Positions 1 to 64,000 of a stretch of DNA of 64,000 nucleotides are shown one piece after another (position 1 is the stretch's first letter; every line of letters starts with the position of its first letter). The notes below the pieces were generated by a model. That model had not been told where the DNA came from. It ran no database searches and worked only from the letters and a program-made list of their open reading frames with translations. This stretch comes from Pseudoalteromonas viridis (GTDB lineage Bacteria; Pseudomonadota; Gammaproteobacteria; Enterobacterales; Alteromonadaceae). The stretch covers positions 62,001-126,000 of the forward strand of contig NZ_CP072425.1 of NCBI RefSeq assembly GCF_017742995.1. The letters are read 5' to 3'. Position numbers and translations under genes: made by a program.

Positions 1-1571
1 TAGTTGCCGCCTGCTTCAGTGCCATAGCCTACTTTTCGTCGGCACCAGAGCCCATTGTTGCACCACATTATGAAGTTGAAGATATCACCTATGAATTGGG
101 GCTGGAGTTTGATGTCGCAGCCCATACCAGCAGGCCTCTGCTGGCTTATGTTGACGATTTTAATACTCTGGTTATCAGCGATAAGCAGGGGAACCAAAAT
201 GCACGTCTGAGTTTTGATAACCGGGTTGCCAAACCCACCTGGCACCCGGTTAATGACTGGCTGGCATTCTGGCAATACCAGGGGGATGGCTGTCGATTGC
301 AGATAGTCAATGCACAGGGTCAGCAGCTCCACCAATCACAGGACCTGCCCTGTTACCATATTCAGGCACCCACCTGGCGCTCAGACACGCAGCTGATTGC
401 CACGGTGCGCGATAAAACGGGGACGCATGCATATCAGTATACTATTGATAATAAAGGATATATTCCTATTCCGTTAAAGTTGAACAAGGGAGATAAACTG
501 ATCACTGCACTGCGCGGCTGGAATGAGCAAACTTACTACCTGGTCAAAGACGCCAACCTGCACTCGCGGCTGATCACCTTAGATGCTAAAGTACAGATGC
601 GCTGGCCTTACCCCGTCTGGCTGATTGCTTACGATCCAAAACACCACAGCATGATCACCAACGACAGCAGCAAGCACCACAACCTGATTGCCACCACCCG
701 AGATGGCCAACAATACCCGGTTATTGCAACGCCACAGGGGCTCTTCAGCAGCCTGAGTGTTGACAATCAGGGGGATATTTTCAGTGCCGCAGAAAGCTGG
801 CAGGTTAATATTCGTGATAAAGACAACCTGCCGATTTTTTCCAGCTCAAGCCATGACTATCTGCCCGTTACGAACAGCCTGGGCGAGACCGCGTTTATGT
901 CGCGCCGCACTGGTGCCTGCGAGATTTATTTGCACAGCAACGACCGGGTGATCCAGCTGACTCATCACACCGGCGATGAATACGTCAACTTTGTCACCTG
1001 GAGCCCGGACAATGCCTATATTCTGGCTAACCGGGAGTCCCGTTTGCTGTTGCTTGACCGCTCAGGTGTGGTGCAAACCTTTACCCCGCAGTTATCGCAT
1101 TCGCTCAGCCATTTTGGTTGGCTGGACAGCGACACCCTGTGGGCCTCCGATGGCCACGAAGTGCTGATCTACAGTAAGTCCGGGCAATTACAGCGCCGCT
1201 ATCACGTGAGCTCAGATCTGCTGCTGTATGACCACCGGGCGCAAAACTGGCTTGTGTTTAAACAGTCGGCTATTTATCGCACTAAAAATCTGGCAGAGCC
1301 GCTTTCAGATAAATCGCGACTTGCATCACTTGCCCCCAAGGCTTATCACCAGGTAACGAACCCCAGACTGAGAGATGGTTTCCTGTACTGGCAAAGCGCC
1401 TGGTCAAAGACGGATCATATCTGGCGCATGTCACTTGATGGCAATACCCAGCCAGAGCTCCTGAAAACGCAAAATCTGTTGTGGCATTACGATATCGCCG
1501 CCGATGGTAATTTGCTGATCGCCAAAATGGAATCGGTGGAGGGAGATATAAAGCGGCTGAGTGCCAAATAG
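1..1571 (+). CDS. C-terminal part of a CadC/ToxR-like membrane-anchored regulator (5' end outside window)
   Basis: The frame is open from base 3 with no stop before 1571, so the gene starts upstream of the window. The first visible residues (VAACFSAIAYFSS) look like the end of a membrane helix. About 500 residues follow, rich in repeated W/D-containing strands such as FVTWSPDNAYIL and HFGWLDSDTLWAS, as in a TolB/WD40-like beta-propeller. In marine gammaproteobacteria this layout (cytoplasmic winged-helix domain, one helix, periplasmic propeller) is common in CadC-type regulators. The DNA-binding half is not visible, so that assignment is inference. An internal TTG at 96 is not the real start because the frame runs on upstream. 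Alternative: a plain membrane-anchored TolB-like protein. Confidence 0.6.
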   Translation, partial: VAACFSAIAYFSSAPEPIVAPHYEVEDITYELGLEFDVAAHTSRPLLAYVDDFNTLVISDKQGNQNARLSFDNRVAKPTWHPVNDWLAFWQYQGDGCRLQIVNAQGQQLHQSQDLPCYHIQAPTWRSDTQLIATVRDKTGTHAYQYTIDNKGYIPIPLKLNKGDKLITALRGWNEQTYYLVKDANLHSRLITLDAKVQMRWPYPVWLIAYDPKHHSMITNDSSKHHNLIATTRDGQQYPVIATPQGLFSSLSVDNQGDIFSAAESWQVNIRDKDNLPIFSSSSHDYLPVTNSLGETAFMSRRTGACEIYLHSNDRVIQLTHHTGDEYVNFVTWSPDNAYILANRESRLLLLDRSGVVQTFTPQLSHSLSHFGWLDSDTLWASDGHEVLIYSKSGQLQRRYHVSSDLLLYDHRAQNWLVFKQSAIYRTKNLAEPLSDKSRLASLAPKAYHQVTNPRLRDGFLYWQSAWSKTDHIWRMSLDGNTQPELLKTQNLLWHYDIAADGNLLIAKMESVEGDIKRLSAK

Positions 1572-1890
1572 AAACATTGAGCCGAGTTTGCCGAAGTTAG
1601 GCTCTAACACAGGTTTGCCATGCTCACTCTGAGGTTAGCAAGACTCTGTCAGGCATCCGGCTGTGAACTTCAGCCAGAATTGAACCACAGTGCAAGAGTA
1701 CGCGGTCGGCTGGCTTTGGAAAATAGCGCGCAACGCAGTGTACTGGGGATAATTGATAGCAGCAGGCTCACTCAAATGATGACCCTGCTGCGTTTGCTAT
1801 GTGCCGTTCAAGCCATTATGGGAATCAAATCTATTGATAAGAGTTTCCATTAGAGCAATAGCTTACACACATGGCGTTACTCAACTGTAC
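1572..1890. other. Intergenic stretch without a convincing gene
   Basis: This 319-bp gap lies between two convergent genes. A 77-codon plus-strand frame at 1620-1853 has no recognisable protein features and no good ribosome binding site, so it is not called. An 8-bp inverted repeat (GCAGCAGG at 1759-1766, CCTGCTGC at 1784-1791) could form a hairpin downstream of the minus-strand peptide gene, but it lacks a U-run. Confidence 0.5.
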
Positions 1891-2118
1891 TTAGCAAAGA
1901 GTAGTTCTGCAGCAGCCTGTACCTTGGTAGGTATAAAGCTGAGAGTTGCAACCCTGAGCTTTATTCGTGAAGCAATGCATAGTATTGCAGATATTGCCCG
2001 TGTCACACTCGTATTGTGTGTATGCACCACCAGCAACCGCTGGGGTTGCTGCATTGGGAAGTTTTTTGCTGTCCGAACTGAGCGATTTGATACTTTTCTT
2101 CTTTAGATTTAACTTCAT
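1891..2118 (-). CDS. Cysteine-rich small peptide with double-glycine-type leader (putative RiPP/bacteriocin-like precursor)
   Basis: A 75-residue peptide with a lysine/serine-rich leader (MKLNLKKKSIKSLSSDSKKL, then PNAATPAVAGG). The leader ends in a Gly-Gly, as in peptides processed by C39 peptidase-type ABC exporters. The 44-residue core after GG holds seven cysteines, including a CC pair, plus several Thr, Tyr and Gly. Leaders of the type MKLxLxKKxLKxLSxDSKxLPxxxTPxVxGG recur in Pseudoalteromonas and relatives, usually in small uncharacterised peptides (recalled family knowledge). The ribosome binding site AAGGAA lies 6 nt before the ATG. No modification enzyme, exporter or immunity gene is adjacent, so any processing machinery must be elsewhere. 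The function is unknown; disulfide-bonded or thioether-modified secreted peptide are both possible. Confidence 0.65.
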   Translation of the reverse strand: MKLNLKKKSIKSLSSDSKKLPNAATPAVAGGAYTQYECDTGNICNTMHCFTNKAQGCNSQLYTYQGTGCCRTTLC

Positions 2119-2340
2119 TTTAATTTCCTTTTCATCACAAAAATCACGCTAAAAAATAACATAATCACACGTTATTTCAACAAGCTGCGCAATTTAATGA
2201 ATATATTAATAAAACCTATCTTAAGGCGCTCCTAGTATGTAATCAGATAAAATTTGAGTTTACGTAGCCACCAACACTCCGGTTCTGTTCTTTTCAAAGA
2301 CAACAAAGAAGTTTTGCTCCTTTGACCTTAAATCAACGTA

Positions 2341-3105
2341 TTAACGCTGAGGAATAAACTCACCAATGAGCAGCCGTTGCCACTGACGTTCGAACTCGCC
2401 TGAGGCTTTGAGCTTTTTCAGGCCTGTGTTAAAACGCGTCCGCAAGGCGGCGCTGCCTTTTAATGATTTAGGAAATAATACATGTGCCTGGTAATTTAAA
2501 AACGGTTTTGGGTGGGCCCGTATTTTATCTGCCTGTAAAGATGAAAAATGTTCCGTGAGCAGGCTTTGCATTGCCGTATCACTTAACAGAATTAAATCAA
2601 CACGGTCATTCAGTAGCATGTTCAGGTTAAGCCGGTCGTTGCTGACCATGATCACATCCAAGTCGCCCTCTTCCATTGCTTTGCGAAATTCAGGCACATA
2701 TTCATAGCCTAAAATCGCACCTATGCGATAAGGCTTAAGATCATCAATGGTTTGCCACTGTGGCAAGGGTGTTTCGGCGCGAAAGTAAAGTAACAGCTGG
2801 CCCCGGTACAGCTCGTCGCTGCAATAAAAGTGCTGCTGATATTCGCGCTCGCAAACCCAGTAAGATGCCATATCGTATTGCCCTTGCTGGGCAGCCTGAA
2901 AACTACGCTTCCAGGGCAGGTAGACAAACTCGGCCTCCAGACCTTCCTGTGCAAGCGCCTGACGAATAAGGTGATTAACAAAGCCATCGTCAACAAGCTG
3001 ACTGCCGGTAAACGGGGGATATTCACCGGTCGCGATGCGAATGGGCACAGTGGCATGCACCAGGGTCCACCCAAACAGCATCAATAAAAACAAGGTCCAG
3101 TGCAT
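2341..3105 (-). CDS. Periplasmic substrate-binding protein (SBP_bac_3-like)
   Basis: A 254-residue protein with a hydrophobic signal peptide (residues 1-18, likely cut after VHA). It then shows the opening of family-3 solute-binding proteins: IRIATGEYPPFTG, a predicted strand, then LIRQALAQEGLEAEFVYLPW. The ending (LRTRFNTGLKKLKASGEFERQWQRLL) resembles the last helix of this fold. Family members bind amino acids or similar small ligands in the periplasm. No ABC permease or ATPase is next to it, so it may be a stand-alone binding protein of the type abundant in Alteromonadales. The ligand cannot be told from sequence. Confidence 0.8.
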   Translation of the reverse strand: MHWTLFLLMLFGWTLVHATVPIRIATGEYPPFTGSQLVDDGFVNHLIRQALAQEGLEAEFVYLPWKRSFQAAQQGQYDMASYWVCEREYQQHFYCSDELYRGQLLLYFRAETPLPQWQTIDDLKPYRIGAILGYEYVPEFRKAMEEGDLDVIMVSNDRLNLNMLLNDRVDLILLSDTAMQSLLTEHFSSLQADKIRAHPKPFLNYQAHVLFPKSLKGSAALRTRFNTGLKKLKASGEFERQWQRLLIGEFIPQR

Positions 3106-3335
3106 TTTGTTTCACGACAATCAATTCAGCTCTGTTGTTACTATAGATGTAGCTGGCTGATCGCGCTATCGGGCCTGTCATTTAGGCTGGGGTTAACAAG
3201 GTAAAGATCAACGGGAATACGTTAGCTTCAGGTATTATGCTTGTTCGCAAAGGGCAATATGCAAAAATATTAAATTTTGAAAAGAAATAAAGGACTAAAT
3301 CTTGGGGAAATACTTTGCTGGGACTGTATAAAAAG

Positions 3336-3412
3336 TGGCGGAGTGGACGGGACTCGAACCCGCGACCCCCGGCGTGACAGGCCGGTATTCTAACCAACTG
3401 AACTACCACTCC
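3336..3412 (-). tRNA. tRNA-Asp (GTC), copy 7 in transcription order
   Basis: A 77-nt gene including an encoded CCA. The acceptor stem is GGAGTGG/CCACTCC, the anticodon loop CTGTCAC carries GTC between CCGGC/GCCGG arms, and the T-loop is GGTTCGAGTCC. It is the last gene of the seven-gene array transcribed on the minus strand. Confidence 0.97.
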
Positions 3413-3444
3413 GCAGTGGTATGACTTTTTATGCTTATATCAAA

Positions 3445-3521
3445 TGGCGGAGTGGACGGGACTCGAACCCGCGACCCCCGGCGTGACAGGCCGGTATTCT
3501 AACCAACTGAACTACCACTCC
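3445..3521 (-). tRNA. tRNA-Asp (GTC), copy 6
   Basis: Identical over all 77 nt to the other copies (anticodon GTC, encoded CCA). It is separated from the next copy by a 32-nt AT-rich spacer. Confidence 0.97.
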
Positions 3522-3558
3522 GCAGAGATATAATGCAACTTTTTACTCGTTAAAATGT

Positions 3559-3635
3559 TGGCGGAGTGGACGGGACTCGAACCCGCGACCCCCGGCGTGA
3601 CAGGCCGGTATTCTAACCAACTGAACTACCACTCC
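3559..3635 (-). tRNA. tRNA-Asp (GTC), copy 5
   Basis: Identical in sequence to the other copies. The spacer on its 5' side (3636-3722) is the longest in the array, 87 nt. Confidence 0.97.
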
Positions 3636-3722
3636 ACGAGCAAATAACGATGTTTTTGACGTCGTTTTGTCATAAACTCAGACTACATTGAATCTGATAA
3701 TCCAAACTAAACCCTGGCTAGA

Positions 3723-3799
3723 TGGCGGAGTGGACGGGACTCGAACCCGCGACCCCCGGCGTGACAGGCCGGTATTCTAACCAACTGAACTACCACTCC
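3723..3799 (-). tRNA. tRNA-Asp (GTC), copy 4
   Basis: Identical in sequence to the other copies, anticodon GTC, CCA encoded. Confidence 0.97.
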
Positions 3800-3834
3800 A
3801 CGGTGGTTTAGCTCGGTGTACTTCTTAAAGATGT

Positions 3835-3911
3835 TGGCGGAGTGGACGGGACTCGAACCCGCGACCCCCGGCGTGACAGGCCGGTATTCTAACCAACTGA
3901 ACTACCACTCC
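3835..3911 (-). tRNA. tRNA-Asp (GTC), copy 3
   Basis: Identical in sequence to the other copies. The spacer to the next copy is 27 nt. Confidence 0.97.
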
Positions 3912-3938
3912 AAAGAAGTACTGCACAGGATAAGCGAT

Positions 3939-4015
3939 TGGCGGAGTGGACGGGACTCGAACCCGCGACCCCCGGCGTGACAGGCCGGTATTCTAACCAA
4001 CTGAACTACCACTCC
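3939..4015 (-). tRNA. tRNA-Asp (GTC), copy 2
   Basis: Identical in sequence to the other copies. A 27-nt spacer separates it from the first copy. Confidence 0.97.
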
Positions 4016-4042
4016 AGCGTGCGCTTATAGAGAAAAAGTAAG

Positions 4043-4119
4043 TGGCGGAGTGGACGGGACTCGAACCCGCGACCCCCGGCGTGACAGGCCGGTATTCTAA
4101 CCAACTGAACTACCACTCC
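4043..4119 (-). tRNA. tRNA-Asp (GTC), copy 1 (promoter-proximal)
   Basis: First gene of the array in the direction of transcription, identical in sequence to the others. The predicted promoter lies 52 nt upstream of its 5' end. Confidence 0.97.
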
Positions 4120-4170
4120 GCAGCATCTTGTTCTCTCGCTGTTCAGGTGTGCTCCCTGACAGCGGCGTGA

Positions 4171-4199
4171 ATAATACGAATGCCCCCCCTAAGAGTCAA
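4171..4199 (-). promoter_or_regulatory. Sigma-70 promoter of the tRNA-Asp array
   Basis: On the minus strand a TTGACT -35 (4194-4199) and a TATTAT -10 (4171-4176) are separated by exactly 17 nt. A GC-rich stretch (CACGCCGC) follows the -10. GC-rich discriminators are typical of stable-RNA promoters inhibited by ppGpp/DksA; that regulation is inferred from the sequence alone. A G-run lies in the spacer. Confidence 0.8.
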
Positions 4200-4226
4200 C
4201 ACCTTTTTTGAAAAAATCGGGGATTT

Positions 4227-5603
4227 TTAGTCATCCGACATCGAAAGGTTCAAAATATCAGCTGATTTATCATTTTTTGAACTCTGTTTGCCCGACTTTT
4301 CTGTATCGTCTTCTAACTCTTCTAAATCTAACTGCTTTTTCTTACCGATAAAGGGCAGACTTATTTTAAGTTTGATGGGCTTTTTCTGTACAAAGATACG
4401 CACTGCCAGCCAACCCAACAGCAGGATAAGCAGATTACCAACCAGCACAATGGTAACAATGGCCCCGGTACTGAGTCCCGGTTCAGGTTCCGGTACTTTG
4501 ACCGTGCGCTGGATTGACCGCTCTGACTCGGGCAATTCAGGCACCTTTTCAATGGGGCGTTCTATTTCAAAGTTATAATCCGGCAGGCGGGCCATAAATT
4601 CACGGCCATTAATGTTTTCGCCAAAAGCTGACAGCTCCACACTATATCTTCCCCAGTCATAGTTCTTAATGGCCAGCTGCCGGTATAAACGTTCTTCCCC
4701 ATTGAGGGTAAACATCTGTTCTTCACCATTGGGATACAAAATCTTGCCCTGGAAGATCACGGTTTCAGGCTTCACCACCTCCGAGGCCAGCCGGATAGTC
4801 AGCTGGTGCTCAAATTCTTCCGGTCCCGCCAGCATCAAGTCAAAAGCAAATGGAGGCTCTGCGATAATGATCGGGTCTTTCACAACCCGGCGCTTAAGGA
4901 TGGGGGTTTCTATAAAGAACTCAGGTTGCCACTCGCCGGCAGGGAAGTTGAGCCGGAATTCGCCGGTGAAGATGCCATCGAGCGGGCGCTCATCAAACTC
5001 ACGTCCATCATCTTTAAACTCGGCCACACTTTGGGTGCCTGCGCCAAAGTTGGCGTACTGATCATTATTGGTACTGACAAATTCCACATAGAGGGTGACC
5101 ACATCGCGGAAATAACCGATATCAACAGGCTGGCCATCATTGGTCACTTGCCCCTGAATTTTTAGCATTTCACCACGAAAGATCAGCGGCGGTAAGGGGT
5201 CGACCTGTAATTCAATGTCCCCTAATACCATCACCCGGCTGTCCTGGCGGATCTGACCCAACACCTGCCAGGGACCAGGCATAGGATCCGTCACTATCAC
5301 CAGGTCATAACTTATTTCGTCATACCATTCGAGTTTTTCATCCGCGATGGCGTGTGTGGCGTAGTACTTACTGCCATCGGGTTTCACCAGCACCACGGCT
5401 GGCGTACCGGGAGCACGAAAGAAGAGGAGCGTGATTTTCTTCACATTGTGATCAATGCGAAAGCGATTATCCAGCAGCGGAATCTCATTGATTTTACCAT
5501 CACGCTCAAGCAGCGTAATTTGCGGTGTGTCGGCCATCGTCATCGCGCTGAACAACGCGCTATATAGTAACATCAATCCTGCTAAGCCGATCCGCATGCT
5601 CAT
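4227..5603 (-). CDS. TIGR03503 family membrane-anchored protein
   Basis: A 458-residue protein with an N-terminal signal peptide (about residues 1-24), a long beta-rich extracytoplasmic region, and one C-terminal membrane helix at about 378-404 (GAIVTIVLVGNLLILLLGWL). A short charged cytoplasmic tail follows, rich in Lys, Asp and Glu. The overall pattern, length and position next to dnaQ match TIGR03503, a family limited to marine gammaproteobacteria such as Vibrio, Shewanella and Pseudoalteromonas. Motifs such as LDGIFTGEFRLNFPAGEW resemble Ig-like or anchor domains that respond to cell-surface stress or ligands, but no function is established. It ends 107 nt from the tRNA-Asp array and shares its strand. 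Confidence 0.75.
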   Translation of the reverse strand: MSMRIGLAGLMLLYSALFSAMTMADTPQITLLERDGKINEIPLLDNRFRIDHNVKKITLLFFRAPGTPAVVLVKPDGSKYYATHAIADEKLEWYDEISYDLVIVTDPMPGPWQVLGQIRQDSRVMVLGDIELQVDPLPPLIFRGEMLKIQGQVTNDGQPVDIGYFRDVVTLYVEFVSTNNDQYANFGAGTQSVAEFKDDGREFDERPLDGIFTGEFRLNFPAGEWQPEFFIETPILKRRVVKDPIIIAEPPFAFDLMLAGPEEFEHQLTIRLASEVVKPETVIFQGKILYPNGEEQMFTLNGEERLYRQLAIKNYDWGRYSVELSAFGENINGREFMARLPDYNFEIERPIEKVPELPESERSIQRTVKVPEPEPGLSTGAIVTIVLVGNLLILLLGWLAVRIFVQKKPIKLKISLPFIGKKKQLDLEELEDDTEKSGKQSSKNDKSADILNLSMSDD

Positions 5604-5658
5604 TTACCCCATATAAATTAATCGTTCTCTTTGACACTGACCTTACGCCTGACAGCCA

Positions 5659-6369
5659 TTATTGCTGCCACAAACTCTGGCCACTGGCTTTGTTGACCAG
5701 TTCCATACGCGCTTCATGGGCGTCCAGCTCATCGGCAGTCGCCATCACCACTTTTAACGGCGCTCGCTCGGCACTTAACCGACGAATTTCACCGCCACTG
5801 CCCTGCTGAGCCTGCTCATTATGTTGCGCCAAATTGAGCTTCTTCTGGCCGCCCGTCATAGCCAGATAAACATCCGACAGGATCTCGGAATCCAGCAATG
5901 CGCCGTGCAGCGTACGCTTAGAGTTATCTATATCATAACGGCGACACAAGGCATCAAGGCTGTTCTTCTGACCCGGATGCAAGTCGCGCGCCATAACCAG
6001 CGTATCTAAGACTTCACATACATCATGGGTTTTTGCAAACCCCTGGTTCAGCATAGCAAACTCGTGGTCCATAAAGCCGACGTCGAACGGGGCATTGTGG
6101 ATCACCAGCTCAGCGCCCTGTATATAGTCATAGAACTCCTGGGCTATCTGATGGAAAAACGGTTTATCTCGCAAAAACTCGTTGGTAATACCGTGAACGT
6201 CTATGGCTTCTTCTTCAATGCCACGTTGCGGGTTGATATATACGTGAAAATTATTGCCGGTCAGACGACGATTCACTAACTCCACACAACCGATCTCAAT
6301 GATCCTGTGACCTTCTTTGGGGTCGATGCCCGTGGTTTCTGTATCCAGTACTATTTGTCTTTTATGCAT
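5659..6369 (-). CDS. dnaQ: DNA polymerase III epsilon subunit (3'-5' proofreading exonuclease)
   Basis: A 236-residue DEDDh exonuclease. Exo I is DTETTG near the N-terminus ([21 protein letters not shown]), Exo II is [15 protein letters not shown], and Exo III contains [10 protein letters not shown]. In E. coli the protein is 243 residues and forms the polymerase III core with alpha and theta, removing misincorporated bases. The C-terminal segment after a Gln/Gly-rich linker should bind the alpha subunit. It is transcribed divergently from rnhA with a 69-bp gap, the conserved gammaproteobacterial dnaQ/rnhA arrangement, so both promoters must lie in or overlap this gap. Confidence 0.96.
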
Positions 6370-6438
6370 ATCGTCGTTTGCCTAACTTTGCTATGGTTAG
6401 CGTCTATTGGAGTATTTTACATAAAAACAGGCGAATTC

Positions 6439-6906
6439 GTGCAAAAATCCGTAGAGATCTATACCGACGGTTCCTGCTTAGGCAATCCGGGACCCGGCGG
6501 CTATGGTGTGTACCTCAGTTATCAGGGTCATGAAAAAACCCTCAGCGCCGGATATCGGCTCACCACTAATAACCGCATGGAGATGCTGGCAGCCATTGTT
6601 GCACTCGAAACCCTCAAGCGCCCCTGCCAGGTTATTTTGTATACCGACAGCCAGTATGTGAAACAGGGTATTGAGTCCTGGCTGGCAAACTGGAAAAAGC
6701 GTAACTGGAAAACAGCCGCGAAAAAGCCGGTTAAAAATGTCGACTTATGGCAGCGCCTGGATGCCGCGGTACAGCGCCATACCATTGAGTGGCGCTGGGT
6801 AAAGGGACATGCTGGTAATAAGTACAATGAACTGGTTGATGATCTGGCCCGCGACGCCGCTGGTGGCAGCGACCTTTTAGAAGATACAGGCTACCAGAGC
6901 GAATAG
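6439..6906 (+). CDS. rnhA: Ribonuclease HI
   Basis: Starts at GTG 6439 and gives 155 residues, the same length as E. coli RNase HI. An open frame reaches back to 6307, but that part overlaps dnaQ and has no family similarity. The catalytic Asp-Glu-Asp-Asp set is visible: [14 protein letters not shown] (first Asp), NNRMEMLA (Glu), [12 protein letters not shown] (second Asp), and [11 protein letters not shown] (last Asp). It cleaves RNA in RNA-DNA hybrids, which removes R-loops and Okazaki primers. It is divergent from dnaQ, as in E. coli. Confidence 0.96.
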
Positions 6907-6910
6907 CCGC

Positions 6911-7672
6911 CTAACCTTGTTCCTGATTGCGGCTGTGTTTCAGTCGCGCCCCTTTTACTGCTGGCGTCCATTTGGGCCGGGCATGCCACTTTGGCTTGAT
7001 CGGCGTTAAGGGGGCAACCCGTTTGCGGGCCACCAGCAAATAGACACTGCCCATCGGCTTCATATAATGTCGACAAAAGCGACGCCATGGCGCAAAACGC
7101 GACAAACGCGAACCTCTTGCCAGTGAGGCATGGACAAAGCGCTCATCAGCAAGAATTTCAAATCCCAGCAGATCCAGCCAGTCCTTAACCCGCGACGGCG
7201 TAAAAAAGCGCCCGGACCAGGGCAGCTTTTCTTTGCTAAAGGGCAACAGATGCGCCAGGCCACATAAGCTAAAGGGGTTAAACCCGCTGATCACGATATA
7301 CCCACCCGGGATCAAGGTGCGGTGTGCCTCCCGCAAAATATGGTGAGGATCGGAGTGATATTCCAGACACTGGCTGAGAATGCAGGCGTCTACACTGTGT
7401 TCATAAAAAGGTAATTCGTCAATCTCAGCCAGTACCCCGACATGCTCTCCCTCCGGTGCAACACAGATCTGGTGGCTGATGGGGCTTAAGGAGGTGTCGA
7501 GCTGGCCACTCAGACAACCCAGCTTGAGCATATGGTACCCAAACATGCGAGGTAACCAGTTGGCCATCCGCCTTTCAATGCCCGCGCGCACATAATCACC
7601 ATGTGGAAAATCCTGCCACTGATAGGGCTTGGGCCCCTGCTGAAAACTTAGAGCTGGTTTCATGATACGCAC
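6911..7672 (-). CDS. Class I SAM-dependent methyltransferase, YafS-like
   Basis: A 253-residue protein with a methyltransferase-11-type core: an acidic segment around EHVGVLAEIDELPFYEHSVD, then DACILSQCLEYHSDPHHILR and the post-motif LIPGGYIVISGFNPFSLCG. It lies between rnhA and gloB, where E. coli carries yafS, supporting orthology. The substrate is unknown in the whole family. The SAM-binding glycine motif is unusual: the N-terminal MLKLGCLSGQLDTS region takes the place of the usual GxGxG. The gene ends 4 nt from the convergent rnhA stop and is divergent from gloB, with 42 bp between starts. Confidence 0.8.
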   Translation of the reverse strand: MRIMKPALSFQQGPKPYQWQDFPHGDYVRAGIERRMANWLPRMFGYHMLKLGCLSGQLDTSLSPISHQICVAPEGEHVGVLAEIDELPFYEHSVDACILSQCLEYHSDPHHILREAHRTLIPGGYIVISGFNPFSLCGLAHLLPFSKEKLPWSGRFFTPSRVKDWLDLLGFEILADERFVHASLARGSRLSRFAPWRRFCRHYMKPMGSVYLLVARKRVAPLTPIKPKWHARPKWTPAVKGARLKHSRNQEQG

Positions 7673-7714
7673 TCGCTATACTAGTTACACCTTCACTTTA
7701 TAGAGCAATGAGTT

Positions 7715-8494
7715 ATGGCGCAAGTCGCAGTGCAGATCCACCCCATCAAGGCCTTCAGTGACAATTATATCTGGGCAATATGTCCGTCAGATAGCAATCT
7801 GATGTGGGTGGTTGACCCGGGACAAAGCGAGCCCGTCATTGAGTTTGCCACGGCAGCGCAAAAACAGTTGGCGGGCGTTTTAGTTACACACCATCACTGG
7901 GATCACACCGATGGGATAGCCCCTTTGCGCGCGCATTACGGTGAACTGCCAGTATATGGCCCACACAATACGCCCTTTAATGGCATTACACACCCTTTGC
8001 ATGACGGTGATAGGGTGACCATTGCCGGGCTGGACTTTACTATCATTCACACCCCCGGACACACACTGGATCATATCTGCTACCTGACTCCTGAGCTGGC
8101 ATTTACCGGCGATACTCTATTCAGCGCAGGCTGTGGTCGTTTATTTGAGGGCAGCCCGCAGCAAATGTGGCAGTCATTACAACGACTATCCCAGTTACCT
8201 GCGCAATGCCACATTTACTGCACACATGAGTACACCCAGGCCAATCTGGCGTTTGCCGCCGCAGTCGAGCCAGAGAATGCAGACATAACTCAGTGGCAAC
8301 AATGGGGTGAGCAGCAACGCGCTCAGGCACAGCCGACATTGCCGACCACAATTGAACGCGAGTTAAGCATCAACCCATTTATGCGGGCGAACCTGCCACA
8401 TATGCTAAATACTTTACCGGCTGATATGCACACCGAGGGGAGTGAAAACTGGCAAAGGTTTGCCGCGCTCAGAAAATGGAAGGATAATTTTTAG
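7715..8494 (+). CDS. gloB: Hydroxyacylglutathione hydrolase (glyoxalase II)
   Basis: A 259-residue metallo-beta-lactamase-fold enzyme with the binuclear metal site THHHWDHTDG at residues 59-68 and further ligands in HTPGHTLDH, FTGDTLFSAGCGRLFEG and YCTHEYT. It hydrolyses S-lactoylglutathione to lactate and glutathione, finishing methylglyoxal detoxification started by GloA. Length matches E. coli GloB (251). It is monocistronic as far as seen; mltD follows on the same strand after a 103-bp gap. Confidence 0.96.
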   Translation: MAQVAVQIHPIKAFSDNYIWAICPSDSNLMWVVDPGQSEPVIEFATAAQKQLAGVLVTHHHWDHTDGIAPLRAHYGELPVYGPHNTPFNGITHPLHDGDRVTIAGLDFTIIHTPGHTLDHICYLTPELAFTGDTLFSAGCGRLFEGSPQQMWQSLQRLSQLPAQCHIYCTHEYTQANLAFAAAVEPENADITQWQQWGEQQRAQAQPTLPTTIERELSINPFMRANLPHMLNTLPADMHTEGSENWQRFAALRKWKDNF

Positions 8495-8597
8495 GCACTG
8501 CTTTAATTTTTACAACTAAACAGTTAACATTGACGGGTTTTAGCTGTGGATTTTTCTGCGGCGCCGTACCCTGACCATGGATCAATGACCGAGTTTT

Positions 8598-10160
8598 ATG
8601 AAAAAGCCTCTCTTGCTGCTGGTAGTATCAGCACTGCTGAGCGGTTGTCAAACTACGTTCGACAGCCCGACAATTGAACAAGCCGAACAACTGGATCATG
8701 CCAGTCCGGCCGAGATCAGCGACACTCTGATGAGTGCCATTCAGGAACCCGTGGAAGCCGATGAGCCACCACCGGTGTTCGATGACGTCTGGGAGCGGAT
8801 CCGCTATCAGCTGTCTATTGATGTGCCACAAAATCGTCCTGTGGTCGCGGAGCGTAACTACTATCAGCGCCACCAGGCTTATCTGGATCGTATTTCAAAA
8901 CGCGCCGAACCTTATCTTTACTATATTGTTGAAGAAGTCGAGAAACGCGAGATGCCGATTGAAATTGCCCTGCTACCAATCGTAGAAAGTGCCTTCGATC
9001 CGTTCGGGTATTCTCACCGTAGCGCATCTGGAATTTGGCAATTTATGCCGCAAACCGGCGAGCGCTTCGATCTCAAACAAAACTGGTGGTACGACGGTCG
9101 TCGCGATATTGTTCAGTCAACCCGCGCCGCACTGGATTATCTCACTTACCTGCATAAAACTCTGGAAGGCGACTGGCTCAATGCCATTGCAGCCTATAAC
9201 TCTGGAGAAGGCCGACTGCTAAAGGCCATTCGTAAAAATCGTAAGAAGCACTTGCCGACCGATTTCTGGTCTTTGGACTTGCCACGCGAAACCACCGCCT
9301 ACGTGCCTAAGCTGCTGGCATTGTCTGACTTGTTAAAGCGTCAGGATGAGTTTAACGTTAAGTGGAACAAGATCATCAATGCCCAGGTGGTTGATAGTGT
9401 AGAAGTTGGATCGCAAATCGACTTGGCGCTGGCGGCTGAAATGGCCGACATATCCCTTACTGAGCTTTATCGCCTGAACCCGGGCTTTAACCGCTGGGCC
9501 ACCGATCCGAACGGACCACATACCCTGTTGCTGCCGGCAGATAAGATAGACGCATTTAAAACACGCCTTGCCAGTACGCCAATAAAAGATCGTCTGCGCT
9601 GGCAATACTACACGGTCGCCCGTGGCGATAGCCTGTCAGTGATCGCCAAGAAGTTCTCTACCAGCACCAGTGCCATTCGCTCGCTTAACAAACTGGATTC
9701 GCACATTATCCGGGTGGGTCAAAAGCTACTGGTTCCACTCAGTGACGGCGAACTGCAAAGTGAACATTTACCGGATGCGGTGCGCAGCGCAGCGAACAAG
9801 GCAACGCGCAACAAGAAAACTCACACAGTCACCAGCGGTGATACCCTGTGGGATATCAGCCGTGAGTATGATGTCACTGTCGCGCAACTGGCCAAATGGA
9901 ATAAACTCAAAGCCAATTCGGTACTCAAGCTTGGCCAAAAGCTCACCATCTACCAAAGCCAAGCGACAACTCAGCCGGTTGCAAATACCACAGAGCGCAC
10001 CATTACCTATAAGGTTCGTAAAGGGGATTCTCTGGCACGGATCGCGGCCAAGTTTAACCTGACCGTGAGCGAGATTGTAAAGTGGAATAAGCTTGCTGGT
10101 CAGAAGTATCTTCAGCCAGGTCAGAAGTTAAAACTGACTGTTGATGTAAAAAGCTCATAA
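8598..10160 (+). CDS. mltD: Membrane-bound lytic murein transglycosylase D with three LysM domains
   Basis: A 520-residue lipoprotein. The lipobox LLSGC puts the lipidated Cys at residue 17. The SLT catalytic domain spans about 100-250, with the catalytic Glu in PIVESAFDPFGYSHRSASG followed by IWQFMPQTG and AIAAYNSGEGR. Three LysM modules follow (YTVARGDSLSVIAKKF, HTVTSGDTLWDISREY, YKVRKGDSLARIAAKF) that bind peptidoglycan. The enzyme cleaves the MurNAc-GlcNAc bond to give 1,6-anhydro ends. The gloB-mltD order is the same in E. coli. A strong bidirectional terminator follows the stop. Confidence 0.96.
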   Translation: MKKPLLLLVVSALLSGCQTTFDSPTIEQAEQLDHASPAEISDTLMSAIQEPVEADEPPPVFDDVWERIRYQLSIDVPQNRPVVAERNYYQRHQAYLDRISKRAEPYLYYIVEEVEKREMPIEIALLPIVESAFDPFGYSHRSASGIWQFMPQTGERFDLKQNWWYDGRRDIVQSTRAALDYLTYLHKTLEGDWLNAIAAYNSGEGRLLKAIRKNRKKHLPTDFWSLDLPRETTAYVPKLLALSDLLKRQDEFNVKWNKIINAQVVDSVEVGSQIDLALAAEMADISLTELYRLNPGFNRWATDPNGPHTLLLPADKIDAFKTRLASTPIKDRLRWQYYTVARGDSLSVIAKKFSTSTSAIRSLNKLDSHIIRVGQKLLVPLSDGELQSEHLPDAVRSAANKATRNKKTHTVTSGDTLWDISREYDVTVAQLAKWNKLKANSVLKLGQKLTIYQSQATTQPVANTTERTITYKVRKGDSLARIAAKFNLTVSEIVKWNKLAGQKYLQPGQKLKLTVDVKSS

Positions 10161-10173
10161 ACCATTTAGATAT

Positions 10174-10203
10174 AAAAAAGCCGCTGACATCAGCGGCTTT
10201 TAT
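10174..10203. terminator. Bidirectional rho-independent terminator between mltD and yqcA
   Basis: An inverted repeat AAAAAAGCCGCTGA/TCAGCGGCTTTTA with a short loop and A/T runs on both sides, placed between two convergent genes. It can stop transcription from either direction. Confidence 0.88.
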
Positions 10204-10222
10204 AATATTCATCGTGAACTCA

Positions 10223-10666
10223 TCAAAAATGTTGCAGCCACTTTTGTAGCCAGGGGGCAACCGCTTCATAGGGCTCAAAGTGTTCGCACGCGTCTACATC
10301 TAGTCGAGGCTCAGTCACTGTGCCGTTGAGCTCCTGAACTAAAGTATCTATCTGACGCCCTGCACCACAAAAGGTGTCACCGTAACTACTGTCGCCCAGG
10401 GCAACAACTCCTACGGTTTTCCCCGTCAGCATGGGAAACTGACTTTGCATTTGCAATATTAAAGGTAGCAGATTATCTGGAATATCGCCTTGTCCGGTGG
10501 TCGAAGATATAAACAACAGGTTTTCTGCCCCTTGCACCTGCTCCAGCGTCGGTGGCTCGGCGATAATTGCACTGTGCCCTTGCTGCTCAATGTCTTTTTT
10601 AACTTCTTCTGCCAGGTTCTCAGCATTGCCAAATACGGAACCGACAAAAAGTGTAATTGATGCCAT
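10223..10666 (-). CDS. yqcA: Flavodoxin YqcA
   Basis: The start is placed at ATG 10666 (MASITLFVGS), giving 147 residues; an upstream extension lies inside truC. The FMN phosphate-binding loop is VGSVFGNAENLAEEV, and the later FMN-contact loops are SSTTGQGDIPDN and VALGDSSYGDTFCGAGRQID, typical of short-chain flavodoxins of the MioC/YqcA type. Its ATG shares one base with the truC stop (TAATG), so it is translationally coupled in the operon yqcC-truC-yqcA, as in E. coli. The exact electron-transfer partner is not known. Confidence 0.9.
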   Translation of the reverse strand: MASITLFVGSVFGNAENLAEEVKKDIEQQGHSAIIAEPPTLEQVQGAENLLFISSTTGQGDIPDNLLPLILQMQSQFPMLTGKTVGVVALGDSSYGDTFCGAGRQIDTLVQELNGTVTEPRLDVDACEHFEPYEAVAPWLQKWLQHF

Positions 10667-11400
10667 TATTGGTAGTCCTTTTCGGTGTCTGGCCAGCCCA
10701 GTTGTTTGCACAGGTTCAACATATCTTCTCCCAGACTGGCGCGAATGGTGATGGGTTGTTGACTATAAGGATGCAAAAACTTCAGCTCAGTTGCAAACAA
10801 CATCAGGCGGCGAATGCCAAAATGATCCTGAAAAAAATGGTTCTGCTTGTTATCCCCGTGATTTACATCACCAATGATGGGGTGATTGAGGTGGTTAAGA
10901 TGACGCCGGATCTGGTGTTTACGACCTGTTTTAGGAAAACACTCCACCAAAGAGTAACGAATGCTGGGGTATTTACCCAGCGGGATATTCAGCGTTGCCT
11001 GGTGCAAACAATTGAACTGAGTTTGTGCTTCCTGGGGGGCTTTATCTTGATCCGCAAATTTATCGGCAATTTTATCCAACTGCTCTTTCAATGGTTTATC
11101 AACATAGACGTCTGCTGGAGCAAAGCCACGGACCAAGGCCAGATAACGCTTTTGTACGGTCCCGTCGATAAACACCTGATTCATATCGCGCGCAGCCTCT
11201 GAGCTCAGCGCAAACAGCAGAACCCCCGAGGTGGGACGGTCAAGTCGGTGGACAGGGAAGACATGCTGCCCCAGCTGATCTCTGAGCATCTGCATCGCAA
11301 ACTGCGTTTCATGCTTGTCTAAAAACGAGCGATGAACCAGCAATCCCGATGGCTTATTGATGGCCACATAGTGCTCATCCTGATAAATGATTTCTAACAT
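10666..11400 (-). CDS. truC: tRNA pseudouridine(65) synthase TruC
   Basis: A 244-residue RluA-family pseudouridine synthase. The catalytic Asp is in VHRLDRPTSGVLLFAL. Other family blocks are the opening YQDEHYVAINKPSGLLVH and GRKHQIRRHLNHLNHPIIGD. TruC modifies U65 in certain tRNAs. Its start overlaps the yqcC 3' end by 7 nt, and the stop overlaps the yqcA start. Confidence in TruC rather than RluA or RluC comes from size, absence of an S4 domain, and the flanking genes. Confidence 0.93.
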   Translation of the reverse strand: MLEIIYQDEHYVAINKPSGLLVHRSFLDKHETQFAMQMLRDQLGQHVFPVHRLDRPTSGVLLFALSSEAARDMNQVFIDGTVQKRYLALVRGFAPADVYVDKPLKEQLDKIADKFADQDKAPQEAQTQFNCLHQATLNIPLGKYPSIRYSLVECFPKTGRKHQIRRHLNHLNHPIIGDVNHGDNKQNHFFQDHFGIRRLMLFATELKFLHPYSQQPITIRASLGEDMLNLCKQLGWPDTEKDYQ

Positions 11401-11717
11401 GGGGCCGACTCCGATACAGCTGAGTCTAGTCGCTGTAACACACTCTGCAATGCTTTATAATTAGGGTGTTGTGCGAAGCTGACTTCTGCCATTGGGGCGA
11501 TGGCCATATTAGCCGGTAAAGCTGCACCGCTTTGTATGAGAGCACGCATCTTAACGATAAAAACAAACTGCAACCACTGCTCAAAACGTAACGTATCGCA
11601 ACTAAATGGCTGCACAGACAATAACGCCTGCGCCGGGACTGGCTCTGTCTGCCAAAGCTCAGCCTCGCGCAACGTGCGCTCCAGCTCGTCAAGCAAATGC
11701 CATACAGGGTGATCCAT
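11394..11717 (-). CDS. yqcC: YqcC family protein
   Basis: A 107-residue all-helical protein with the YqcC signature FEQWLQFVFIVKMRALIQSG and an N-terminal LLDELERTLREAELW. It is the first gene of yqcC-truC-yqcA. The family function is unknown; constant linkage to truC suggests a role tied to tRNA modification, which is inference only. Confidence 0.88.
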   Translation of the reverse strand: MDHPVWHLLDELERTLREAELWQTEPVPAQALLSVQPFSCDTLRFEQWLQFVFIVKMRALIQSGAALPANMAIAPMAEVSFAQHPNYKALQSVLQRLDSAVSESAPC

Positions 11718-11845
11718 AGTGCTTCCTCACACAAATACAAAAACCCCATTATACCCCATCAAACCCGGGCATTTGTATCTTTATGGTCACCCTTACCAGT
11801 GACCAAGAATAACGTTATAATCGCGCCTCAACGCAATAAAGTGAG

Positions 11846-12883
11846 ATGAAAATGACAGCGCAGATTACGACTTTAGGTGAACTACTGACTTCAGCCGGCA
11901 CGCAATGGCGCGCCTATGATATTGGCCGTCGCATAACCAAAATCGATAAAAAGCAGTTTGCGCAAATCGAAACCACTCAGGTGCCCTACCCTTATCCGCT
12001 CGCTGGTCATGCCCTGTTGGCAATTCAGTTCTGGGATAACCAGGCGACCCAGGACCCATATGTATGGTTTCTGAAGCTACCGCTGGATGAACAGAGCAAA
12101 CTGGTTGCTGCCAGCCGTGACCACTTTGCCTCTATGGTGATTGACGCGTTAGGTACGCAGCTCACCGGCGAAGCGGCGCAAGGCAAACTGGATAACAACC
12201 TCTATGTCTATGCGCCTAACGCCAATAAACTGGCCGCGTTTAATGCTTTACTGAAAACTGAACTCAAACGTCCAGCGTCACAATATTACGAATATGCCGA
12301 ACTGTATTTTGCACAAAAGCTGGGGCTAGATCAGTGGCAAAACCTGGCAGTACAGGGCCTGGCCGACTTTGCTATGCGTCTGGAGCACGGCAGCAATCGT
12401 GATAATTTGAAAGCCTGCTGGTCACACCTTCCTGCACAAGTACAATCTCCTCTGGCTGCCATGCTGGAGCACGTGGCCATTGGCGTTGAGCTGACCGAGC
12501 ACTTGCTTAGCGGCCTGAAAACAGCAGTAGAAAGCGAAGATCTGGCAGCCAGTATTAACTACCTCAGAGCCTTGTCTGGCAGTCATAGTCTGGGGCTGAT
12601 TGCGGAAGCAGTAGACACTATTTTGGACTCTTCACTCGCGGCGCAAGCTGATTTGCAACTGACCATTACCGGACGTTGCTGGGAGACTCTGACCGACTCA
12701 CTAAGGCTTATCAAACTGATGGATTGTGCCGCTCACAACACTGAAGTGGACGGCTTATTTGAAAGCATTTTCGCCGATCTGGTTGCAATTCCGACACTGC
12801 GCCCACATGTCTTAGCTCTACTTAGAACAGAAAATCGCAGTGAAACACTGTCCAGGGCAATAGGCAGGCTATTTAAACGATGA
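11846..12883 (+). CDS. DUF3549 family protein
   Basis: A 345-residue protein with the DUF3549 opening ITTLGELLTSAGTQWRAYDI followed by GRRITKIDKKQF. The family is found in Shewanella, Vibrio, Pseudoalteromonas and relatives and has no known function. The start may be ATG 11846 or ATG 11852; the second has better spacing from the GTGAG upstream. It overlaps the next gene by ATGA, so the two form a coupled pair. Confidence 0.85.
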   Translation: MKMTAQITTLGELLTSAGTQWRAYDIGRRITKIDKKQFAQIETTQVPYPYPLAGHALLAIQFWDNQATQDPYVWFLKLPLDEQSKLVAASRDHFASMVIDALGTQLTGEAAQGKLDNNLYVYAPNANKLAAFNALLKTELKRPASQYYEYAELYFAQKLGLDQWQNLAVQGLADFAMRLEHGSNRDNLKACWSHLPAQVQSPLAAMLEHVAIGVELTEHLLSGLKTAVESEDLAASINYLRALSGSHSLGLIAEAVDTILDSSLAAQADLQLTITGRCWETLTDSLRLIKLMDCAAHNTEVDGLFESIFADLVAIPTLRPHVLALLRTENRSETLSRAIGRLFKR

Positions 12884-13182
12884 TCACTCTTTGGCTTTTT
12901 ATTCTTATCGGCGCAGTCATTGCGTTCTTTTGGTTTGGCCGTCAGATAGCAGAGGCGGCACAACAGCATGCGGTTGGACAAGCTGAAAAGCTCAATGTCC
13001 AGCTACTCAGTGTAGCCTGTGTTAAACGCAGGCTCGCCGTGCTGAGTAATGGCAGGCTGGGAATAAAAAGTCAATTTGCCTTTGAGTTCAGCTCAGATCA
13101 GCAAAGTGCCTATACCGGTACTATGCACCTAGAAAACCTGCGCCTTAAAAAGATGGATATTCCACCGCACCGAATAGGCTGA
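12880..13182 (+). CDS. DUF3301 domain small membrane protein
   Basis: A 100-residue protein with one N-terminal membrane helix (LWLFILIGAVIAFFWFG), then HAVGQAEKLNVQLLSVACVK and a strand-rich tail. This matches DUF3301, which follows DUF3549 in related genera. Start and stop of the two genes overlap by 4 nt (ATGA). Function unknown; a single-pass inner-membrane protein with most of its mass on one side is the safest description. Confidence 0.83.
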   Translation: MITLWLFILIGAVIAFFWFGRQIAEAAQQHAVGQAEKLNVQLLSVACVKRRLAVLSNGRLGIKSQFAFEFSSDQQSAYTGTMHLENLRLKKMDIPPHRIG

Positions 13183-13280
13183 TTGGTGTTACCGTGCTGT
13201 TCACTGAAGATGACTAACGTGATAGGTTGATATGTGAAGTTAGGGCGTGATAGTAAAGCATACTGTGTGGTGAACTGAAT

Positions 13281-13313
13281 AAAAAAACCAAGGCGTAACC
13301 CTTGCGCTACGCC
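13281..13313 (-). terminator. Rho-independent terminator of the CsrB-like RNA
   Basis: On the minus strand GGCGTAGC and GTTACGCC pair (8 bp including one G-U) around GCAAGG. An alternative stem CAAGG/CCTTG sits closer to the run of seven T at 13281-13287. Either fold gives a GC-rich hairpin followed by a U-tract. Confidence 0.78.
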
Positions 13314-13570
13314 CCAATCTGACGAATTTCCTGGGAGGTATCCGATACCTCTGCCTACAACAAACTAGCAAGCCGCCAAGCTTCATCATCCCCTGAACGG
13401 GTATACATCCTGACACACCCGATCTTCTTCCCTGACTTCATCCGATAGGTTACATCCTGTAGATATCCTTACCGCATCCAAGCACATCCTTTGTCGGCCG
13501 ATGTGAACAGTTTCGCACCTGTCGACGTGTCTTCCCTATTCCTTTTATAAACAACGTCCTTTTGTGTCCT

Positions 13571-14160
13571 GAGCCATCCTGACTCTATCCACTTCGCTTA
13601 TCCTAAGCGCTCCTGACCTTCCCTTGCTTAACACCGTCCTGATGTTATCTGAGCCATCCTGACTCTGTCCTCTTCGCTTTTCCTAAGCGCTCCTGACCTT
13701 CCTTTGGTTAACATCGTCCTGATGTTGTCTGAGCCATCCTGACTCTGTCCTCTTCGCTTTTCCTAAGCGCTCCTGACCTTCCTTTGGTTAACATCGTCCT
13801 GATGTTATCTGAGCCATCTTGACTCTGTCCTCTTCGCTTTTCCTAAGCGCTCCTGACCTTCCTTTGGGTAACATCCTCCTGATGTTGCCTGAGTCATCCT
13901 GACCCTATCCTCTTCGCTTTTCCTAAGCGCTCCTGACCTTCCTTTGGTTAACATCGTCCTGATGTTATTTGAGTCATCCTGACTCCATCCTCTTCGCTTT
14001 TCCTAAGCGCTCCTGACCTTCCTTTGGTTAACATCGTCCTGATGTTATTTGAGCCATCCTGACTCTGTCCACTTCGCTTTTCCTAAGCGCTCCTGACCTT
14101 CCTGTGGTTAACATCGTCCTGACGTTATCCGAGCCATCCTGACTCTGTCCGCTTCACCTC
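13571..14160 (-). repeat. Tandem 80-bp repeats inside the CsrB-like RNA
   Basis: The plus-strand landmark GACTCTGTCC (or a one- or two-base variant) recurs at 13581, 13661, 13741, 13821, 13901, 13981, 14061 and 14141, exactly 80 bp apart. This gives seven full copies and one partial copy. Copies differ by a few substitutions, many of which keep hairpin stems: GGCTC becomes GACTC opposite GAGTC at 13961, and AACATC becomes AACGTC with a G-U pair near 14120. One loop has decayed from AGGAT to AAGAT at the 13801-13820 copy. There are no unique spacers, so this is not a CRISPR array. Confidence 0.9.
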
Positions 14161-14352
14161 TTCCTGGCGCTGGTGTCCTTCCGTCCTTGAACATGATTAA
14201 GTTTACGCAATCCTGGACAATGAAAAAGGCGCTTTTTCGCATGCTTTTTTTCGTCATTTACTTGAAACAATGAAAAACTATTTATTATTCATGCCGTTAA
14301 TTGTTTTTTAGGGGTTAAAGCAGTAGGTCTAAAACGCCTTAACCTACAACCT

Positions 14353-14370
14353 TGTGAGAAAAGTCTCACA
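14353..14370 (-). promoter_or_regulatory. GacA/UvrY-box-like palindrome upstream of the CsrB-like RNA
   Basis: The 18-bp sequence reads TGTGAG-ACTTTT-CTCACA on the minus strand. It fits the known GacA/UvrY upstream element TGTRAG-N6-CTYACA that activates csrB, rsmY and rsmZ. It lies about 140-150 bp upstream of the first GGA hairpins, comparable to the far-upstream site of enteric csrB, and overlaps the stop codon of the GNAT gene. The same palindrome could serve as a hairpin at the end of the GNAT transcript, but no U-run follows it. Confidence 0.65.
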
Positions 14371-15022
14371 GGCTTTTTTCCATAATGGCTGCTCGTGTTT
14401 TAAACAGCAGTTCGCCCTGAACTGACTTGAAGGTTAAAACCTGAAATTTTTCATAGCCATGCTGGCGAAAAAAGGCATTCTGATCAGCCTCTGACACAAA
14501 CACGCCAAGGCCACTGGCGACGGGGTTTTCTTTTACCAATTCATCCAGCGCATCCAGTAAATGATGTCCCAGGCCCTGGCCCTGGTAGTGCGGCTCAACG
14601 GCGATAAAAGACAAAAAATAATAATGCCCCTGCTCCGCCAGCGCTTCGCGAATGGTTTTTTCTTTGTCTATTAACTGCTGTGTTTGTAGATATCCGGCGC
14701 TCATCATTAATCGTAAACGCCAGTCCCAGCGTCGCGAGGCCTGTAACTCGGTTTGCGCTTCAAACACGCACGCAATCGCAAGCAGAGACTGCGCCTGATA
14801 CAACCCAATCAAGGGCTGAGCTGACTGGCCAAAGCACGACAGCTCCTCGCGGATCAATGCACGCAGACGTGACTCATAAGTCTGCGCATCCGAGCCCCCC
14901 AGCACATCTTTAAATAACTTATCATCGTGGTAGGCCCTGTATAACAGACTGGCAGCTACAGTACTGTCTTCGGGGAGTAAATGTTTAACGGTTAGTTGTG
15001 CGCTGGATGCCGGGTTAGTCAT
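14366..15022 (-). CDS. GNAT family N-acetyltransferase
   Basis: A 218-residue protein with the acetyl-CoA binding motif in VEPHYQGQGLGHHLLDAL (Q/R-x-x-G-x-G/A), preceded by the beta-4 strand YYFLSFIAV. The ending NAFFRQHGYEKFQVL is typical of the fold. The substrate is unknown. It lies directly upstream of the CsrB-like RNA on the same strand, and its stop codon is inside the predicted UvrY box. Confidence 0.86.
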   Translation of the reverse strand: MTNPASSAQLTVKHLLPEDSTVAASLLYRAYHDDKLFKDVLGGSDAQTYESRLRALIREELSCFGQSAQPLIGLYQAQSLLAIACVFEAQTELQASRRWDWRLRLMMSAGYLQTQQLIDKEKTIREALAEQGHYYFLSFIAVEPHYQGQGLGHHLLDALDELVKENPVASGLGVFVSEADQNAFFRQHGYEKFQVLTFKSVQGELLFKTRAAIMEKSL

Positions 15023-15127
15023 GGCGATTCCTTGTCTTGTTGTTGTGATTATCCGACGAATTTTGCTTGGCCGGTGTGCTAAATCTACTATAGTTATAGC
15101 GCACTATTTAAACAACAAGAGGGGCAT

Positions 15128-15355
15128 ATGGATACCAGCGCACATAATTTGAAGAACTTATTCGCTCAACTCGGGTTGGACAATAGCGAGGCCAGTATGG
15201 AAGCTTTTTTCGCCCAGCACAGCCTGCCCAGTGATATGCTGCTGGCAGAAGCGCCATTTTGGAATGAAGGGCAAAAACACTTTATTGAAGAATCACTTAG
15301 AGAGGATGCTGACTGGAGTGAAGTCATTGACGAGCTAGACGCGCGATTGCGTTAA
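15128..15355 (+). CDS. DUF2789 domain-containing protein
   Basis: A 75-residue acidic helical protein matching DUF2789, with NLKNLFAQLGLDNSEASMEA near the start and the conserved APFWNEGQKHFIEESLREDA toward the end. The ribosome binding site AGAGGGG lies 4-5 nt before the ATG. Function unknown; the family is common in Pseudomonas, Shewanella and Pseudoalteromonas. Confidence 0.85.
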   Translation: MDTSAHNLKNLFAQLGLDNSEASMEAFFAQHSLPSDMLLAEAPFWNEGQKHFIEESLREDADWSEVIDELDARLR

Positions 15356-15546
15356 GGAACCAGCAACGATAACCTAGTGCGCGAGCGTATGCGATAAAAT
15401 GCCAGCTACGCCCGCTCCTTACCTGCTAGTCGTGCATAGTGCCTGTGTTCACGCCGCCATTCGCACAGCTGGGCTTGTTTTACTGGTGATGTTCCGGCGG
15501 CTAAAGTGTTACAATGCAGTGAGTTTTATTTTCCAGAGGCCGCTAT

Positions 15547-15819
15547 ATGCATCCCGCAGTTTTGAACGCAATTGCCGCACTCGTTGCGCAAGGCAAAACC
15601 CCCACCGTTGCCACCACCAAAGCCAAACTGGCAGAGCCTGTCGCCATGCCCCTGATCATTGCGGGACTGACGGCTTACAAAAATAATCCTGACCTATTAT
15701 CAACACTTGAACAACAAACTGAGCAAGCCGCGCAGCCAAGCGAGGACAAGGACCAAACTCAGCTGGATCGCATTGAGGCTAAGCTGGACAAACTGCTCGC
15801 CCTGCTGGAGTCTCGCTAA
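15547..15819 (+). CDS. Small uncharacterised protein
   Basis: 90 residues. The N-terminal part (AIAALVAQGKTPTVATTKAK, then LAEPVAMPLIIAGLTAYKNN) has the look of a small helix-turn-helix module; a Gln/Glu-rich linker and a C-terminal coiled coil (LDRIEAKLDKLLALLESR) follow. The start at ATG 15547 has AGAGGC upstream. It ends 1 nt before the next gene, so the two are probably cotranscribed. I do not recognise the family with confidence; a DNA-binding adaptor is one possibility. Confidence 0.6.
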   Translation: MHPAVLNAIAALVAQGKTPTVATTKAKLAEPVAMPLIIAGLTAYKNNPDLLSTLEQQTEQAAQPSEDKDQTQLDRIEAKLDKLLALLESR

Positions 15820-15820
15820 T

Positions 15821-16594
15821 ATGTTTGTGGTTGATCTCACTTTTGACTGTTACCAGGACACCACGCTGGAACTGGCCGAGCAGGCCATTAACAGGCTGGT
15901 CAATGCCTTGCGTTTTAATGGCCAAATCATCGGTGATGAATTCCCCACCGTGCTGAAGGAAGGTTTTTTTATCACCCGGGTGATGTGTCCACTTGAAGAC
16001 TCTTTGCATCCGCTGCATCACAGCCCTTTTGTCAAACATGCCATTGAGCAACTGCAACAGGCAGGATTGCTGGCCCCTAAAGTAAAAGTGATTGGTCAGG
16101 ATATTCACGCTAATGGTGCCGATCAGTGCCAATCTCCGTCCAGCTTTATTCTTTACACCACGTATGTGCATACCTGCAGCCCGCTCTATTGCGGTGATGA
16201 TTTTCAGCCGGTTCCGCTATACACCATTCCGGCCATCGCCAACGGGGACTACAAGGCATTAATCAAATGGCAGGAAGACTGGCAGGCCTGTGATCAGATC
16301 CAGATCAATGGCGCCACGCGCTGCGAGTTTGCCGCTCTGAACGAGTTGACCAGCCTGGACAGCGACCTGACCCGGCGAGGGCTGGACCTGAGTAAACGGA
16401 TCCGTTATCTCACCAAAAAACCCGTGTATTACTACCTGTACCGGGTTGGCGGCGAGAGTCTGGCGCAGGAAAAGGCGCGTAAGTGCCCGGGATGCGGTGA
16501 GCACTGGGCATTGGATGAACCCTGGTTTGGGATTTTCGACTTTAAGTGTGATACCTGCGAGCTGGTCTCTAATATTTCCTGGGACTTTCAGTAA
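15821..16594 (+). CDS. Zn-ribbon-containing protein (DUF2310 type)
   Basis: 257 residues from ATG 15821, which follows the previous stop by 1 nt (TAATATG). An open frame extends further upstream, but that part overlaps the preceding gene. The C-terminus has a zinc ribbon: CPGCGEHW then CDTC, with four Cys spaced as metal ligands. The rest includes CSPLYCGDDFQPVPLY, conserved in DUF2310 proteins from Vibrio and Shewanella. Function unknown. A GC-rich hairpin at 16596-16615 follows the stop, without a U-run. Confidence 0.8.
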   Translation: MFVVDLTFDCYQDTTLELAEQAINRLVNALRFNGQIIGDEFPTVLKEGFFITRVMCPLEDSLHPLHHSPFVKHAIEQLQQAGLLAPKVKVIGQDIHANGADQCQSPSSFILYTTYVHTCSPLYCGDDFQPVPLYTIPAIANGDYKALIKWQEDWQACDQIQINGATRCEFAALNELTSLDSDLTRRGLDLSKRIRYLTKKPVYYYLYRVGGESLAQEKARKCPGCGEHWALDEPWFGIFDFKCDTCELVSNISWDFQ

Positions 16595-16624
16595 GGGGTG
16601 ATGAGGCCATCACCCGGCAGGTCT

Positions 16625-17188
16625 TTAAAACTGTTCCGTTAACTGGCTCAGGAATGCGCTCAGGCTGGGCGCCAGCACGGTATGTGGTGCCTTACCGACA
16701 CGCTCAAGGCACACTTCTCCGCTACTCAGCTGCACAGTGATCAGCACATCTTCCTGTGCAGTCAGGCCAATAAAAACGGTATCAGCTTGTTTCAGGCGAC
16801 GCTTCATCAGTACATGGCCTGTGATATTCTGCTGCAAACGCTCAAAGTCCTCTTCGTTCCAGGCTTGCAACAACTCAATTTCTTCTCCCTCCAGCATAAG
16901 CAGTATATTGCCGCCATAAGCCGAGCCGTAAAAGTCACTCAGCTCAGCGCTAAACTGGGTATCCAGTGCACTGGCCAGCGCATTCAAATCCCCGCCAGGG
17001 GTTCTTGGTACTGCCTGCCAGGCTATCAGCCCATCACCCCTTGGCTCACCAGTCTCACAGGGGCTGGGCCATTGTTCGTCATATTGGATCAGTGGCCAGT
17101 GGCCCTGGGATTGCTGCACCGAGTTGGCAAATTTTTCGTGAAGTTCGAGGATCAAAGTGCGCACGCTCATACTGCTATTCTCGCTCAT
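16625..17188 (-). CDS. syd: SecY-interacting protein Syd
   Basis: 187 residues matching Syd: LHEKFANSVQQSQGHWPLIQ near the N-terminus, then SPCETGEPRGDGLIAWQAV and the acidic core FYGSAYGGNILLMLEGEEIE. Syd binds SecY at the inner membrane and appears to interfere with improperly assembled SecYEG. Start choice is uncertain: ATG 17188 or ATG 17170 (MSVRTL), the second closer to the E. coli length of 181. It is divergent from queF, the arrangement also seen in enterics. Confidence 0.92.
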   Translation of the reverse strand: MSENSSMSVRTLILELHEKFANSVQQSQGHWPLIQYDEQWPSPCETGEPRGDGLIAWQAVPRTPGGDLNALASALDTQFSAELSDFYGSAYGGNILLMLEGEEIELLQAWNEEDFERLQQNITGHVLMKRRLKQADTVFIGLTAQEDVLITVQLSSGEVCLERVGKAPHTVLAPSLSAFLSQLTEQF

Positions 17189-17231
17189 TATTCGCTATAA
17201 TCGCTGTCATTGTAACTACTAATGGACCAAC

Positions 17232-18077
17232 ATGACAGACTACAATAACGCCCCGGAGTTAAAAGCTTCTGTGCTGGGTAAAACCACAGAATACGCCAGT
17301 CAGTATGACCCCAGCCTGCTGCACCCTATCGCCCGTAAGCTCAACCGCGACCAGATAGCCGTAGACGAGCAGGCATTGCCGTTTTTTGGTGAAGACATCT
17401 GGCACGGCTATGAGCTGTCCTGGCTGAACTCAAAAGGCAAACCGCAGGTGGCTATCGCGCGATTTGTATTCCCTTGTCAGAGCAGCCACATTATCGAGTC
17501 CAAATCCTTTAAGCTCTATCTGAATAGTTTTAATCAGAGCAAATTTGACAGCTTTGATAGCGTACGCAATGCCTTGCAGCAAGACCTATCCGCAGCAGCC
17601 AAATGTGATGTGGCAGTGACGCTGTATGGCCCCGACGACCATGATTGCCTGCCATTTTCGGCGCTGCCGGGCGAGTGTATTGATGAGTTAGATATAACAG
17701 TAGATGATTACAGCCCGCGCGATGGCCTGCTGGCACTGCAAAGCGACGAGCCGGTCAGTGAAACCCTGCACAGCCACTTGCTTAAGTCGAACTGCCTGAT
17801 CACCTCACAGCCAGACTGGGCCAGTATCGTGATCCGTTATGAGGGCGCGAAAATCTGCCGGGAGTCGCTGCTGCGTTACCTGATCTCATTTCGCGACCAT
17901 AACGAGTTTCACGAGCAGTGTGTTGAGCGCATTTACTGCGACCTGCTGCGCGCGCTCAACCCCAGCAAGCTGGAAGTCTACGCCCGTTATACCCGCCGTG
18001 GCGGCCTGGATATCAATCCATTTCGCTCCAGCGAGCAAAATCAGACCGCCTTCAACGTGCGGATCAACCGTCAATAA
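17232..18077 (+). CDS. queF: NADPH-dependent 7-cyano-7-deazaguanine reductase
   Basis: 281 residues, the long two-domain (YqcD) type. The QueF motif [14 protein letters not shown] lies near residue 93, and the catalytic Cys is in [20 protein letters not shown]. It reduces preQ0 to preQ1 in queuosine synthesis. A TATAAT at 17196-17201 is a good candidate -10 for its promoter, though the -35 is weak. Its 3' end overlaps that of the convergent cyclophilin gene by 14 nt. Confidence 0.96.
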
Positions 18078-18986
18078 AGGCCTGTACCGGTACGCTAACA
18101 GCGCACACATCGGTGTGATTGGCCTGGTGTAAAAACCAGGCTTCCGGACGGTTTTTACGTGCAGCAATCAAAGCCCGAAAAGCACGGCTTTCGGTGTTAA
18201 ACACCCGAAAACGCTGCTTATCCGTCTTCTCAATGTCCGCCAGTACCTCAACCGCCAGAATAGGGTTAAAAGGCAGGCTATTCTGGGGCTGTCGGTGCAA
18301 TCGCTGCACATGCTCCATCCCCGCTAACACCCGGCCAAAAACCGTGGTATTTAAATCCAGATAACGCTGTGCGCTGAGCGTAAAGTAGAACTCAGTCCCG
18401 CCGCTGTCGGCGTCATTCTGCCGCGCCATGGCAAACGCCCCTGGGCAATGGGTTTGCCAGGTGCGTGTTCCCTCGTCGTTCTGTGCCACAGCAAACCCAT
18501 GTAAAAATCCACTGCGTGGTGCATACCCGTCAACCAGGTTTAAGCCGGTGATCTCCAAAGGCTTGGCCGTTTCCAGATAAAACTCGCCAGGGATGGTTTT
18601 TTTACCATTGACAGGGCGCTTCTGATCATTTTGGTCCCCCCCTGTGCAACAAAGCCTTCAACAAACCGGTATATCGACAGCCCCTGATAAAAACCCTCGC
18701 GTGCCAGCGCTTTGATATTGCTCACGTGTCCCGGTGCTAGCTCAGGATTCAGCTCAACATAGACCGGGCCACCCGGCAGGGTGATTTTAAGGATCTGCTC
18801 CGGCTCGACAGTACGCCAGTCCGACTCGCTGGCCTGTGCGATGATGTCAGCGGGAGAAAGACCAGTTAACGCTGAGGATGTCTTATCAGCATTGGCCTGT
18901 TCAGGGCTTGACTGGCAGGCAGTGAGGGTGAGGAGCAACATGGCTGCCATGCTCAGTCTGGTTGGTTTGCGTGTTATTATTGTCAT
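18064..18986 (-). pseudogene. Cyclophilin-type peptidyl-prolyl isomerase lipoprotein, frameshifted
   Basis: Two overlapping frames make one protein. The first encodes a lipoprotein signal (MAAMLLLTLTACQ), then ILKITLPGGPVYVELNPELA and FYQGLSIYRFVEGFVAQGG, then runs out of frame. The second resumes with EITGLNLVDGYAPRSGF, GAFAMARQNDADSGGTEFYF and TVFGRVLAGMEHVQ, all cyclophilin blocks. The break is at a run of seven G on the minus strand (18636-18642). With eight G the reading would continue as VAQGGDQNDQKRP and restore one protein of about 305 residues. The cause may be a sequencing indel, a true mutation, or slippage-based on/off switching; sequence alone cannot decide. It would fold proteins in the periplasm. 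Confidence 0.8.
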
Positions 18987-19818
18987 TGTATTTTCCTGGT
19001 TGATACCACAATTCGCTCCGTGACAACGGCGTCTCGGCAGACAAAGTCGGATTTGGTAAGTTCAGTCGTGTGCGCCCGGCCAGGTCCAGCTGTTCAAGCT
19101 GCCTTGCAAAGTGGCGGCGAAACAGCCACTCGAAACACCCATCTGCAATCGCCTGCTCAAGGCCTTTTTGCAATAACGCGTGGAGCTCGGTATTGGCTTT
19201 ATCAACAAACAGATAGACGGCCGACGGGTAATGGATCAGCAGCTGGGGTTGCACCATGATATCGCTGCGCGACGAAAAGTCGCCCGCGGCCAATATGTCC
19301 AGCGGCACCACATCCAGGCGCTTGCTGCTGAGCATACTCATCGCTTTTTCGGTGTCGTGAAATGCCACAACCTGCAACCCGTTAAGTTCAAAGACCTCTC
19401 GGTCGGGCCAGTCGTGACGCAACCCAAACAACACGGGCTGTAACTGCCCCCAATGCTTAATATCGACAAAATCAGCGGCCCGGCTGGCAGCAATAAACAG
19501 CACGCGATATCCCAGCAGGCCTTTTACCAGAGGAATACGCACGGCCAGCGCATGCTGTTCGCGCGTCCGACTGGTGACCGACCAAAACACATCAATGCCC
19601 GACGGTTTGCCAAGCAGTCGCACGGCCCGACTTTGCGTTGGGATCCCGGCGACCGGCTTTAGTATCGCCGGTCGGGACTGATAAGACAGCGCCAGCTCAA
19701 GTAGCTGTGTCACATAGGGATCGGCACCAGCAGTCACCCGGATCTCCAGCGGTTGAGGTTTAGCCGCTGCCATAGCGCCCGAGGCACACAACATGAGTAG
19801 CAACAAAAAGCGACGCAT
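18901..19818 (-). CDS. Periplasmic SBP_bac_3-like protein with a read-through C-terminus
   Basis: 305 residues with a signal peptide (about 1-18, MLCASGAMA). Repeated strands follow, such as LEIRVTAGADPYVTQLLELA, and a family-3-like helix LHALLQKGLEQAIADGCFEW. It resembles the stand-alone periplasmic binding proteins of this order, with unknown ligand. The last 30 or so residues (after ELWYQPGKY) are Asn/Thr/His-rich and are read across the cyclophilin start, giving an 86-nt overlap. The family part seems to end before this tail, so a lost stop codon is likely. It begins 1 nt after tamB ends (overlapping base 19818), so it is probably in the tamA-tamB transcript. Confidence 0.7.
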   Translation of the reverse strand: MRRFLLLLMLCASGAMAAAKPQPLEIRVTAGADPYVTQLLELALSYQSRPAILKPVAGIPTQSRAVRLLGKPSGIDVFWSVTSRTREQHALAVRIPLVKGLLGYRVLFIAASRAADFVDIKHWGQLQPVLFGLRHDWPDREVFELNGLQVVAFHDTEKAMSMLSSKRLDVVPLDILAAGDFSSRSDIMVQPQLLIHYPSAVYLFVDKANTELHALLQKGLEQAIADGCFEWLFRRHFARQLEQLDLAGRTRLNLPNPTLSAETPLSRSELWYQPGKYNDNNNTQTNQTEHGSHVAPHPHCLPVKP

Positions 19819-22800
19819 TAGTCGTCCCAGTCAAACTTATAAAGCAAGTCAATACTCTTATACAAACCGCTGGTGGCTTCAATATAAAACTTTGAAAAAA
19901 TCCGATAGCGCACCGCCACCTCACTGAGCGACGCAAACACCCCAACCCGGTAACTGACCTGAACACTGGGTGTCAGATAACCTGATACTTCAACCTGAGT
20001 GTCATCACCGCTGCCCTTGGCCGCCAGATTCACATCCTGAAACCCTATCGTCTCGCCTGCTTTGGCAAAGTAACCCTTACTGCGGTCTATACTCTGCGAC
20101 AGGAGGAACTGTGCCAGCATGGTATTGTTGTTACTTTCGCCCTCGCCCAGAGGCTGGCCATTGAGCAGGTAAGCCAGTGCCTGGGCCTGATCCATCGCAG
20201 GCTGCGAATAAATCACCAGCTCAGGGCTGCGAATACTGCCCTTCACTTCGACACCCGCAATCACCCCATCCGCGGTGGTATCCGGGTTACGGATAGCCCG
20301 CACATTGATATAGGGCTTGTCCAGCGGGCCATTAAAGCCAAGCTGACCCGTCTCGATACTCAGGTCCTGGCCAAAAGCTTTATACTGACCCTCTCTGAGA
20401 TTGATCTCACCACTGGCCAACAGGGCCGAAGCAAGCTGCTTTTCCAAAGACAGCTCACCTGTCAGATAAGCATCCAGTCCCATCGCCTTGACCCTGACGT
20501 CATCCAGCAAACGCACATCCAGGTCAAGACGATAGTCCATCATCTGGTTTGGCTGAGTGGCGCTGGCGCTATCCACTATTACCTGATCGTCACTGACAGC
20601 GACCACCCCTTGCGGTAATTCGGCAATTTCAATCCGCCCATAAGGAACTGTCACCGCGCCGGTGACTTCGCCATACTGGCCGTTATAACGCAGTGACAGA
20701 TCCGGGGAGATATCCAGCTCTACCCCAGGCTGTGGCATCAGAGTCAGTCGTTCACCATTGAGTTTGAGCGCCGCAATCATAGATGACTGCCAGTCCAGCT
20801 CACCACTGAGCGCAACCTGCCCTCGCGGTGTAGTGCTCAGCTGACCGGTTAGCTGAGCCCGCTGGCCTTGCAGTTGCACGTCCAGGTCAAGATCGCTAAT
20901 GGCGACGGGAATTTCACTGGCCTTGAGCTGAATGTCTGTGGCGCTGAGCTGGCCACTGAGCTGCGGCTGAGCCAGCGCACCGTCAATGTTAACCTGACCG
21001 GCAATGGTGCCACCCAGCTCCAGATCTGGCCATAATAAGCGCCGTAACAGCGGGCGGAATTTGCCAAGCTCGATACCGGCTATGTTGACAAAACCGCGCA
21101 TCGTCTGAGGCTCGGCCTGTAGTGGCATAGCCAGCTCACCATTAAAGTGCCCTAGTTTCCTGAGCGCCAGCTGCCAGTCTGCTTTGGCCTGCTGCGCATC
21201 ACTGTTCAGTGCCAGTGAAAAGTTTTCAATTTCAAGCGGTAACGTCGGGGCAACGTTATCCTCGTTGTCGCTGAGCTGCTCTGCCGCGGCACCATAGAGG
21301 GTAACCTGAGCATCCGACATCGCCAGTTTGCCATCCAGCGCCTGTAACTGGCCCTGCGACCAGGCTGCGCTGGCACTGGCCGTTAACCGACCTTGCAGGT
21401 TCGCCAGGTCGCTAAGTAGCGGATTAAAATGCGTCAGATCCAATTCTTGCACTTCAACGCTGGCCTGGCCCTGAGTGCCATGCTGCGCCGCAAAGCAGAT
21501 CTGCCCGGGTGACAGCGCCCAGCACTGGCGAGCCACTTGTACCTGCCCAGCTTTGACGGCAAGCGCCGCCGGAGACACCAGCGCCAGCTCACTGCCTTTG
21601 AGGTTCAAGCGCCCCGTATCCAGCTGGCCCGCCCAGGCTTGCTGAGCATACTGACCACTCAGGGTCAGCTCGACGCTGCCATCAGTATTGTCGGCCTGCA
21701 AATTCAGCTGGTGCTGACTCTGATCGCCCTGCGCTGTGACGCTGAGATCCGTTGCGCTCAACTCACCCACGGTCACCGCAGACAAAGACAAGGAGAGATC
21801 GGTCAACCAGTTTCGAGCCATATCCAGACTCAGTGCCAGTGTGCCGCTGTCGATTGAGGTATCCTGATAACCCAGTTTGCCAAGCTGGCTGTTAAGCGTC
21901 AGTTTTGGACTATCAACCGGCCCGCTTGCAGTGAACTGTCCTGATAACTGAATATCCGCCGGCAACACTGCATTATGCTGATGCGCAAGTTGCAGCTCGC
22001 CTTGTAAGTCCAGTTGCTGGTCGGCGGTGCCAGACACAGTGATCTGGCTCTGCCCGTAACTGAGCCGGGCAGCCTGGAGTTCACCATGTAAGTCACTGTT
22101 CACTTTGCCCTGAGCGACCAGCTGCAGTGGTAAAGAAGCCAGTTGCCCGCTAAGGGTCAGCTCGTTAATCTGTGCCTGCCACTGACTACCATGCTGCTCA
22201 AATTCAAGTTGATAAGCGCCCGACAGCTGAGTCTCATCGAGCGCCAGCCAGGCACCCAAGGGCAATGCATGCAGCTTGCCCTGAAGCTGGCTGCGGATCC
22301 CGTCTTGCCAACTTACCTGAGCGCTCAGTTGGGTGTGCGCTTCTCCCAGGCCCAGTGCAGCTTTGTGCAACGTCAATGCGCTAAGACCACCGCTGGCAGC
22401 CAGTTGCACCGTGAGCTGATTATCCGCCAGCGCCAGCTGCTCGCTCAGCGTCACGTCGGCATTGGCAGTAAGCTGATAGTCATCTGCCGTGCCAGCTGCG
22501 CTAAGCGTTAGTTGTTGTAACCTGTGCTGTGCGCCAAGTTCGGATTGTTCCGCGCGCACATCCAGTGAGAATGGCCAGTTTGGCTGCGCCGGACTCACAC
22601 TTAGAGCAACTTTACCCTGTGCATTACCGGCAACTGTGGCTGCCAGTTCAAGTTGCCTGAGATCGCCGCTGAATGTCAGGTTACTCTGGTAATCGGGATG
22701 CTGATAATCAAGTGCCCCCGACACTGCCCAGTTGCTAAGGTCTGCCTGCGCTGTGAGCGCCAGCTGATGGGCGAGATAAGCCAGTGACATATGACGTACC

Positions 22801-23534
22801 GACAGCCTGGACTGTCTGGCATCTGCACTGAGCTGAAGCTGTGTCAACGTCTGACTGTCTCCCTCATAGGGATGATAACCCAGCTCCGCAACGGTGAGTT
22901 GTTCCAGGTTAACGGCCATGGGAAGCTGCACGGCGGGCAGCGACAATGCCGGAATTTCTGTCGGTATTGCAAAAGGCTCAGCAGGCGCTGGCGCTTTCGT
23001 TTGTCGGACCTGTACGCTGCGCAGCGCAAGCTTGCTAACCTGAATGCCCTGCTCATTAGCACTGGCTGCCAGCACCAGCTTAGTCAGGCTGATCTGGTGC
23101 ACGGCGACCTTGATGTCTGCCCCACCCAAACTGAACTGCTTAATGGCAATAGAGAAAGGCACTGACAAAGGGGCTGCCTCAGCGGCAGGCTCTGGTTGTG
23201 CTGTCACAGGTGGCTCACTGCCCTGCTCTGCCAGATGCAGCGTTATTTTATCGGCACTGCCAGACAGGCACACAGTGGCACAGCTAAACCAATCCAGTGA
23301 CAGGCTCATCCGGCGCGCACCAAAGCTTAGCTGCTCATTTTCAAAACGAATATCCAGCACCGCGTTGGATAACAGACGCGCCTGAGGCGAGCTGACCTGC
23401 AACCCCGGCACACTGTGATTGGCCACCCACACAATCAGCTGGTGACCGGGTAAGGTAAACAGCAGACAAAAGACGGTTACAAACACGCCTGCAACAGCAT
23501 AGCTAATTCGGCGCAGCCAGGTTTTCACTCCCAT
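19818..23534 (-). CDS. tamB: Translocation and assembly module subunit TamB
   Basis: 1238 residues. One N-terminal signal-anchor helix (SYAVAGVFVTVFCLLFTLPG) is followed by a very long beta-helical body and the conserved DUF490 end (NLREGQYKAFGQDLSIETGQ, GLYKSIDLLYKFDWDD). TamB spans the periplasm from the inner membrane to TamA and acts in outer-membrane protein assembly and probably phospholipid transport (family knowledge). It is coupled to tamA by a TAATG overlap. The body is rich in Gln and Ala with many LxLSGQL-type repeats, as expected for beta-taco proteins. Confidence 0.95.
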   Translation of the reverse strand: MGVKTWLRRISYAVAGVFVTVFCLLFTLPGHQLIVWVANHSVPGLQVSSPQARLLSNAVLDIRFENEQLSFGARRMSLSLDWFSCATVCLSGSADKITLHLAEQGSEPPVTAQPEPAAEAAPLSVPFSIAIKQFSLGGADIKVAVHQISLTKLVLAASANEQGIQVSKLALRSVQVRQTKAPAPAEPFAIPTEIPALSLPAVQLPMAVNLEQLTVAELGYHPYEGDSQTLTQLQLSADARQSRLSVRHMSLAYLAHQLALTAQADLSNWAVSGALDYQHPDYQSNLTFSGDLRQLELAATVAGNAQGKVALSVSPAQPNWPFSLDVRAEQSELGAQHRLQQLTLSAAGTADDYQLTANADVTLSEQLALADNQLTVQLAASGGLSALTLHKAALGLGEAHTQLSAQVSWQDGIRSQLQGKLHALPLGAWLALDETQLSGAYQLEFEQHGSQWQAQINELTLSGQLASLPLQLVAQGKVNSDLHGELQAARLSYGQSQITVSGTADQQLDLQGELQLAHQHNAVLPADIQLSGQFTASGPVDSPKLTLNSQLGKLGYQDTSIDSGTLALSLDMARNWLTDLSLSLSAVTVGELSATDLSVTAQGDQSQHQLNLQADNTDGSVELTLSGQYAQQAWAGQLDTGRLNLKGSELALVSPAALAVKAGQVQVARQCWALSPGQICFAAQHGTQGQASVEVQELDLTHFNPLLSDLANLQGRLTASASAAWSQGQLQALDGKLAMSDAQVTLYGAAAEQLSDNEDNVAPTLPLEIENFSLALNSDAQQAKADWQLALRKLGHFNGELAMPLQAEPQTMRGFVNIAGIELGKFRPLLRRLLWPDLELGGTIAGQVNIDGALAQPQLSGQLSATDIQLKASEIPVAISDLDLDVQLQGQRAQLTGQLSTTPRGQVALSGELDWQSSMIAALKLNGERLTLMPQPGVELDISPDLSLRYNGQYGEVTGAVTVPYGRIEIAELPQGVVAVSDDQVIVDSASATQPNQMMDYRLDLDVRLLDDVRVKAMGLDAYLTGELSLEKQLASALLASGEINLREGQYKAFGQDLSIETGQLGFNGPLDKPYINVRAIRNPDTTADGVIAGVEVKGSIRSPELVIYSQPAMDQAQALAYLLNGQPLGEGESNNNTMLAQFLLSQSIDRSKGYFAKAGETIGFQDVNLAAKGSGDDTQVEVSGYLTPSVQVSYRVGVFASLSEVAVRYRIFSKFYIEATSGLYKSIDLLYKFDWDD

Positions 23535-25270
23535 TACATCTCCGGTCCAATCACAATACTTAAACGTGTGCTTTTGCTGTCTTTACTCAGTCCCCAGGCA
23601 TGATCAAGCCGGATAGGTCCGACCGGCGTCAGATAACGCAATCCAAACCCCGCACCCACGGCCCACTTGTCTTTAAAATCATCCGTTGCCGTACCGGTAT
23701 CTACAAACAGGGCAACACGCCAGTTGGGTAAGAACTGGTAATTATACTCGCCGCTGGCGGTCGCAAGATATTTACCCCCAAGCAGATTTCCCGCTTCATC
23801 GCGTGGGGCCACAGACTGATAGGCAAAGCCGCGTACACTCTGATCGCCCCCGGCGAAAAAGCGCATATTGAAAGGCACGGCCGAGATATCATCCGTGACA
23901 ATCGCACCGGCTTCCAGGCGTGTCAGAAAGAAGTGTCGCTGCTGCAGATTTCGCAGCCAGGCGTTTTTCCATCGCACCTTAAGTAAAGACGTGGAAGATA
24001 TTAACGAATCGCTGGCCAGCTCAATCGAAATCAACCGCTCATTGCCCCAGTAAGGCAGCATGCCACCCTGACTTTGCTTTTTCGCATAGCTGATCCCCGG
24101 AATGAGCATTTCGGTCTTAAGTGTCTCACCTCCCTGCTCACTGGTTTCATGCTCTCGCTTTAAAAACGCGGTGCGGACCCAGTTGCCGGACGTCAGCCAT
24201 TGACGCTGAACCTGAATGTTCCAGGTCTTAGTATCGACCCCTTCAGTAAGGTCGTCCTGTAACTGATAACCCCCTAAGATTCGAAACACATCGCTGTTTG
24301 GGTCGTTCACCGGAATGGTATACGCCGCGCTGATATCCTGCTGACGCTGCGACACATTGAGATCTGAGGTCATCGAATGGCCGCCCTGGGTGATCCAGGG
24401 TTTGCTCCATTTAAAGCGCGCTTTTGCCCCTAAATCCGTGCTGTATCCTCCGCCTACTTCATAGCTATTGGCCGGCTTGTCGACCAGCTCAACACGAATA
24501 GGCACCTCGCCGTTTTGTCTGGCTTTGAGCAGCGGATAAACACGCACACTCTGAAAATACGGGGTTTCATTGAGCGTCAGGTTATATTGCGACAACTTTT
24601 CCGCGGCATAGTGCTCACCCGGCTGAAATGGGCTCAGCGCTTGTGCAAAGGCAATTGCCTTAGACTGCGTTGACAATCGTAACGCGCCAAAGCGATAACG
24701 CTGGCCCGCCGATAACACTAAGGTCGCAGAAACCTGTTGCTGTGCTTTATCCACACTAAGCTGTTTTTTTAGCCACTGAAAATCAAAGTAACCCAGCTCC
24801 AGCAACAAACTTTCGATCTGCGCTTTGGTGGCTTCATAGCGGTCATGCCTGACTTGCTCGCCAACCTGAATAGCTCCGCTCAGCAAACGGGTACGCAGTG
24901 CCTCATCGTCAATGCCCTGCAGAGAGATTTCGACTTGCTCCCAGCGCCAGGCATCACCCGGGTTGAGCTCCAGAGTCACGCGGCGCGTCTGAGAGTCAAA
25001 AGCCAGAGAAAGCGTATGGTCATAATATCCCAGTGCCTGCAACGCCTTGGTCACGTCTTTATCAATGAGCTTTTTCCTGCGCGGCGTGAATGGCTTGCCT
25101 ACATATGAAGCTAAAAAGCGCATCACATTGTCACGAGCTTCATCCGTTAATTCAATGCTGTCTGACGCACTGTGGATGGTAAACTCTGTGATACCAGTTG
25201 GCGGATTGGCCCAGGACTGAAATGAAAAAAGTAGCGCAACGAGGATGGCACTAAACGCAGATAAACGCAC
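23534..25270 (-). CDS. tamA: Outer-membrane assembly factor TamA
   Basis: 578 residues starting with GTG 25270; AGGG lies 8 nt upstream. The signal peptide ends around SWA, three POTRA-like regions follow (residues about 27-270), and a BamA-type barrel fills the rest. The barrel includes FAGGDQSVRGFAYQSVAP, the conserved lid-lock motif, and the C-terminal strand DSKSTRLSIVIGPEM. TamA is the outer-membrane partner of TamB. It is the first gene of tamA-tamB. Confidence 0.95.
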   Translation of the reverse strand: MRLSAFSAILVALLFSFQSWANPPTGITEFTIHSASDSIELTDEARDNVMRFLASYVGKPFTPRRKKLIDKDVTKALQALGYYDHTLSLAFDSQTRRVTLELNPGDAWRWEQVEISLQGIDDEALRTRLLSGAIQVGEQVRHDRYEATKAQIESLLLELGYFDFQWLKKQLSVDKAQQQVSATLVLSAGQRYRFGALRLSTQSKAIAFAQALSPFQPGEHYAAEKLSQYNLTLNETPYFQSVRVYPLLKARQNGEVPIRVELVDKPANSYEVGGGYSTDLGAKARFKWSKPWITQGGHSMTSDLNVSQRQQDISAAYTIPVNDPNSDVFRILGGYQLQDDLTEGVDTKTWNIQVQRQWLTSGNWVRTAFLKREHETSEQGGETLKTEMLIPGISYAKKQSQGGMLPYWGNERLISIELASDSLISSTSLLKVRWKNAWLRNLQQRHFFLTRLEAGAIVTDDISAVPFNMRFFAGGDQSVRGFAYQSVAPRDEAGNLLGGKYLATASGEYNYQFLPNWRVALFVDTGTATDDFKDKWAVGAGFGLRYLTPVGPIRLDHAWGLSKDSKSTRLSIVIGPEM

Positions 25271-25452
25271 TAAATAACCCTATAATTCACATTGGCATTA
25301 TCATACCACAGCAAGATAACACTGACATGGCGAGAAGCACCTTGGCAGAGTGTTATTTTTATGCGCTTAGGCGCAAATTTTTGCCCTCAGTGCTTTTTAT
25401 TTTGTGTTGGATAGCGGACAATATCCCCAGCTATATTAACTTGAGTACGATT

Positions 25453-25779
25453 ATGCAATTCCCTGATGATGACAACGGCCAGCTTCTGTCTGAAATAGCC
25501 GCCGCCGGTGTCGATCTCACTCAGATGCACAGCATCGATTTTTTTATTTTGTTCGAACAAAAGGCCGACGCAGAGCGTTTTATGGGTACCATTGCCGCAG
25601 ATGAGCTGGCACCTAAAACCAAACTGGATACCTGCCCGGATACTGGCGTATGGGAAGTGATAACTTCTGTGACCATGGTGCCCGATCACCAGCTCCTAAG
25701 CCAGACCGAGCAATATCTGGAGTCTATCGCCAATAGCCACGAAGGCTATGGTGACGGATGGGGAATACTCGCCGAATAA
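25453..25779 (+). CDS. RraB-like ribonuclease E inhibitor domain protein
   Basis: The start is placed at ATG 25453, giving 108 residues; an upstream extension to 25327 has no family similarity. The sequence has the RraB/DUF1260 pattern: acidic start MQFPDDDNGQLL, then HSIDFFILFEQKADAERFMG, and VITSVTMVPDHQLLSQTEQY. RraB binds RNase E and changes its activity on some transcripts in E. coli, but paralogues of this family also exist without known targets. The Asp-Gly-Trp-Gly C-terminus is typical. Alternative: a family member not acting on RNase E. Confidence 0.75.
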   Translation: MQFPDDDNGQLLSEIAAAGVDLTQMHSIDFFILFEQKADAERFMGTIAADELAPKTKLDTCPDTGVWEVITSVTMVPDHQLLSQTEQYLESIANSHEGYGDGWGILAE

Positions 25780-25819
25780 CACTCGGGCCAGAAGGATGCA
25801 GAGCCCAAAGTGCTCTGCA

Positions 25820-27628
25820 TTAGCTTTTGTCTGCGGTACGATAACTGCCCTGATAATCAAAAATCTTTTCTGTTACCTGCCAGCCATACTTCTTGTGTTG
25901 TCGGGCAATCACAAAGTCAGGCGCCGACAGTAAAGTGGCATCCACTTGTGCGGCATCAGTCCACGCCTTCACGTTTACGCCACTGCGGCAGTGCTTGGAA
26001 AACTGACGAACAAAATGATGTCGGCTAGCCGGTTTTGCAAAATCAAATACCTCGCTCACGCTCGCCCCGTCTTCATCAAAGTAAGTGATTTTCAGCAGCT
26101 GAGTTTTAATCACTTCACCGCTCAGACCGCTACAGCGGATCACCATGGCGTTTTTCAGATTGAGCGCCGCACGCAGCTTATCGTCCGGGTCTGCCAGCAT
26201 CACGCCACAGCTGTGGCACTGGCGTGCTGCAATGTCATTTTCAGCGCCACAGTTATCGCATTCTTTGAATTTAAAACGGTAGTCGCATTGCTGCTCATTG
26301 CCCTCGTCATCCTGCAATAGCCCCTGGCAACGTCGGCCGAAATGTTCAATTACACGTCCCTGCTCATCATATTTACCCCAGAAAATATTGCCAAAGCCAC
26401 AACCGGGGCACAACACCTGGACAGGCTCATTATCTGAGTCAGGCTTTTTACTGCCCACTTCAGGGTGAAACAAATCAAACTCGTTGGCCGCGTAATCAAC
26501 CACCAGACAGTCTTTTTTGCCTTCACTCAGGCGCAGGCCCCGGCCCACAATTTGCTGGTACAAACTCACCGATTCTGTGGGCCGCAAAATAGCGATCACG
26601 TCCACATGAGGTGCATCAAACCCTGTGGTTAATACCGATACATTTACCAGGTATTTTATTTCTCTACGTTTAAATGCCGCGATAATATTATCGCGCTCCC
26701 GGTTATCTGTATCACCAATCACCAGGGCCGTCTGTTGCGCAGGTAAATAACCGATAATTTCTTTAGCATGTAATACTGTTGCTGCAAAAATCATTACCCC
26801 GTGGCGGTCTTTGCTGAGCGAGACCACATGATTAATAATGCTTTTGGTTGCCCGGGTATTGCTTTGTAGCAATTGGTTCATGTCCGCCTCACTATAGCGA
26901 CCAAAAGCATTGCTAGTGAGTGCAGAAAAATCGTAATTTTCTACAGCCGGGTCAATTTTATTCGGCGGTGTCAGATAACCATGCTTGATCATATAGCGCA
27001 GAGGCAATTCATAAATACAGCGACGAAAGGGGCTATTTTCACTGCCACGCACAAAACCATGATAGTGACTGTGGTACACCCAGCCACTGCCTAGTCGATA
27101 CGGTGTTGCCGTCAATCCCAGTATTTTTAATGCCGGATTAAACTGCCGCAGGCGTGCAATGACCGCCATATACTGACTGTCGTCTTCACCACTTACCCGG
27201 TGACATTCATCAATAATTAATAAGGAATAAAAGGTATCTATCGCTTCTATATTGCGAGCCAGTGACTGAACACTGGCAAATGTCACCTGATGGGTCAGGT
27301 CTTTTTGTTTTAATCCGGCGGAGTAAATACTCGCCGTTAATCCATAGCTCTGGTATTTCTGCGCATTTTGCTCAACCAGCTCTTTGACATGCGTCATCAC
27401 AAGAATTTTATGTTTTGCCAGCCGAGCCAGCTGGGCAATCACCAGGCTTTTACCAGCGCCAGTTGGCAACACAATCACCGCACTGTCATCTGACTTTTTA
27501 AAATGTGCAACGGTATTAGCAACGGCTTCTTCTTGATAAGGTCTTAGCGTGTAAATAGGAACACCTGACAATATTAATGAATAAGGATTTTGATAACGTC
27601 GAGAAGAGAAAAGATTTAGAACACGCAC
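25820..27628 (-). CDS. Superfamily 2 DEAD/DEAH-box helicase with C-terminal zinc fingers
   Basis: 602 residues. Walker A is LPTGAGKSLV, the DECH box is IIDECHRVS, motif III is LGLTATPYRLG, and motif VI is QIVGRGLRLSEGK. After the two RecA-like domains, cysteine pairs (CPGCGFGN, CDNCGAEN, CHSCG) form zinc fingers. This SSL2-type protein is common as a single gene in gammaproteobacteria; its nucleic-acid target is unknown. The start is unclear: GTG 27628 gives extra residues before YTLRPYQEEAVANT, where the family usually begins, and no ribosome binding site stands out at either place. Confidence 0.85.
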   Translation of the reverse strand: MRVLNLFSSRRYQNPYSLILSGVPIYTLRPYQEEAVANTVAHFKKSDDSAVIVLPTGAGKSLVIAQLARLAKHKILVMTHVKELVEQNAQKYQSYGLTASIYSAGLKQKDLTHQVTFASVQSLARNIEAIDTFYSLLIIDECHRVSGEDDSQYMAVIARLRQFNPALKILGLTATPYRLGSGWVYHSHYHGFVRGSENSPFRRCIYELPLRYMIKHGYLTPPNKIDPAVENYDFSALTSNAFGRYSEADMNQLLQSNTRATKSIINHVVSLSKDRHGVMIFAATVLHAKEIIGYLPAQQTALVIGDTDNRERDNIIAAFKRREIKYLVNVSVLTTGFDAPHVDVIAILRPTESVSLYQQIVGRGLRLSEGKKDCLVVDYAANEFDLFHPEVGSKKPDSDNEPVQVLCPGCGFGNIFWGKYDEQGRVIEHFGRRCQGLLQDDEGNEQQCDYRFKFKECDNCGAENDIAARQCHSCGVMLADPDDKLRAALNLKNAMVIRCSGLSGEVIKTQLLKITYFDEDGASVSEVFDFAKPASRHHFVRQFSKHCRSGVNVKAWTDAAQVDATLLSAPDFVIARQHKKYGWQVTEKIFDYQGSYRTADKS

Positions 27629-27652
27629 CCAGCCGGGATACGTTTAAACAGG

Positions 27653-27690
27653 ATAAGCCAGCGAGCGTCGAAACACGGGCACTGGCTTAT
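27653..27690. repeat. Inverted repeat between hns-like gene and helicase gene
   Basis: Nine-base arms (ATAAGCCAG and CTGGCTTAT) with a 20-nt loop lie just after the hns-like stop on the minus strand. It may act as a terminator, but no U-run follows. Confidence 0.5.
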
Positions 27691-27702
27691 GCAAGATCAC
27701 AA

Positions 27703-28008
27703 TTAGATTTTGTGATCTTCTAAGTTAACACCAACAAATGCTTTTGGTGTTTTACCACGACCTGTCCACTCAAATACTTCACCGTCTTTTTCAATGCGGT
27801 ATTTTGGGCGCACTTTGCTGCGCTTATCTGTTGCACTTTCCGCTGCAAAATCTTCTAAAGACAATCCTTTTTCTTTAATCAGCGCCAAAACTTCTTTTTT
27901 GGCTTCTTCCTGTTTTGCCTGCTCATCAATAGCAGCTTGGATAAGCTCCAGCGCTTTATTCAAATCACTGTAGCTTGCAGTCTTTATAAAAGATCTTATT
28001 TCACGCAT
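27703..28008 (-). CDS. H-NS family nucleoid-associated protein
   Basis: 101 residues. The N-terminal half is a charged coiled coil (about 15-60, AIDEQAKQEEAKKEVLALIK) for oligomerisation. The C-terminal half is the H-NS DNA-binding domain: KYRIEKDGEVFEWTGRGKTP, with the Q/R-G-R-type hook as TGRGKTP. H-NS (137 in E. coli) is longer, so this is a short form such as those in Pseudoalteromonas. H-NS proteins bind AT-rich DNA and silence transferred genes. The upstream 190 bp are very AT-rich, which fits autoregulation by H-NS (inference). Confidence 0.9.
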   Translation of the reverse strand: MREIRSFIKTASYSDLNKALELIQAAIDEQAKQEEAKKEVLALIKEKGLSLEDFAAESATDKRSKVRPKYRIEKDGEVFEWTGRGKTPKAFVGVNLEDHKI

Positions 28009-28202
28009 TGGATTACTCTCGTAGATTGTTGAATTTAGAATTTTCTAAGTTAATTAAGCTCGATATGTAGAGAGTATATTATATTTATCTCTTTTCAAAT
28101 TAAAAGTCGTTAAATTTATAATCTCCGTTGATATTTACTCAATATTCAACCTTGTTTATACGCTTTTTCCATATTTAGAGACAAACAAAGAGATGGGACA
28201 GG

Positions 28203-31200
28203 CTAACGCATCCATACTTTCACTTCTGCCAGCCCATTGGACTGCAACAGTTGCAATTGCGACTCCACATTCTGACTCTGCTCAAACTCAAAGGCATCGA
28301 GCTGCTCATCAAAGGTAATGGTTGCAGCGCCATCTCCGCCGCGTTGTTTCACTTCATGTAGTGCAATATCGGCAAGATTAACCGATGCCTCCCAGCCAAT
28401 CACCTGGCCTCCGAGCAGGGGCAGCGGATAGAATGACCAGCCAACGGACACACTCAGGTTCAGAGATTTACCGTTAGGTAGCCTGAAGTCAAACTGCGCG
28501 ATGGCTTTACATAATTCACTGACATAGCGTTCAACTTCAGAACATTTAAAGTCTCGCAGTAGCAATAAGAACTCATCGCCACTCCAGCGCGCCACATAAT
28601 CAGAGCCCTGCGTGCGGGTGTTCAAAAGAGTCGCCAATTGCTGCAAGCAACTGTCGCCGCCAATTGGGCCATAGGCATCGTTGATTTTACTGAAACTGTC
28701 AATATTCAGGATCATTAATACCAGACTCTTATCCTGCTGACGCAACGACTGGGCGTTGCGCTGATAATGCTCAATGTCCTTCGGTAATTGATCGAATAAA
28801 AAGCGCCGACTGCGCAGTCCGGTCAGTTCATCGGAGTGACTGACCAGTTTTAGCTGCGTATTGACCTGATTCAGCTTGTCATTGGCTTTTCTCAGCTCCG
28901 TGGTGCGCTCAGCCACCAGGGCTTCCAGCGCTGCCTGTTTGCGCCTTTCCTGAGTGCGGAATACCCAGAACACCAGGTAGAACAAAAACATAAAGCCACA
29001 GGTAATGATCAGGCGAAAAAATACCGTCTCATCAAAGCGCTGCGGTAACAGTAAGTTAAGCGACAGGTTATGGGCCTGTTGCCAGTCCTGGCCGCGTCGC
29101 TTTACCTGCAACAAAAAGGTAAAGTCACCAGGTGGCAGGTTGGTATAAATCGCTTCGCGTCGCGACTGAGCATCACGCCACTGCGCATCATGGCCTTCCA
29201 GTTTATAGCGAAACTCGATACTCTGCGGCGCATAGAAGTCGATAGCGGTATAGCGTATAGTCAGGTCGCGTTCACTGGTGTCCAGCTCAACCGGACCTTC
29301 CAGCCTGTCTGGGGTTAGGTTTCGATATGCCGTGACTATGCTCTCAAACTTAGGGGCCAGCTCGGCGGCGCTGAATAACTGCACTTTTTTCGGGATCCGC
29401 ACGATACCTTGCAGGCTGGGGTACAATAGGTAATCATCCTGCTCCACCACTGCATCATGTCCCAAACCAGTACAGCACTGACTGGGTACACCGTCCAGCT
29501 GGCGGTCAAATGGGTTTATCACCTGCTCAACCTGTAAGTTTTCCACCGCCTCACTGAACTGAGCAATAGGCATTCGATACACGCCTTTCATGGTGCTCAC
29601 CCACACCAGCTCCTGGGATTTATCAAAGTGCAGCGACAAGATAGGGCCATAAGGCAAGCCATGAGAGGCATCCAGCTGATGCCAGTCGCCATCCTGACTA
29701 CGATAATAGAGCCCGTCATAGAAGGTCCCCACTAAGGTGGCACTGTCCTCTACGTGCAAAATACTGGTCACATAAGCGGATTCAAGCGAGGTTTGCCCAC
29801 CAATTTTTTCTATTCCCCGCTCATTGTATTTATAAGCCCCTTTGTCGGTGCCGATAAAGCCAAAACGCGGGAAGTCGACAACATAGGTTATAAACTGACT
29901 GCCAAGAAAGGCATTGTAGGTAAAAGGCGTCAGGCCACTATAATCGAGCCGATATAAGCCACGCCCGGTGCCCAGCCACAGGCCGCCCTGATTGGATGGG
30001 GTTAAAGTAAAAACCTGAGTCTGGCGAAACTCTCGATTCGGAATGGCAAGTAATTTATCGTCTTCATAAATCACCACGCCACGACCGGTGCCCAAAAACA
30101 AACGCTCCCCGACAAACTCCATATCATGGATTTCGACCCCCTTGAGCTGCTCGGCACTGATCACAGGCTCAAAATTATCGCTGCTGTCTAAACGCCCCAC
30201 ACCTTCGCGGGTTGCCACCCACACGTTACCCTGTAAATCCTGAGTAATCGCGGAAATTGCCTGCTCCCGCTGCGACCCAATGGCAAAACGCTCCACCCTG
30301 CCGGCGTGCGCCAGCCACAGGCCCTCGTTTATACTGGCCATCCAGACGTTAGAGTCATTGTCGATGAAGATATCGGTAAACCAGATCCCCTGATCCAACT
30401 GCGCCAGCTCGACAAATTGCCACTGCCCGCCGCTTTCTTTATACAGCAGTCGACCATAAGTAGAGACCCACATACCACCTTGCTGGTCGCTCAGGAACTT
30501 GTAGGTCGCGTTATTACCAATTTCATCGTAGCGCCTCAGTACTTCGTCAAAGTCGAGAAAATAAGCCCCCAACTGCGACGCGAGAAAAAGCTTGCCATCT
30601 ATCCAGGCAAGGTCATGGATATTGGTTTGTGCCAGCTGCCGTGGCAGCGAAATTTTGCTGGACAGTTCCAGTCGCATGTCGTTGGAACCCATCGACTGAG
30701 ATTCACTGATCCGCAATAAGTGGCGTTCATTAACCAACCAGATCCCCTGAGGAGAGGACGTCATCTTGGTCACTGAGCCAACAATTTGACTGATGTGTGT
30801 TAGGGAGAGTTTTTTACTGTCGAGGTTATTTTCAGCTAAGGTCAGACGTTTGGCCGACACATAATACAAGCCATTGGCGGCAACCCAGATATTCCCATTA
30901 TGGTCTTCGAGAATATCTCTGACTTCGCCCTGGACTTCAAAGCGCTCAGCCTTTAATGTTTGCGGGTTTAATCGGGTCACCCCTCTGCGGGTACCAATCC
31001 ACAGCATGCCAAAGCGGTCAACAAAGAGCTTGTTTACCGCATTGCTGTCCAAAAAGTCGCTGTTTTGCGTTGTATAATTACTGAACTGCAGGCCGTCAAA
31101 GCGACTCAGTCCAAACTGCGTGCCCAGCCAGATATATCCCTGCTGATCCTGAACGACACTTTTTATACTTTGTGACGGCAGCCCATTTTGCATACTCCAC

Positions 31201-31280
31201 TGTTTAACAACATAATCATTAATTGCCGCATTCACACTTGTGGTGAATATGCACAGCAACAGTAGCAGTATAAATCGCAT
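28203..31280 (-). CDS. Periplasmic two-component-type propeller sensor with diguanylate cyclase domain
   Basis: 1025 residues. The signal peptide is about 1-18, then about 14 propeller repeats of the type GNIWVAANGLYYVSAK and GGLWLGTGRGLYRLD make a large periplasmic sensor. A Y_Y_Y domain follows near 660-725 (APQSIEFRYKLEGHDAQWRD), then a membrane helix (TCGFMFLFYLVFWVF), a coiled coil, and a GGDEF domain (LTGLRSRRFLFDQL; ARWSGDEFLLLL). The active-site motif is S-G-D-E-F instead of G-G-D-E-F, a variant often still active. It likely makes cyclic-di-GMP in response to a periplasmic signal. No cognate response regulator is adjacent. Confidence 0.88.
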   Translation of the reverse strand: MRFILLLLLCIFTTSVNAAINDYVVKQWSMQNGLPSQSIKSVVQDQQGYIWLGTQFGLSRFDGLQFSNYTTQNSDFLDSNAVNKLFVDRFGMLWIGTRRGVTRLNPQTLKAERFEVQGEVRDILEDHNGNIWVAANGLYYVSAKRLTLAENNLDSKKLSLTHISQIVGSVTKMTSSPQGIWLVNERHLLRISESQSMGSNDMRLELSSKISLPRQLAQTNIHDLAWIDGKLFLASQLGAYFLDFDEVLRRYDEIGNNATYKFLSDQQGGMWVSTYGRLLYKESGGQWQFVELAQLDQGIWFTDIFIDNDSNVWMASINEGLWLAHAGRVERFAIGSQREQAISAITQDLQGNVWVATREGVGRLDSSDNFEPVISAEQLKGVEIHDMEFVGERLFLGTGRGVVIYEDDKLLAIPNREFRQTQVFTLTPSNQGGLWLGTGRGLYRLDYSGLTPFTYNAFLGSQFITYVVDFPRFGFIGTDKGAYKYNERGIEKIGGQTSLESAYVTSILHVEDSATLVGTFYDGLYYRSQDGDWHQLDASHGLPYGPILSLHFDKSQELVWVSTMKGVYRMPIAQFSEAVENLQVEQVINPFDRQLDGVPSQCCTGLGHDAVVEQDDYLLYPSLQGIVRIPKKVQLFSAAELAPKFESIVTAYRNLTPDRLEGPVELDTSERDLTIRYTAIDFYAPQSIEFRYKLEGHDAQWRDAQSRREAIYTNLPPGDFTFLLQVKRRGQDWQQAHNLSLNLLLPQRFDETVFFRLIITCGFMFLFYLVFWVFRTQERRKQAALEALVAERTTELRKANDKLNQVNTQLKLVSHSDELTGLRSRRFLFDQLPKDIEHYQRNAQSLRQQDKSLVLMILNIDSFSKINDAYGPIGGDSCLQQLATLLNTRTQGSDYVARWSGDEFLLLLRDFKCSEVERYVSELCKAIAQFDFRLPNGKSLNLSVSVGWSFYPLPLLGGQVIGWEASVNLADIALHEVKQRGGDGAATITFDEQLDAFEFEQSQNVESQLQLLQSNGLAEVKVWMR

Positions 31281-31308
31281 AGGCTCCCTCTTAGTACCCG
31301 TAATAAAA

Positions 31309-31794
31309 TTAGCCGCCCAGGACCCCTGTTTTAAACAAAGCTTGCAGACAAATCAATGAAAATATCCCGGCAAGCACATCATCCGCCATGATCCCGAAAC
31401 CACCATGGAGTTTTCTGTCCAGTAGTCTGATAGGACCCGGCTTGGCGATATCGAAAAAGCGAAACAGCAAAAAGCCGACCAGCAGGGACTGCCAGCTAAT
31501 GGCTGCACCCACCATAGTGATGTAAAACCCGGCAACTTCATCCCAGACAATCGCGGGGTGGTCGTGCACACCGACGTCTCGCGCCGTTTTACCACAGATC
31601 CAAAAGCCGGCCAGGCTGATCACAATCGCCAGGCTTATCTGCAACCACAAGGGTTGCCCCATGGTCAGCAGAATAAAAGGGAGTGCGGCTAAAGTACCGA
31701 AGGTACCCGGGGCTTTGGGGGCCAGTCCTAAACCAAACCCTAGAGCCAAAAAGTGATGTGGGCGTTTAAGGTTGAATGATAACGGCTTATTCAA
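31309..31794 (-). CDS. pgpA: Phosphatidylglycerophosphatase A
   Basis: 161 residues from TTG 31794, with a GAGGAGCAGG ribosome binding site. PgpA motifs are visible: APGTFGTLAALPF, WDEVAGFYITMVG, FRFFDIAKPGPIRLLDRK and GGFGIMADDVLAG (catalytic Asp residues). Four membrane helices are expected. It dephosphorylates phosphatidylglycerophosphate to phosphatidylglycerol. It follows thiL in the nusB-thiL-pgpA order that is standard in gammaproteobacteria. Confidence 0.95.
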   Translation of the reverse strand: MNKPLSFNLKRPHHFLALGFGLGLAPKAPGTFGTLAALPFILLTMGQPLWLQISLAIVISLAGFWICGKTARDVGVHDHPAIVWDEVAGFYITMVGAAISWQSLLVGFLLFRFFDIAKPGPIRLLDRKLHGGFGIMADDVLAGIFSLICLQALFKTGVLGG

Positions 31795-31806
31795 ACCTGC
31801 TCCTCG

Positions 31807-32766
31807 TTAAAAATGTTGATAGCCGCTGCGCGGCAGTGGGCACTTTTCGCCCTCATTGAGCAACTCCAGCTTGCCTGCTGAGGCGGTGATTTGGCCAATG
31901 CAAACAGGCTCAACGCCATACTGACGCAGGCGGGCTTCAACGGCACCTTTATTGCTGTCATTGACGGTGAACAATAGCTCATAATCGTCACCATAAGCCA
32001 GGCTCAGTTCGCGCCGCAAAGCCTCAGGCTGAAGTTGCTGCATAACCGCCGATACCGGCACATCTTCAATATTGACGATGGCCCCGACCGCAGATTTATT
32101 GAGAATGTGCTGCAAGTCAGCCAGCAGGCCGTCGGAGATATCGATACAGGCTGTTGCCATCCCCCGTAAAACCTGTCCTGCCGCCACTCTGGGGGTTGGA
32201 AAGTGCAGTTTCTCTTCAAGCCGTTTCAGTTGCTTGTCACCGAGTGGGATCTGGCGCTTACGTGCTTCAATAGCCAGTGCAGCATCGCCCAGCTCACCAG
32301 TGACGTAGATCCAGTCACCAACTTTAGCGCCGGAGCGCGTCAGTGCTTTATCATTGGGGATGATCCCTTTGGCACAAATGGTAATCGTCAGCGGCCCCTG
32401 GGTGGTATCTCCGCCAATCAGCTGAACATTATAGTATTCGGCAATTTCATGCATGCCTTCGGTAAACGCTTCCAGCCACGCCATATCGACCTCGGGTAAG
32501 GTCAAACCTATAGAGATCCAGGTCGGCTCGGCACCCATCGCAGCCAGATCACTGAGATTGACGGCTAAAGCACGATGCCCCAGGGCTCTGGGTGGAATGT
32601 CTTCAAAGAAGTGTACACCCGCAACCAGGGTGTCTGTGGTAATGGCAAGTTGGTGCTTTTCAGGAACCGTCACTATGGCACAATCATCACCAATGCCAAC
32701 CTTTACATCACGACGCGCAATGCCACGCCCCTTGAAGTAATGATTGATTAACTCAAATTCCTTCAT
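31807..32766 (-). CDS. thiL: Thiamine-monophosphate kinase
   Basis: 319 residues. ATP/Mg-binding motifs are KVGIGDDCAIVT, TTDTLVAGVHFFEDI, AVNLSDLAAMGAEP and SLAYGDDYELLFTV. It phosphorylates thiamine phosphate to thiamine diphosphate, the active cofactor. It is downstream of nusB and separated from it by a terminator hairpin, so expression may be partly uncoupled from the rib-nusB transcript. pgpA starts 12 nt after its stop. Confidence 0.96.
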   Translation of the reverse strand: MKEFELINHYFKGRGIARRDVKVGIGDDCAIVTVPEKHQLAITTDTLVAGVHFFEDIPPRALGHRALAVNLSDLAAMGAEPTWISIGLTLPEVDMAWLEAFTEGMHEIAEYYNVQLIGGDTTQGPLTITICAKGIIPNDKALTRSGAKVGDWIYVTGELGDAALAIEARKRQIPLGDKQLKRLEEKLHFPTPRVAAGQVLRGMATACIDISDGLLADLQHILNKSAVGAIVNIEDVPVSAVMQQLQPEALRRELSLAYGDDYELLFTVNDSNKGAVEARLRQYGVEPVCIGQITASAGKLELLNEGEKCPLPRSGYQHF

Positions 32767-32771
32767 ACATT

Positions 32772-32794
32772 AAAAAAGCCGGCCTATGCCGGCT
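32772..32794 (-). terminator. Rho-independent terminator after nusB
   Basis: On the minus strand AGCCGGC/GCCGGCT pair around a 4-nt loop, followed by six U. It stands between nusB and thiL in the same orientation and would reduce readthrough into thiL-pgpA. Confidence 0.82.
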
Positions 32795-32810
32795 CTCCTC
32801 ACGGTCTCGA

Positions 32811-33221
32811 TTACTTGCGGATTATCTTAACCGCTTTGTCCAGTACGCCGTTGACAAATTTGTGACTGTCTTCGGCACCAAACATTTTCGCCAGCTCAAT
32901 CCCTTCGTTAATGGCGACTTTGTAAGGGACGTCTTCGCGGAACTTTAACTCGTAAATGCTGACGCGCAATACGGCTTTTTCAACCATATCCAGGTCATCA
33001 AATGGACGAGATAAATGCGGCGTCATCAATTCATCTAGCTGTTTGCAGTTTACTGCAACACCACGTGCCAGATCCTTGAAGTACTCTACATCCACCTTTG
33101 AAACGTCGTTTTCGATCAGCATTTGCTGCTCGATATCAGCAATGGGGTTGCCACTTAGCTGCCAAGAATATACTGCCTGAAGGGCAAGGACACGCGCCTT
33201 ACGTCTAGCTGCTGGTTTCAC
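32811..33221 (-). CDS. nusB: Transcription antitermination factor NusB
   Basis: 136 residues, starting with GTG 33221 behind AGAGGAAT. NusB blocks are [34 protein letters not shown] and [20 protein letters not shown]. NusB with NusE binds boxA RNA and supports rRNA transcription antitermination. It follows ribH, the usual order. Length compares with 139 in E. coli. Confidence 0.97.
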
Positions 33222-33232
33222 TGAGATTCCTC

Positions 33233-33697
33233 TTAAATTTGCTCTAGCACGTTAACCATTTCTAGTGCACCAAGTGCAGCTTCGCCACCCTTGTTGCCCA
33301 TTTTGGTTCCCGCGCGCTCGATGGCCTGCTCAATACTCTCCGTGGTTAACACACCAAAGGCAACCGGGATATCGTAGTCCATGGACACGCTCGCCAGGCC
33401 TTTGTTTGACTCATTTGCAACCAGGTCGAAATGAGGTGTACCGCCACGAATGATGACACCTAATGCAATGATGGCATCGTGTTCTTTTTTCATTGCAACA
33501 CGCTTAGCCGCTAAAGGTAATTCTACTGCACCCGGTACATACACAACAGTGATGTCCTCGTCCTTTACGCCACCTGTACGCTTTAACTCATCAACAGCGC
33601 CTTCCAGCAGGCTTTTGCCAATAAAGTCGTTAAAACGAGAGATGACAATGGCAAATTTCTTGCCCGGTGCGTATTTATTACCTTCGATGATTTTCAT
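33233..33697 (-). CDS. ribH: 6,7-dimethyl-8-ribityllumazine synthase
   Basis: 154 residues with family motifs [55 protein letters not shown] and [20 protein letters not shown]. The catalytic His is in GGTPHFDLV. It condenses the RibB product (dihydroxybutanone phosphate) with the ribitylamino-pyrimidine made by RibA and RibD. The gap to ribBX holds a hairpin at 33768-33792. Confidence 0.97.
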
Positions 33698-33767
33698 TAG
33701 ATGATTCCTAATCTAGTATAAGCAATTGCCAAATTGAGGCGCATAATAGCATAGAAAAAGACGAAAC

Positions 33768-33792
33768 GCCTACAGGGAAATCCCTGTCAGGC
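33768..33792 (-). terminator. Hairpin between ribBX and ribH
   Basis: An inverted repeat (GCCTACAGGGA/TCCCTGTCAGGC on the plus strand) with a short loop is followed on the minus strand by a moderately T-rich run. It may be a partial terminator that lowers ribH relative to ribBX. Confidence 0.55.
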
Positions 33793-33813
33793 GCCCGTGC
33801 CATTATAAGTAAA

Positions 33814-34926
33814 TTATTGAGGTTCGACGTAATCGACAACTTCTAAGTGGAAGCCCGACAGTGCGTGATATTTTTTCGGTAAACTCATCAGGCGCATTTT
33901 GCTGATCCCCAGATCAGCGAGAATTTGAGAGCCCACACCCACGGTTCTGGAGGTGCCCTGGAACTTACGATAATTGGGTTTTTCACCGGCATCTTCCGCT
34001 GCAAACGCCTTCACCAGCTGCTCCAGATCTTCGGTTTTCTCTTGTTTACCAAGGATCACTAACACACCGTCATTATCCGCGATGTACTTCATTGCGCCAT
34101 GTAAGGTCCAGCTGCGATCTGCACTGCGGTCTGACAACAAAGTATCATTGAACGTACTTTGCAAATGCACTCTGACCAGGGTTGCCTCGTCAGCATTGAT
34201 TTCGCCTTTAAGCAGTGCGTAATGTAACTGGTTGTCTATGGTGTCTTTATAAGTAACCAGCTCGAACTCGCCATATTCAGTTGGCAGTTTACACTGGGCC
34301 ACTTTTTCGATGGTCGTTTCGTTGAGGTTACGATATTCGATTAGATCGGCGATGGTGCCAATTTTGATGTCATGCTCTTTGGCGAACACTTCCAGCTCTG
34401 GGCGTCTTGCCATGGTGCCGTCCGGATTGAGGATTTCCACAATCACAGAAGAAGGCTCAAGGCCTGCCAGGCGCGCTAAGTCGCAACCTGCTTCGGTGTG
34501 ACCTGCACGGGTCAAGACCCCACCGGGCTGTGCCATAATTGGGAAGATGTGGCCAGGCTGCACTATGTCTTCAGGCACCGCGCCTTTGGCGACTGCAGCC
34601 TGGACGGTGCGGGCACGGTCGGCCGCTGAAATCCCCGTCGTCACGCCTTTGGCAGCTTCGATAGACATAGTAAAATTGGTTGAAAACTGGGCGCCGTTGT
34701 TTTTCACCATCAGCGGTAAGTCAAGCTGCTGGCAACGCTCCTGCGTCATGGTCAGACAGATCAAGCCACGGCCGTAGGTCGCCATAAAGTTAATGGCTTC
34801 TGGCGTGATATGCTCCGCCGCGATGATCAGATCGCCTTCATTTTCCCGGTCTTCATCATCCATAAGAATGACCATTTTACCGGCTTTGATGTCGTCGATG
34901 ATTTCTTGTGCGCTGTTTAAGCTCAT
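33814..34926 (-). CDS. 3,4-dihydroxy-2-butanone 4-phosphate synthase with degenerate GTP cyclohydrolase II-like domain (RibBX type)
   Basis: 370 residues. The N-terminal RibB domain (about 1-200) is intact: [53 protein letters not shown] and [11 protein letters not shown]. The C-terminal domain (about 205-367) aligns with GTP cyclohydrolase II in [17 protein letters not shown] and in the end region, but the zinc-binding Cys motif (C-x10-C-x-C) is absent, so cyclohydrolase activity is unlikely. This fits the RibBX group described for gammaproteobacteria, whose second domain is not a cyclohydrolase. RibB makes the four-carbon precursor of lumazine from ribulose 5-phosphate. A separate ribA must supply the pyrimidine; none is in this window. 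Confidence 0.9.
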
Positions 34927-34959
34927 AATCTTCCCGTTTTTAAGTGCGTTATAGGCAAG

Positions 34960-35616
34960 TTATTTAATAAAGCCAGCTTTGGCCAGTAAGCTGGTTGTGA
35001 GAGTTGATTGCTGCGTTGCAGCCGGTTCGCCCTGGATCAACCTTTCCAGATAACGTGATATCTGATCCACTTCTAGGTTGATTAAGGTCCCCACCTTAAA
35101 GTCGACAATGGTGGTTTCCTGTGCGGTATGCGGCACAATTGTCAACTTAAATTTATCGCCATCCAGGTCATTAACCGTCAGACTGATCCCATCGATGGCC
35201 ACGGATCCTTTATACGGTATGTACTTCATCAGTTGCGCAGGCGCTTTAAGCCAGTACTCAGTGGCACGGGCGTTGGGCTGCACCGCAACCACTTCGGCAA
35301 TGCCATCAACATGACCAGAGACCAGATGCCCGCCGAGTCGTGACGTAGGCTGAAGTGCCTTCTCAAGGTTGACTTTTTGTCCTACCCGATACTCCCCGAA
35401 GCGGGTCAGTTGCAGCGTTTCGTTAGACACATCGGCACGAAAACCGTCCGAGAACTTTTCAACAACGGTCAGGCACACCCCATTGGTCGCAATGCTGTCG
35501 CCCAGTTGCACATCATCCATATCCAGTGTTGCGCTGCTAACCCGCACGCTGAGATCACCTTGCTTGAGCGTTAACTCGGTCAATGTGCCCGTTGCTTCAA
35601 TGATGCCTGTAAACAT
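34960..35616 (-). CDS. ribE: Riboflavin synthase alpha subunit
   Basis: 218 residues with two similar halves, as in all trimeric riboflavin synthases: MFTGIIEATGTLTEL and SIATNGVCLTVVE in the first, LVSGHVDGIAEVV and AIDGISLTVNDLD in the second. It dismutates two lumazine molecules to riboflavin. It lies between ribD and ribBX in the operon. Some genomes name this gene ribC. Confidence 0.97.
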   Translation of the reverse strand: MFTGIIEATGTLTELTLKQGDLSVRVSSATLDMDDVQLGDSIATNGVCLTVVEKFSDGFRADVSNETLQLTRFGEYRVGQKVNLEKALQPTSRLGGHLVSGHVDGIAEVVAVQPNARATEYWLKAPAQLMKYIPYKGSVAIDGISLTVNDLDGDKFKLTIVPHTAQETTIVDFKVGTLINLEVDQISRYLERLIQGEPAATQQSTLTTSLLAKAGFIK

Positions 35617-35622
35617 AATGCC

Positions 35623-36741
35623 TTACTTACCTTGTTGTTTGTGTGCCGTAATACGAATATCGGTGCCAATCGAGGAGACCTCGGTGAACTGTAGTTCAGT
35701 GATCTGGTTCATTGACGAAAGCGCTGCACTGTTGAATAAGTCTCTGCCATCCGTGCCTATGATCTTAGGCGCCAGATAAATCAGATATTCATCAATCAGC
35801 CCTTGCTGATGCATGGCCCCCGCGAGCGTCGCCCCCGCTTCCAGCCAGATCTGATTAATATTGCGCTCAGCCAGCGTATTCAGCGCCGCTTGCAGGTCAA
35901 TTTTACCTGCCCGGGTGTTAATCTTAATTTGCTCTACGAAATGTGGCCAGTTGTGCTGATTATCAAGGTCTGAACGCAAAATAACGACGGGAGATGGGAT
36001 TTTAAATAACGCCAGCTCGGGATGCAGACGGTTTTGCGAGTCGATGATCACCCGAACAGGCTGACGCCACTGCTCTACGGGACGCTCAATATCCGTCAAT
36101 TCTTCTGCCCTTACATTGAGACGCGCATCGTCGACCAGCACAGTATCAGCGCCGGTCAAAATCGCGCAACTTTGTGCCCGGCCCAGCTGTACATCGCGCC
36201 GTGCAGCGGGCCCGGTGATCCATTTACTTTCGCCATTACCCAGTGCCGTTTTACCATCCAGACTTGCTGCGAGTTTACAGATCACATACGGACGCCCCTG
36301 CTCCATACGTTTCAAAAAGCCCTTATTCAGTGCACGAGCCTGCTGCTCGAGCAACCCAAAAGCCGTTTCTATCCCGGCCTCATTGAGCATCGCAAGCCCT
36401 CGCCCGGCCACTTCCGGGTTGGGGTCAACCATAGCGGCAATGACTTTGCTCACGCCGGCCTCAATCAGCCCTTTCGCGCACGGGGGTGTACGACCGTAAT
36501 GACTGCAGGGCTCCAGGGTGACATAGGCTGTTGCACCACGGGCGCGCGCTTGGGCTTGTCGTAGCGCATGAACTTCTGCATGAGGCTCGCCGGCGCGCAA
36601 ATGAAAGCCTTCACCAACAATTTCACCGTTATTGACGATGACGCAGCCAACATTGGGATTTGGGGTAGTAGTAAAGCGGCCCTGTTGCGCCAGTTCAATG
36701 GCGCGCGCCATATAAGTCTGATCGGCTTGTGTAAAACTCAT
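35623..36741 (-). CDS. ribD: Bifunctional diaminohydroxyphosphoribosylaminopyrimidine deaminase / reductase
   Basis: 372 residues. The N-terminal deaminase has the zinc site [13 protein letters not shown] and [20 protein letters not shown]; the C-terminal reductase begins near residue 150 ([20 protein letters not shown]). It carries out the second and third steps of riboflavin synthesis. The ATG overlaps the nrdR stop (ATGA), so the two are translationally coupled. Confidence 0.97.
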
Positions 36742-37190
36742 TCGTCCCCCAGTCGGGCAATTTCTTCGCCAAACTCTTTCACGTCTTCAAAACAGCGATA
36801 GACCGACGCAAAACGAACATAGGCCACTTTATCGAGTTTTTTCAGCGCTTCCATAATGCATTCACCCACCAGCTGACTGGGCACTTCGCGCTCACCGGTG
36901 GCGCGCAACTGAGACTTTATCTGATGGACCACTTCTTCAATCTGCTCGGTACTCACCGGACGCTTCTCCAGTGCGCGATGCAGACCATTTTGCAACTTAT
37001 CTTCATTGAATGGCTCTCGTGAGCCATCTTGTTTAATGACCCTGGGCATCACCAGCTCAGCGCCTTCAAAGGTCGTGAAACGCTCATGACATAAAATACA
37101 TTCACGCCGCCTGCGAACCTGATGGCCCGAGCCGACTAACCGCGAATCAATCACTTTAGTTTCTTTTGCTGTACAAAATGGGCAGTGCAT
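36738..37190 (-). CDS. nrdR: Transcriptional repressor NrdR
   Basis: 150 residues. The N-terminal zinc ribbon is [15 protein letters not shown] with the second pair [12 protein letters not shown]; an ATP-cone follows ([20 protein letters not shown]). NrdR represses ribonucleotide reductase genes. It leads the nrdR-ribD-ribE-ribBX-ribH-nusB operon, a standard proteobacterial order, and lies downstream of glyA on the same strand. Confidence 0.97.
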
Positions 37191-37300
37191 AAACGCTCAC
37201 TATGAAAAACTGACAAACACCCAAACCGCCTCATTTAATTGAGAGCACACTTTGAGCCAATTGCCAGAAGTATATCAAGATAGTGCCAGCGGGTGCACAT

Positions 37301-37329
37301 AAAAAAGGCCGCACTCAGTGCAGCCTTCT
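37301..37329 (-). terminator. Rho-independent terminator after glyA
   Basis: On the minus strand AAGGC-T-GCAC/GTGC-G-GCCTT pair around TGA, followed by TTTTTT. It separates glyA from nrdR. Confidence 0.85.
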
Positions 37330-37354
37330 TTGATATCTCTGTAGTATCTGAGAT

Positions 37355-38611
37355 TTATGCGTATACAGGCAGTTTAGCGCAGATTGCTTTTACTTTTTCT
37401 TTCACTTGTGCCTGAACTGACTCGTCTTCGATGTTGTCCAGTACATCACAGATCCAGCCTGCCAGCTCGCTTGCTTCAGCTTCTTTAAAGCCACGACGGG
37501 TAATTGCCGGTGAACCAATGCGCAGACCTGAAGTAACGAACGGAGAACGCGGATCGTTAGGTACTGAGTTCTTGTTAACCGTGATGTTGGCACGGCCAAG
37601 TGCTGCATCGGCATCTTTACCTGTGATGTCTTTGTCAATCAAATCCAGCAGGAACAGGTGGTTGTCAGTCTTACCAGAAACCACTTTGTAGCCACGCTCC
37701 TGAAGTACAGCCACCATAGCTTGGGCGTTTTTAACCACTTGCGTCTGGTAAGCTTTGAAGTCGTCCTGTAACGCTTCTTTGAAAGCAACGGCTTTGGCTG
37801 CAATCACGTGACACAGAGGACCACCCTGACCGCCCGGGAAAACCGCGCTGTTAAGCTTTTTATAGATGTCGGCGTCGCCACATGCAGACAGGATCAGACC
37901 ACCACGAGGACCCGCCAGGGTTTTGTGAGTCGTCGTAGTCACAACGTGTGCGTGTGGGATTGGGCTTGGGTAGATACCTGCCGCAACCAAACCAGCAACG
38001 TGTGCCATATCAACCAGCAGGTAAGCACCTACTTTGTCTGCAATTTCGCGGAACTTAGCCCAGTCAACAATACCTGAGTAAGCCGAGAAACCACCGATGA
38101 TCATTTTTGGCTTGTGCTCTAATGCCAGCGCTTCTACCTGCGCGTAGTCAATTTCACCAGTCTCTTCATTCAGACCGTACTGAATCGCATTGTAAGTTTT
38201 ACCTGAGAAGTTCACGTGAGAGCCGTGTGTCAGGTGACCGCCGTGTGCCAGGCTCATACCCAGAACGGTGTCGTGCGGCTGAAGCAGTGCCTGGAAAACC
38301 GCGGCATTTGCCTGAGAACCTGCGTGTGGCTGAACGTTGGCGTAGTCACAACCAAACAGTTCACAGGCACGGTCAATCGCCAGTTGCTCAACCACGTCAA
38401 CGTGCTCACAGCCACCGTAGTAGCGCTTACCCGGATAACCTTCAGCATATTTGTTAGTTAACTGCGACCCCTGAGCCTCTAGTACACGCGGGCTACAGTA
38501 GTTTTCAGATGCGATAAGCTCGATGTGCTCTTCCTGACGGGTTGTTTCCGACTGGATCGCTTGAGCTAGTTCAGGGTCAAAATCTGCAATATTCATGTTA
38601 CGTTCTAACAT
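37355..38611 (-). CDS. glyA: Serine hydroxymethyltransferase
   Basis: The start is placed at ATG 38611 behind AGGAGA, giving 418 residues (E. coli 417). The PLP lysine is in [16 protein letters not shown], and [20 protein letters not shown] and [15 protein letters not shown] are conserved. It interconverts serine and glycine with tetrahydrofolate. It stands alone between thrC and the terminator before nrdR. Confidence 0.97.
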
Positions 38612-38820
38612 GGTGTCTCCTAGGTACACGTAAGATTGGTTTTTGAAGGCTTGATTGTACGCAAATTGCGGCCATTTGCCTATGAAATCGGCGTGAGCCT
38701 ATTTAATCAGGGATTGAATTTATTTCACAGTGTTTGGGGGATGATATTTTTTTATTTAAACATTTACATTTTTTATTAAAATACGAAATTACATTTCAAA
38801 TTGAAATATACTGAATGCGC

Positions 38821-38851
38821 TTTGCTGGTGCCTCAGAGCGTCACCAGCAAA
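38821..38851. terminator. Perfect inverted repeat after thrC
   Basis: Ten-base arms (TTTGCTGGTG/CACCAGCAAA) with an 11-nt loop lie 16 bp past the thrC stop. It is probably the transcription end of thrLABC, though the U-run is weak. Confidence 0.65.
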
Positions 38852-38866
38852 GCAACCTACCAGGGT

Positions 38867-40153
38867 TTAACGTGTCAGACGCGCCAATACGGCCTGTTTA
38901 AGGGCAGCATAATCGGCAGACAAAGGCTCAGCCAGGCAGGGTTTTTCAAGCGCCGTTGCCAGCGCCTCTGGCATCTCTATCGCCTGCTCCAGCACCGCTT
39001 CCACCGTTTCTCTGAACTTGGCAGGGTGTGCGGTTGCCAGAAAAATTCCGGTTTCTTCGGGCTGACCGTCCAGCAGTAGCCCTTCATAGGCAATTGCAGT
39101 ATGAGGCTCTGTCACGTACCCGGCTTTTGCCACCGTACGCATCACTTGCTGGGTTCTCTCTTCAGATACAGAACGTGAATAAAATTCATACTTAGGAAAG
39201 TACCCCTGTTTCAACATGGACTCAACCCGAGGCCAGTTATTAGGTTTACTCACATCCATCGCATTGGAAATTGACTCTAAAGTCGCATTCGGCTGCCACT
39301 GACCGGAGTCCAGATAACGGGGCACAGTGTCATTTTGATTGGTGGTCGCACTGAGGCGTTTTACCGGCAATCCCAGTGCGGCGGCAATCATGGCCGCACA
39401 CACATTGCCGAAGTTACCACTGGGCACAGAAACATGCACCTGCTGACGCTGAGCCGCATTAAGCTGGGCAAATGCCTCAAAGTAGTAGCAAACCTGGGCC
39501 AGCAGGCGGCTGATATTGATTGAATTGGCCGAGTTCAGACCTAACGTTTGTTTAAACTCATCGTCCAGGAAGGCTTGTTTTACCAGTGCCTGACAGTCAT
39601 CGAAGCTGCCTTCTACCGCGTAGCAATGGATGTTTTCACCCAGCGTAGTAAAGAGTTTTTGCTGAGCCAGTGAGATTTTCCCCTGTGGATAGAGGATCAC
39701 CACATCCACGCCCGGCATCTGATAAAAGGCATGGGCTACCGCCGCACCAGTATCGCCACTGGTCGCGGTCAGAATGGTGACCCGCTCTCCCTGACTAAAG
39801 GCACCAATGCATTGCGCCATAAAGCGTCCGCCAAAATCTTTAAAGGCCAGCGTCGGGCCATGAAATAGCTCAAGGCAATATTTATTTTTTTCAACTTCAA
39901 CTAAGCGCGCAGGAAAATCAAATGCCTGCTCACACATGCTCTGTAATGAGTCCAGAGGTAACTCATCTCCGATCAGGTGCTTCAGGATAGCCGCGCTGCG
40001 CTGTGCAAAAGGCTGTGTCAGCAGGCCATCAATGTCATTCAGAGGCTCAAGCGTTGCGGGGAAAAACACCCCCTGATTGCGACCCAACCCTGTTTTAACG
40101 GCGTCAATAAAGGATACCACCTGAGTATCGTCTTTTAAGTTAACCAGTTTCAT
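38867..40153 (-). CDS. thrC: Threonine synthase
   Basis: 428 residues, fold-type II PLP enzyme. The PLP lysine is in FHGPTLAFKDFGGRFMAQ; ATSGDTGAAVAHAF and VSVPSGNFGNVCAAMIA bind phosphate and PLP. It makes threonine from O-phosphohomoserine, the last step of the pathway. It begins 1 nt after thrB ends. Confidence 0.96.
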   Translation of the reverse strand: MKLVNLKDDTQVVSFIDAVKTGLGRNQGVFFPATLEPLNDIDGLLTQPFAQRSAAILKHLIGDELPLDSLQSMCEQAFDFPARLVEVEKNKYCLELFHGPTLAFKDFGGRFMAQCIGAFSQGERVTILTATSGDTGAAVAHAFYQMPGVDVVILYPQGKISLAQQKLFTTLGENIHCYAVEGSFDDCQALVKQAFLDDEFKQTLGLNSANSINISRLLAQVCYYFEAFAQLNAAQRQQVHVSVPSGNFGNVCAAMIAAALGLPVKRLSATTNQNDTVPRYLDSGQWQPNATLESISNAMDVSKPNNWPRVESMLKQGYFPKYEFYSRSVSEERTQQVMRTVAKAGYVTEPHTAIAYEGLLLDGQPEETGIFLATAHPAKFRETVEAVLEQAIEMPEALATALEKPCLAEPLSADYAALKQAVLARLTR

Positions 40154-40154
40154 T

Positions 40155-41093
40155 CTACTCTCCTTCCTTTATTTCTCTTGTACCTTGTGGGTCAATCCGG
40201 CAAATGTGGCTAAAGCCATGTTTATTCAGGTAATTCTGTTGTAACCACAGCTGACAGCGCTGTGCATCTTCTTCGCTTGCGCATAAAGCAAACAAGGTTG
40301 GCCCGGCCCCCGAAATGCTGACATTTAGCGCGCCTAATTCAGGCAGGCTTTGTCTGGCCTCGGCAAACCCTTTTATCAAAGGTGCCCGCGCCGGCTCGGC
40401 AATCTCATCCTTCATTAAAGTCACGGCCTTATCAAACTGCTGCTGCGCCATTAACAAAGTAAAAGCGCTCAATCGCTGGGCAAATTCTACCGCATCGTGT
40501 GTCGCCAGCTGTTGCGGCAACACCGCTCTGGCCGCAGCGGTATTCAGGGCAAACCCGGGGTACGCCACCACCAGTCGCCAGTTGTCATCGCTCGGCAGGC
40601 TCAGAGCCCTGTCAGGGACCAATTCGGCTGTCAGCTGAAGCCCACCCAAATAGCAAGGCGTGATATTGTCATAGTGACGTGCACCACTGACCTTGCCTTC
40701 AAAATCAGCCATCAGCTCAATCATTTGAGTCTGAGACAGCTGTGTCTGTGCAAAAGCATCCAGCGCCGCAAACGTCGCGACCACAGAGCAGGCACTGGAA
40801 CCCAGCCCAGAGCCGATCGGCAGTCGTTTTTCCAGGGTTAATTTCACCCCAGGCATGTTCGCTGCGACATGCTCTCTGAAATGGACCAGACATTGATAGG
40901 CGAGGTTTTCCTCAGCCTGTGCGGGTAATTTCGCCGCATACGGGCCGATGCAGGCAAAGCTGTCCTGCTCAGCAGCTTCAACGCTCACCACATCGCCCAA
41001 TAAAGTCCCATCCAACGGGGCTATGGCGGCCCCGAGCGAATCAAATCCGACACAAAAGTTACCAATGGATGCCGGTGCAAAAAATCGTTTCAT
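40155..41093 (-). CDS. thrB: Homoserine kinase
   Basis: 312 residues from ATG 41093, chosen over GTG 41099 because AGGAG is 5 nt upstream of the ATG and too close to the GTG. GHMP kinase motifs are FAPASIGNFCVGFDSLG, LPIGSGLGSSACSVVA and NVSISGAGPTLFAL. It phosphorylates homoserine. It is the middle gene of thrABC, 8 nt after thrA. Confidence 0.96.
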   Translation of the reverse strand: MKRFFAPASIGNFCVGFDSLGAAIAPLDGTLLGDVVSVEAAEQDSFACIGPYAAKLPAQAEENLAYQCLVHFREHVAANMPGVKLTLEKRLPIGSGLGSSACSVVATFAALDAFAQTQLSQTQMIELMADFEGKVSGARHYDNITPCYLGGLQLTAELVPDRALSLPSDDNWRLVVAYPGFALNTAAARAVLPQQLATHDAVEFAQRLSAFTLLMAQQQFDKAVTLMKDEIAEPARAPLIKGFAEARQSLPELGALNVSISGAGPTLFALCASEEDAQRCQLWLQQNYLNKHGFSHICRIDPQGTREIKEGE

Positions 41094-41101
41094 AGCCACT
41101 C

Positions 41102-43519
41102 CTAGCGTGTCAGTGTTTTCAGAATATCAGCGAACACCCCGGCTGCGGTGACTTCCGCACCGGCACCATACCCCCGGATCACAAAAGGTTTTGGCTGATA
41201 ATACTGACTTAATATGGCAAGGGCATTTTCCCCGTCACGAATATCCGACAGTGCATGAGTACGCTCCACCGCTTCAATCCCGACCCGGCAACGACCATCG
41301 GCAATACTGCCCACATAACGTAACACCTTACCTTCACTGGCTGCACTTTGAATGCGGTCCGCAAACGCACCGTCCAGTTCATGCAACCGTGCCATAAACT
41401 CATCCACAGAGCTGCCCGCGGCAAAGTTTTCGGGCACCACAGGCTCGACTTCGATGTCAGACAGCTCCAGCGCTAAACCCGACTCACGAGCGATGATCAG
41501 CAGTTTACGCGCGACATCCGTGCCGGAGAGGTCATCACGCGGATCCGGTTCTGTAAAGCCGCTTTGTTTCGCTTTGGCGGTGGCCTCTGACAGGCTCAGG
41601 CCATCCTCCAGCTCACCGAAAATGTAAGACAATGAGCCCGACAAGATACCACTGAAAGACAGCAGCTCATCGCCCGCGCCGAACAATAGCTGCAGGTTAT
41701 CGAGTACCGGCAGGCCCGCACCAACATTGGTTTCGTATAAGAAGCGTCGGCCCTTTTGCTGTGCAACCTGCTTCAGCGTCTGGTAATAGTCATAGTCGCT
41801 GGTGTTGGCTTTTTTATTGGCTGCCACAACGTGAAAGCCTGCCGCGAGAAAGTCCCGATATTGGTCGGCCAGTTGCTGAGACGAGCTGCAATCGACAATA
41901 ACGGGATTGATCAGGTGGTTACGACGCACAAAGGCCTCGAGATCCGCAAGCTTAAAGCCCTCGGGCGCGTCTGCCAGCGCCTCTTGCCAGCGCTCAAAAG
42001 GCACGCCCTGTACATTCAGGTAACAGTGTTTTGAGTTAGCCACTCCATAGAGGTTGAGCTTGATGTTGCGCTCTGCCAGCCAGCTTTGCTGACGTTGCAA
42101 CTGGGCCACCAGCTCTGTACCAACCAGGCCACAGCCAAGTAAAAACACATCAATTGAGGGAACATGGGTAAAGAAGTTCTCATGGCACACCTTCACCGCG
42201 TCCTGACATAGCTCACCCTGGATCACGGCAGAGATCGCGCTTTCGGTAGAGTCCTGGGCAATCGCCACAATATTCACCTGCGCCTGCGCCAGCGAGGCAA
42301 AGAACTTAGCCGCTAAACCTTTGTGCGATTTCATGTTATCGCCCACCAGGGTAACGATTGCCAGTGAGCGGCGTACCTCAATTGGTTCAATCAGCTGAGC
42401 CTGCATTTCCAGCTCAAAGGCGCTTTGCAGTGCCTGCAATGCTAACGGCAGGTCTTGTTCGTGCACACAGAAACTGATGCTGAACTCGCAAGAAGATTGG
42501 GTGATCAACACAATAGACACATTGTCTTTCGCCAACGCCGAAAACACCCTGGCCGCCATACCCACTTTGCCTTTCATGCCCGGCCCGGAAACCGTTAACA
42601 TTGCCAGCTTATCCAGACTCGATAAGGCTTTAACCGGCTCATCACCATCGCCCTGGGCCGCAATCACAGAGCCTGGCAGCTCCGGCGCATGGGTATTTTT
42701 AATCTCGCACGGCACCCCGGTCTTGGCACAAGGTAATATCGTTTTAGGGTGTAAGACTTTGGCGCCAAAATACGACAGTTCCATTGCTTCTTTATAAGAC
42801 AAGCGATTCACTTTGGTGGCTTTTTTAATCAATCTGGGGTCGGCACTGTAGACGCCGTCGACGTCTGTCCAGATCTGGCAGACCTCTGCCTGAATACAGG
42901 CTGCGGCAATGGCGGCTGAATAATCCGATCCGTTACGCCCAAGTGTCGTCAGCTCGCCTGCGGAATTGCTGCCGGTAAAGCCGGGCATGATGTAAAATTG
43001 TGCGCGGTGGGCCTGCAGCTGCGCGCTAAAACGGGCACGGCTTTCGTCCAACAGAGCTTGAGCATCCAGATAAGCGTCATTAGTAGCAATACACGCGGTG
43101 GCATCAAGATAATGGGCCTTGTCTTTACCTAGCATGGCCACCATCAGAGCGACACTGACGCGCTCACCGAAACTAATCACATATGCCTGTACGGCATCCG
43201 GGCATTGCCTGAGCAGTTTCACACCCGCCAGTTTATCTGCCAGTGCGGCAAAATCGGGCCAATGCGCCGCTTCACCAAACTCTGCTTCAACCTGAGATTT
43301 TAGCGCGTTCAGGCGCTCTGTCAGTGCTTGCCATTGCGCCTCATACGCTTGCCCCTGACGCGCCAGCTCGCACAGCTCTACCAGTTTGTCCGTAACGCCA
43401 CCCGGAGCAGACAACACCACCAGCGCCTCGTCACTCCCCTGAGTCAGGATCAGTTCCCGAACCCGTTGCAGACAGCCATAATCGGCCAGCGATGATCCTC
43501 CAAACTTCAATACTTTCAT
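41102..43519 (-). CDS. thrA: Bifunctional aspartate kinase / homoserine dehydrogenase I
   Basis: 805 residues from ATG 43519, behind GAGGAA; the upstream extension runs through the attenuator and is rejected. The aspartokinase start is MKVLKFGGSSLADYGCLQRV. ACT regulatory domains lie in the middle (MLTVSGPGMKGKVGMAARVF; LAIVTLVGDNMKSHKGLA), and the dehydrogenase follows (VFLLGCGLVGTELVAQL; FLYETNVGAGLPVLDNLQ). It catalyses two steps, aspartate to aspartyl phosphate and semialdehyde to homoserine. Feedback inhibition by threonine is known for the family. Confidence 0.96.
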   Translation of the reverse strand: MKVLKFGGSSLADYGCLQRVRELILTQGSDEALVVLSAPGGVTDKLVELCELARQGQAYEAQWQALTERLNALKSQVEAEFGEAAHWPDFAALADKLAGVKLLRQCPDAVQAYVISFGERVSVALMVAMLGKDKAHYLDATACIATNDAYLDAQALLDESRARFSAQLQAHRAQFYIMPGFTGSNSAGELTTLGRNGSDYSAAIAAACIQAEVCQIWTDVDGVYSADPRLIKKATKVNRLSYKEAMELSYFGAKVLHPKTILPCAKTGVPCEIKNTHAPELPGSVIAAQGDGDEPVKALSSLDKLAMLTVSGPGMKGKVGMAARVFSALAKDNVSIVLITQSSCEFSISFCVHEQDLPLALQALQSAFELEMQAQLIEPIEVRRSLAIVTLVGDNMKSHKGLAAKFFASLAQAQVNIVAIAQDSTESAISAVIQGELCQDAVKVCHENFFTHVPSIDVFLLGCGLVGTELVAQLQRQQSWLAERNIKLNLYGVANSKHCYLNVQGVPFERWQEALADAPEGFKLADLEAFVRRNHLINPVIVDCSSSQQLADQYRDFLAAGFHVVAANKKANTSDYDYYQTLKQVAQQKGRRFLYETNVGAGLPVLDNLQLLFGAGDELLSFSGILSGSLSYIFGELEDGLSLSEATAKAKQSGFTEPDPRDDLSGTDVARKLLIIARESGLALELSDIEVEPVVPENFAAGSSVDEFMARLHELDGAFADRIQSAASEGKVLRYVGSIADGRCRVGIEAVERTHALSDIRDGENALAILSQYYQPKPFVIRGYGAGAEVTAAGVFADILKTLTR

Positions 43520-43543
43520 GTCAATTTTCCTCATTCCAAAAAC

Positions 43544-43580
43544 AAAAAAGGCCTGTGCTCGCAGTGAGCACAGGCCTTTT
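43544..43580 (-). terminator. thr operon attenuator
   Basis: A perfect 15-bp stem on the minus strand (AAAAGGCCTGTGCTC/GAGCACAGGCCTTTT, 5-nt loop) ending in a T-run, 24 nt after the thrL stop. It is the classical attenuator between leader peptide and thrA. Confidence 0.93.
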
Positions 43581-43603
43581 CGAATACGCACCGACCTATG
43601 CCA

Positions 43604-43660
43604 CTATCCAGTTAGGATCGTGGTGGTAATAATGGTCGTAGTGTTAATAATCTTTTTCAT
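43604..43660 (-). CDS. thrL: thr operon leader peptide
   Basis: An 18-codon frame: MKKIINTTTIITTTILTG. It holds seven Thr and five Ile, as in the thr leader peptides of enterics. Ribosome stalling at these codons when Thr or Ile are scarce should prevent the downstream attenuator hairpin. The peptide is too short for routine gene finding. It is supported by the adjacent attenuator and by thrABC order. Confidence 0.93.
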   Translation of the reverse strand: MKKIINTTTIITTTILTG

Positions 43661-43854
43661 AGACTTTAGACTGCCTGAACACTGGATAAGCTGTCAAGCA
43701 CAAAAACCGAAATAATAGCGTGAAAAACTATGCAAAAAACTCAAGTTGTGAACAGCAAAGCGCAAAGTTTATGTCAGGATGGCAAGATAATTGATGTGTG
43801 GAGCGGAAAAATGGATGTTAATAAAAGAGGCTGGCGGTTACAAACGTGTCGCTG

Positions 43855-44220
43855 TTAGCGGATCCCAAAGCGGCTAAGTGTGGCCTGCAAGGACTCTGGC
43901 TTGACCGGTTTTTCCAAAAACGCCAACGCCCCCAGCCTGGCAACCCGCGTTTTCATTTCGTCCTGAATGTCAGCCGAAATCACCACAACATAGGTTTCTA
44001 TCACCTGCTGTTTGATTGCTTCCAGCACGCCTATTCCATCCAGTATCGGCATGGTCAGGTCAAGACAAACTAAGTCAATCTGCTTTGATGCCAGTACCTC
44101 GAGGGCTTCACGTCCGTTACTGGCTTGGCAAATATCCACGTCCAGCATGCCATTGAGGCAACGGATAACTTGTTTGCGGGCAACGACCGAGTCGTCACAG
44201 ACTAATACTGAGTAGCTCAT
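43855..44220 (-). CDS. Single-domain CheY-like response regulator
   Basis: 121 residues from ATG 44220 (MSYSVLVCDDSVVAR); an upstream frame extension is not used. The acidic pocket is VCDDS, the phospho-acceptor Asp is in LVCLDLTMPILDGIGV, and the Lys is in AFLEKPVKPES. There is no output domain, so it acts by protein contact or as a phosphate relay. It is divergent from the histidine kinase at 44438, with 217 bp between them, suggesting a functional pair. Confidence 0.88.
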   Translation of the reverse strand: MSYSVLVCDDSVVARKQVIRCLNGMLDVDICQASNGREALEVLASKQIDLVCLDLTMPILDGIGVLEAIKQQVIETYVVVISADIQDEMKTRVARLGALAFLEKPVKPESLQATLSRFGIR

Positions 44221-44437
44221 ACGGTGAATTGTCAAATAATCTTTATTGTTCTGTTCTGGGATAAAGGTTATTGTTGTGGTTAAACTTATAACACAATAAT
44301 CTCTGTCCAGTAAGTGCCACAGGAACAAATTCCTTGTGATATCAGATTGAGATTAATATTTATTTTTAGCACTTTATTGGCTAACTTTAAGTGTATTAAG
44401 CACGCAAAAACTCGTTGTTAGGAGCAAAGAACTCTTC

Positions 44438-46198
44438 ATGCTGCAAAAAAGTCTGTCAAAGAAGCTGCTCACAAACGTCTTGTCGGTTTACTTTTTGCTC
44501 ACCTTTGTCGTGACGTGCGGACAAGTGGTGGCCGAATATGTCAATACCAAGGACTATATTCGCAACGAGTTAACCATGCTGCAAAAAACCTTTAGCCGCA
44601 GCCTGACCCGTGCCATCTGGGAGCTCAATACCAAACAAACCGTCACCACAGCAGAGGGTTTGCTGGCGATCCCTATGATTGAAGGGATCATTGTGCGTGA
44701 CGACAGTGGCGAGATCATTTCCCAGCTGGGCCGCTCCCTCAATATCCATGAGCTCTACAGCCAACAGCTGGTACAAGAAGAAGCGCTCATTGAAGACACG
44801 CCCTCAGGCTTATTTGGCTATACCTTTCCGCTTATCTTCGAGTTCTCGGGCCGTGCCACCCAAGTGGGCGATGTCACCCTGTTCTCAAGCCGCGAAGTGG
44901 TATTCAGTCGCATCATGATCTCCATCTACTTCCTGATCGGTAATGCGATGGTCAAAACCACTTTTCTAATCATTTTGTTTTTACTCGCGTTTAGAAAGTT
45001 ACTTACCGAGCCTTTAACCGATCTGACCGAGCAGATTGATGATTTTGAAATAGACAATGTTGATGGCCACAAAATAGATATAGATACCACGGAGCGTAAC
45101 GAGCTTAAGGTGATGGAAGAGGCCTTCAACAAGCTCATTGACCGCATTGCCGATTACCGTAAAAAGCTCGACCAGGCGCAAAAAGAGCTGTTGATTAGTA
45201 ACGAGAAACTGGACCAGCATAATATTCAGCTGGAGCAGGAGGTGGCACGCAAAACCTCCAACCTGTCGCAGGCCATGATGGACCTGCAGCAACAAAAATA
45301 TGAGCTGGAAAAGCAAAAGCTCACCTTAACAGAAGAAATCGATCTCAGACGCCAGACCGAAGAAGAGCTGCTAACCAAACAAAAAGAGCTGGAAAAGTAT
45401 GTTGATGAACTCAATATGGCGCAGGAGCGTCTGGTTGGCTCAGAGAAAATGGCGGCACTGGGCGGCCTGGTCGCGGGGATAACCCACGACATTAATACTC
45501 CGGTCGGTATCGGTGTTACAGCCACCTCATTCCTGGAAGAACGCCTGGAACGCCTGGAAACGGCCTATCGGGATAAAACCCTGTCACCTAAGGCGCTGGA
45601 AGAATTTATTAATGAAGCTAAACAAAGCACCAGCTTACTCACAACGAACCTAGACCGGGCCTCTGAGCTGGTGGCCAGCTTTAAGCAAATTGCGGTTGAC
45701 CAGGCCAGCGAAGCCGTGCGCACGATTAACTTTAAGCAGTATCTGGGCGAAGTGATCCGCTCCTTGCACCCTAAACTCAAAAAGACCGCACATATTGTTA
45801 ACGTTGACTGTCCGGAAGAGCTCACCTTGCACTTACCGGCCGGCGCTATCAGCCAGATCTTCACCAACCTGATCATGAACTCCCTGATCCATGGTTTTGA
45901 AGGCGTTGCTCAAGGCACCATAGACATAGAGATCAGAGAAGAAAACAACGACGTCTTTATCGTTTACAAGGATAATGGCAAAGGCGTAAGCAAGGCGCAG
46001 CTTGAAAAACTCTTCGATCCCTTCTTTACTACCAAGCGCGAGCAAGGCGGTAGTGGCCTGGGTACCCATATCACCTTCAACCTGGTGAAGCAGACACTCA
46101 ATGGCGATATTGAAGTGAATTCGGAAGAAGGAAAAGGGCTGACCTACTACATTCGTTTCCCCAAAGAGCTACAAAAGAACGTGGCGATGTTCAGTTAA
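44438..46198 (+). CDS. Membrane sensor histidine kinase
   Basis: 586 residues. Two membrane helices (about 17-36 and 160-185) flank a periplasmic sensor, followed by a HAMP-like linker and a long coiled coil (about 240-340). The phospho-acceptor His is in GGLVAGITHDINTPVGIG. The ATPase domain has the N box IFTNLIMNSLIHGF, G1 DNGKGV, F box FDPFFTTK and G2 GSGLGTHI. The signal is unknown. The most likely partner is the divergent CheY-like protein. Confidence 0.92.
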   Translation: MLQKSLSKKLLTNVLSVYFLLTFVVTCGQVVAEYVNTKDYIRNELTMLQKTFSRSLTRAIWELNTKQTVTTAEGLLAIPMIEGIIVRDDSGEIISQLGRSLNIHELYSQQLVQEEALIEDTPSGLFGYTFPLIFEFSGRATQVGDVTLFSSREVVFSRIMISIYFLIGNAMVKTTFLIILFLLAFRKLLTEPLTDLTEQIDDFEIDNVDGHKIDIDTTERNELKVMEEAFNKLIDRIADYRKKLDQAQKELLISNEKLDQHNIQLEQEVARKTSNLSQAMMDLQQQKYELEKQKLTLTEEIDLRRQTEEELLTKQKELEKYVDELNMAQERLVGSEKMAALGGLVAGITHDINTPVGIGVTATSFLEERLERLETAYRDKTLSPKALEEFINEAKQSTSLLTTNLDRASELVASFKQIAVDQASEAVRTINFKQYLGEVIRSLHPKLKKTAHIVNVDCPEELTLHLPAGAISQIFTNLIMNSLIHGFEGVAQGTIDIEIREENNDVFIVYKDNGKGVSKAQLEKLFDPFFTTKREQGGSGLGTHITFNLVKQTLNGDIEVNSEEGKGLTYYIRFPKELQKNVAMFS

Positions 46199-46302
46199 TA
46201 GACGTCGATACCGACTAGTCGAATAATCTGCTCAGAGCCTTTGCCCGAGAGGGGATCGGTTTGCTATGATGCGGGTCGATTTTACTCTTCGGAACCTGTT
46301 CT

Positions 46303-47211
46303 ATGTGGTTTAGCAACCTTATCTGTTATCGATTTAAACAAGACGTTTCCTATACTCAGGAAGACTTTGAAGCAGCCCTGGAGCACGACGTATTTCGTCC
46401 GTGTGGTAGCCAGGATATGAGCACTTTTGGCTGGACCAAAGCCCTTGGCAAGCACGGCCAGACGCTGAGTCACTTTTCTCAGCACTGTATTTTGGTGTGT
46501 GCGAAACGAGAAGAAAAAGTGCTGCCAGCCTCTGTGATCAATGAAATGGTTGCGGAAAAAATAGAATCGATCGAACAGGAAGAGAATCGTCCGGTCAAGA
46601 AAAAAGAAAAAGACGAAATCAAAGAAAACATCACGGCAACCTTACTGCCGCAGGCATTCAAAAAGTCCAGCCTGCAGTTTGCTTTTATCGATCAGAAGAA
46701 CGGCTGGGTCATCGTCAACAGCGGCAGCTTCAACAAAGCCGAAGAACTCACCGCCCTGTTACGTAAATCTTTGGGTACGCTGCCGATTGTCCCCGCATTT
46801 GCGAACTATGATCTGGATCTGTTCCTAACCGACTGGCTGACCAAGTTTGAGGTGCCGGAAGGCTTTGCAATTGGTTCTGACGCCGAGCTACAGGAAGCCG
46901 ATGACAATGGCGCTCAGGTGAAACTAAAACAACACGACCTGGCAAGTGATGAGATCAAGCTGCACCTGGAACACGGCAAGCGAGTCACTAAACTGGGGAT
47001 GGACTGGCGTGAGCGCGTTCAGTTTACACTGCAAAACGATGGCTCACTTAAGCGCCTGAGCTTTAGCGATACGCTGAAAGAGCAAAATGCCGATATCCCC
47101 AAAGAAGACATGGCGGTCAAACTGGACGCAGACTTTATTCTGGTCACCGAGGAGATCAAAGAGCTACTTGAAGAGTTGTCGCAGGGCCTGGGCGATCAGG
47201 ACGACCTGTAA
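46303..47211 (+). CDS. rdgC: Recombination-associated protein RdgC
   Basis: 302 residues with the RdgC opening MWFSNLICYRFKQDVSYTQE and FRPCGSQDMSTFGWTKALGK. RdgC forms a ring that binds double-stranded DNA and limits RecA filament formation. A strong terminator follows the stop. The gene is alone between a histidine kinase and an HDOD protein. Confidence 0.96.
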   Translation: MWFSNLICYRFKQDVSYTQEDFEAALEHDVFRPCGSQDMSTFGWTKALGKHGQTLSHFSQHCILVCAKREEKVLPASVINEMVAEKIESIEQEENRPVKKKEKDEIKENITATLLPQAFKKSSLQFAFIDQKNGWVIVNSGSFNKAEELTALLRKSLGTLPIVPAFANYDLDLFLTDWLTKFEVPEGFAIGSDAELQEADDNGAQVKLKQHDLASDEIKLHLEHGKRVTKLGMDWRERVQFTLQNDGSLKRLSFSDTLKEQNADIPKEDMAVKLDADFILVTEEIKELLEELSQGLGDQDDL

Positions 47212-47250
47212 CACAGCCTCTTAATCTAGTAACTTAGCTGGGTTAGAAAG

Positions 47251-47287
47251 CCGGCAGCGGGTGCTTACCCTCTGCCGGTTTGTTGTT
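47251..47287 (+). terminator. Terminator after rdgC
   Basis: CCGGCAG-C-GGGT pairs with ACCC-T-CTGCCGG around GCTT, followed by TTTGTTGTTGT. The long stem stands 39 nt after the rdgC stop. Confidence 0.82.
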
Positions 47288-47294
47288 GTAAGGG

Positions 47295-48134
47295 TTATGA
47301 GAAAGCGGCTTTTATGTCGTTCAGCATGTCCTGATAGTCATCGTCATAGAACATATCGACCGACCCCAGCACCCCTTTTTCTTCATACACATGCAGCGCC
47401 GCAGCTTTGTCGGATACCTGTAAGATCCCTTCCACAATAGCGCCCACACGAATAAAATCGACGTAACAAACATGGGCCGGTTTATAGTTAGGGTTCGCCC
47501 AGCTCTCCGCCACTTCCACAAACTCCTCTGTGAACCCCCATTCGCGCATGATGGCGCCACCGATACGCCCACCCAGTTTCTGGATGGCGTGTGCCAAAAA
47601 GCTCGGATTGGCAAATACTTCCGGGTGATGCTCCGCTTCTGTGAGGATTGGCAGTACACCTATGTTAAAGACCAGCGAAGCCAGCGTGATGGTGTCTTTG
47701 TTAAGCGAAGTGTGCTTATTCACCCGCAAGTAAAAGTCCATGGTGGTGATCGCCTGGCAGGCAACCTTGAGGGTTTTTTGCCAGGCCTTGTCCATATAGG
47801 TCTTAATCAGTTTGTTTTGCGAAACAAATAATTGCTCCATCGCCATCGCGGTGGCGACGTTTTTAACCTGGCGCAGACCAATGCGAGTCACAGCCTGGTT
47901 AAGGGTGTTGACCTTCACCGTGCGACCCAAAAACGCACTGTTGGCCACTTTAATCATACGCGCCGCCAGCGCCGGGTCGTGAGAGATCACTTCTGCCATT
48001 TGTAATAAATTCACTTCCGGATCATCTGCCGCCTGGCGCACCCGCACGGCCACTTCGGGCAAGGTTGGCAATACCAGAGTATCGTTATTAATTTTATCAA
48101 TCAGAATCGTCAACAAAGCATTTTCAGTAGACAT
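47295..48134 (-). CDS. HDOD domain-containing protein
   Basis: 279 residues with an HDOD pattern: LPTLPEVAVRVRQAADDPEV, VISHDPALAARMIKVANSAF and VNTLNQAVTRIGLRQVKNVA. HDOD proteins often work in signalling, usually without catalytic metal residues; here no complete HD metal motif is seen. There is no other domain, so its partner is unknown. It is convergent with rdgC. Confidence 0.87.
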   Translation of the reverse strand: MSTENALLTILIDKINNDTLVLPTLPEVAVRVRQAADDPEVNLLQMAEVISHDPALAARMIKVANSAFLGRTVKVNTLNQAVTRIGLRQVKNVATAMAMEQLFVSQNKLIKTYMDKAWQKTLKVACQAITTMDFYLRVNKHTSLNKDTITLASLVFNIGVLPILTEAEHHPEVFANPSFLAHAIQKLGGRIGGAIMREWGFTEEFVEVAESWANPNYKPAHVCYVDFIRVGAIVEGILQVSDKAAALHVYEEKGVLGSVDMFYDDDYQDMLNDIKAAFS

Positions 48135-48472
48135 ATTGGTTCAATCCTCGAATTTACTGGCCTATTGTGCGCACTTCTGGCGTGCAGCAAGGGCCATGCG
48201 CTCAGAGCAAGGTGCTGTTCATGTTATTAGTATTGTCTAACTTAAAGAGTAAGTTAAGAAAAGTATAAAAATTATTCGTGACGCAGGTAAAACCCCCTAT
48301 CAGCCGCCGTTCAATAAAATATTCTCCGACTTCATATCGCAACAGCAGCAAGTTGCCGTCATTTCATGTAAGGTATAGCACCGAAATAATAATACGGACC
48401 CCTGAGCAGTCACTGAGTACTGAGTGACCGCATCACAGAATAGGTCCGACTTACACTCCGGATGAAGGAAAA
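48135..48472. other. 338-bp intergenic region with nested palindromes
   Basis: The region lies between two divergent genes and should hold both promoters. Its clearest structure is at 48395-48448: an outer stem CGGACC/GGTCCG encloses a 20-bp palindrome at 48409-48428. Outside this, only AT-rich sequence was seen and no ORF is convincing. Confidence 0.6.
48395..48448. promoter_or_regulatory. Nested palindrome upstream of the M49-like gene
   Basis: The outer arms are CGGACC (48395-48400) and GGTCCG (48443-48448). The inner 20-bp palindrome (48409-48428) reads GTCACTGAGT/ACTGAGTGAC with one mismatched pair. It lies 25 nt before the downstream ATG, so it could be an operator or a structured leader. 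Which of these applies is not clear from sequence. Confidence 0.5.
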
Positions 48473-50161
48473 ATGATGAAACGCGCAATCTTATCAACGG
48501 CCGTGATGCTGGCCTGTGGCGTTATGCTAAGCGCCTGCTCTGAACCACAACAGACAAACGCTGAATCTCAGGCAAAATCACACCAGGCAAGCGAAGGCTA
48601 TCAGCTGCAAGACCTGTCTCCTGAGCGACTGGATATTTACACTCAGGTCACCCTGAACAGCGATCTGTCGCACCTTAATGACAACCAGAAAAAAATGCTC
48701 GGCCTTTTGATAGATGCCTCTAAAATCATGGATGAGTTGTTCTGGAAACAAGCCTTTGGCATGGACAAAACAGCCTTTCTGGCGAACATTGAGGACCCCA
48801 AAGTCCGTCAGTTTGCTGACATCAACTATGGGCCATGGGACCGTCTTAACGGCGACAAAGTCTTCCTGAGTGGCTTTGCAGCCAAAACACCGGGTGCCGA
48901 GTTCTACCCAAGCGACATCAGCAAAGACGAACTCAATCAGGCCGATGTAAAAGACAAAGCGGGCTTATACTCGTTGATCAAACGCGATGCACAGGGCCAA
49001 CTGTACAGCGTGCCTTACTCTGAGGCCTATCAGGCAGAGCTGAACACCGCTGCGCAATTACTGCGTGATGCCAGTAAACTGGCTGTGGACAAGCAGTTTT
49101 CCAAATACTTAAATCTGCGTGCCGATGCGCTGGTTAACAACAGTTATCAGGCTTCTGACTTTGCCTGGATGGACATGAAGAACAACCCCATTGATGTGGT
49201 GATTGGTCCAATCGAAACCTATGAAGATCAATTGTTTGGCTATCGTACGGCGTTTGAATCTTATGTGCTGGTTAAAGACATGGCGTGGAGCGAGCGTCTG
49301 GCTAAGTTTGCCGCTTTCCTGCCTGAACTACAACAAGGCCTGCCGGTCGATGCCAAATATAAGCAGGAAGTTCCCGGCTCCGATGCCGACCTTAACGCCT
49401 ACGATGTGATTTACTATGCCGGTCACTCTAACGCGGGCAGCAAAACCATCGCCATCAACCTGCCAAACGATGAAGCCGTTCAGTTGCAAAAAGGCACGCG
49501 TCGTTTGCAGCTGAAAAATGCCATGCAGGCCAAATTTGATAAGATCCTGGTGCCGATTGCCGAGCAGCTGATTGTGCCAGAGCAGCGTAAACACATTACC
49601 TTTGACGCTTTCTTTGCCAACACTATGTTCCATGAAGTGGCACATGGACTGGGGATTAAAAACACCATCACAGGTAAAGGCACAGTGCGTCAGTCGCTGC
49701 AGGAACATGCCAGCGCACTGGAAGAAGGCAAAGCCGATATTCTGGGCCTTTACATGGTTGAGCAGCTGCTGAACAAAGGCGAAATCACCGAAGGCACACT
49801 GGAAGATTACTATGTCACCTTTATGGCCGGAATTTTCCGCTCGGTACGTTTTGGCGCATCCAGTGCTCATGGTAAAGCCAATATGATCCGCTTTAACTTC
49901 TTCAAACAAGAAGGCGCGTTTTCAAAAAATGCCGACGGCCTTTACGCCGTAGACATGGCCAAAATGGGCGCAGCGATGGAAAAACTTTCTAACCTGATCC
50001 TGACGCTGCAAGGCGACGGCGACTATCAAAAAGTGGATCAGTTGCTGGCAACCCATGGCGACATTAAAGCAGAACTCCAGGCCGATCTGGACAAGCTGGC
50101 GGCCGCCAATATTCCGGTTGATGTTACCTTTAAACAAGGTAAAGCGGTACTGGGCTTATAA
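48473..50161 (+). CDS. Zinc-dependent peptidase, dipeptidyl-peptidase III (M49)-like lipoprotein
   Basis: 562 residues with a lipobox (VMLSAC, Cys near residue 22). The zinc motif is HEVAHGLG (HExxH), with a downstream EEGKAD for the third ligand, similar to HELLGH and EECRAE in DPP III but without the usual one-residue insertion. The upstream segment SNAGSKTIAINLPNDEAVQL is also typical of this group. Such proteins have been labelled Zn-dependent hydrolase in databases. It is probably periplasmic; the substrate is unknown. Confidence 0.82.
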   Translation: MMKRAILSTAVMLACGVMLSACSEPQQTNAESQAKSHQASEGYQLQDLSPERLDIYTQVTLNSDLSHLNDNQKKMLGLLIDASKIMDELFWKQAFGMDKTAFLANIEDPKVRQFADINYGPWDRLNGDKVFLSGFAAKTPGAEFYPSDISKDELNQADVKDKAGLYSLIKRDAQGQLYSVPYSEAYQAELNTAAQLLRDASKLAVDKQFSKYLNLRADALVNNSYQASDFAWMDMKNNPIDVVIGPIETYEDQLFGYRTAFESYVLVKDMAWSERLAKFAAFLPELQQGLPVDAKYKQEVPGSDADLNAYDVIYYAGHSNAGSKTIAINLPNDEAVQLQKGTRRLQLKNAMQAKFDKILVPIAEQLIVPEQRKHITFDAFFANTMFHEVAHGLGIKNTITGKGTVRQSLQEHASALEEGKADILGLYMVEQLLNKGEITEGTLEDYYVTFMAGIFRSVRFGASSAHGKANMIRFNFFKQEGAFSKNADGLYAVDMAKMGAAMEKLSNLILTLQGDGDYQKVDQLLATHGDIKAELQADLDKLAAANIPVDVTFKQGKAVLGL

Positions 50162-50185
50162 CAGCCCAATACACAAACACTGCTA

Positions 50186-50212
50186 AACAGGCGCTAACAC
50201 TCCAGCGCCTGT
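50186..50212 (+). terminator. Terminator after the M49-like gene
   Basis: ACAGGCGCT/AGCGCCTGT with an 8-nt loop, followed by TTTTATTT. It overlaps the last codons of the convergent HIT gene. Confidence 0.82.
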
Positions 50213-50595
50213 TTTATTTGGGCAATTTGCTGGTCGCTGTATGGCACGGCAGGCAACGCTCCCCACACGGGCTTTGGCCAGGCTGCATCATGCTCAAAGC
50301 GGGCAATATGATGAACGTGCAACTGCGGTACCATATTCCCCAAAGCCGCGACATTTAACTTATGCGGATTAAACACCGCTTTGATCAAATGGCTCAGCTT
50401 CGCGGACTCCTGCCAAAATACTTGCTGCTGCTGTTCATTGAGATCAATGATCTCACGCAGCCCGGCTATGCGTGGCACCAGTATAAACCAGGGATACTGG
50501 CTGTCGTTTAGTAACAGCAGCTTACACAATGGCCAGTCGGCCAGTTCAATACAATCGCGCGCCAGTTCCGGCGCCAGTTGAAATGTGCTCATCAT
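50194..50595 (-). CDS. HIT domain-containing protein
   Basis: 133 residues from ATG 50595 (50592 is also possible), behind AGAAAGA. An in-frame extension to 50706 enters a palindromic repeat and is rejected. The HIT motif is VPQLHVHHIARF, with His residues close to H-x-H-x-H, and the opening LAPELARDCIELADWPLCKL is typical. HIT proteins hydrolyse or transfer nucleotides; the substrate of this group is unknown. Confidence 0.87.
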   Translation of the reverse strand: MMSTFQLAPELARDCIELADWPLCKLLLLNDSQYPWFILVPRIAGLREIIDLNEQQQQVFWQESAKLSHLIKAVFNPHKLNVAALGNMVPQLHVHHIARFEHDAAWPKPVWGALPAVPYSDQQIAQIKQALEC

Positions 50596-50663
50596 TCTTT
50601 CTAAGTCCGTTGTTGGTGGCCTCACTGTAACTAAGTTGCGCCGCAAAAGCGACAGTATGCAGG

Positions 50664-50829
50664 TAATACCAATTTCACTTAATACTTGTTCAATTTGACG
50701 GATCAAATATGACGCTAACTGTGTTAAAAATTTCTCATTTAGAACAACTAAATAGCAAAATTTTTGCCTGGTTATCGACCATATTTACTCGCCTCAAAAT
50801 AGAACACTTAATTAAGCAAATTGGTATAA
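50664..50829. repeat. 166-bp palindromic MITE-like intergenic element
   Basis: Both ends carry an imperfect terminal inverted repeat (left ATACCAATTTCACTTAAT, right complement ATACCAATTTGCTTAAT). The two halves match as inverted copies along almost their whole length (for example AAATATGACG on one side and AAATATGGTCG on the other), meeting at a 5-nt loop near CTAAATAG. The whole element could fold as one long hairpin. I recall similar elements as frequent in Pseudoalteromonas intergenic regions. No transposase is in it. Confidence 0.8.
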
Positions 50830-50932
50830 GATTCCACCCCTGACACGTCCGTCTGATTTTATTGCCATCATGGTTGACAGTCTTTACCATCAAGGCACTT
50901 ATACCAACACAACATAATTAAAAGGTGACTCT

Positions 50933-53158
50933 GTGCGCAATCTGCTATCTTACGCCGCGCTTGCCACCGGTTTGCTGGCCACCAGCCAGTTGACCGTGGC
51001 CCAGCCGCTGACGCTGGAACGTATCTTCGATGACCCCTCTTTGGCGGGCAAGGCTCCGGTAAAACTCAAGTTCTCACCCGATGGGTCCCGGGTAACTTAC
51101 CTGCAAGGCAAAGTCGATGATTACAACCGCTACGACCTGTGGGAATACAATATTAAAGCCGACACCAATCGCCTGCTGGTTGATTCACAGGCGTTGTTCT
51201 CAGGCCCGGAAACCCTGTCAGACGAAGAAAAAGCGCGCCGTGAAAGGCAACGTATTTTTGGCCGCGGGATCCTCGAATACAAGTGGTCGAAAGATGGTAA
51301 GGCCCTGCTCTTCCCGCTCAATGGCGACCTCTACTATTATGAGCTGAGTTCCGGAAAAAGCCGTAAGCTTACCGACACCGAAGCCTTTGAAACCGATGCG
51401 CGTTTTTCACCCAAGGGCAACTATGTCTCTTTTATCCGCGAACAAGACTTATATGCCCTGGAACTGGCGACCGGCAAAGAGATCCGCCTGAGTAAAGACG
51501 GCGGCGGCGTGATTAAAAACGGCATGGCCGAATTTGTGGCGCAGGAAGAAATGAGCCGTATGACCGGCTATTGGTGGGCCGGTGATGAGAGCAAAATCGC
51601 TTTTACCCGCATCGACGAAAGCCCGGTACAGGAAGCCATCCGCAACGAGATCTATGCCGACGAAGTAAAGCTGTTTAACCAGCGCTACCCGTTTACCGGC
51701 ACGGATAACGTCAGGATCGATCTGGGCGTTGTCACCCTCAATGATCAAAAAGTGGACTGGATTGACCTGGGTAAAGACAAAGACATCTATATTGCCCGTG
51801 CAAACTGGCTGGAAGACGACACCACCTTGTCGTATCAGTGGCAAAACCGCTCCCAGCAAAAGCTGGAATTGAGATTCTACAACGCCGACACTAAACAGCA
51901 ACGCGTGGCCCTGACGGAGACCAGCGACACCTGGATCAACCTGCATTTTGATCTGCACTTTCTAAAAGACAAAAAGCACTTTATCTGGGCCTCGGAGCGC
52001 GATGGCTATAAACACCTGTATTTGTATCGTACCAGCGGCCAGCTGGTTCGTCAGCTGACTCAGGGCGACTGGATTGTCGAAAAGCTTCAGGGCGTGGATG
52101 AGAAAAAAGGCCAGGTCTACTTCTCCGGCCGTAAAGACACCCCACTGGAAAGCCATCTCTATTCCGTCCCCTTGTTCAAAAAAGGCAATATCAAGCGGAT
52201 CACAGAAGCCGGAGCCTATCATAAGGTGGTCATGGCCGAAGACAACCGCACTTTTATCGACAGCAAATCTGCGGTGAATCAGCCGACTTCCGTATCCCTG
52301 CGCAAAGCCAATGGCGAATTCATTACCTGGCTGGAACAAAATAAACTGGACGAGCAACACCCGCTGACGCCGTTCTTAAGCGATTTGTCGACGCCTGAAT
52401 ATGGCACGCTAAAAGCGCAAGATGGCCAGCTGATGCACTATCGCCTGTTTAAGCCGAAGCAGCTGGAACAAGGTAAAAAGTACCCGGTGATCGTCAACGT
52501 CTATGGCGGTCCACATGCCCAGCGCGTGACCAATAGCTGGCGCAGCAAAAACCTTTATTTCCAGTACATGGTGCAACAAGGCTATATTGTCTTCCAGCTG
52601 GACAACCGGGGCTCGTATAACCGGGGTAAACGCTTTGAAGACCCTATTTATAAACACTTAGGGGAAGTGGAAGTGGCCGATCAGATCCGCGGCGTCGAGT
52701 TTTTACGAACGCTGGATTACGTAGATCCATCACGCATTGGCATTTATGGCCACAGCTACGGCGGCTATATGGCCCTGATGACCATGTTCAAGGCAGGTGA
52801 TTACTTCTCAGCCGGCGTCTCGGGCGCACCGGTCACTGACTGGGCACTGTACGATACACACTACACCGAACGGTACCTGGGACACCCGCAAACCAATGCT
52901 AAGGGCTATGAGCAAAGCGCCGTATTCCCCTACACAGATGGCTTAAAGGGCCCATTGATGATTTATCATGGCATGGCGGATGACAACGTGTTGTTTACTC
53001 ATGCCACTAAGCTGTTTAAACAGCTTCAGGATGAGGCTAAGCCTTTTGAAATGATGACTTACCCGGGCTCTAAACACAGCCTGCGCGGTAAAAAAGTGCA
53101 AACCCATCTGCACCAGACCATCACCAACTTCTTCAATCGTCACTTTGACGTGAAGTAA
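50933..53158 (+). CDS. S9-family dipeptidyl peptidase IV
   Basis: 741 residues from GTG 50933 behind AAGGTGA. The signal peptide ends after TVAQ (residue about 24). An eight-bladed propeller (about 60-470) precedes an alpha/beta hydrolase. Catalytic Ser is in YGHSYGGYMALM, Asp in YHGMADDNVLF and His in GSKHSLRGKK. The propeller has VAQEEMSRMTGYWW (glutamates that bind the substrate N-terminus). It removes Xaa-Pro dipeptides in the periplasm or outside the cell. A GC-rich terminator follows. Confidence 0.93.
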   Translation: MRNLLSYAALATGLLATSQLTVAQPLTLERIFDDPSLAGKAPVKLKFSPDGSRVTYLQGKVDDYNRYDLWEYNIKADTNRLLVDSQALFSGPETLSDEEKARRERQRIFGRGILEYKWSKDGKALLFPLNGDLYYYELSSGKSRKLTDTEAFETDARFSPKGNYVSFIREQDLYALELATGKEIRLSKDGGGVIKNGMAEFVAQEEMSRMTGYWWAGDESKIAFTRIDESPVQEAIRNEIYADEVKLFNQRYPFTGTDNVRIDLGVVTLNDQKVDWIDLGKDKDIYIARANWLEDDTTLSYQWQNRSQQKLELRFYNADTKQQRVALTETSDTWINLHFDLHFLKDKKHFIWASERDGYKHLYLYRTSGQLVRQLTQGDWIVEKLQGVDEKKGQVYFSGRKDTPLESHLYSVPLFKKGNIKRITEAGAYHKVVMAEDNRTFIDSKSAVNQPTSVSLRKANGEFITWLEQNKLDEQHPLTPFLSDLSTPEYGTLKAQDGQLMHYRLFKPKQLEQGKKYPVIVNVYGGPHAQRVTNSWRSKNLYFQYMVQQGYIVFQLDNRGSYNRGKRFEDPIYKHLGEVEVADQIRGVEFLRTLDYVDPSRIGIYGHSYGGYMALMTMFKAGDYFSAGVSGAPVTDWALYDTHYTERYLGHPQTNAKGYEQSAVFPYTDGLKGPLMIYHGMADDNVLFTHATKLFKQLQDEAKPFEMMTYPGSKHSLRGKKVQTHLHQTITNFFNRHFDVK

Positions 53159-53166
53159 CCCCCAGG

Positions 53167-53188
53167 CGCGGGCCCGCTTTGGCCCGCG
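53167..53188 (+). terminator. GC-rich terminator-like hairpin after the DPP IV gene
   Basis: CGCGGGCC/GGCCCGCG with a 6-nt loop, 9 nt past the stop, followed by TCTCTCAT. The U-run is weak. Confidence 0.65.
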
Positions 53189-53369
53189 TCTCTCATACGC
53201 GTAATTCTCTGCCTGCACTATTCGACAAATAGCTAATTGCTCTTTCCTTTCCTCTGTAAATATATTATTCACTTGATTTAGAACAAGTTTCACCCTCACA
53301 TTTGTTGCAAACTATGCAATATCAGTTTGTTCAGCACACGACCTTGTGCTTTCAAAAGGAGCCTCAGCT

Positions 53370-55004
53370 ATGGCATTTTTAAGACAGTTCACCATTTTTG
53401 GCCGCCTTGCGATGCTGGTGGGGGTTGTGGTGCTTGGCCTGATTGCGCTGGGCGTTATGAACTTGCAGCAACAACATCAGGCACTCAGTCAACAGCAGTA
53501 TGAAAAGACCAAGAACCTGGTCGAAACAGCTCACAGCCTGATTGCTCACTTTCATCAGGCGCAACTTAGCGGAACACTCAGCGAAGCCGAGGCACAAAGC
53601 GCCGCACTCAGCGCCCTGAAAGCGCTCAGATACGATGAAAATAACTATTTCTGGGTCAATGACCATTATCCGCGTATGGTGATGCACCCCTTTAAACCTC
53701 AGCTCAACGGACAGTCGGTCAGAGACAGCAAAGACCCGGACGGCGTAGCGCTTTTTCAGGAAATGGTCGCCGTCGTTAACGCACAGGGAGATGGGTTTGT
53801 GCCCTATAAATGGCCCAAACCCGGCAAGTCTGCTGCGGTCGACAAGATTTCCTATGTAAAAGGCTTTGCCCCGTGGCAATGGATAGTCGGCTCCGGGGTG
53901 TATCTTGACAGTATCGACGTGCAATTTGCCCAGCTGCGTAATCAAATGATATTCAATATTGTCGCGTTGCTGGTCGTACTGATAGTGCTGAACTTTGTGA
54001 TCAGCAACAGCATTTTGCAGCCCATCCGCTCTGCCGCTGATATGATGCGCGACATTTCCCAGGGAGAAGGCGATTTAACGCAACAGCTGGATGAACATGG
54101 CCGCGACGAGATCTCCCGTTTGTCTCGCTTCTTTAATGCTTATACCTCTAAAATGCGCCATTCGATTGCTGCAGTAGCAGGCAATGCAACAGAGGTAGAG
54201 GCACTGGCAGACAGGGTCGATAACACCGGCGAAGTCAACCTGGAGTACATCGAGCGTCAGAATGACAGCAGCCGCCAGGTGGCAACGGCCGTGGAGCAAA
54301 TGAGTGCTCAGATCAAAGAGATCAGCCAGCATGCCGAAGCCGCAGAGCAGGCAGCTGGTGATGCAATGCGCACCAGTGAAACGGGTAAAGCAACGGTCAG
54401 CACAACCATCAGTGCCATTGGCACGCTCTCTGGCACCATTGAAGAGGTCAGTGTCGTCACTCAGGCGCTGGCTGAAGAAAGCCAGCATATTGGCTCTGTG
54501 CTGGACGTGATCCGGGGCATATCGGAGCAGACCAATCTGCTTGCGCTTAATGCGGCCATAGAAGCCGCCCGGGCGGGCGAGCAGGGTCGTGGGTTTGCGG
54601 TGGTGGCCGATGAAGTGCGCACCCTGGCGAGTCGCACCGGGCAAAGTACCGATGAGATCCAGTCAATGATTGAGAAACTACAAAAAGGTGCTCAGGCTGC
54701 AGTGGACGCAGTACAGAAAAGCCAGCGCCTGTCGAGCAGTACGGTCGATCAGGTACATGAGGCAGAGCAGGCATTGAATGAGATTGAACGCCTGATCACG
54801 GTGATCCTGCAAATGAATGGCTTGATAGCCCGGGCCACCGAAGAGCAAAGCAGTGCGGCGGCCGATGTGAATGTGCGTATCAGCGACCTGTCGGACGCAA
54901 CCCATCACTCACTCGACACCACACAGACTTTGTCTGAGGCCAGTAAATCGCTCAAACAGGCAAGCCATCAGCTTGCCCAGATTGTAGAGCGCTTTAAGGT
55001 TTAG
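53370..55004 (+). CDS. Methyl-accepting chemotaxis protein with single Cache sensor
   Basis: 544 residues from ATG 53370, behind AAAGGAG. The first membrane helix is about 6-28, the sCache_2-like sensor follows ([38 protein letters not shown]), the second helix is near 192-212, then HAMP and the signalling domain with its hairpin tip ([20 protein letters not shown], then [13 protein letters not shown]). No C-terminal receptor pentapeptide is present. It is convergent with the aminopeptidase gene, overlapping by 4 nt. Confidence 0.93.
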
Positions 55005-56533
55005 CGGCAGTAACGGGCAAACAGGCTGCTGACGGTTGCTGCAGTTGGCTTACCATGCTGCCAGTCGCCGCCTTCTACGCCGCTACCAGCAATGTCCATG
55101 TGCACATAAGGCAGTGGCAATTCAGAGTCACTACCGTGTTTATCCAGCCCGCCCACAATGGCCAGAAAAGCCATCGGGAATTGGTGACCACGGGCAGTGA
55201 CAGCCGACGGCGCATTGTTGCTCGATAAAACATCATCCGCCAGAGTGCGTGGCTGAACAAAGTCATAATCTTCGCGACGACTGCGCGAGACTTCTGCGCC
55301 ATCAGCCCACAGGTCGCCGATGTCAGCCAGCTGACGAGACACTTGCCGTGCACGCGCCGGGCCATTTTCCACATACGCACTGTAAGGACCTACCGCACGG
55401 GCTGCGTGTCCAGTGAGTGTTGCCACAGTAAACAGCTCAGGGTTAACTTCCTGAGTCGCCATGTCTTTGAGCTCGCTGAGCAAGTCGCCCATTGCCAGGC
55501 GCCCTTCCGCATCGGTGTTGCCAATGCGTACTTTTACGCCTTCGCGCGTGGTGATGATCTCATCTGGCACAAAACAATCAGAGCCAATCGAGTTACGTAC
55601 CACGGCCAGATACGCAATCACTTTAACCCCTTTTGGCTTAAAATCGGCGACGGACTTCATAAAACCAGCAACAGAGGCAGCGCCCCCTTTATCGCGGCTC
55701 ATGCCCGCCATAAATCCGCCTACCTTGAGATCTGCACCACCGGTGTCATACACCAGGCCTTTACCCACAAACATCAGCGTACGCTCAATGTCACCCTCTG
55801 GGGTGTAGACCAGTTTAACAACACGCGGGTGATGGCGCTCTACCGCGTAAGAGGCGCGCGCAACAGTGCCAAGCATTGGGTAATCTTTGTTAATGGTCTC
55901 CGGATCCGCTACTACTTCAACACTGACACAGGTGTCTTTGAATAGCTCAACGCAGTAATCCGCAAACTTAGGAGGCGCCATACGCTCAGGTTCGGTACCA
56001 CACAAGTCCCGGGCTGCGTACTGACCGGCAGCAATGGCGTTCAGCTGACGACACTGCTCATCGCTGGCCCCCAGCAACGCAATAGATTCAATCGGCTCGA
56101 TTGACGGTCCACGGTATTCACGGGCCTCTAGTGGCTGCCACAGTGCCTGACACGCGCCCAGATAAGCCACTTCCAGGGCATTCTGATAACGTGCATCGCT
56201 TGGTACGCCTGCCACCATCAATACCGGTTTTACCGCACCAGCGGCTTTGGCTTCCAGCACGGCAGCTTTACCTGCTTCAAAAAAGCGTCGCACGTCGTCA
56301 TAGTCACGGTTAAGCGGGCCTGTAGGTGACACTATCAGACGCTTGCCCGGCACACCGTCTGCCAGCAGTAAGCTGGCCTTGGTACGCAATCGTGCATCAA
56401 CGGCCAGATAAGGGGCTGCCTCACTGTTTAGTGCCGCATTGGCAAGATCTGAGACATCGGAAGTGACGACGATAACAGCATCGGCGTCCTGAACTTGCCA
56501 GTCACTGACCGGCAAAGCGAGAGGAAAAGACAT
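55001..56533 (-). CDS. Leucyl aminopeptidase family protein (M17)
   Basis: 510 residues. Metal and catalytic motifs are [20 protein letters not shown] (Lys and Asp), [20 protein letters not shown] (NTDAEGRL signature), and [15 protein letters not shown]. It releases N-terminal amino acids; members are hexameric and need two divalent metals. The 510-residue length and long N-terminal domain are usual for this branch, distinct from classical PepA. Confidence 0.92.
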
Positions 56534-56640
56534 ATAATCAGCCCTTGGTTATTAAAATGCTGGGCTGATTATCGGTTATTTGCCCGCAAGAACCAAGGCC
56601 TTAGGGACAAATGCCGGAGCACACAGAGGTGCACTATCTG

Positions 56641-56671
56641 TTTTTAGCGCTGCCAAGGGCAGCGCTAAAAA
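56641..56671. repeat. Perfect 15-bp hairpin with reversed A/T polarity
   Basis: The arms are TTTTTAGCGCTGCC and GGCAGCGCTAAAAA around AAG; a flanking G-C pair makes 15 bp. The T-run is on the 5' side and the A-run on the 3' side of each strand, opposite to a normal terminator. It lies between the transporter 3' end and the aminopeptidase start, 12 nt past the transporter stop. Confidence 0.7.
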
Positions 56672-56683
56672 CCAAAGCGGGCA

Positions 56684-58375
56684 TTAATCCGACTGGGCTG
56701 TTGCACTGTCGTCTTTTTGCAGTTTCAGCTTACTGACCACAGACCAGGCTTCTAGCATCACCAGAACGCTGACAACCAGCACTATTATATCGAGTGCCAC
56801 CAGCAACCAGTTACCTTGCTCGTAGTATTCGCCCAGCTTGATCACACCCGCGAAAAAGGCCATCAGGATCACAAAGATCATGGGGATCAGTGTAAACTTG
56901 GCCGGACGACCCAGCTTGATCAGATATACAGAGATCACCAATAAGGTCAGGCTCGCCAGGATCTGATTGGTCGAGCCAAACAAAGGCCAGATGATCATAC
57001 CGCCGCTGCCCGACGCACCGCCGGCACCAAATGCCAATAACAAACAGCAACCTACCGCAACCAAAGTGGCCAGCACTCCATTTTTCAGTGCATTGAGCTG
57101 GTAAATTTCACCCCATTCCTGAATGATATATCGCTGCAAACGCACGCCAGAGTCCATGGTAGTACCGGCAAACAACACCACCATCACCGCCAGCAAGGTC
57201 GACGCAATTTCCACCGACAGCCCCCAGCCGTTGCTGATCAAATTAGCGCCCCCCTGGATAAACGCACCCACGCTGCCCGCGCCGAGGTGGCTGTATATTT
57301 CGTGCCACTCTTCAGGCGACACCGCCAGCATTACGCCACTCACGGCCACCAGGGTGATCAATGCCAGAGAACCCTCGCCCACCGCGCCCAGATACCCAAC
57401 AAAGCGACCATCCGTCTCTTTGTCGAGCTGTTTGGAGCTGGTACCAGATGACACTATGCCGTGGAACCCGGAAACGGCCCCGCAGGCAATCGTCACAAAT
57501 AACAAAGGAATAATGCTCGGCGTATCCACCGCAGTTTGGGTATTAAAGGCCGGCGCCGTAATATCCGGCATAACCACAAATACCGCACCATAGAGCAATA
57601 CCAGACCAACCAGCAGTTGCATGCCGTTAATGAAATCTCGTGGTTGTAATAACATCCAGACGGGCAGCAAAGACGCTACCGCCGCGTAAATAAACAAGAT
57701 AATGATCCAATTGGCTTTATCGGCCAGGCCAAACAATTCACTGGGCAGTGCCAGCGGCATGCCCGACCCCACGTAAATACTGGCGTACAGAATCGCCACG
57801 CCAATGACACACAAGGGCACCAGCGGCACCTGACGTTTCAGTAACTGGCCAATCACCAGCGCCACCAAAATGGCCGCCCAGGCAGGGAATACGGCACTGG
57901 GATTGGCCACAAAAGAGTTGGCTATTACCACCCCAAATACAGCATTTACCATCAGCAGCACTAAAAAGACCACTATCATAAACAGTGAGCGGGTGCGCTT
58001 GCCGATAACCGTTTCAGACAAAGCCCCCATGGACTTGCCCTTGTGCCGGGCACTGGCCCACAGCGCGCCCATATCATGGACCCCGGCAAAAAAGATGGTG
58101 CCAAATACCACCCATAAAACGGCTGGCACCCAGCCCCAGTATACGGCGATGGCCGGGCCAACTATTGGCGCAGCTCCCGCCACAGATGTAAAGTGGTGCC
58201 CCCAGAGCACCACTTTATTAGTCGGTACATAGTCTATTCCGTCGTTTAATTCATGCGCCGGTGTGACGAACTTATCGTCCATTTTAAATATTTTTTCGGC
58301 GATGAACTTTGAATAGACAAACCAGCCAAACAGCATACCCAGTATGCCAAACAGCACGATCATGATTGACTGCAT
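56684..58375 (-). CDS. CstA-family transporter
   Basis: 563 residues, mostly membrane helices (about 16). CstA signatures are VVLWGHHFTSVAGAAPIVGP, HGIVSSGTSSKQLDKETDGR and LFGSTNQILASLTLLVIS. In E. coli CstA (701) and BtsT (716) are longer and import peptides or pyruvate; this is the short form found in marine gammaproteobacteria. The substrate is therefore uncertain. Confidence 0.91.
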   Translation of the reverse strand: MQSIMIVLFGILGMLFGWFVYSKFIAEKIFKMDDKFVTPAHELNDGIDYVPTNKVVLWGHHFTSVAGAAPIVGPAIAVYWGWVPAVLWVVFGTIFFAGVHDMGALWASARHKGKSMGALSETVIGKRTRSLFMIVVFLVLLMVNAVFGVVIANSFVANPSAVFPAWAAILVALVIGQLLKRQVPLVPLCVIGVAILYASIYVGSGMPLALPSELFGLADKANWIIILFIYAAVASLLPVWMLLQPRDFINGMQLLVGLVLLYGAVFVVMPDITAPAFNTQTAVDTPSIIPLLFVTIACGAVSGFHGIVSSGTSSKQLDKETDGRFVGYLGAVGEGSLALITLVAVSGVMLAVSPEEWHEIYSHLGAGSVGAFIQGGANLISNGWGLSVEIASTLLAVMVVLFAGTTMDSGVRLQRYIIQEWGEIYQLNALKNGVLATLVAVGCCLLLAFGAGGASGSGGMIIWPLFGSTNQILASLTLLVISVYLIKLGRPAKFTLIPMIFVILMAFFAGVIKLGEYYEQGNWLLVALDIIVLVVSVLVMLEAWSVVSKLKLQKDDSATAQSD

Positions 58376-58649
58376 TGTATTCCCCCTGTTGTGGTCCTAT
58401 TGTTGTTCTTGGTGTCCGCTTTGACTCAGTCCGTTATTGCCTGATACCACCCGCTTTACTTTGCGGCAATCACAAGCCTGTTGAGCGAAATTGAATTGAC
58501 GCCATCGTGGCACTAGCACTTGTGTTATTTAAGCACATAAAACCAAGCTACCACTGGTGGTATCGCGCAAAATAGCACTTCTGCGTAGCCGGATAAGCTA
58601 TACCCTAGCACACCGGCGAATAATCACAGAATACTGTCCTTGTTATCTT

Positions 58650-59720
58650 TTAGTCGAAGGTCTGAACATCAAACAGGCCCAATTGCGCCTGAGCAGAGGC
58701 CGCCTCACCCAGGCCCAGCTGAATACCTATCAGCCTGACTGGTTTGCTGCCAAAGCGCTCAACCGCCTGCTCCAGTAAAGTAAACAGCACGCCTTCATCA
58801 ATCTCATGGTACTGGCACTCTTTGGTGGTTTGCGAAAAGTCATAAAACTTAACCTTAACGCCCAGCTTGTTGAAGGCCCGCGTCCCGCGATAGGGCTCGG
58901 CCCGCCGCTGTAACTCAGGCAACAGCCGCTGGCTCAGTATGTCTTTGAGCGCATCCAGGCTTTGAATGTCTTTTTCAAAGGTGGTTTCAACCCCGACCGA
59001 CTTGCGAATGCGCTCAGTTTCTACTTGTCGCTCATCAATGCCCTGACAACGCCGCCACAGTACATCGCCAAATTTGCCAAAGCGCTCTGTCATCTGGGCT
59101 CTGCTGTAAGACTTGACGTCACGGCCATACTGCAAGCCCATTGCAAGGAGCTTTTCATGTGTGACTTTACCCACACCGGGGATTTTTTTCAGTGGCAAGG
59201 TATCAATGAATCCGGCGACATCATCCGGGGTGATCACATACTGGCCATTGGGTTTGTTTTCATCACTGGCAATTTTGGCCAGGAATTTGATGGGCGCAAT
59301 ACCAGCCGAGGCCGTCAAGCCCGTTTCACGATAGATATCGCTGCGGATCTGCTGGGCAATTAAGGTCGCACTGCCCTGACACACAGTGCAGTCGGTCACA
59401 TCCAGGTAGGCTTCATCTAAGGAAAGTGGCTCAATCAGTTCAGTATAACGCGCAAATATCGCGCGGATCTGCGCAGACACGGCTTTATACACCGCCATTC
59501 GCCCCGGCACAATCACCAGCTCAGGGCACAACTGCTTGGCTTTGTAATTAGACATAGCAGAGCGCACCCCGTATTGACGCGCGATATAATTGGCCGTTGA
59601 CAATACGCCGCGATGGCTTTTCCCGCCAATCGCAATCGGCACATTGGCCAGCGCCGGGTTATCGCGCATTTCTACCGCGGCATAAAAGCAGTCCATATCA
59701 ACATGGATAAACTTACGCAT
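58650..59720 (-). CDS. dinB: DNA polymerase IV
   Basis: 356 residues. Y-family motifs are HVDMDCFYAAVEMRDNPALA, LSLDEAYLDVTDC (catalytic Asp-Glu pair), GIAPIKFLAKIASDENKPNG and KKIPGVGKVTHEKLLAMGLQ. The C-terminal QLGLFD resembles a beta-clamp binding motif. It bypasses damaged bases and is usually induced by LexA; no obvious LexA box was confirmed. Length matches E. coli (351). Confidence 0.96.
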   Translation of the reverse strand: MRKFIHVDMDCFYAAVEMRDNPALANVPIAIGGKSHRGVLSTANYIARQYGVRSAMSNYKAKQLCPELVIVPGRMAVYKAVSAQIRAIFARYTELIEPLSLDEAYLDVTDCTVCQGSATLIAQQIRSDIYRETGLTASAGIAPIKFLAKIASDENKPNGQYVITPDDVAGFIDTLPLKKIPGVGKVTHEKLLAMGLQYGRDVKSYSRAQMTERFGKFGDVLWRRCQGIDERQVETERIRKSVGVETTFEKDIQSLDALKDILSQRLLPELQRRAEPYRGTRAFNKLGVKVKFYDFSQTTKECQYHEIDEGVLFTLLEQAVERFGSKPVRLIGIQLGLGEAASAQAQLGLFDVQTFD

Positions 59721-59914
59721 GATTTTAATGACTGGTTATTTATACAGTTATTATGTGCAAAGAATCGCATAATGGCAATATGATTGTTCATTATTTGTCA
59801 TCGCATCTGATCTGTATTTTACCGAGAAATACTCTAAACTGGTCAGACAATGCCTGCGTATCAATATGTATTTTTGAGCCGATACGCCAGACCTATTTAA
59901 CAAAAGGAGCAACT

Positions 59915-60967
59915 ATGAAGTACAGCCGCCTGGGTCATTCTAATTTAGAGGTGTCACGTGTCTGTCTGGGCAGCATGACATGGGGTGTGCAGAATAATCA
60001 GCACGATGCCGATGAACAGATCAATTACGCACTCGCACAGGGTATTAATTTTATCGATACCGCCGAGATGTATGCCGTCCCGCCGTCTCCCGAAACCTAT
60101 GGTAAGACCGAGGAAATCATCGGAGACTGGCTACGTCGTCATCCGGAAAAACGCCAGGACATCATTATTGCCACTAAAATCGCAGGCTCAGGGCTGGCCT
60201 GGATCCGTGGCGGCGCGCCTATAACCGCAGAGGCCATTGTGGCAGCGGTCGACGCCTCGCTGAAACGGCTGCAAACCGACTACATCGATGTGTATCAGCT
60301 GCACTGGCCAAATCGCACCTCTCCGCACTTTTCTAAGCACTGGCCCGGTATGATCACTTTCAGTGATGTATCCAAAGAGCAACACAGAAATGAGATGCAC
60401 GAGATCCTAGGTGCACTCCAGCAGTGTATCGATGCCGGAAAAATTCGCCACTGGGGGCTGTCTAACGACACCCCCTGGGGGATCAATACATACTTGCAAC
60501 TGGCGCACCAGCACCAATTGCCCAGGCCAGTTTCAATCCAGAATGAATTCAACTTGTTACATGCGAAGGACTGGCCCTACATCATAGAAAACTGCGTCCA
60601 TGAAGACATTGCCTATCTGCCCTGGTCACCCCTTGCCGGTGGCGCGTTGTCGGGCAAATATCTGGGTGGCGCCCGACCGCAAGGGTCACGCTGGACCCTG
60701 ATCCAACGTAATGGCTTGTTCCGGGATACGCAGTTTGCACAGGAAGCCACCGCGGCGTATCTGGAGATTGCCAAAGAGCATCATCTCACGGCAGCCCAGC
60801 TGGCACTGGCCTGGTGCGACCAGGTTGATGGCGTTACCTCGACCATCATAGGCGCTACTACCATGAGTCAGTTGAAAGAAAACATTAAAGCGTTTGATCT
60901 GACACTGCCACCGGAAGCGTTGGCTGAAATTGACACTGTGCTCAAGGCCTACCCACTGCCTTATTAA
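59915..60967 (+). CDS. NADP(H)-dependent aldo-keto reductase, Tas-like
   Basis: 350 residues from ATG 59915 behind AAGGAG; an open frame upstream to 59753 is not used. Aldo-keto motifs are FIDTAEMYAVPPSPETYGKT (catalytic Asp and Tyr), IIIATKIAG (Lys) and DVYQLHWPNRTSPHF (His). The C-terminal NADP site is GATTMSQLKENIKAFDL. It is similar in length and motifs to E. coli Tas (346). The substrate is unknown. Confidence 0.92.
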   Translation: MKYSRLGHSNLEVSRVCLGSMTWGVQNNQHDADEQINYALAQGINFIDTAEMYAVPPSPETYGKTEEIIGDWLRRHPEKRQDIIIATKIAGSGLAWIRGGAPITAEAIVAAVDASLKRLQTDYIDVYQLHWPNRTSPHFSKHWPGMITFSDVSKEQHRNEMHEILGALQQCIDAGKIRHWGLSNDTPWGINTYLQLAHQHQLPRPVSIQNEFNLLHAKDWPYIIENCVHEDIAYLPWSPLAGGALSGKYLGGARPQGSRWTLIQRNGLFRDTQFAQEATAAYLEIAKEHHLTAAQLALAWCDQVDGVTSTIIGATTMSQLKENIKAFDLTLPPEALAEIDTVLKAYPLPY

Positions 60968-61051
60968 ACACAGCGCGCCCGACAGGCTGTACCCGGGCGC
61001 TGTCGCCTGACCCGAAATGTGCTAGACTCGGCACTTTTTCGGGACCCTGTC

Positions 61052-61570
61052 ATGCGCGTTCTTAATCCAGCCCCGGCTTTACCTTTGCCGGGCACTTGTT
61101 TTACCCGGCCGGCAACACGAGCCATTATTACCCGTCAGTCGCAGATTTTACTGCTCTATACGCAAAGATACGACGATTACACTCTGCCCGGTGGTGGTGT
61201 CGATGCAGGGGAATCCTTAACCGATGCCTTAGTACGCGAAGTGAAAGAAGAAACCGGGGCGCGCTCGGTCACCAATGTTGCCCCCTTTGGCGTGTATGAA
61301 GAATATCAGCGCTGGCATAAGCCTGATTTTGATAATGTACACATCGTTTCTCACTGCTATTTGTGTGAAATTTGCGGCGAGTTTGATGAACCAGAGATGG
61401 AACATTATGAGATAAACAATGGCATGCGCCCGCAATGGGTCGAGATTGCCGAAGCCATCGCCCACAATGAAGCGGTACTGGCAAACAGCGATAAACAGGG
61501 GCAATCCCTGCTCCGTGAAACCCGATTGCTCAAACTGATTGCAACGGAGTTGATGAAACTGAACTTTTGA
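61052..61570 (+). CDS. Nudix hydrolase
   Basis: 172 residues from ATG 61052; GTG 61019 is an alternative. The Nudix box is complete: GGGVDAGESLTDALVREVKE followed by ETGA (G-x5-E-x7-REVKEETG). Nudix enzymes hydrolyse nucleoside diphosphates linked to another group; the substrate cannot be predicted. It stands 84 nt after the aldo-keto reductase. Confidence 0.87.
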   Translation: MRVLNPAPALPLPGTCFTRPATRAIITRQSQILLLYTQRYDDYTLPGGGVDAGESLTDALVREVKEETGARSVTNVAPFGVYEEYQRWHKPDFDNVHIVSHCYLCEICGEFDEPEMEHYEINNGMRPQWVEIAEAIAHNEAVLANSDKQGQSLLRETRLLKLIATELMKLNF

Positions 61571-61642
61571 TCACAAGCTCAGGTCCTAACAGTGTTTTGA
61601 CTATAAAACAGAATAATAAATTCAGGACACTAAGGAAAAGTG

Positions 61643-62356
61643 ATGCGTTCATGGCTCAGTGCAGTTGTTATCTCCATCGCCTGCCACTTAATCATACTGT
61701 GGCTGCTGGCCCAGCAAACCGTGGTGGTCCCTCTTGGGCCGCCTGAACCGACGATTAAAACCTACCTGGTGGTAGAGCAACCAGCGCAAAAATCAAATAT
61801 GAAGAAAGCCGATCCTGAGCCGCTTCCCGTCACCAAACCTGAGCAACGACCCGAACAACAGACTGTCGCTGTCAGCCCTGCACCTTTACCTGAGCCGGCC
61901 AAATCGAGCCAGCCCGACGCCATCACAGAGAGCTCAGTCGCAGATCCCCCCAGCAGCACCAACTCAGCTGCTGAAAAACCAGCGCAGGCTGCAGGTGTGC
62001 AACCGAACAAAAAATACCAACGGATCGACCCGGCACTGGGTCTGTCACGACTACGTCAGCACATCTTAACTCAGCCGGTATCCAGAGACATCGAGCCTCG
62101 ACCACAACGCCTTAGTGTGCCCAGATCTCACCAAACACTGGGTCAGCCGCTACGACAGATAGAGTCTCAGAATCACATTTTTACCGAATATCGCATAAAA
62201 GACCGCTGCTACAAAGAAGTTCAGGGTGACCCCAATAACCCGCCCCCGGAGGGCTTTGCTAAGAACTGGCTCACCGCCAGCAGCACCTGCGATAAAACAG
62301 CCATCACAGACGCCTATGATGCCGCGATGGGAAAGTGGCTAAAGACCAAGCATTAA
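61643..62356 (+). CDS. TonB-like single-pass protein with proline-rich linker
   Basis: 237 residues from ATG 61643, with AAGGAA upstream. One N-terminal membrane helix (AVVISIACHLIILWLLAQQT) is followed by a Pro/Glu/Lys/Gln-rich stretch (about 45-135), then a small domain with Cys pairs (RIKDRCYKEVQGDPNNPPPE, ASSTCDKTAITDAYDAAMGK). The layout resembles TonB or TolA, but the C-terminal TonB fold is not recognisable and no ExbB/ExbD genes are nearby. A periplasm-spanning linker protein is the safest description. Confidence 0.65.
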   Translation: MRSWLSAVVISIACHLIILWLLAQQTVVVPLGPPEPTIKTYLVVEQPAQKSNMKKADPEPLPVTKPEQRPEQQTVAVSPAPLPEPAKSSQPDAITESSVADPPSSTNSAAEKPAQAAGVQPNKKYQRIDPALGLSRLRQHILTQPVSRDIEPRPQRLSVPRSHQTLGQPLRQIESQNHIFTEYRIKDRCYKEVQGDPNNPPPEGFAKNWLTASSTCDKTAITDAYDAAMGKWLKTKH

Positions 62357-62536
62357 GCTGTGTGTCGTCATCAGCGTAGGTTGCCCACCATGTTTGTGGT
62401 ATGCCTGATGGTATCCCTACTGCACGCAAACTCGACTGAGATCAAAACAATCCCAGCTTAGACTCGCAACCTGCCACTAAAGCGATTAATATTTAGCAAA
62501 TAGCCCGCCCATAGTCTGGCAAGTCAAGGAGTTAGT

Positions 62537-64000
62537 ATGAGTATCAAGCGCATCGGTCAATTTTTTAATCCCAGCTCGGTGGCGGTGATTGGCGCCTCCA
62601 GCAACCCGGGCCGGGCCGGTAATGTGGTGATGCGCAACCTGCTTCACGGTGGCTTTAAAGGCCCCATTATGCCAGTTACCCCAAAATACGCGGCCGTACA
62701 GGGCGTACTGGCCTACCCGACCATTGCTGAGCTCCCTCAGGTGCCCGATCTGGCCGTTATCTGCACCAATAAGTCGACCTTGATCCAGATACTGACCGAG
62801 CTGGCTGAGCTAGGGTGTCGCAATGCCATCGTTGTTGCCGCCGGGCTCGACAAAGAGCAAAAAACACGCCTACAGGCACTGGCCAGAGAAAAACACATCA
62901 CGTTGCTGGGCTCAAACAGCCTGGGCATGCTGGTCCCGCACTTGGGGCTGAATGCCAGCTTTTCCCATACCACCGCCGATGCCGGAAAACTGGCTTTTAT
63001 TTCCCAATCGGCTGCCGTCTGCTCCACGATACTGGACTGGGCCAACAGTAAACGCATTGGATTTTCCTATTTTATCTCACTCGGAGATAGCCTCGACATT
63101 GACTTTGATGAATTGCTGGACTTGTTCGGACGGGATGGCAAAACCAAGGCAATTTTGCTCTACATAGACAACATCAAAGACGTCAGGCGCTTTATTTCCG
63201 CGGCCCGGGCAGCCGCTTTTAGCAAGCCTGTGATCGCCATCAAGACCGGCCGTACCCAAGCAGGTGCCGAGGCGGCCATGATCCACACCGGAGGCTCAAC
63301 CTCAGACGATGCGGTGTACGATGCTATGTTCCAACGCGCAGGTATGCTCAGAGTGACCGACTTGCGGGAGCTGTTTGCAGCCACACAAACCCTGGCACTG
63401 CATCCTAAACTGCTACAGGTTGAACACCTCACCATACTCACCAATGGCGGCGGCCCAGGCATCATGGCGGTAGATACGCTGTTACAGCGCAGTGGGAAAC
63501 TGGCTGAGCTGAGTGATAAAACCATTAATGCGCTCAATGCGGTGATCCCCCAGTCTAACCATACCGCAAACCCGATTGACATTTTCGGCGACTCGGCGCC
63601 CCACCGCTATCAGCAGGCACTGGAGATTTTACTCAAAGCTGACGAAGTCAAAAACTTACTGATCATCCACACGCCATCGGCACTGGCCCCAAGCGAAGCT
63701 TATGCTCAGATCATTGCCGACACTCTGGCCACTTTACCCAAAATGGCCCGCCCCTTTGTGATGACCAATTTTATGGGTGAAGAAGCCGCCTTTGCAGCCC
63801 GAGATGTCTGCGTCGAGCACGGTATACCGACCTATCGCACCCCCGAAGGCGCCGTGGGCGCGTTTATGCACCTGATCAGCTATCGCCGCAATCAGAAACA
63901 CCTGACTCAGACCCCTGAATCTATCAGTCAGGATGAGCTGATCCACAGCCACAGTGCAAAACAGCAGATAGACAGCTACCTTGACCAGTCACTAACCCAG
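62537..64000 (+). CDS. PatZ-type acyltransferase with ADP-forming acyl-CoA synthetase domain (3' end outside window)
   Basis: The reading frame is open to the window end, 488 codons visible. CAAGGAG precedes the ATG. CoA-binding and NDP-forming synthetase blocks are MSIKRIGQFFNPSSVAVIGA, VPDLAVICTNKSTLIQ and VIAIKTGRTQAGAEAA (family phosphate region), with LTILTNGGGPGIMAVDTLL later. In full-length members an ATP-grasp part and a C-terminal GNAT domain follow; these are beyond the window. The enteric homologue PatZ/Pka acetylates proteins such as Acs. Without the GNAT end, an acyl-CoA synthetase alone is also possible. Confidence 0.82.
   Translation, partial: MSIKRIGQFFNPSSVAVIGASSNPGRAGNVVMRNLLHGGFKGPIMPVTPKYAAVQGVLAYPTIAELPQVPDLAVICTNKSTLIQILTELAELGCRNAIVVAAGLDKEQKTRLQALAREKHITLLGSNSLGMLVPHLGLNASFSHTTADAGKLAFISQSAAVCSTILDWANSKRIGFSYFISLGDSLDIDFDELLDLFGRDGKTKAILLYIDNIKDVRRFISAARAAAFSKPVIAIKTGRTQAGAEAAMIHTGGSTSDDAVYDAMFQRAGMLRVTDLRELFAATQTLALHPKLLQVEHLTILTNGGGPGIMAVDTLLQRSGKLAELSDKTINALNAVIPQSNHTANPIDIFGDSAPHRYQQALEILLKADEVKNLLIIHTPSALAPSEAYAQIIADTLATLPKMARPFVMTNFMGEEAAFAARDVCVEHGIPTYRTPEGAVGAFMHLISYRRNQKHLTQTPESISQDELIHSHSAKQQIDSYLDQSLTQ

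Follow-up and report, generated by a model that had tools for sequence, protein, structure and literature searches.

A csrB gene predicted to be enlarged by tandem 80-nt hairpin units in a Pseudoalteromonas close to P. rubra

Background

Through the number of binding sites that they offer, CsrB-type RNAs control how active a global regulator is. The window considered here (the whole stretch of 64,000 nucleotides that was analysed) includes a segment at 13281-14220 whose minus strand is crowded with GGA motifs, and the question is what this segment is and how it came to be so large. A preliminary description, made from the sequence letters, took it for a CsrB-type sponge two to three times larger than usual. 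We believe with high confidence, on the comparative evidence given below, that the segment is a csrB gene, predicted to specify a UvrY/GacA-driven minus-strand CsrA sponge of about 0.9 kb that is enlarged by tandem units.

Results

Read on the minus strand from 14220 to 13281 (940 nt), the segment contains 65 GGA, 52 AGGA and 28 CAGGA, against two GGA on the plus strand. In 1000 dinucleotide shuffles of 13281-14220 the mean was 35.9 for GGA (maximum 49) and 13.8 for AGGA (maximum 24), and every other 940-nt stretch on either strand of the window, 13000-14500 set aside, has at most nine AGGA. The list of open reading frames holds none of at least 60 aa inside 13281-14220. The figure of about 50 AGGA in a gene-free stretch, given in the preliminary description, is thus confirmed. 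Its extent needs some correction: the minus strand is GGA-rich as described, and the RNA itself probably starts further in (see below). Coordinates are collected in Table 1.

Table 1. Features of the putative csrB locus and its surroundings (positions in the window)
Feature	Position	Strand	Basis
yqcC (DUF446), csrB neighbour in E. coli	11394..11717	minus	Pfam, E. coli annotation
DUF3549 gene, anchor of the genus survey	11846..12883	plus	Pfam
DUF3301 gene, converging on the csrB terminator	12880..13182	plus	Pfam
Putative csrB-type RNA, about 906 nt, 64 GGA	13281..14186	minus	GGA content and local fold; 5' end estimated
3' domain, non-repeated	13281..13568	minus	contains ACCCGTTCAGGGG
Intrinsic terminator, hairpin and T-run	13285..13320	minus	terminator search; compensated stem changes in related species
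Tandem array, 7.3 copies of an 80-nt unit	13569..14155	minus	Tandem Repeats Finder, repeat search, unit listings, local fold
UvrY/GacA-type inverted repeat TGTGAGACTTTTCTCACA, then TGTAGGTTA 4 bp downstream	14353..14370	minus	sequence, compared with the E. coli site
GNAT acetyltransferase gene, upstream; 3' end overlaps the inverted repeat	14366..15022	minus	ORF, Pfam
syd, csrB neighbour in E. coli	16625..17188	minus	Pfam, E. coli annotation

The neighbourhood is that of csrB. The genes here include syd, DUF2789, GNAT, the RNA, DUF3301, DUF3549, yqcC, a pseudouridine synthase (truC) and a flavodoxin (yqcA), with queF beyond syd; the annotated order in E. coli K-12 is yqcA, truC, yqcC, csrB, syd, queF, with csrB on the syd/yqcC strand, and the strand relation of the RNA to syd and yqcC is the same here. 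The E. coli UvrY site TGTGAGAGATCTCTTACA is centred at -183/-182 and has a partly conserved TGTAGGAGA 5 bp downstream (PMC4682653). A downstream TGTAGG element accompanies the UvrY-type site of the present locus as well. If the E. coli distance is applied, the RNA would start near 14179, which coincides with the onset of the GGA-rich sequence. The 5' end thus probably lies near 14179-14190, for a length of about 0.9 kb; the value of 14186 used in Table 1 carries a margin of about 10 nt, and a start at 14179 would remove two GGA. The promoter scan gave no sigma-70 match at the expected start.

The covariance comparison with Rfam CsrB (RF00018) proposed in the preliminary description gave local matches at this locus with E=1e-10 and 3.2e-10; at 45.6 bits, the score stays short of the 71 that is the family cut-off. 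Genome-wide, CsrB gives three matches at E<=0.001, and all of them fall here. None of the 99 genomes of the genus passes the cut-off. The genus scan used stricter filters and so missed this locus, and it was replaced by a survey anchored on the DUF3549 gene; RF00018 also fails to match another Csr-type RNA in the genome (described below), and its performance in Pseudoalteromonas is poor. CsrA and UvrY are each represented in the genome by a single gene over the family cut-off. For a putative CsrD, a factor of RNA decay, the best NF008281 match reaches 204.7 bits (cut-off 663), and CsrD is absent from some species with Csr RNAs (PMC7652899). The DUF3549 protein is 98% identical to its homologue in P. 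rubra S2471. The identification of the segment as a csrB ortholog, in a Pseudoalteromonas near P. rubra, is well supported by sequence and synteny.

Several other observations concern this genome and the window. A putative second Csr-type RNA of about 387 nt with 22 GGA lies on contig G000:C1 at approximately 2135945-2136331, behind a UvrY-type site TTGTGAGAGATCTCTCACTA. Further UvrY-type inverted repeats occur at 991903, 2001630 and 2736811 on G000:C1 and at 311074 on G000:C2; the three on G000:C1 have two to six GGA at +100 to +500 on either side, and the two Csr-type RNAs have 29 and 21. The window also includes seven tRNA-Asp (gtc) genes in a row (3336-4119, minus strand) and, at 34729-34829 on the plus strand, a stretch that scores over the cut-off for V_AS9, an Rfam family of Vibrio antisense RNAs.

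None of 20 shuffles of 14200-13281 reaches the predicted fold stability of the native sequence (z -5.9). When pairing partners are kept within 40 nt of each other, 25 of the 64 GGA of the RNA 14186-13281 fall in hairpin loops, the position reported in the preliminary description, and 44 are fully unpaired; for E. coli CsrB computed likewise, the numbers are 10 and 15 of 22. The mean unpaired probability is 0.79 for GGA bases against 0.47 for all bases. At least partial pairing is predicted for 20 of the 64 GGA, and successive GGA are spaced by a median of 11 nt, so that fewer than 64 sites may be usable; the best spacing for bridging is given as more than 18 nt (PMC7652899).

A U-run terminator had been noticed earlier, and the terminator search returns a hairpin with a T-run at minus-strand 13320-13285. 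A comparison of 44 distinct 3' domains shows double-sided changes that preserve pairing at several positions of the terminator stem; one pair is formed in only 84%. This alignment was selected by the 13-mer ACCCGTTCAGGGG, so the invariance of the 13-mer within it is by construction. Of 90 genomes, 50 have ACCCGTTCAGGGG in their csrB region; they come from several groups of the genus, and conservation this exact is not accounted for by GGA binding alone. The segment CAGGAAAUUCGUCAGAUU directly precedes the terminator. It is alike in position to the RNase E site of E. coli CsrB, an unstructured segment just 5' of the terminator guarded by CsrA (PMC5027483), and one might guess by analogy that it would serve as a CsrA-guarded RNase E site in this RNA.

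The array has a period of 80 with 93% matches and no indels (Tandem Repeats Finder), and its sequence matches a single place in the whole 5.55-Mb genome. The "exact 80-nt units" of the preliminary description are therefore exact in period only, the copies being about 93% alike; similarly, the RNA is built from repeats in 13569-14155, and 13281-13568 is without them. Each unit has five to seven GGA. In a typical unit, read 5' to 3' on the minus strand, three hairpins are predicted, with stems CGCUU/AAGCG, GAGUC/GGCUC and AACAUC/GAUGUU and GGA in the loops; extra GGA lie in the linkers.

The units bear traces of selection. For the unit alignment we took 44 units (38 distinct) between anchors in seven genomes, leaving out partial end units. 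The average variation is 0.010 in the columns of the six GGA and 0.134 in other columns; seven of the 264 GGA sites differ, three of these being merely shifted. Across 16 stem pairs there are 557 Watson-Crick, 44 G-U, 2 A-C and 5 other cells, where a cell counts sequences and not independent events. The 44 G-U against 2 A-C point to an RNA read from the minus strand, since in a plus-strand RNA the G-U pairs would become A-C mismatches.

These data bear on the proposal that the segment is no sponge RNA at all, being instead a non-transcribed repeat, a coding repeat or an actor on the plus strand. We consider this extremely improbable. Unit lengths vary and most of them (79, 80, 88 nt) are not multiples of three, which speaks against a coding repeat, as does the list of open reading frames; the 65 to 2 ratio of GGA and the stem changes favour the minus strand; and the terminator, the UvrY-type site and the synteny also count against the proposal.

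The comparison with csrB loci of other Pseudoalteromonas, also proposed earlier, relied on the DUF3549 anchor, which all 99 genomes have. As much as 4.5 kb of adjoining sequence was examined in 98 of them and in the window, and four of these stretches (G027, G031, G035, G036) are cut by contig ends. A cluster of at least 15 GGA occurs at the orthologous locus in 93 of the 99. Six genomes are without it; in four of them (G064, G029, G098, G035) a csrB-like DNA match lies at another genomic position, and for G045 and G047 the genome search gave no such match. In the 90 genomes with the whole region and a cluster, GGA numbers 18-80 (median 25) over a span of 253-1045 nt. In 41 of the 99, the cluster is preceded by the strict UvrY-type pattern; in luteoviolacea-like G054 and G063 the pattern is degenerate.

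Tandem arrays were called in 25 of the 99 genomes, in four groups: P. rubra-like (unit 79-81 nt, 5.6-9.3 copies, seven genomes), P. luteoviolacea-like (87-89 nt, 3.8-6.8 copies, 11 genomes), a group with units of 108-110 nt (2-3 copies; G031, G032, G080, G087, G096) and one with units of 124 nt (2-3 copies; G017, G034). Group names are taken from 28 named loci. Where the region is whole, GGA numbers 56-80 in the seven rubra-like and 51-72 in ten luteoviolacea-like genomes; P. piscicida/peptidolytica-like loci have 36-41, with no array called. Among genomes assembled in two contigs, the present one (G000) has 7.3 copies, G060 8.6, G078 7.4 and G074 6.7; some copy numbers in the survey are uncertain, because assembly breaks coincide with the RNA in at least three cases (G027, G031, G036). 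As to one or several origins of the arrays, one unit per group was aligned, and one of 500 GGA-preserving shuffles reaches the score. Two trees disagree on what is nearest to P. luteoviolacea, one giving P. rubra-like and the other P. piscicida-like genomes.

Genome size is correlated with GGA number (Spearman 0.77 in 90 genomes, 0.58 in the 73 that remain when both large-array groups are removed). Contrasts on an 81-genome tree give a mixed result, with r=0.35 (p=0.0016; sign-flip p=0.0001; rank test p=0.09); the link is suggestive and only partly robust to relatedness.

Units are 0.94 alike within a genome and 0.83 between genomes, a sign of homogenisation or re-amplification. Such turnover, together with copy numbers that range from 5.6 to 9.3 among rubra-like relatives, would also be expected if the locus is csrB and its extra units are a neutral by-product of slippage, with lowered expression keeping the total CsrA-binding capacity unchanged. 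We regard this as possible, if somewhat unlikely. The GGA columns and stems are conserved while other columns vary, and the GGA counts of the rubra-like and luteoviolacea-like genomes (56-80 and 51-72) also weigh against it. Conservation and counts mean that the units have been kept usable; they do not amount to a demonstration that total capacity rose.

A further proposal would make the copy number an evolvable dial, with recombination within a species resetting the global CsrA balance. The exact period, the similarity of the units, the different copy numbers of related genomes (including the two-contig ones with 7.3, 8.6 and 7.4) and the fact that four groups have lengthened the RNA with different units (about 80, 88, 109 and 124 nt) all agree with it. 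The differences seen, however, all lie between genomes that belong to distinct species-level groups, and copies may be miscounted in some assemblies; we find the proposal unlikely. Equally doubtful in our opinion is its narrower form, in which, in two Pseudoalteromonas groups, the addition and removal of whole hairpin units by recombination would change the number of CsrA dimers per RNA stepwise and hence the set-point of the CsrA regulon.

Beyond the genus, RF00018 has a match in 203 of 394 genomes of the order. The best 30 of these loci have 19-41 GGA over 259-566 nt, so the rubra-like 56-80 GGA are the largest measured, in a sample that is small and drawn by a model that may miss large divergent RNAs. 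A hunt for giant sponges by CAGGA triplets in the 394 genomes was given up: the pattern is not discriminating, as many genomes score high from ordinary sequence (high counts also occur in G137, G148, G377 and G397). One of several outliers, G337, whose control counts are low, was rejected as a giant CsrB; its listed matches are mostly a 7-nt simple repeat.

Discussion

We presume the following mechanism for the csrB gene proposed here. Phosphorylated UvrY/GacA, bound at the inverted repeat 14353-14370, would switch on transcription of the minus-strand RNA of about 0.9 kb. The RNA would form a string of short hairpins with GGA in loops and linkers and would soak up CsrA dimers, freeing the mRNA targets of CsrA. 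Such an action has been demonstrated for E. coli CsrB (PMC7652899) and for Pf1-Pf3 of this genus (PMC11882849, PMC9927453). The 80-nt unit, with three hairpins and about six GGA, would have been amplified in tandem, giving 2.5-3 times the sites of E. coli CsrB per RNA, in line with the size first suggested. E. coli CsrB binds about 18 CsrA subunits with 22 GGA (PMC7652899). Scaling these nine dimers by GGA number would give a capacity of about 26 CsrA dimers per RNA.

The earlier assignment to the CsrB type is strengthened by the synteny with E. coli, a UvrY-type repeat at the E. coli distance, the conservation of GGA columns, the strand-specific stem changes and the genus-wide GGA clusters at the orthologous locus. 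The earlier statement that such a sponge had not been described holds for the array form, as far as the literature was searched: among open-licence full texts, supplements excluded, no description of an array-built CsrB was found. It does not hold for normal-sized Csr RNAs of the genus, which have been published (PMC9927453, PMC11882849). These have at most 25 GGA. PMC11882849 surveyed 672 Pseudoalteromonas genomes; the names P. rubra and P. luteoviolacea are absent from its main text, and its Supplementary Data 1 may include matches in these species.

A tandem-enlarged csrB suggests a route by which a bacterial protein sponge grows in evolution. The orthologs at one locus, from 18 to 80 GGA and the largest made of similar units, form a natural test series. 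With it one could ask directly whether CsrA activity is governed by the number of sites, by the number of RNA molecules or by both, and whether a bacterial regulatory RNA is tuned through tandem repeats.

Among known systems, E. coli CsrB (RF00018) is one of the closest. It has the same neighbourhood, GGA in hairpin loops, a UvrY inverted repeat far upstream and an intrinsic terminator; it differs in having 369 nt and 22 GGA against about 906 nt and 64 GGA here, where the Rfam score is under the cut-off. To our knowledge, E. coli CsrB has no tandem unit of such a kind.

Pf1, Pf2 and Pf3 of P. fuliginea, which belong to the same genus and are dense in GGA (25, or 21 in the first paper, for Pf1; 21 for Pf2; 9 for Pf3), are CsrA antagonists by experiment (PMC9927453, PMC11882849). 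Unlike the present RNA, they are not described as tandem-unit arrays in the consulted parts of these papers. Pf1 has a GacA-type site CGTGAGACATCTCTTACA, and 16 letters matching this site occur at the csrB locus in G032 and G070, so that Pf1 is probably an ortholog of the csrB-locus RNA.

There are other ways to enlarge a pool of sponge RNA. In other genera, pairs of CsrB matches lie about 700-1100 nt apart on one strand (for example, G110:C19, G373:C21, G108:C1 and G317:C110), which suggests tandemly duplicated csrB genes. RsmX, RsmY and RsmZ of Pseudomonas are likewise GGA sponges under GacA, and in P. brassicacearum whole-gene duplication has multiplied rsmX (PMC7911923). These RNAs are much shorter (rsmX-2 has 110 nt), and in Pseudomonas separate genes were multiplied, whereas at the locus reported here the multiplied units lie inside one predicted RNA.
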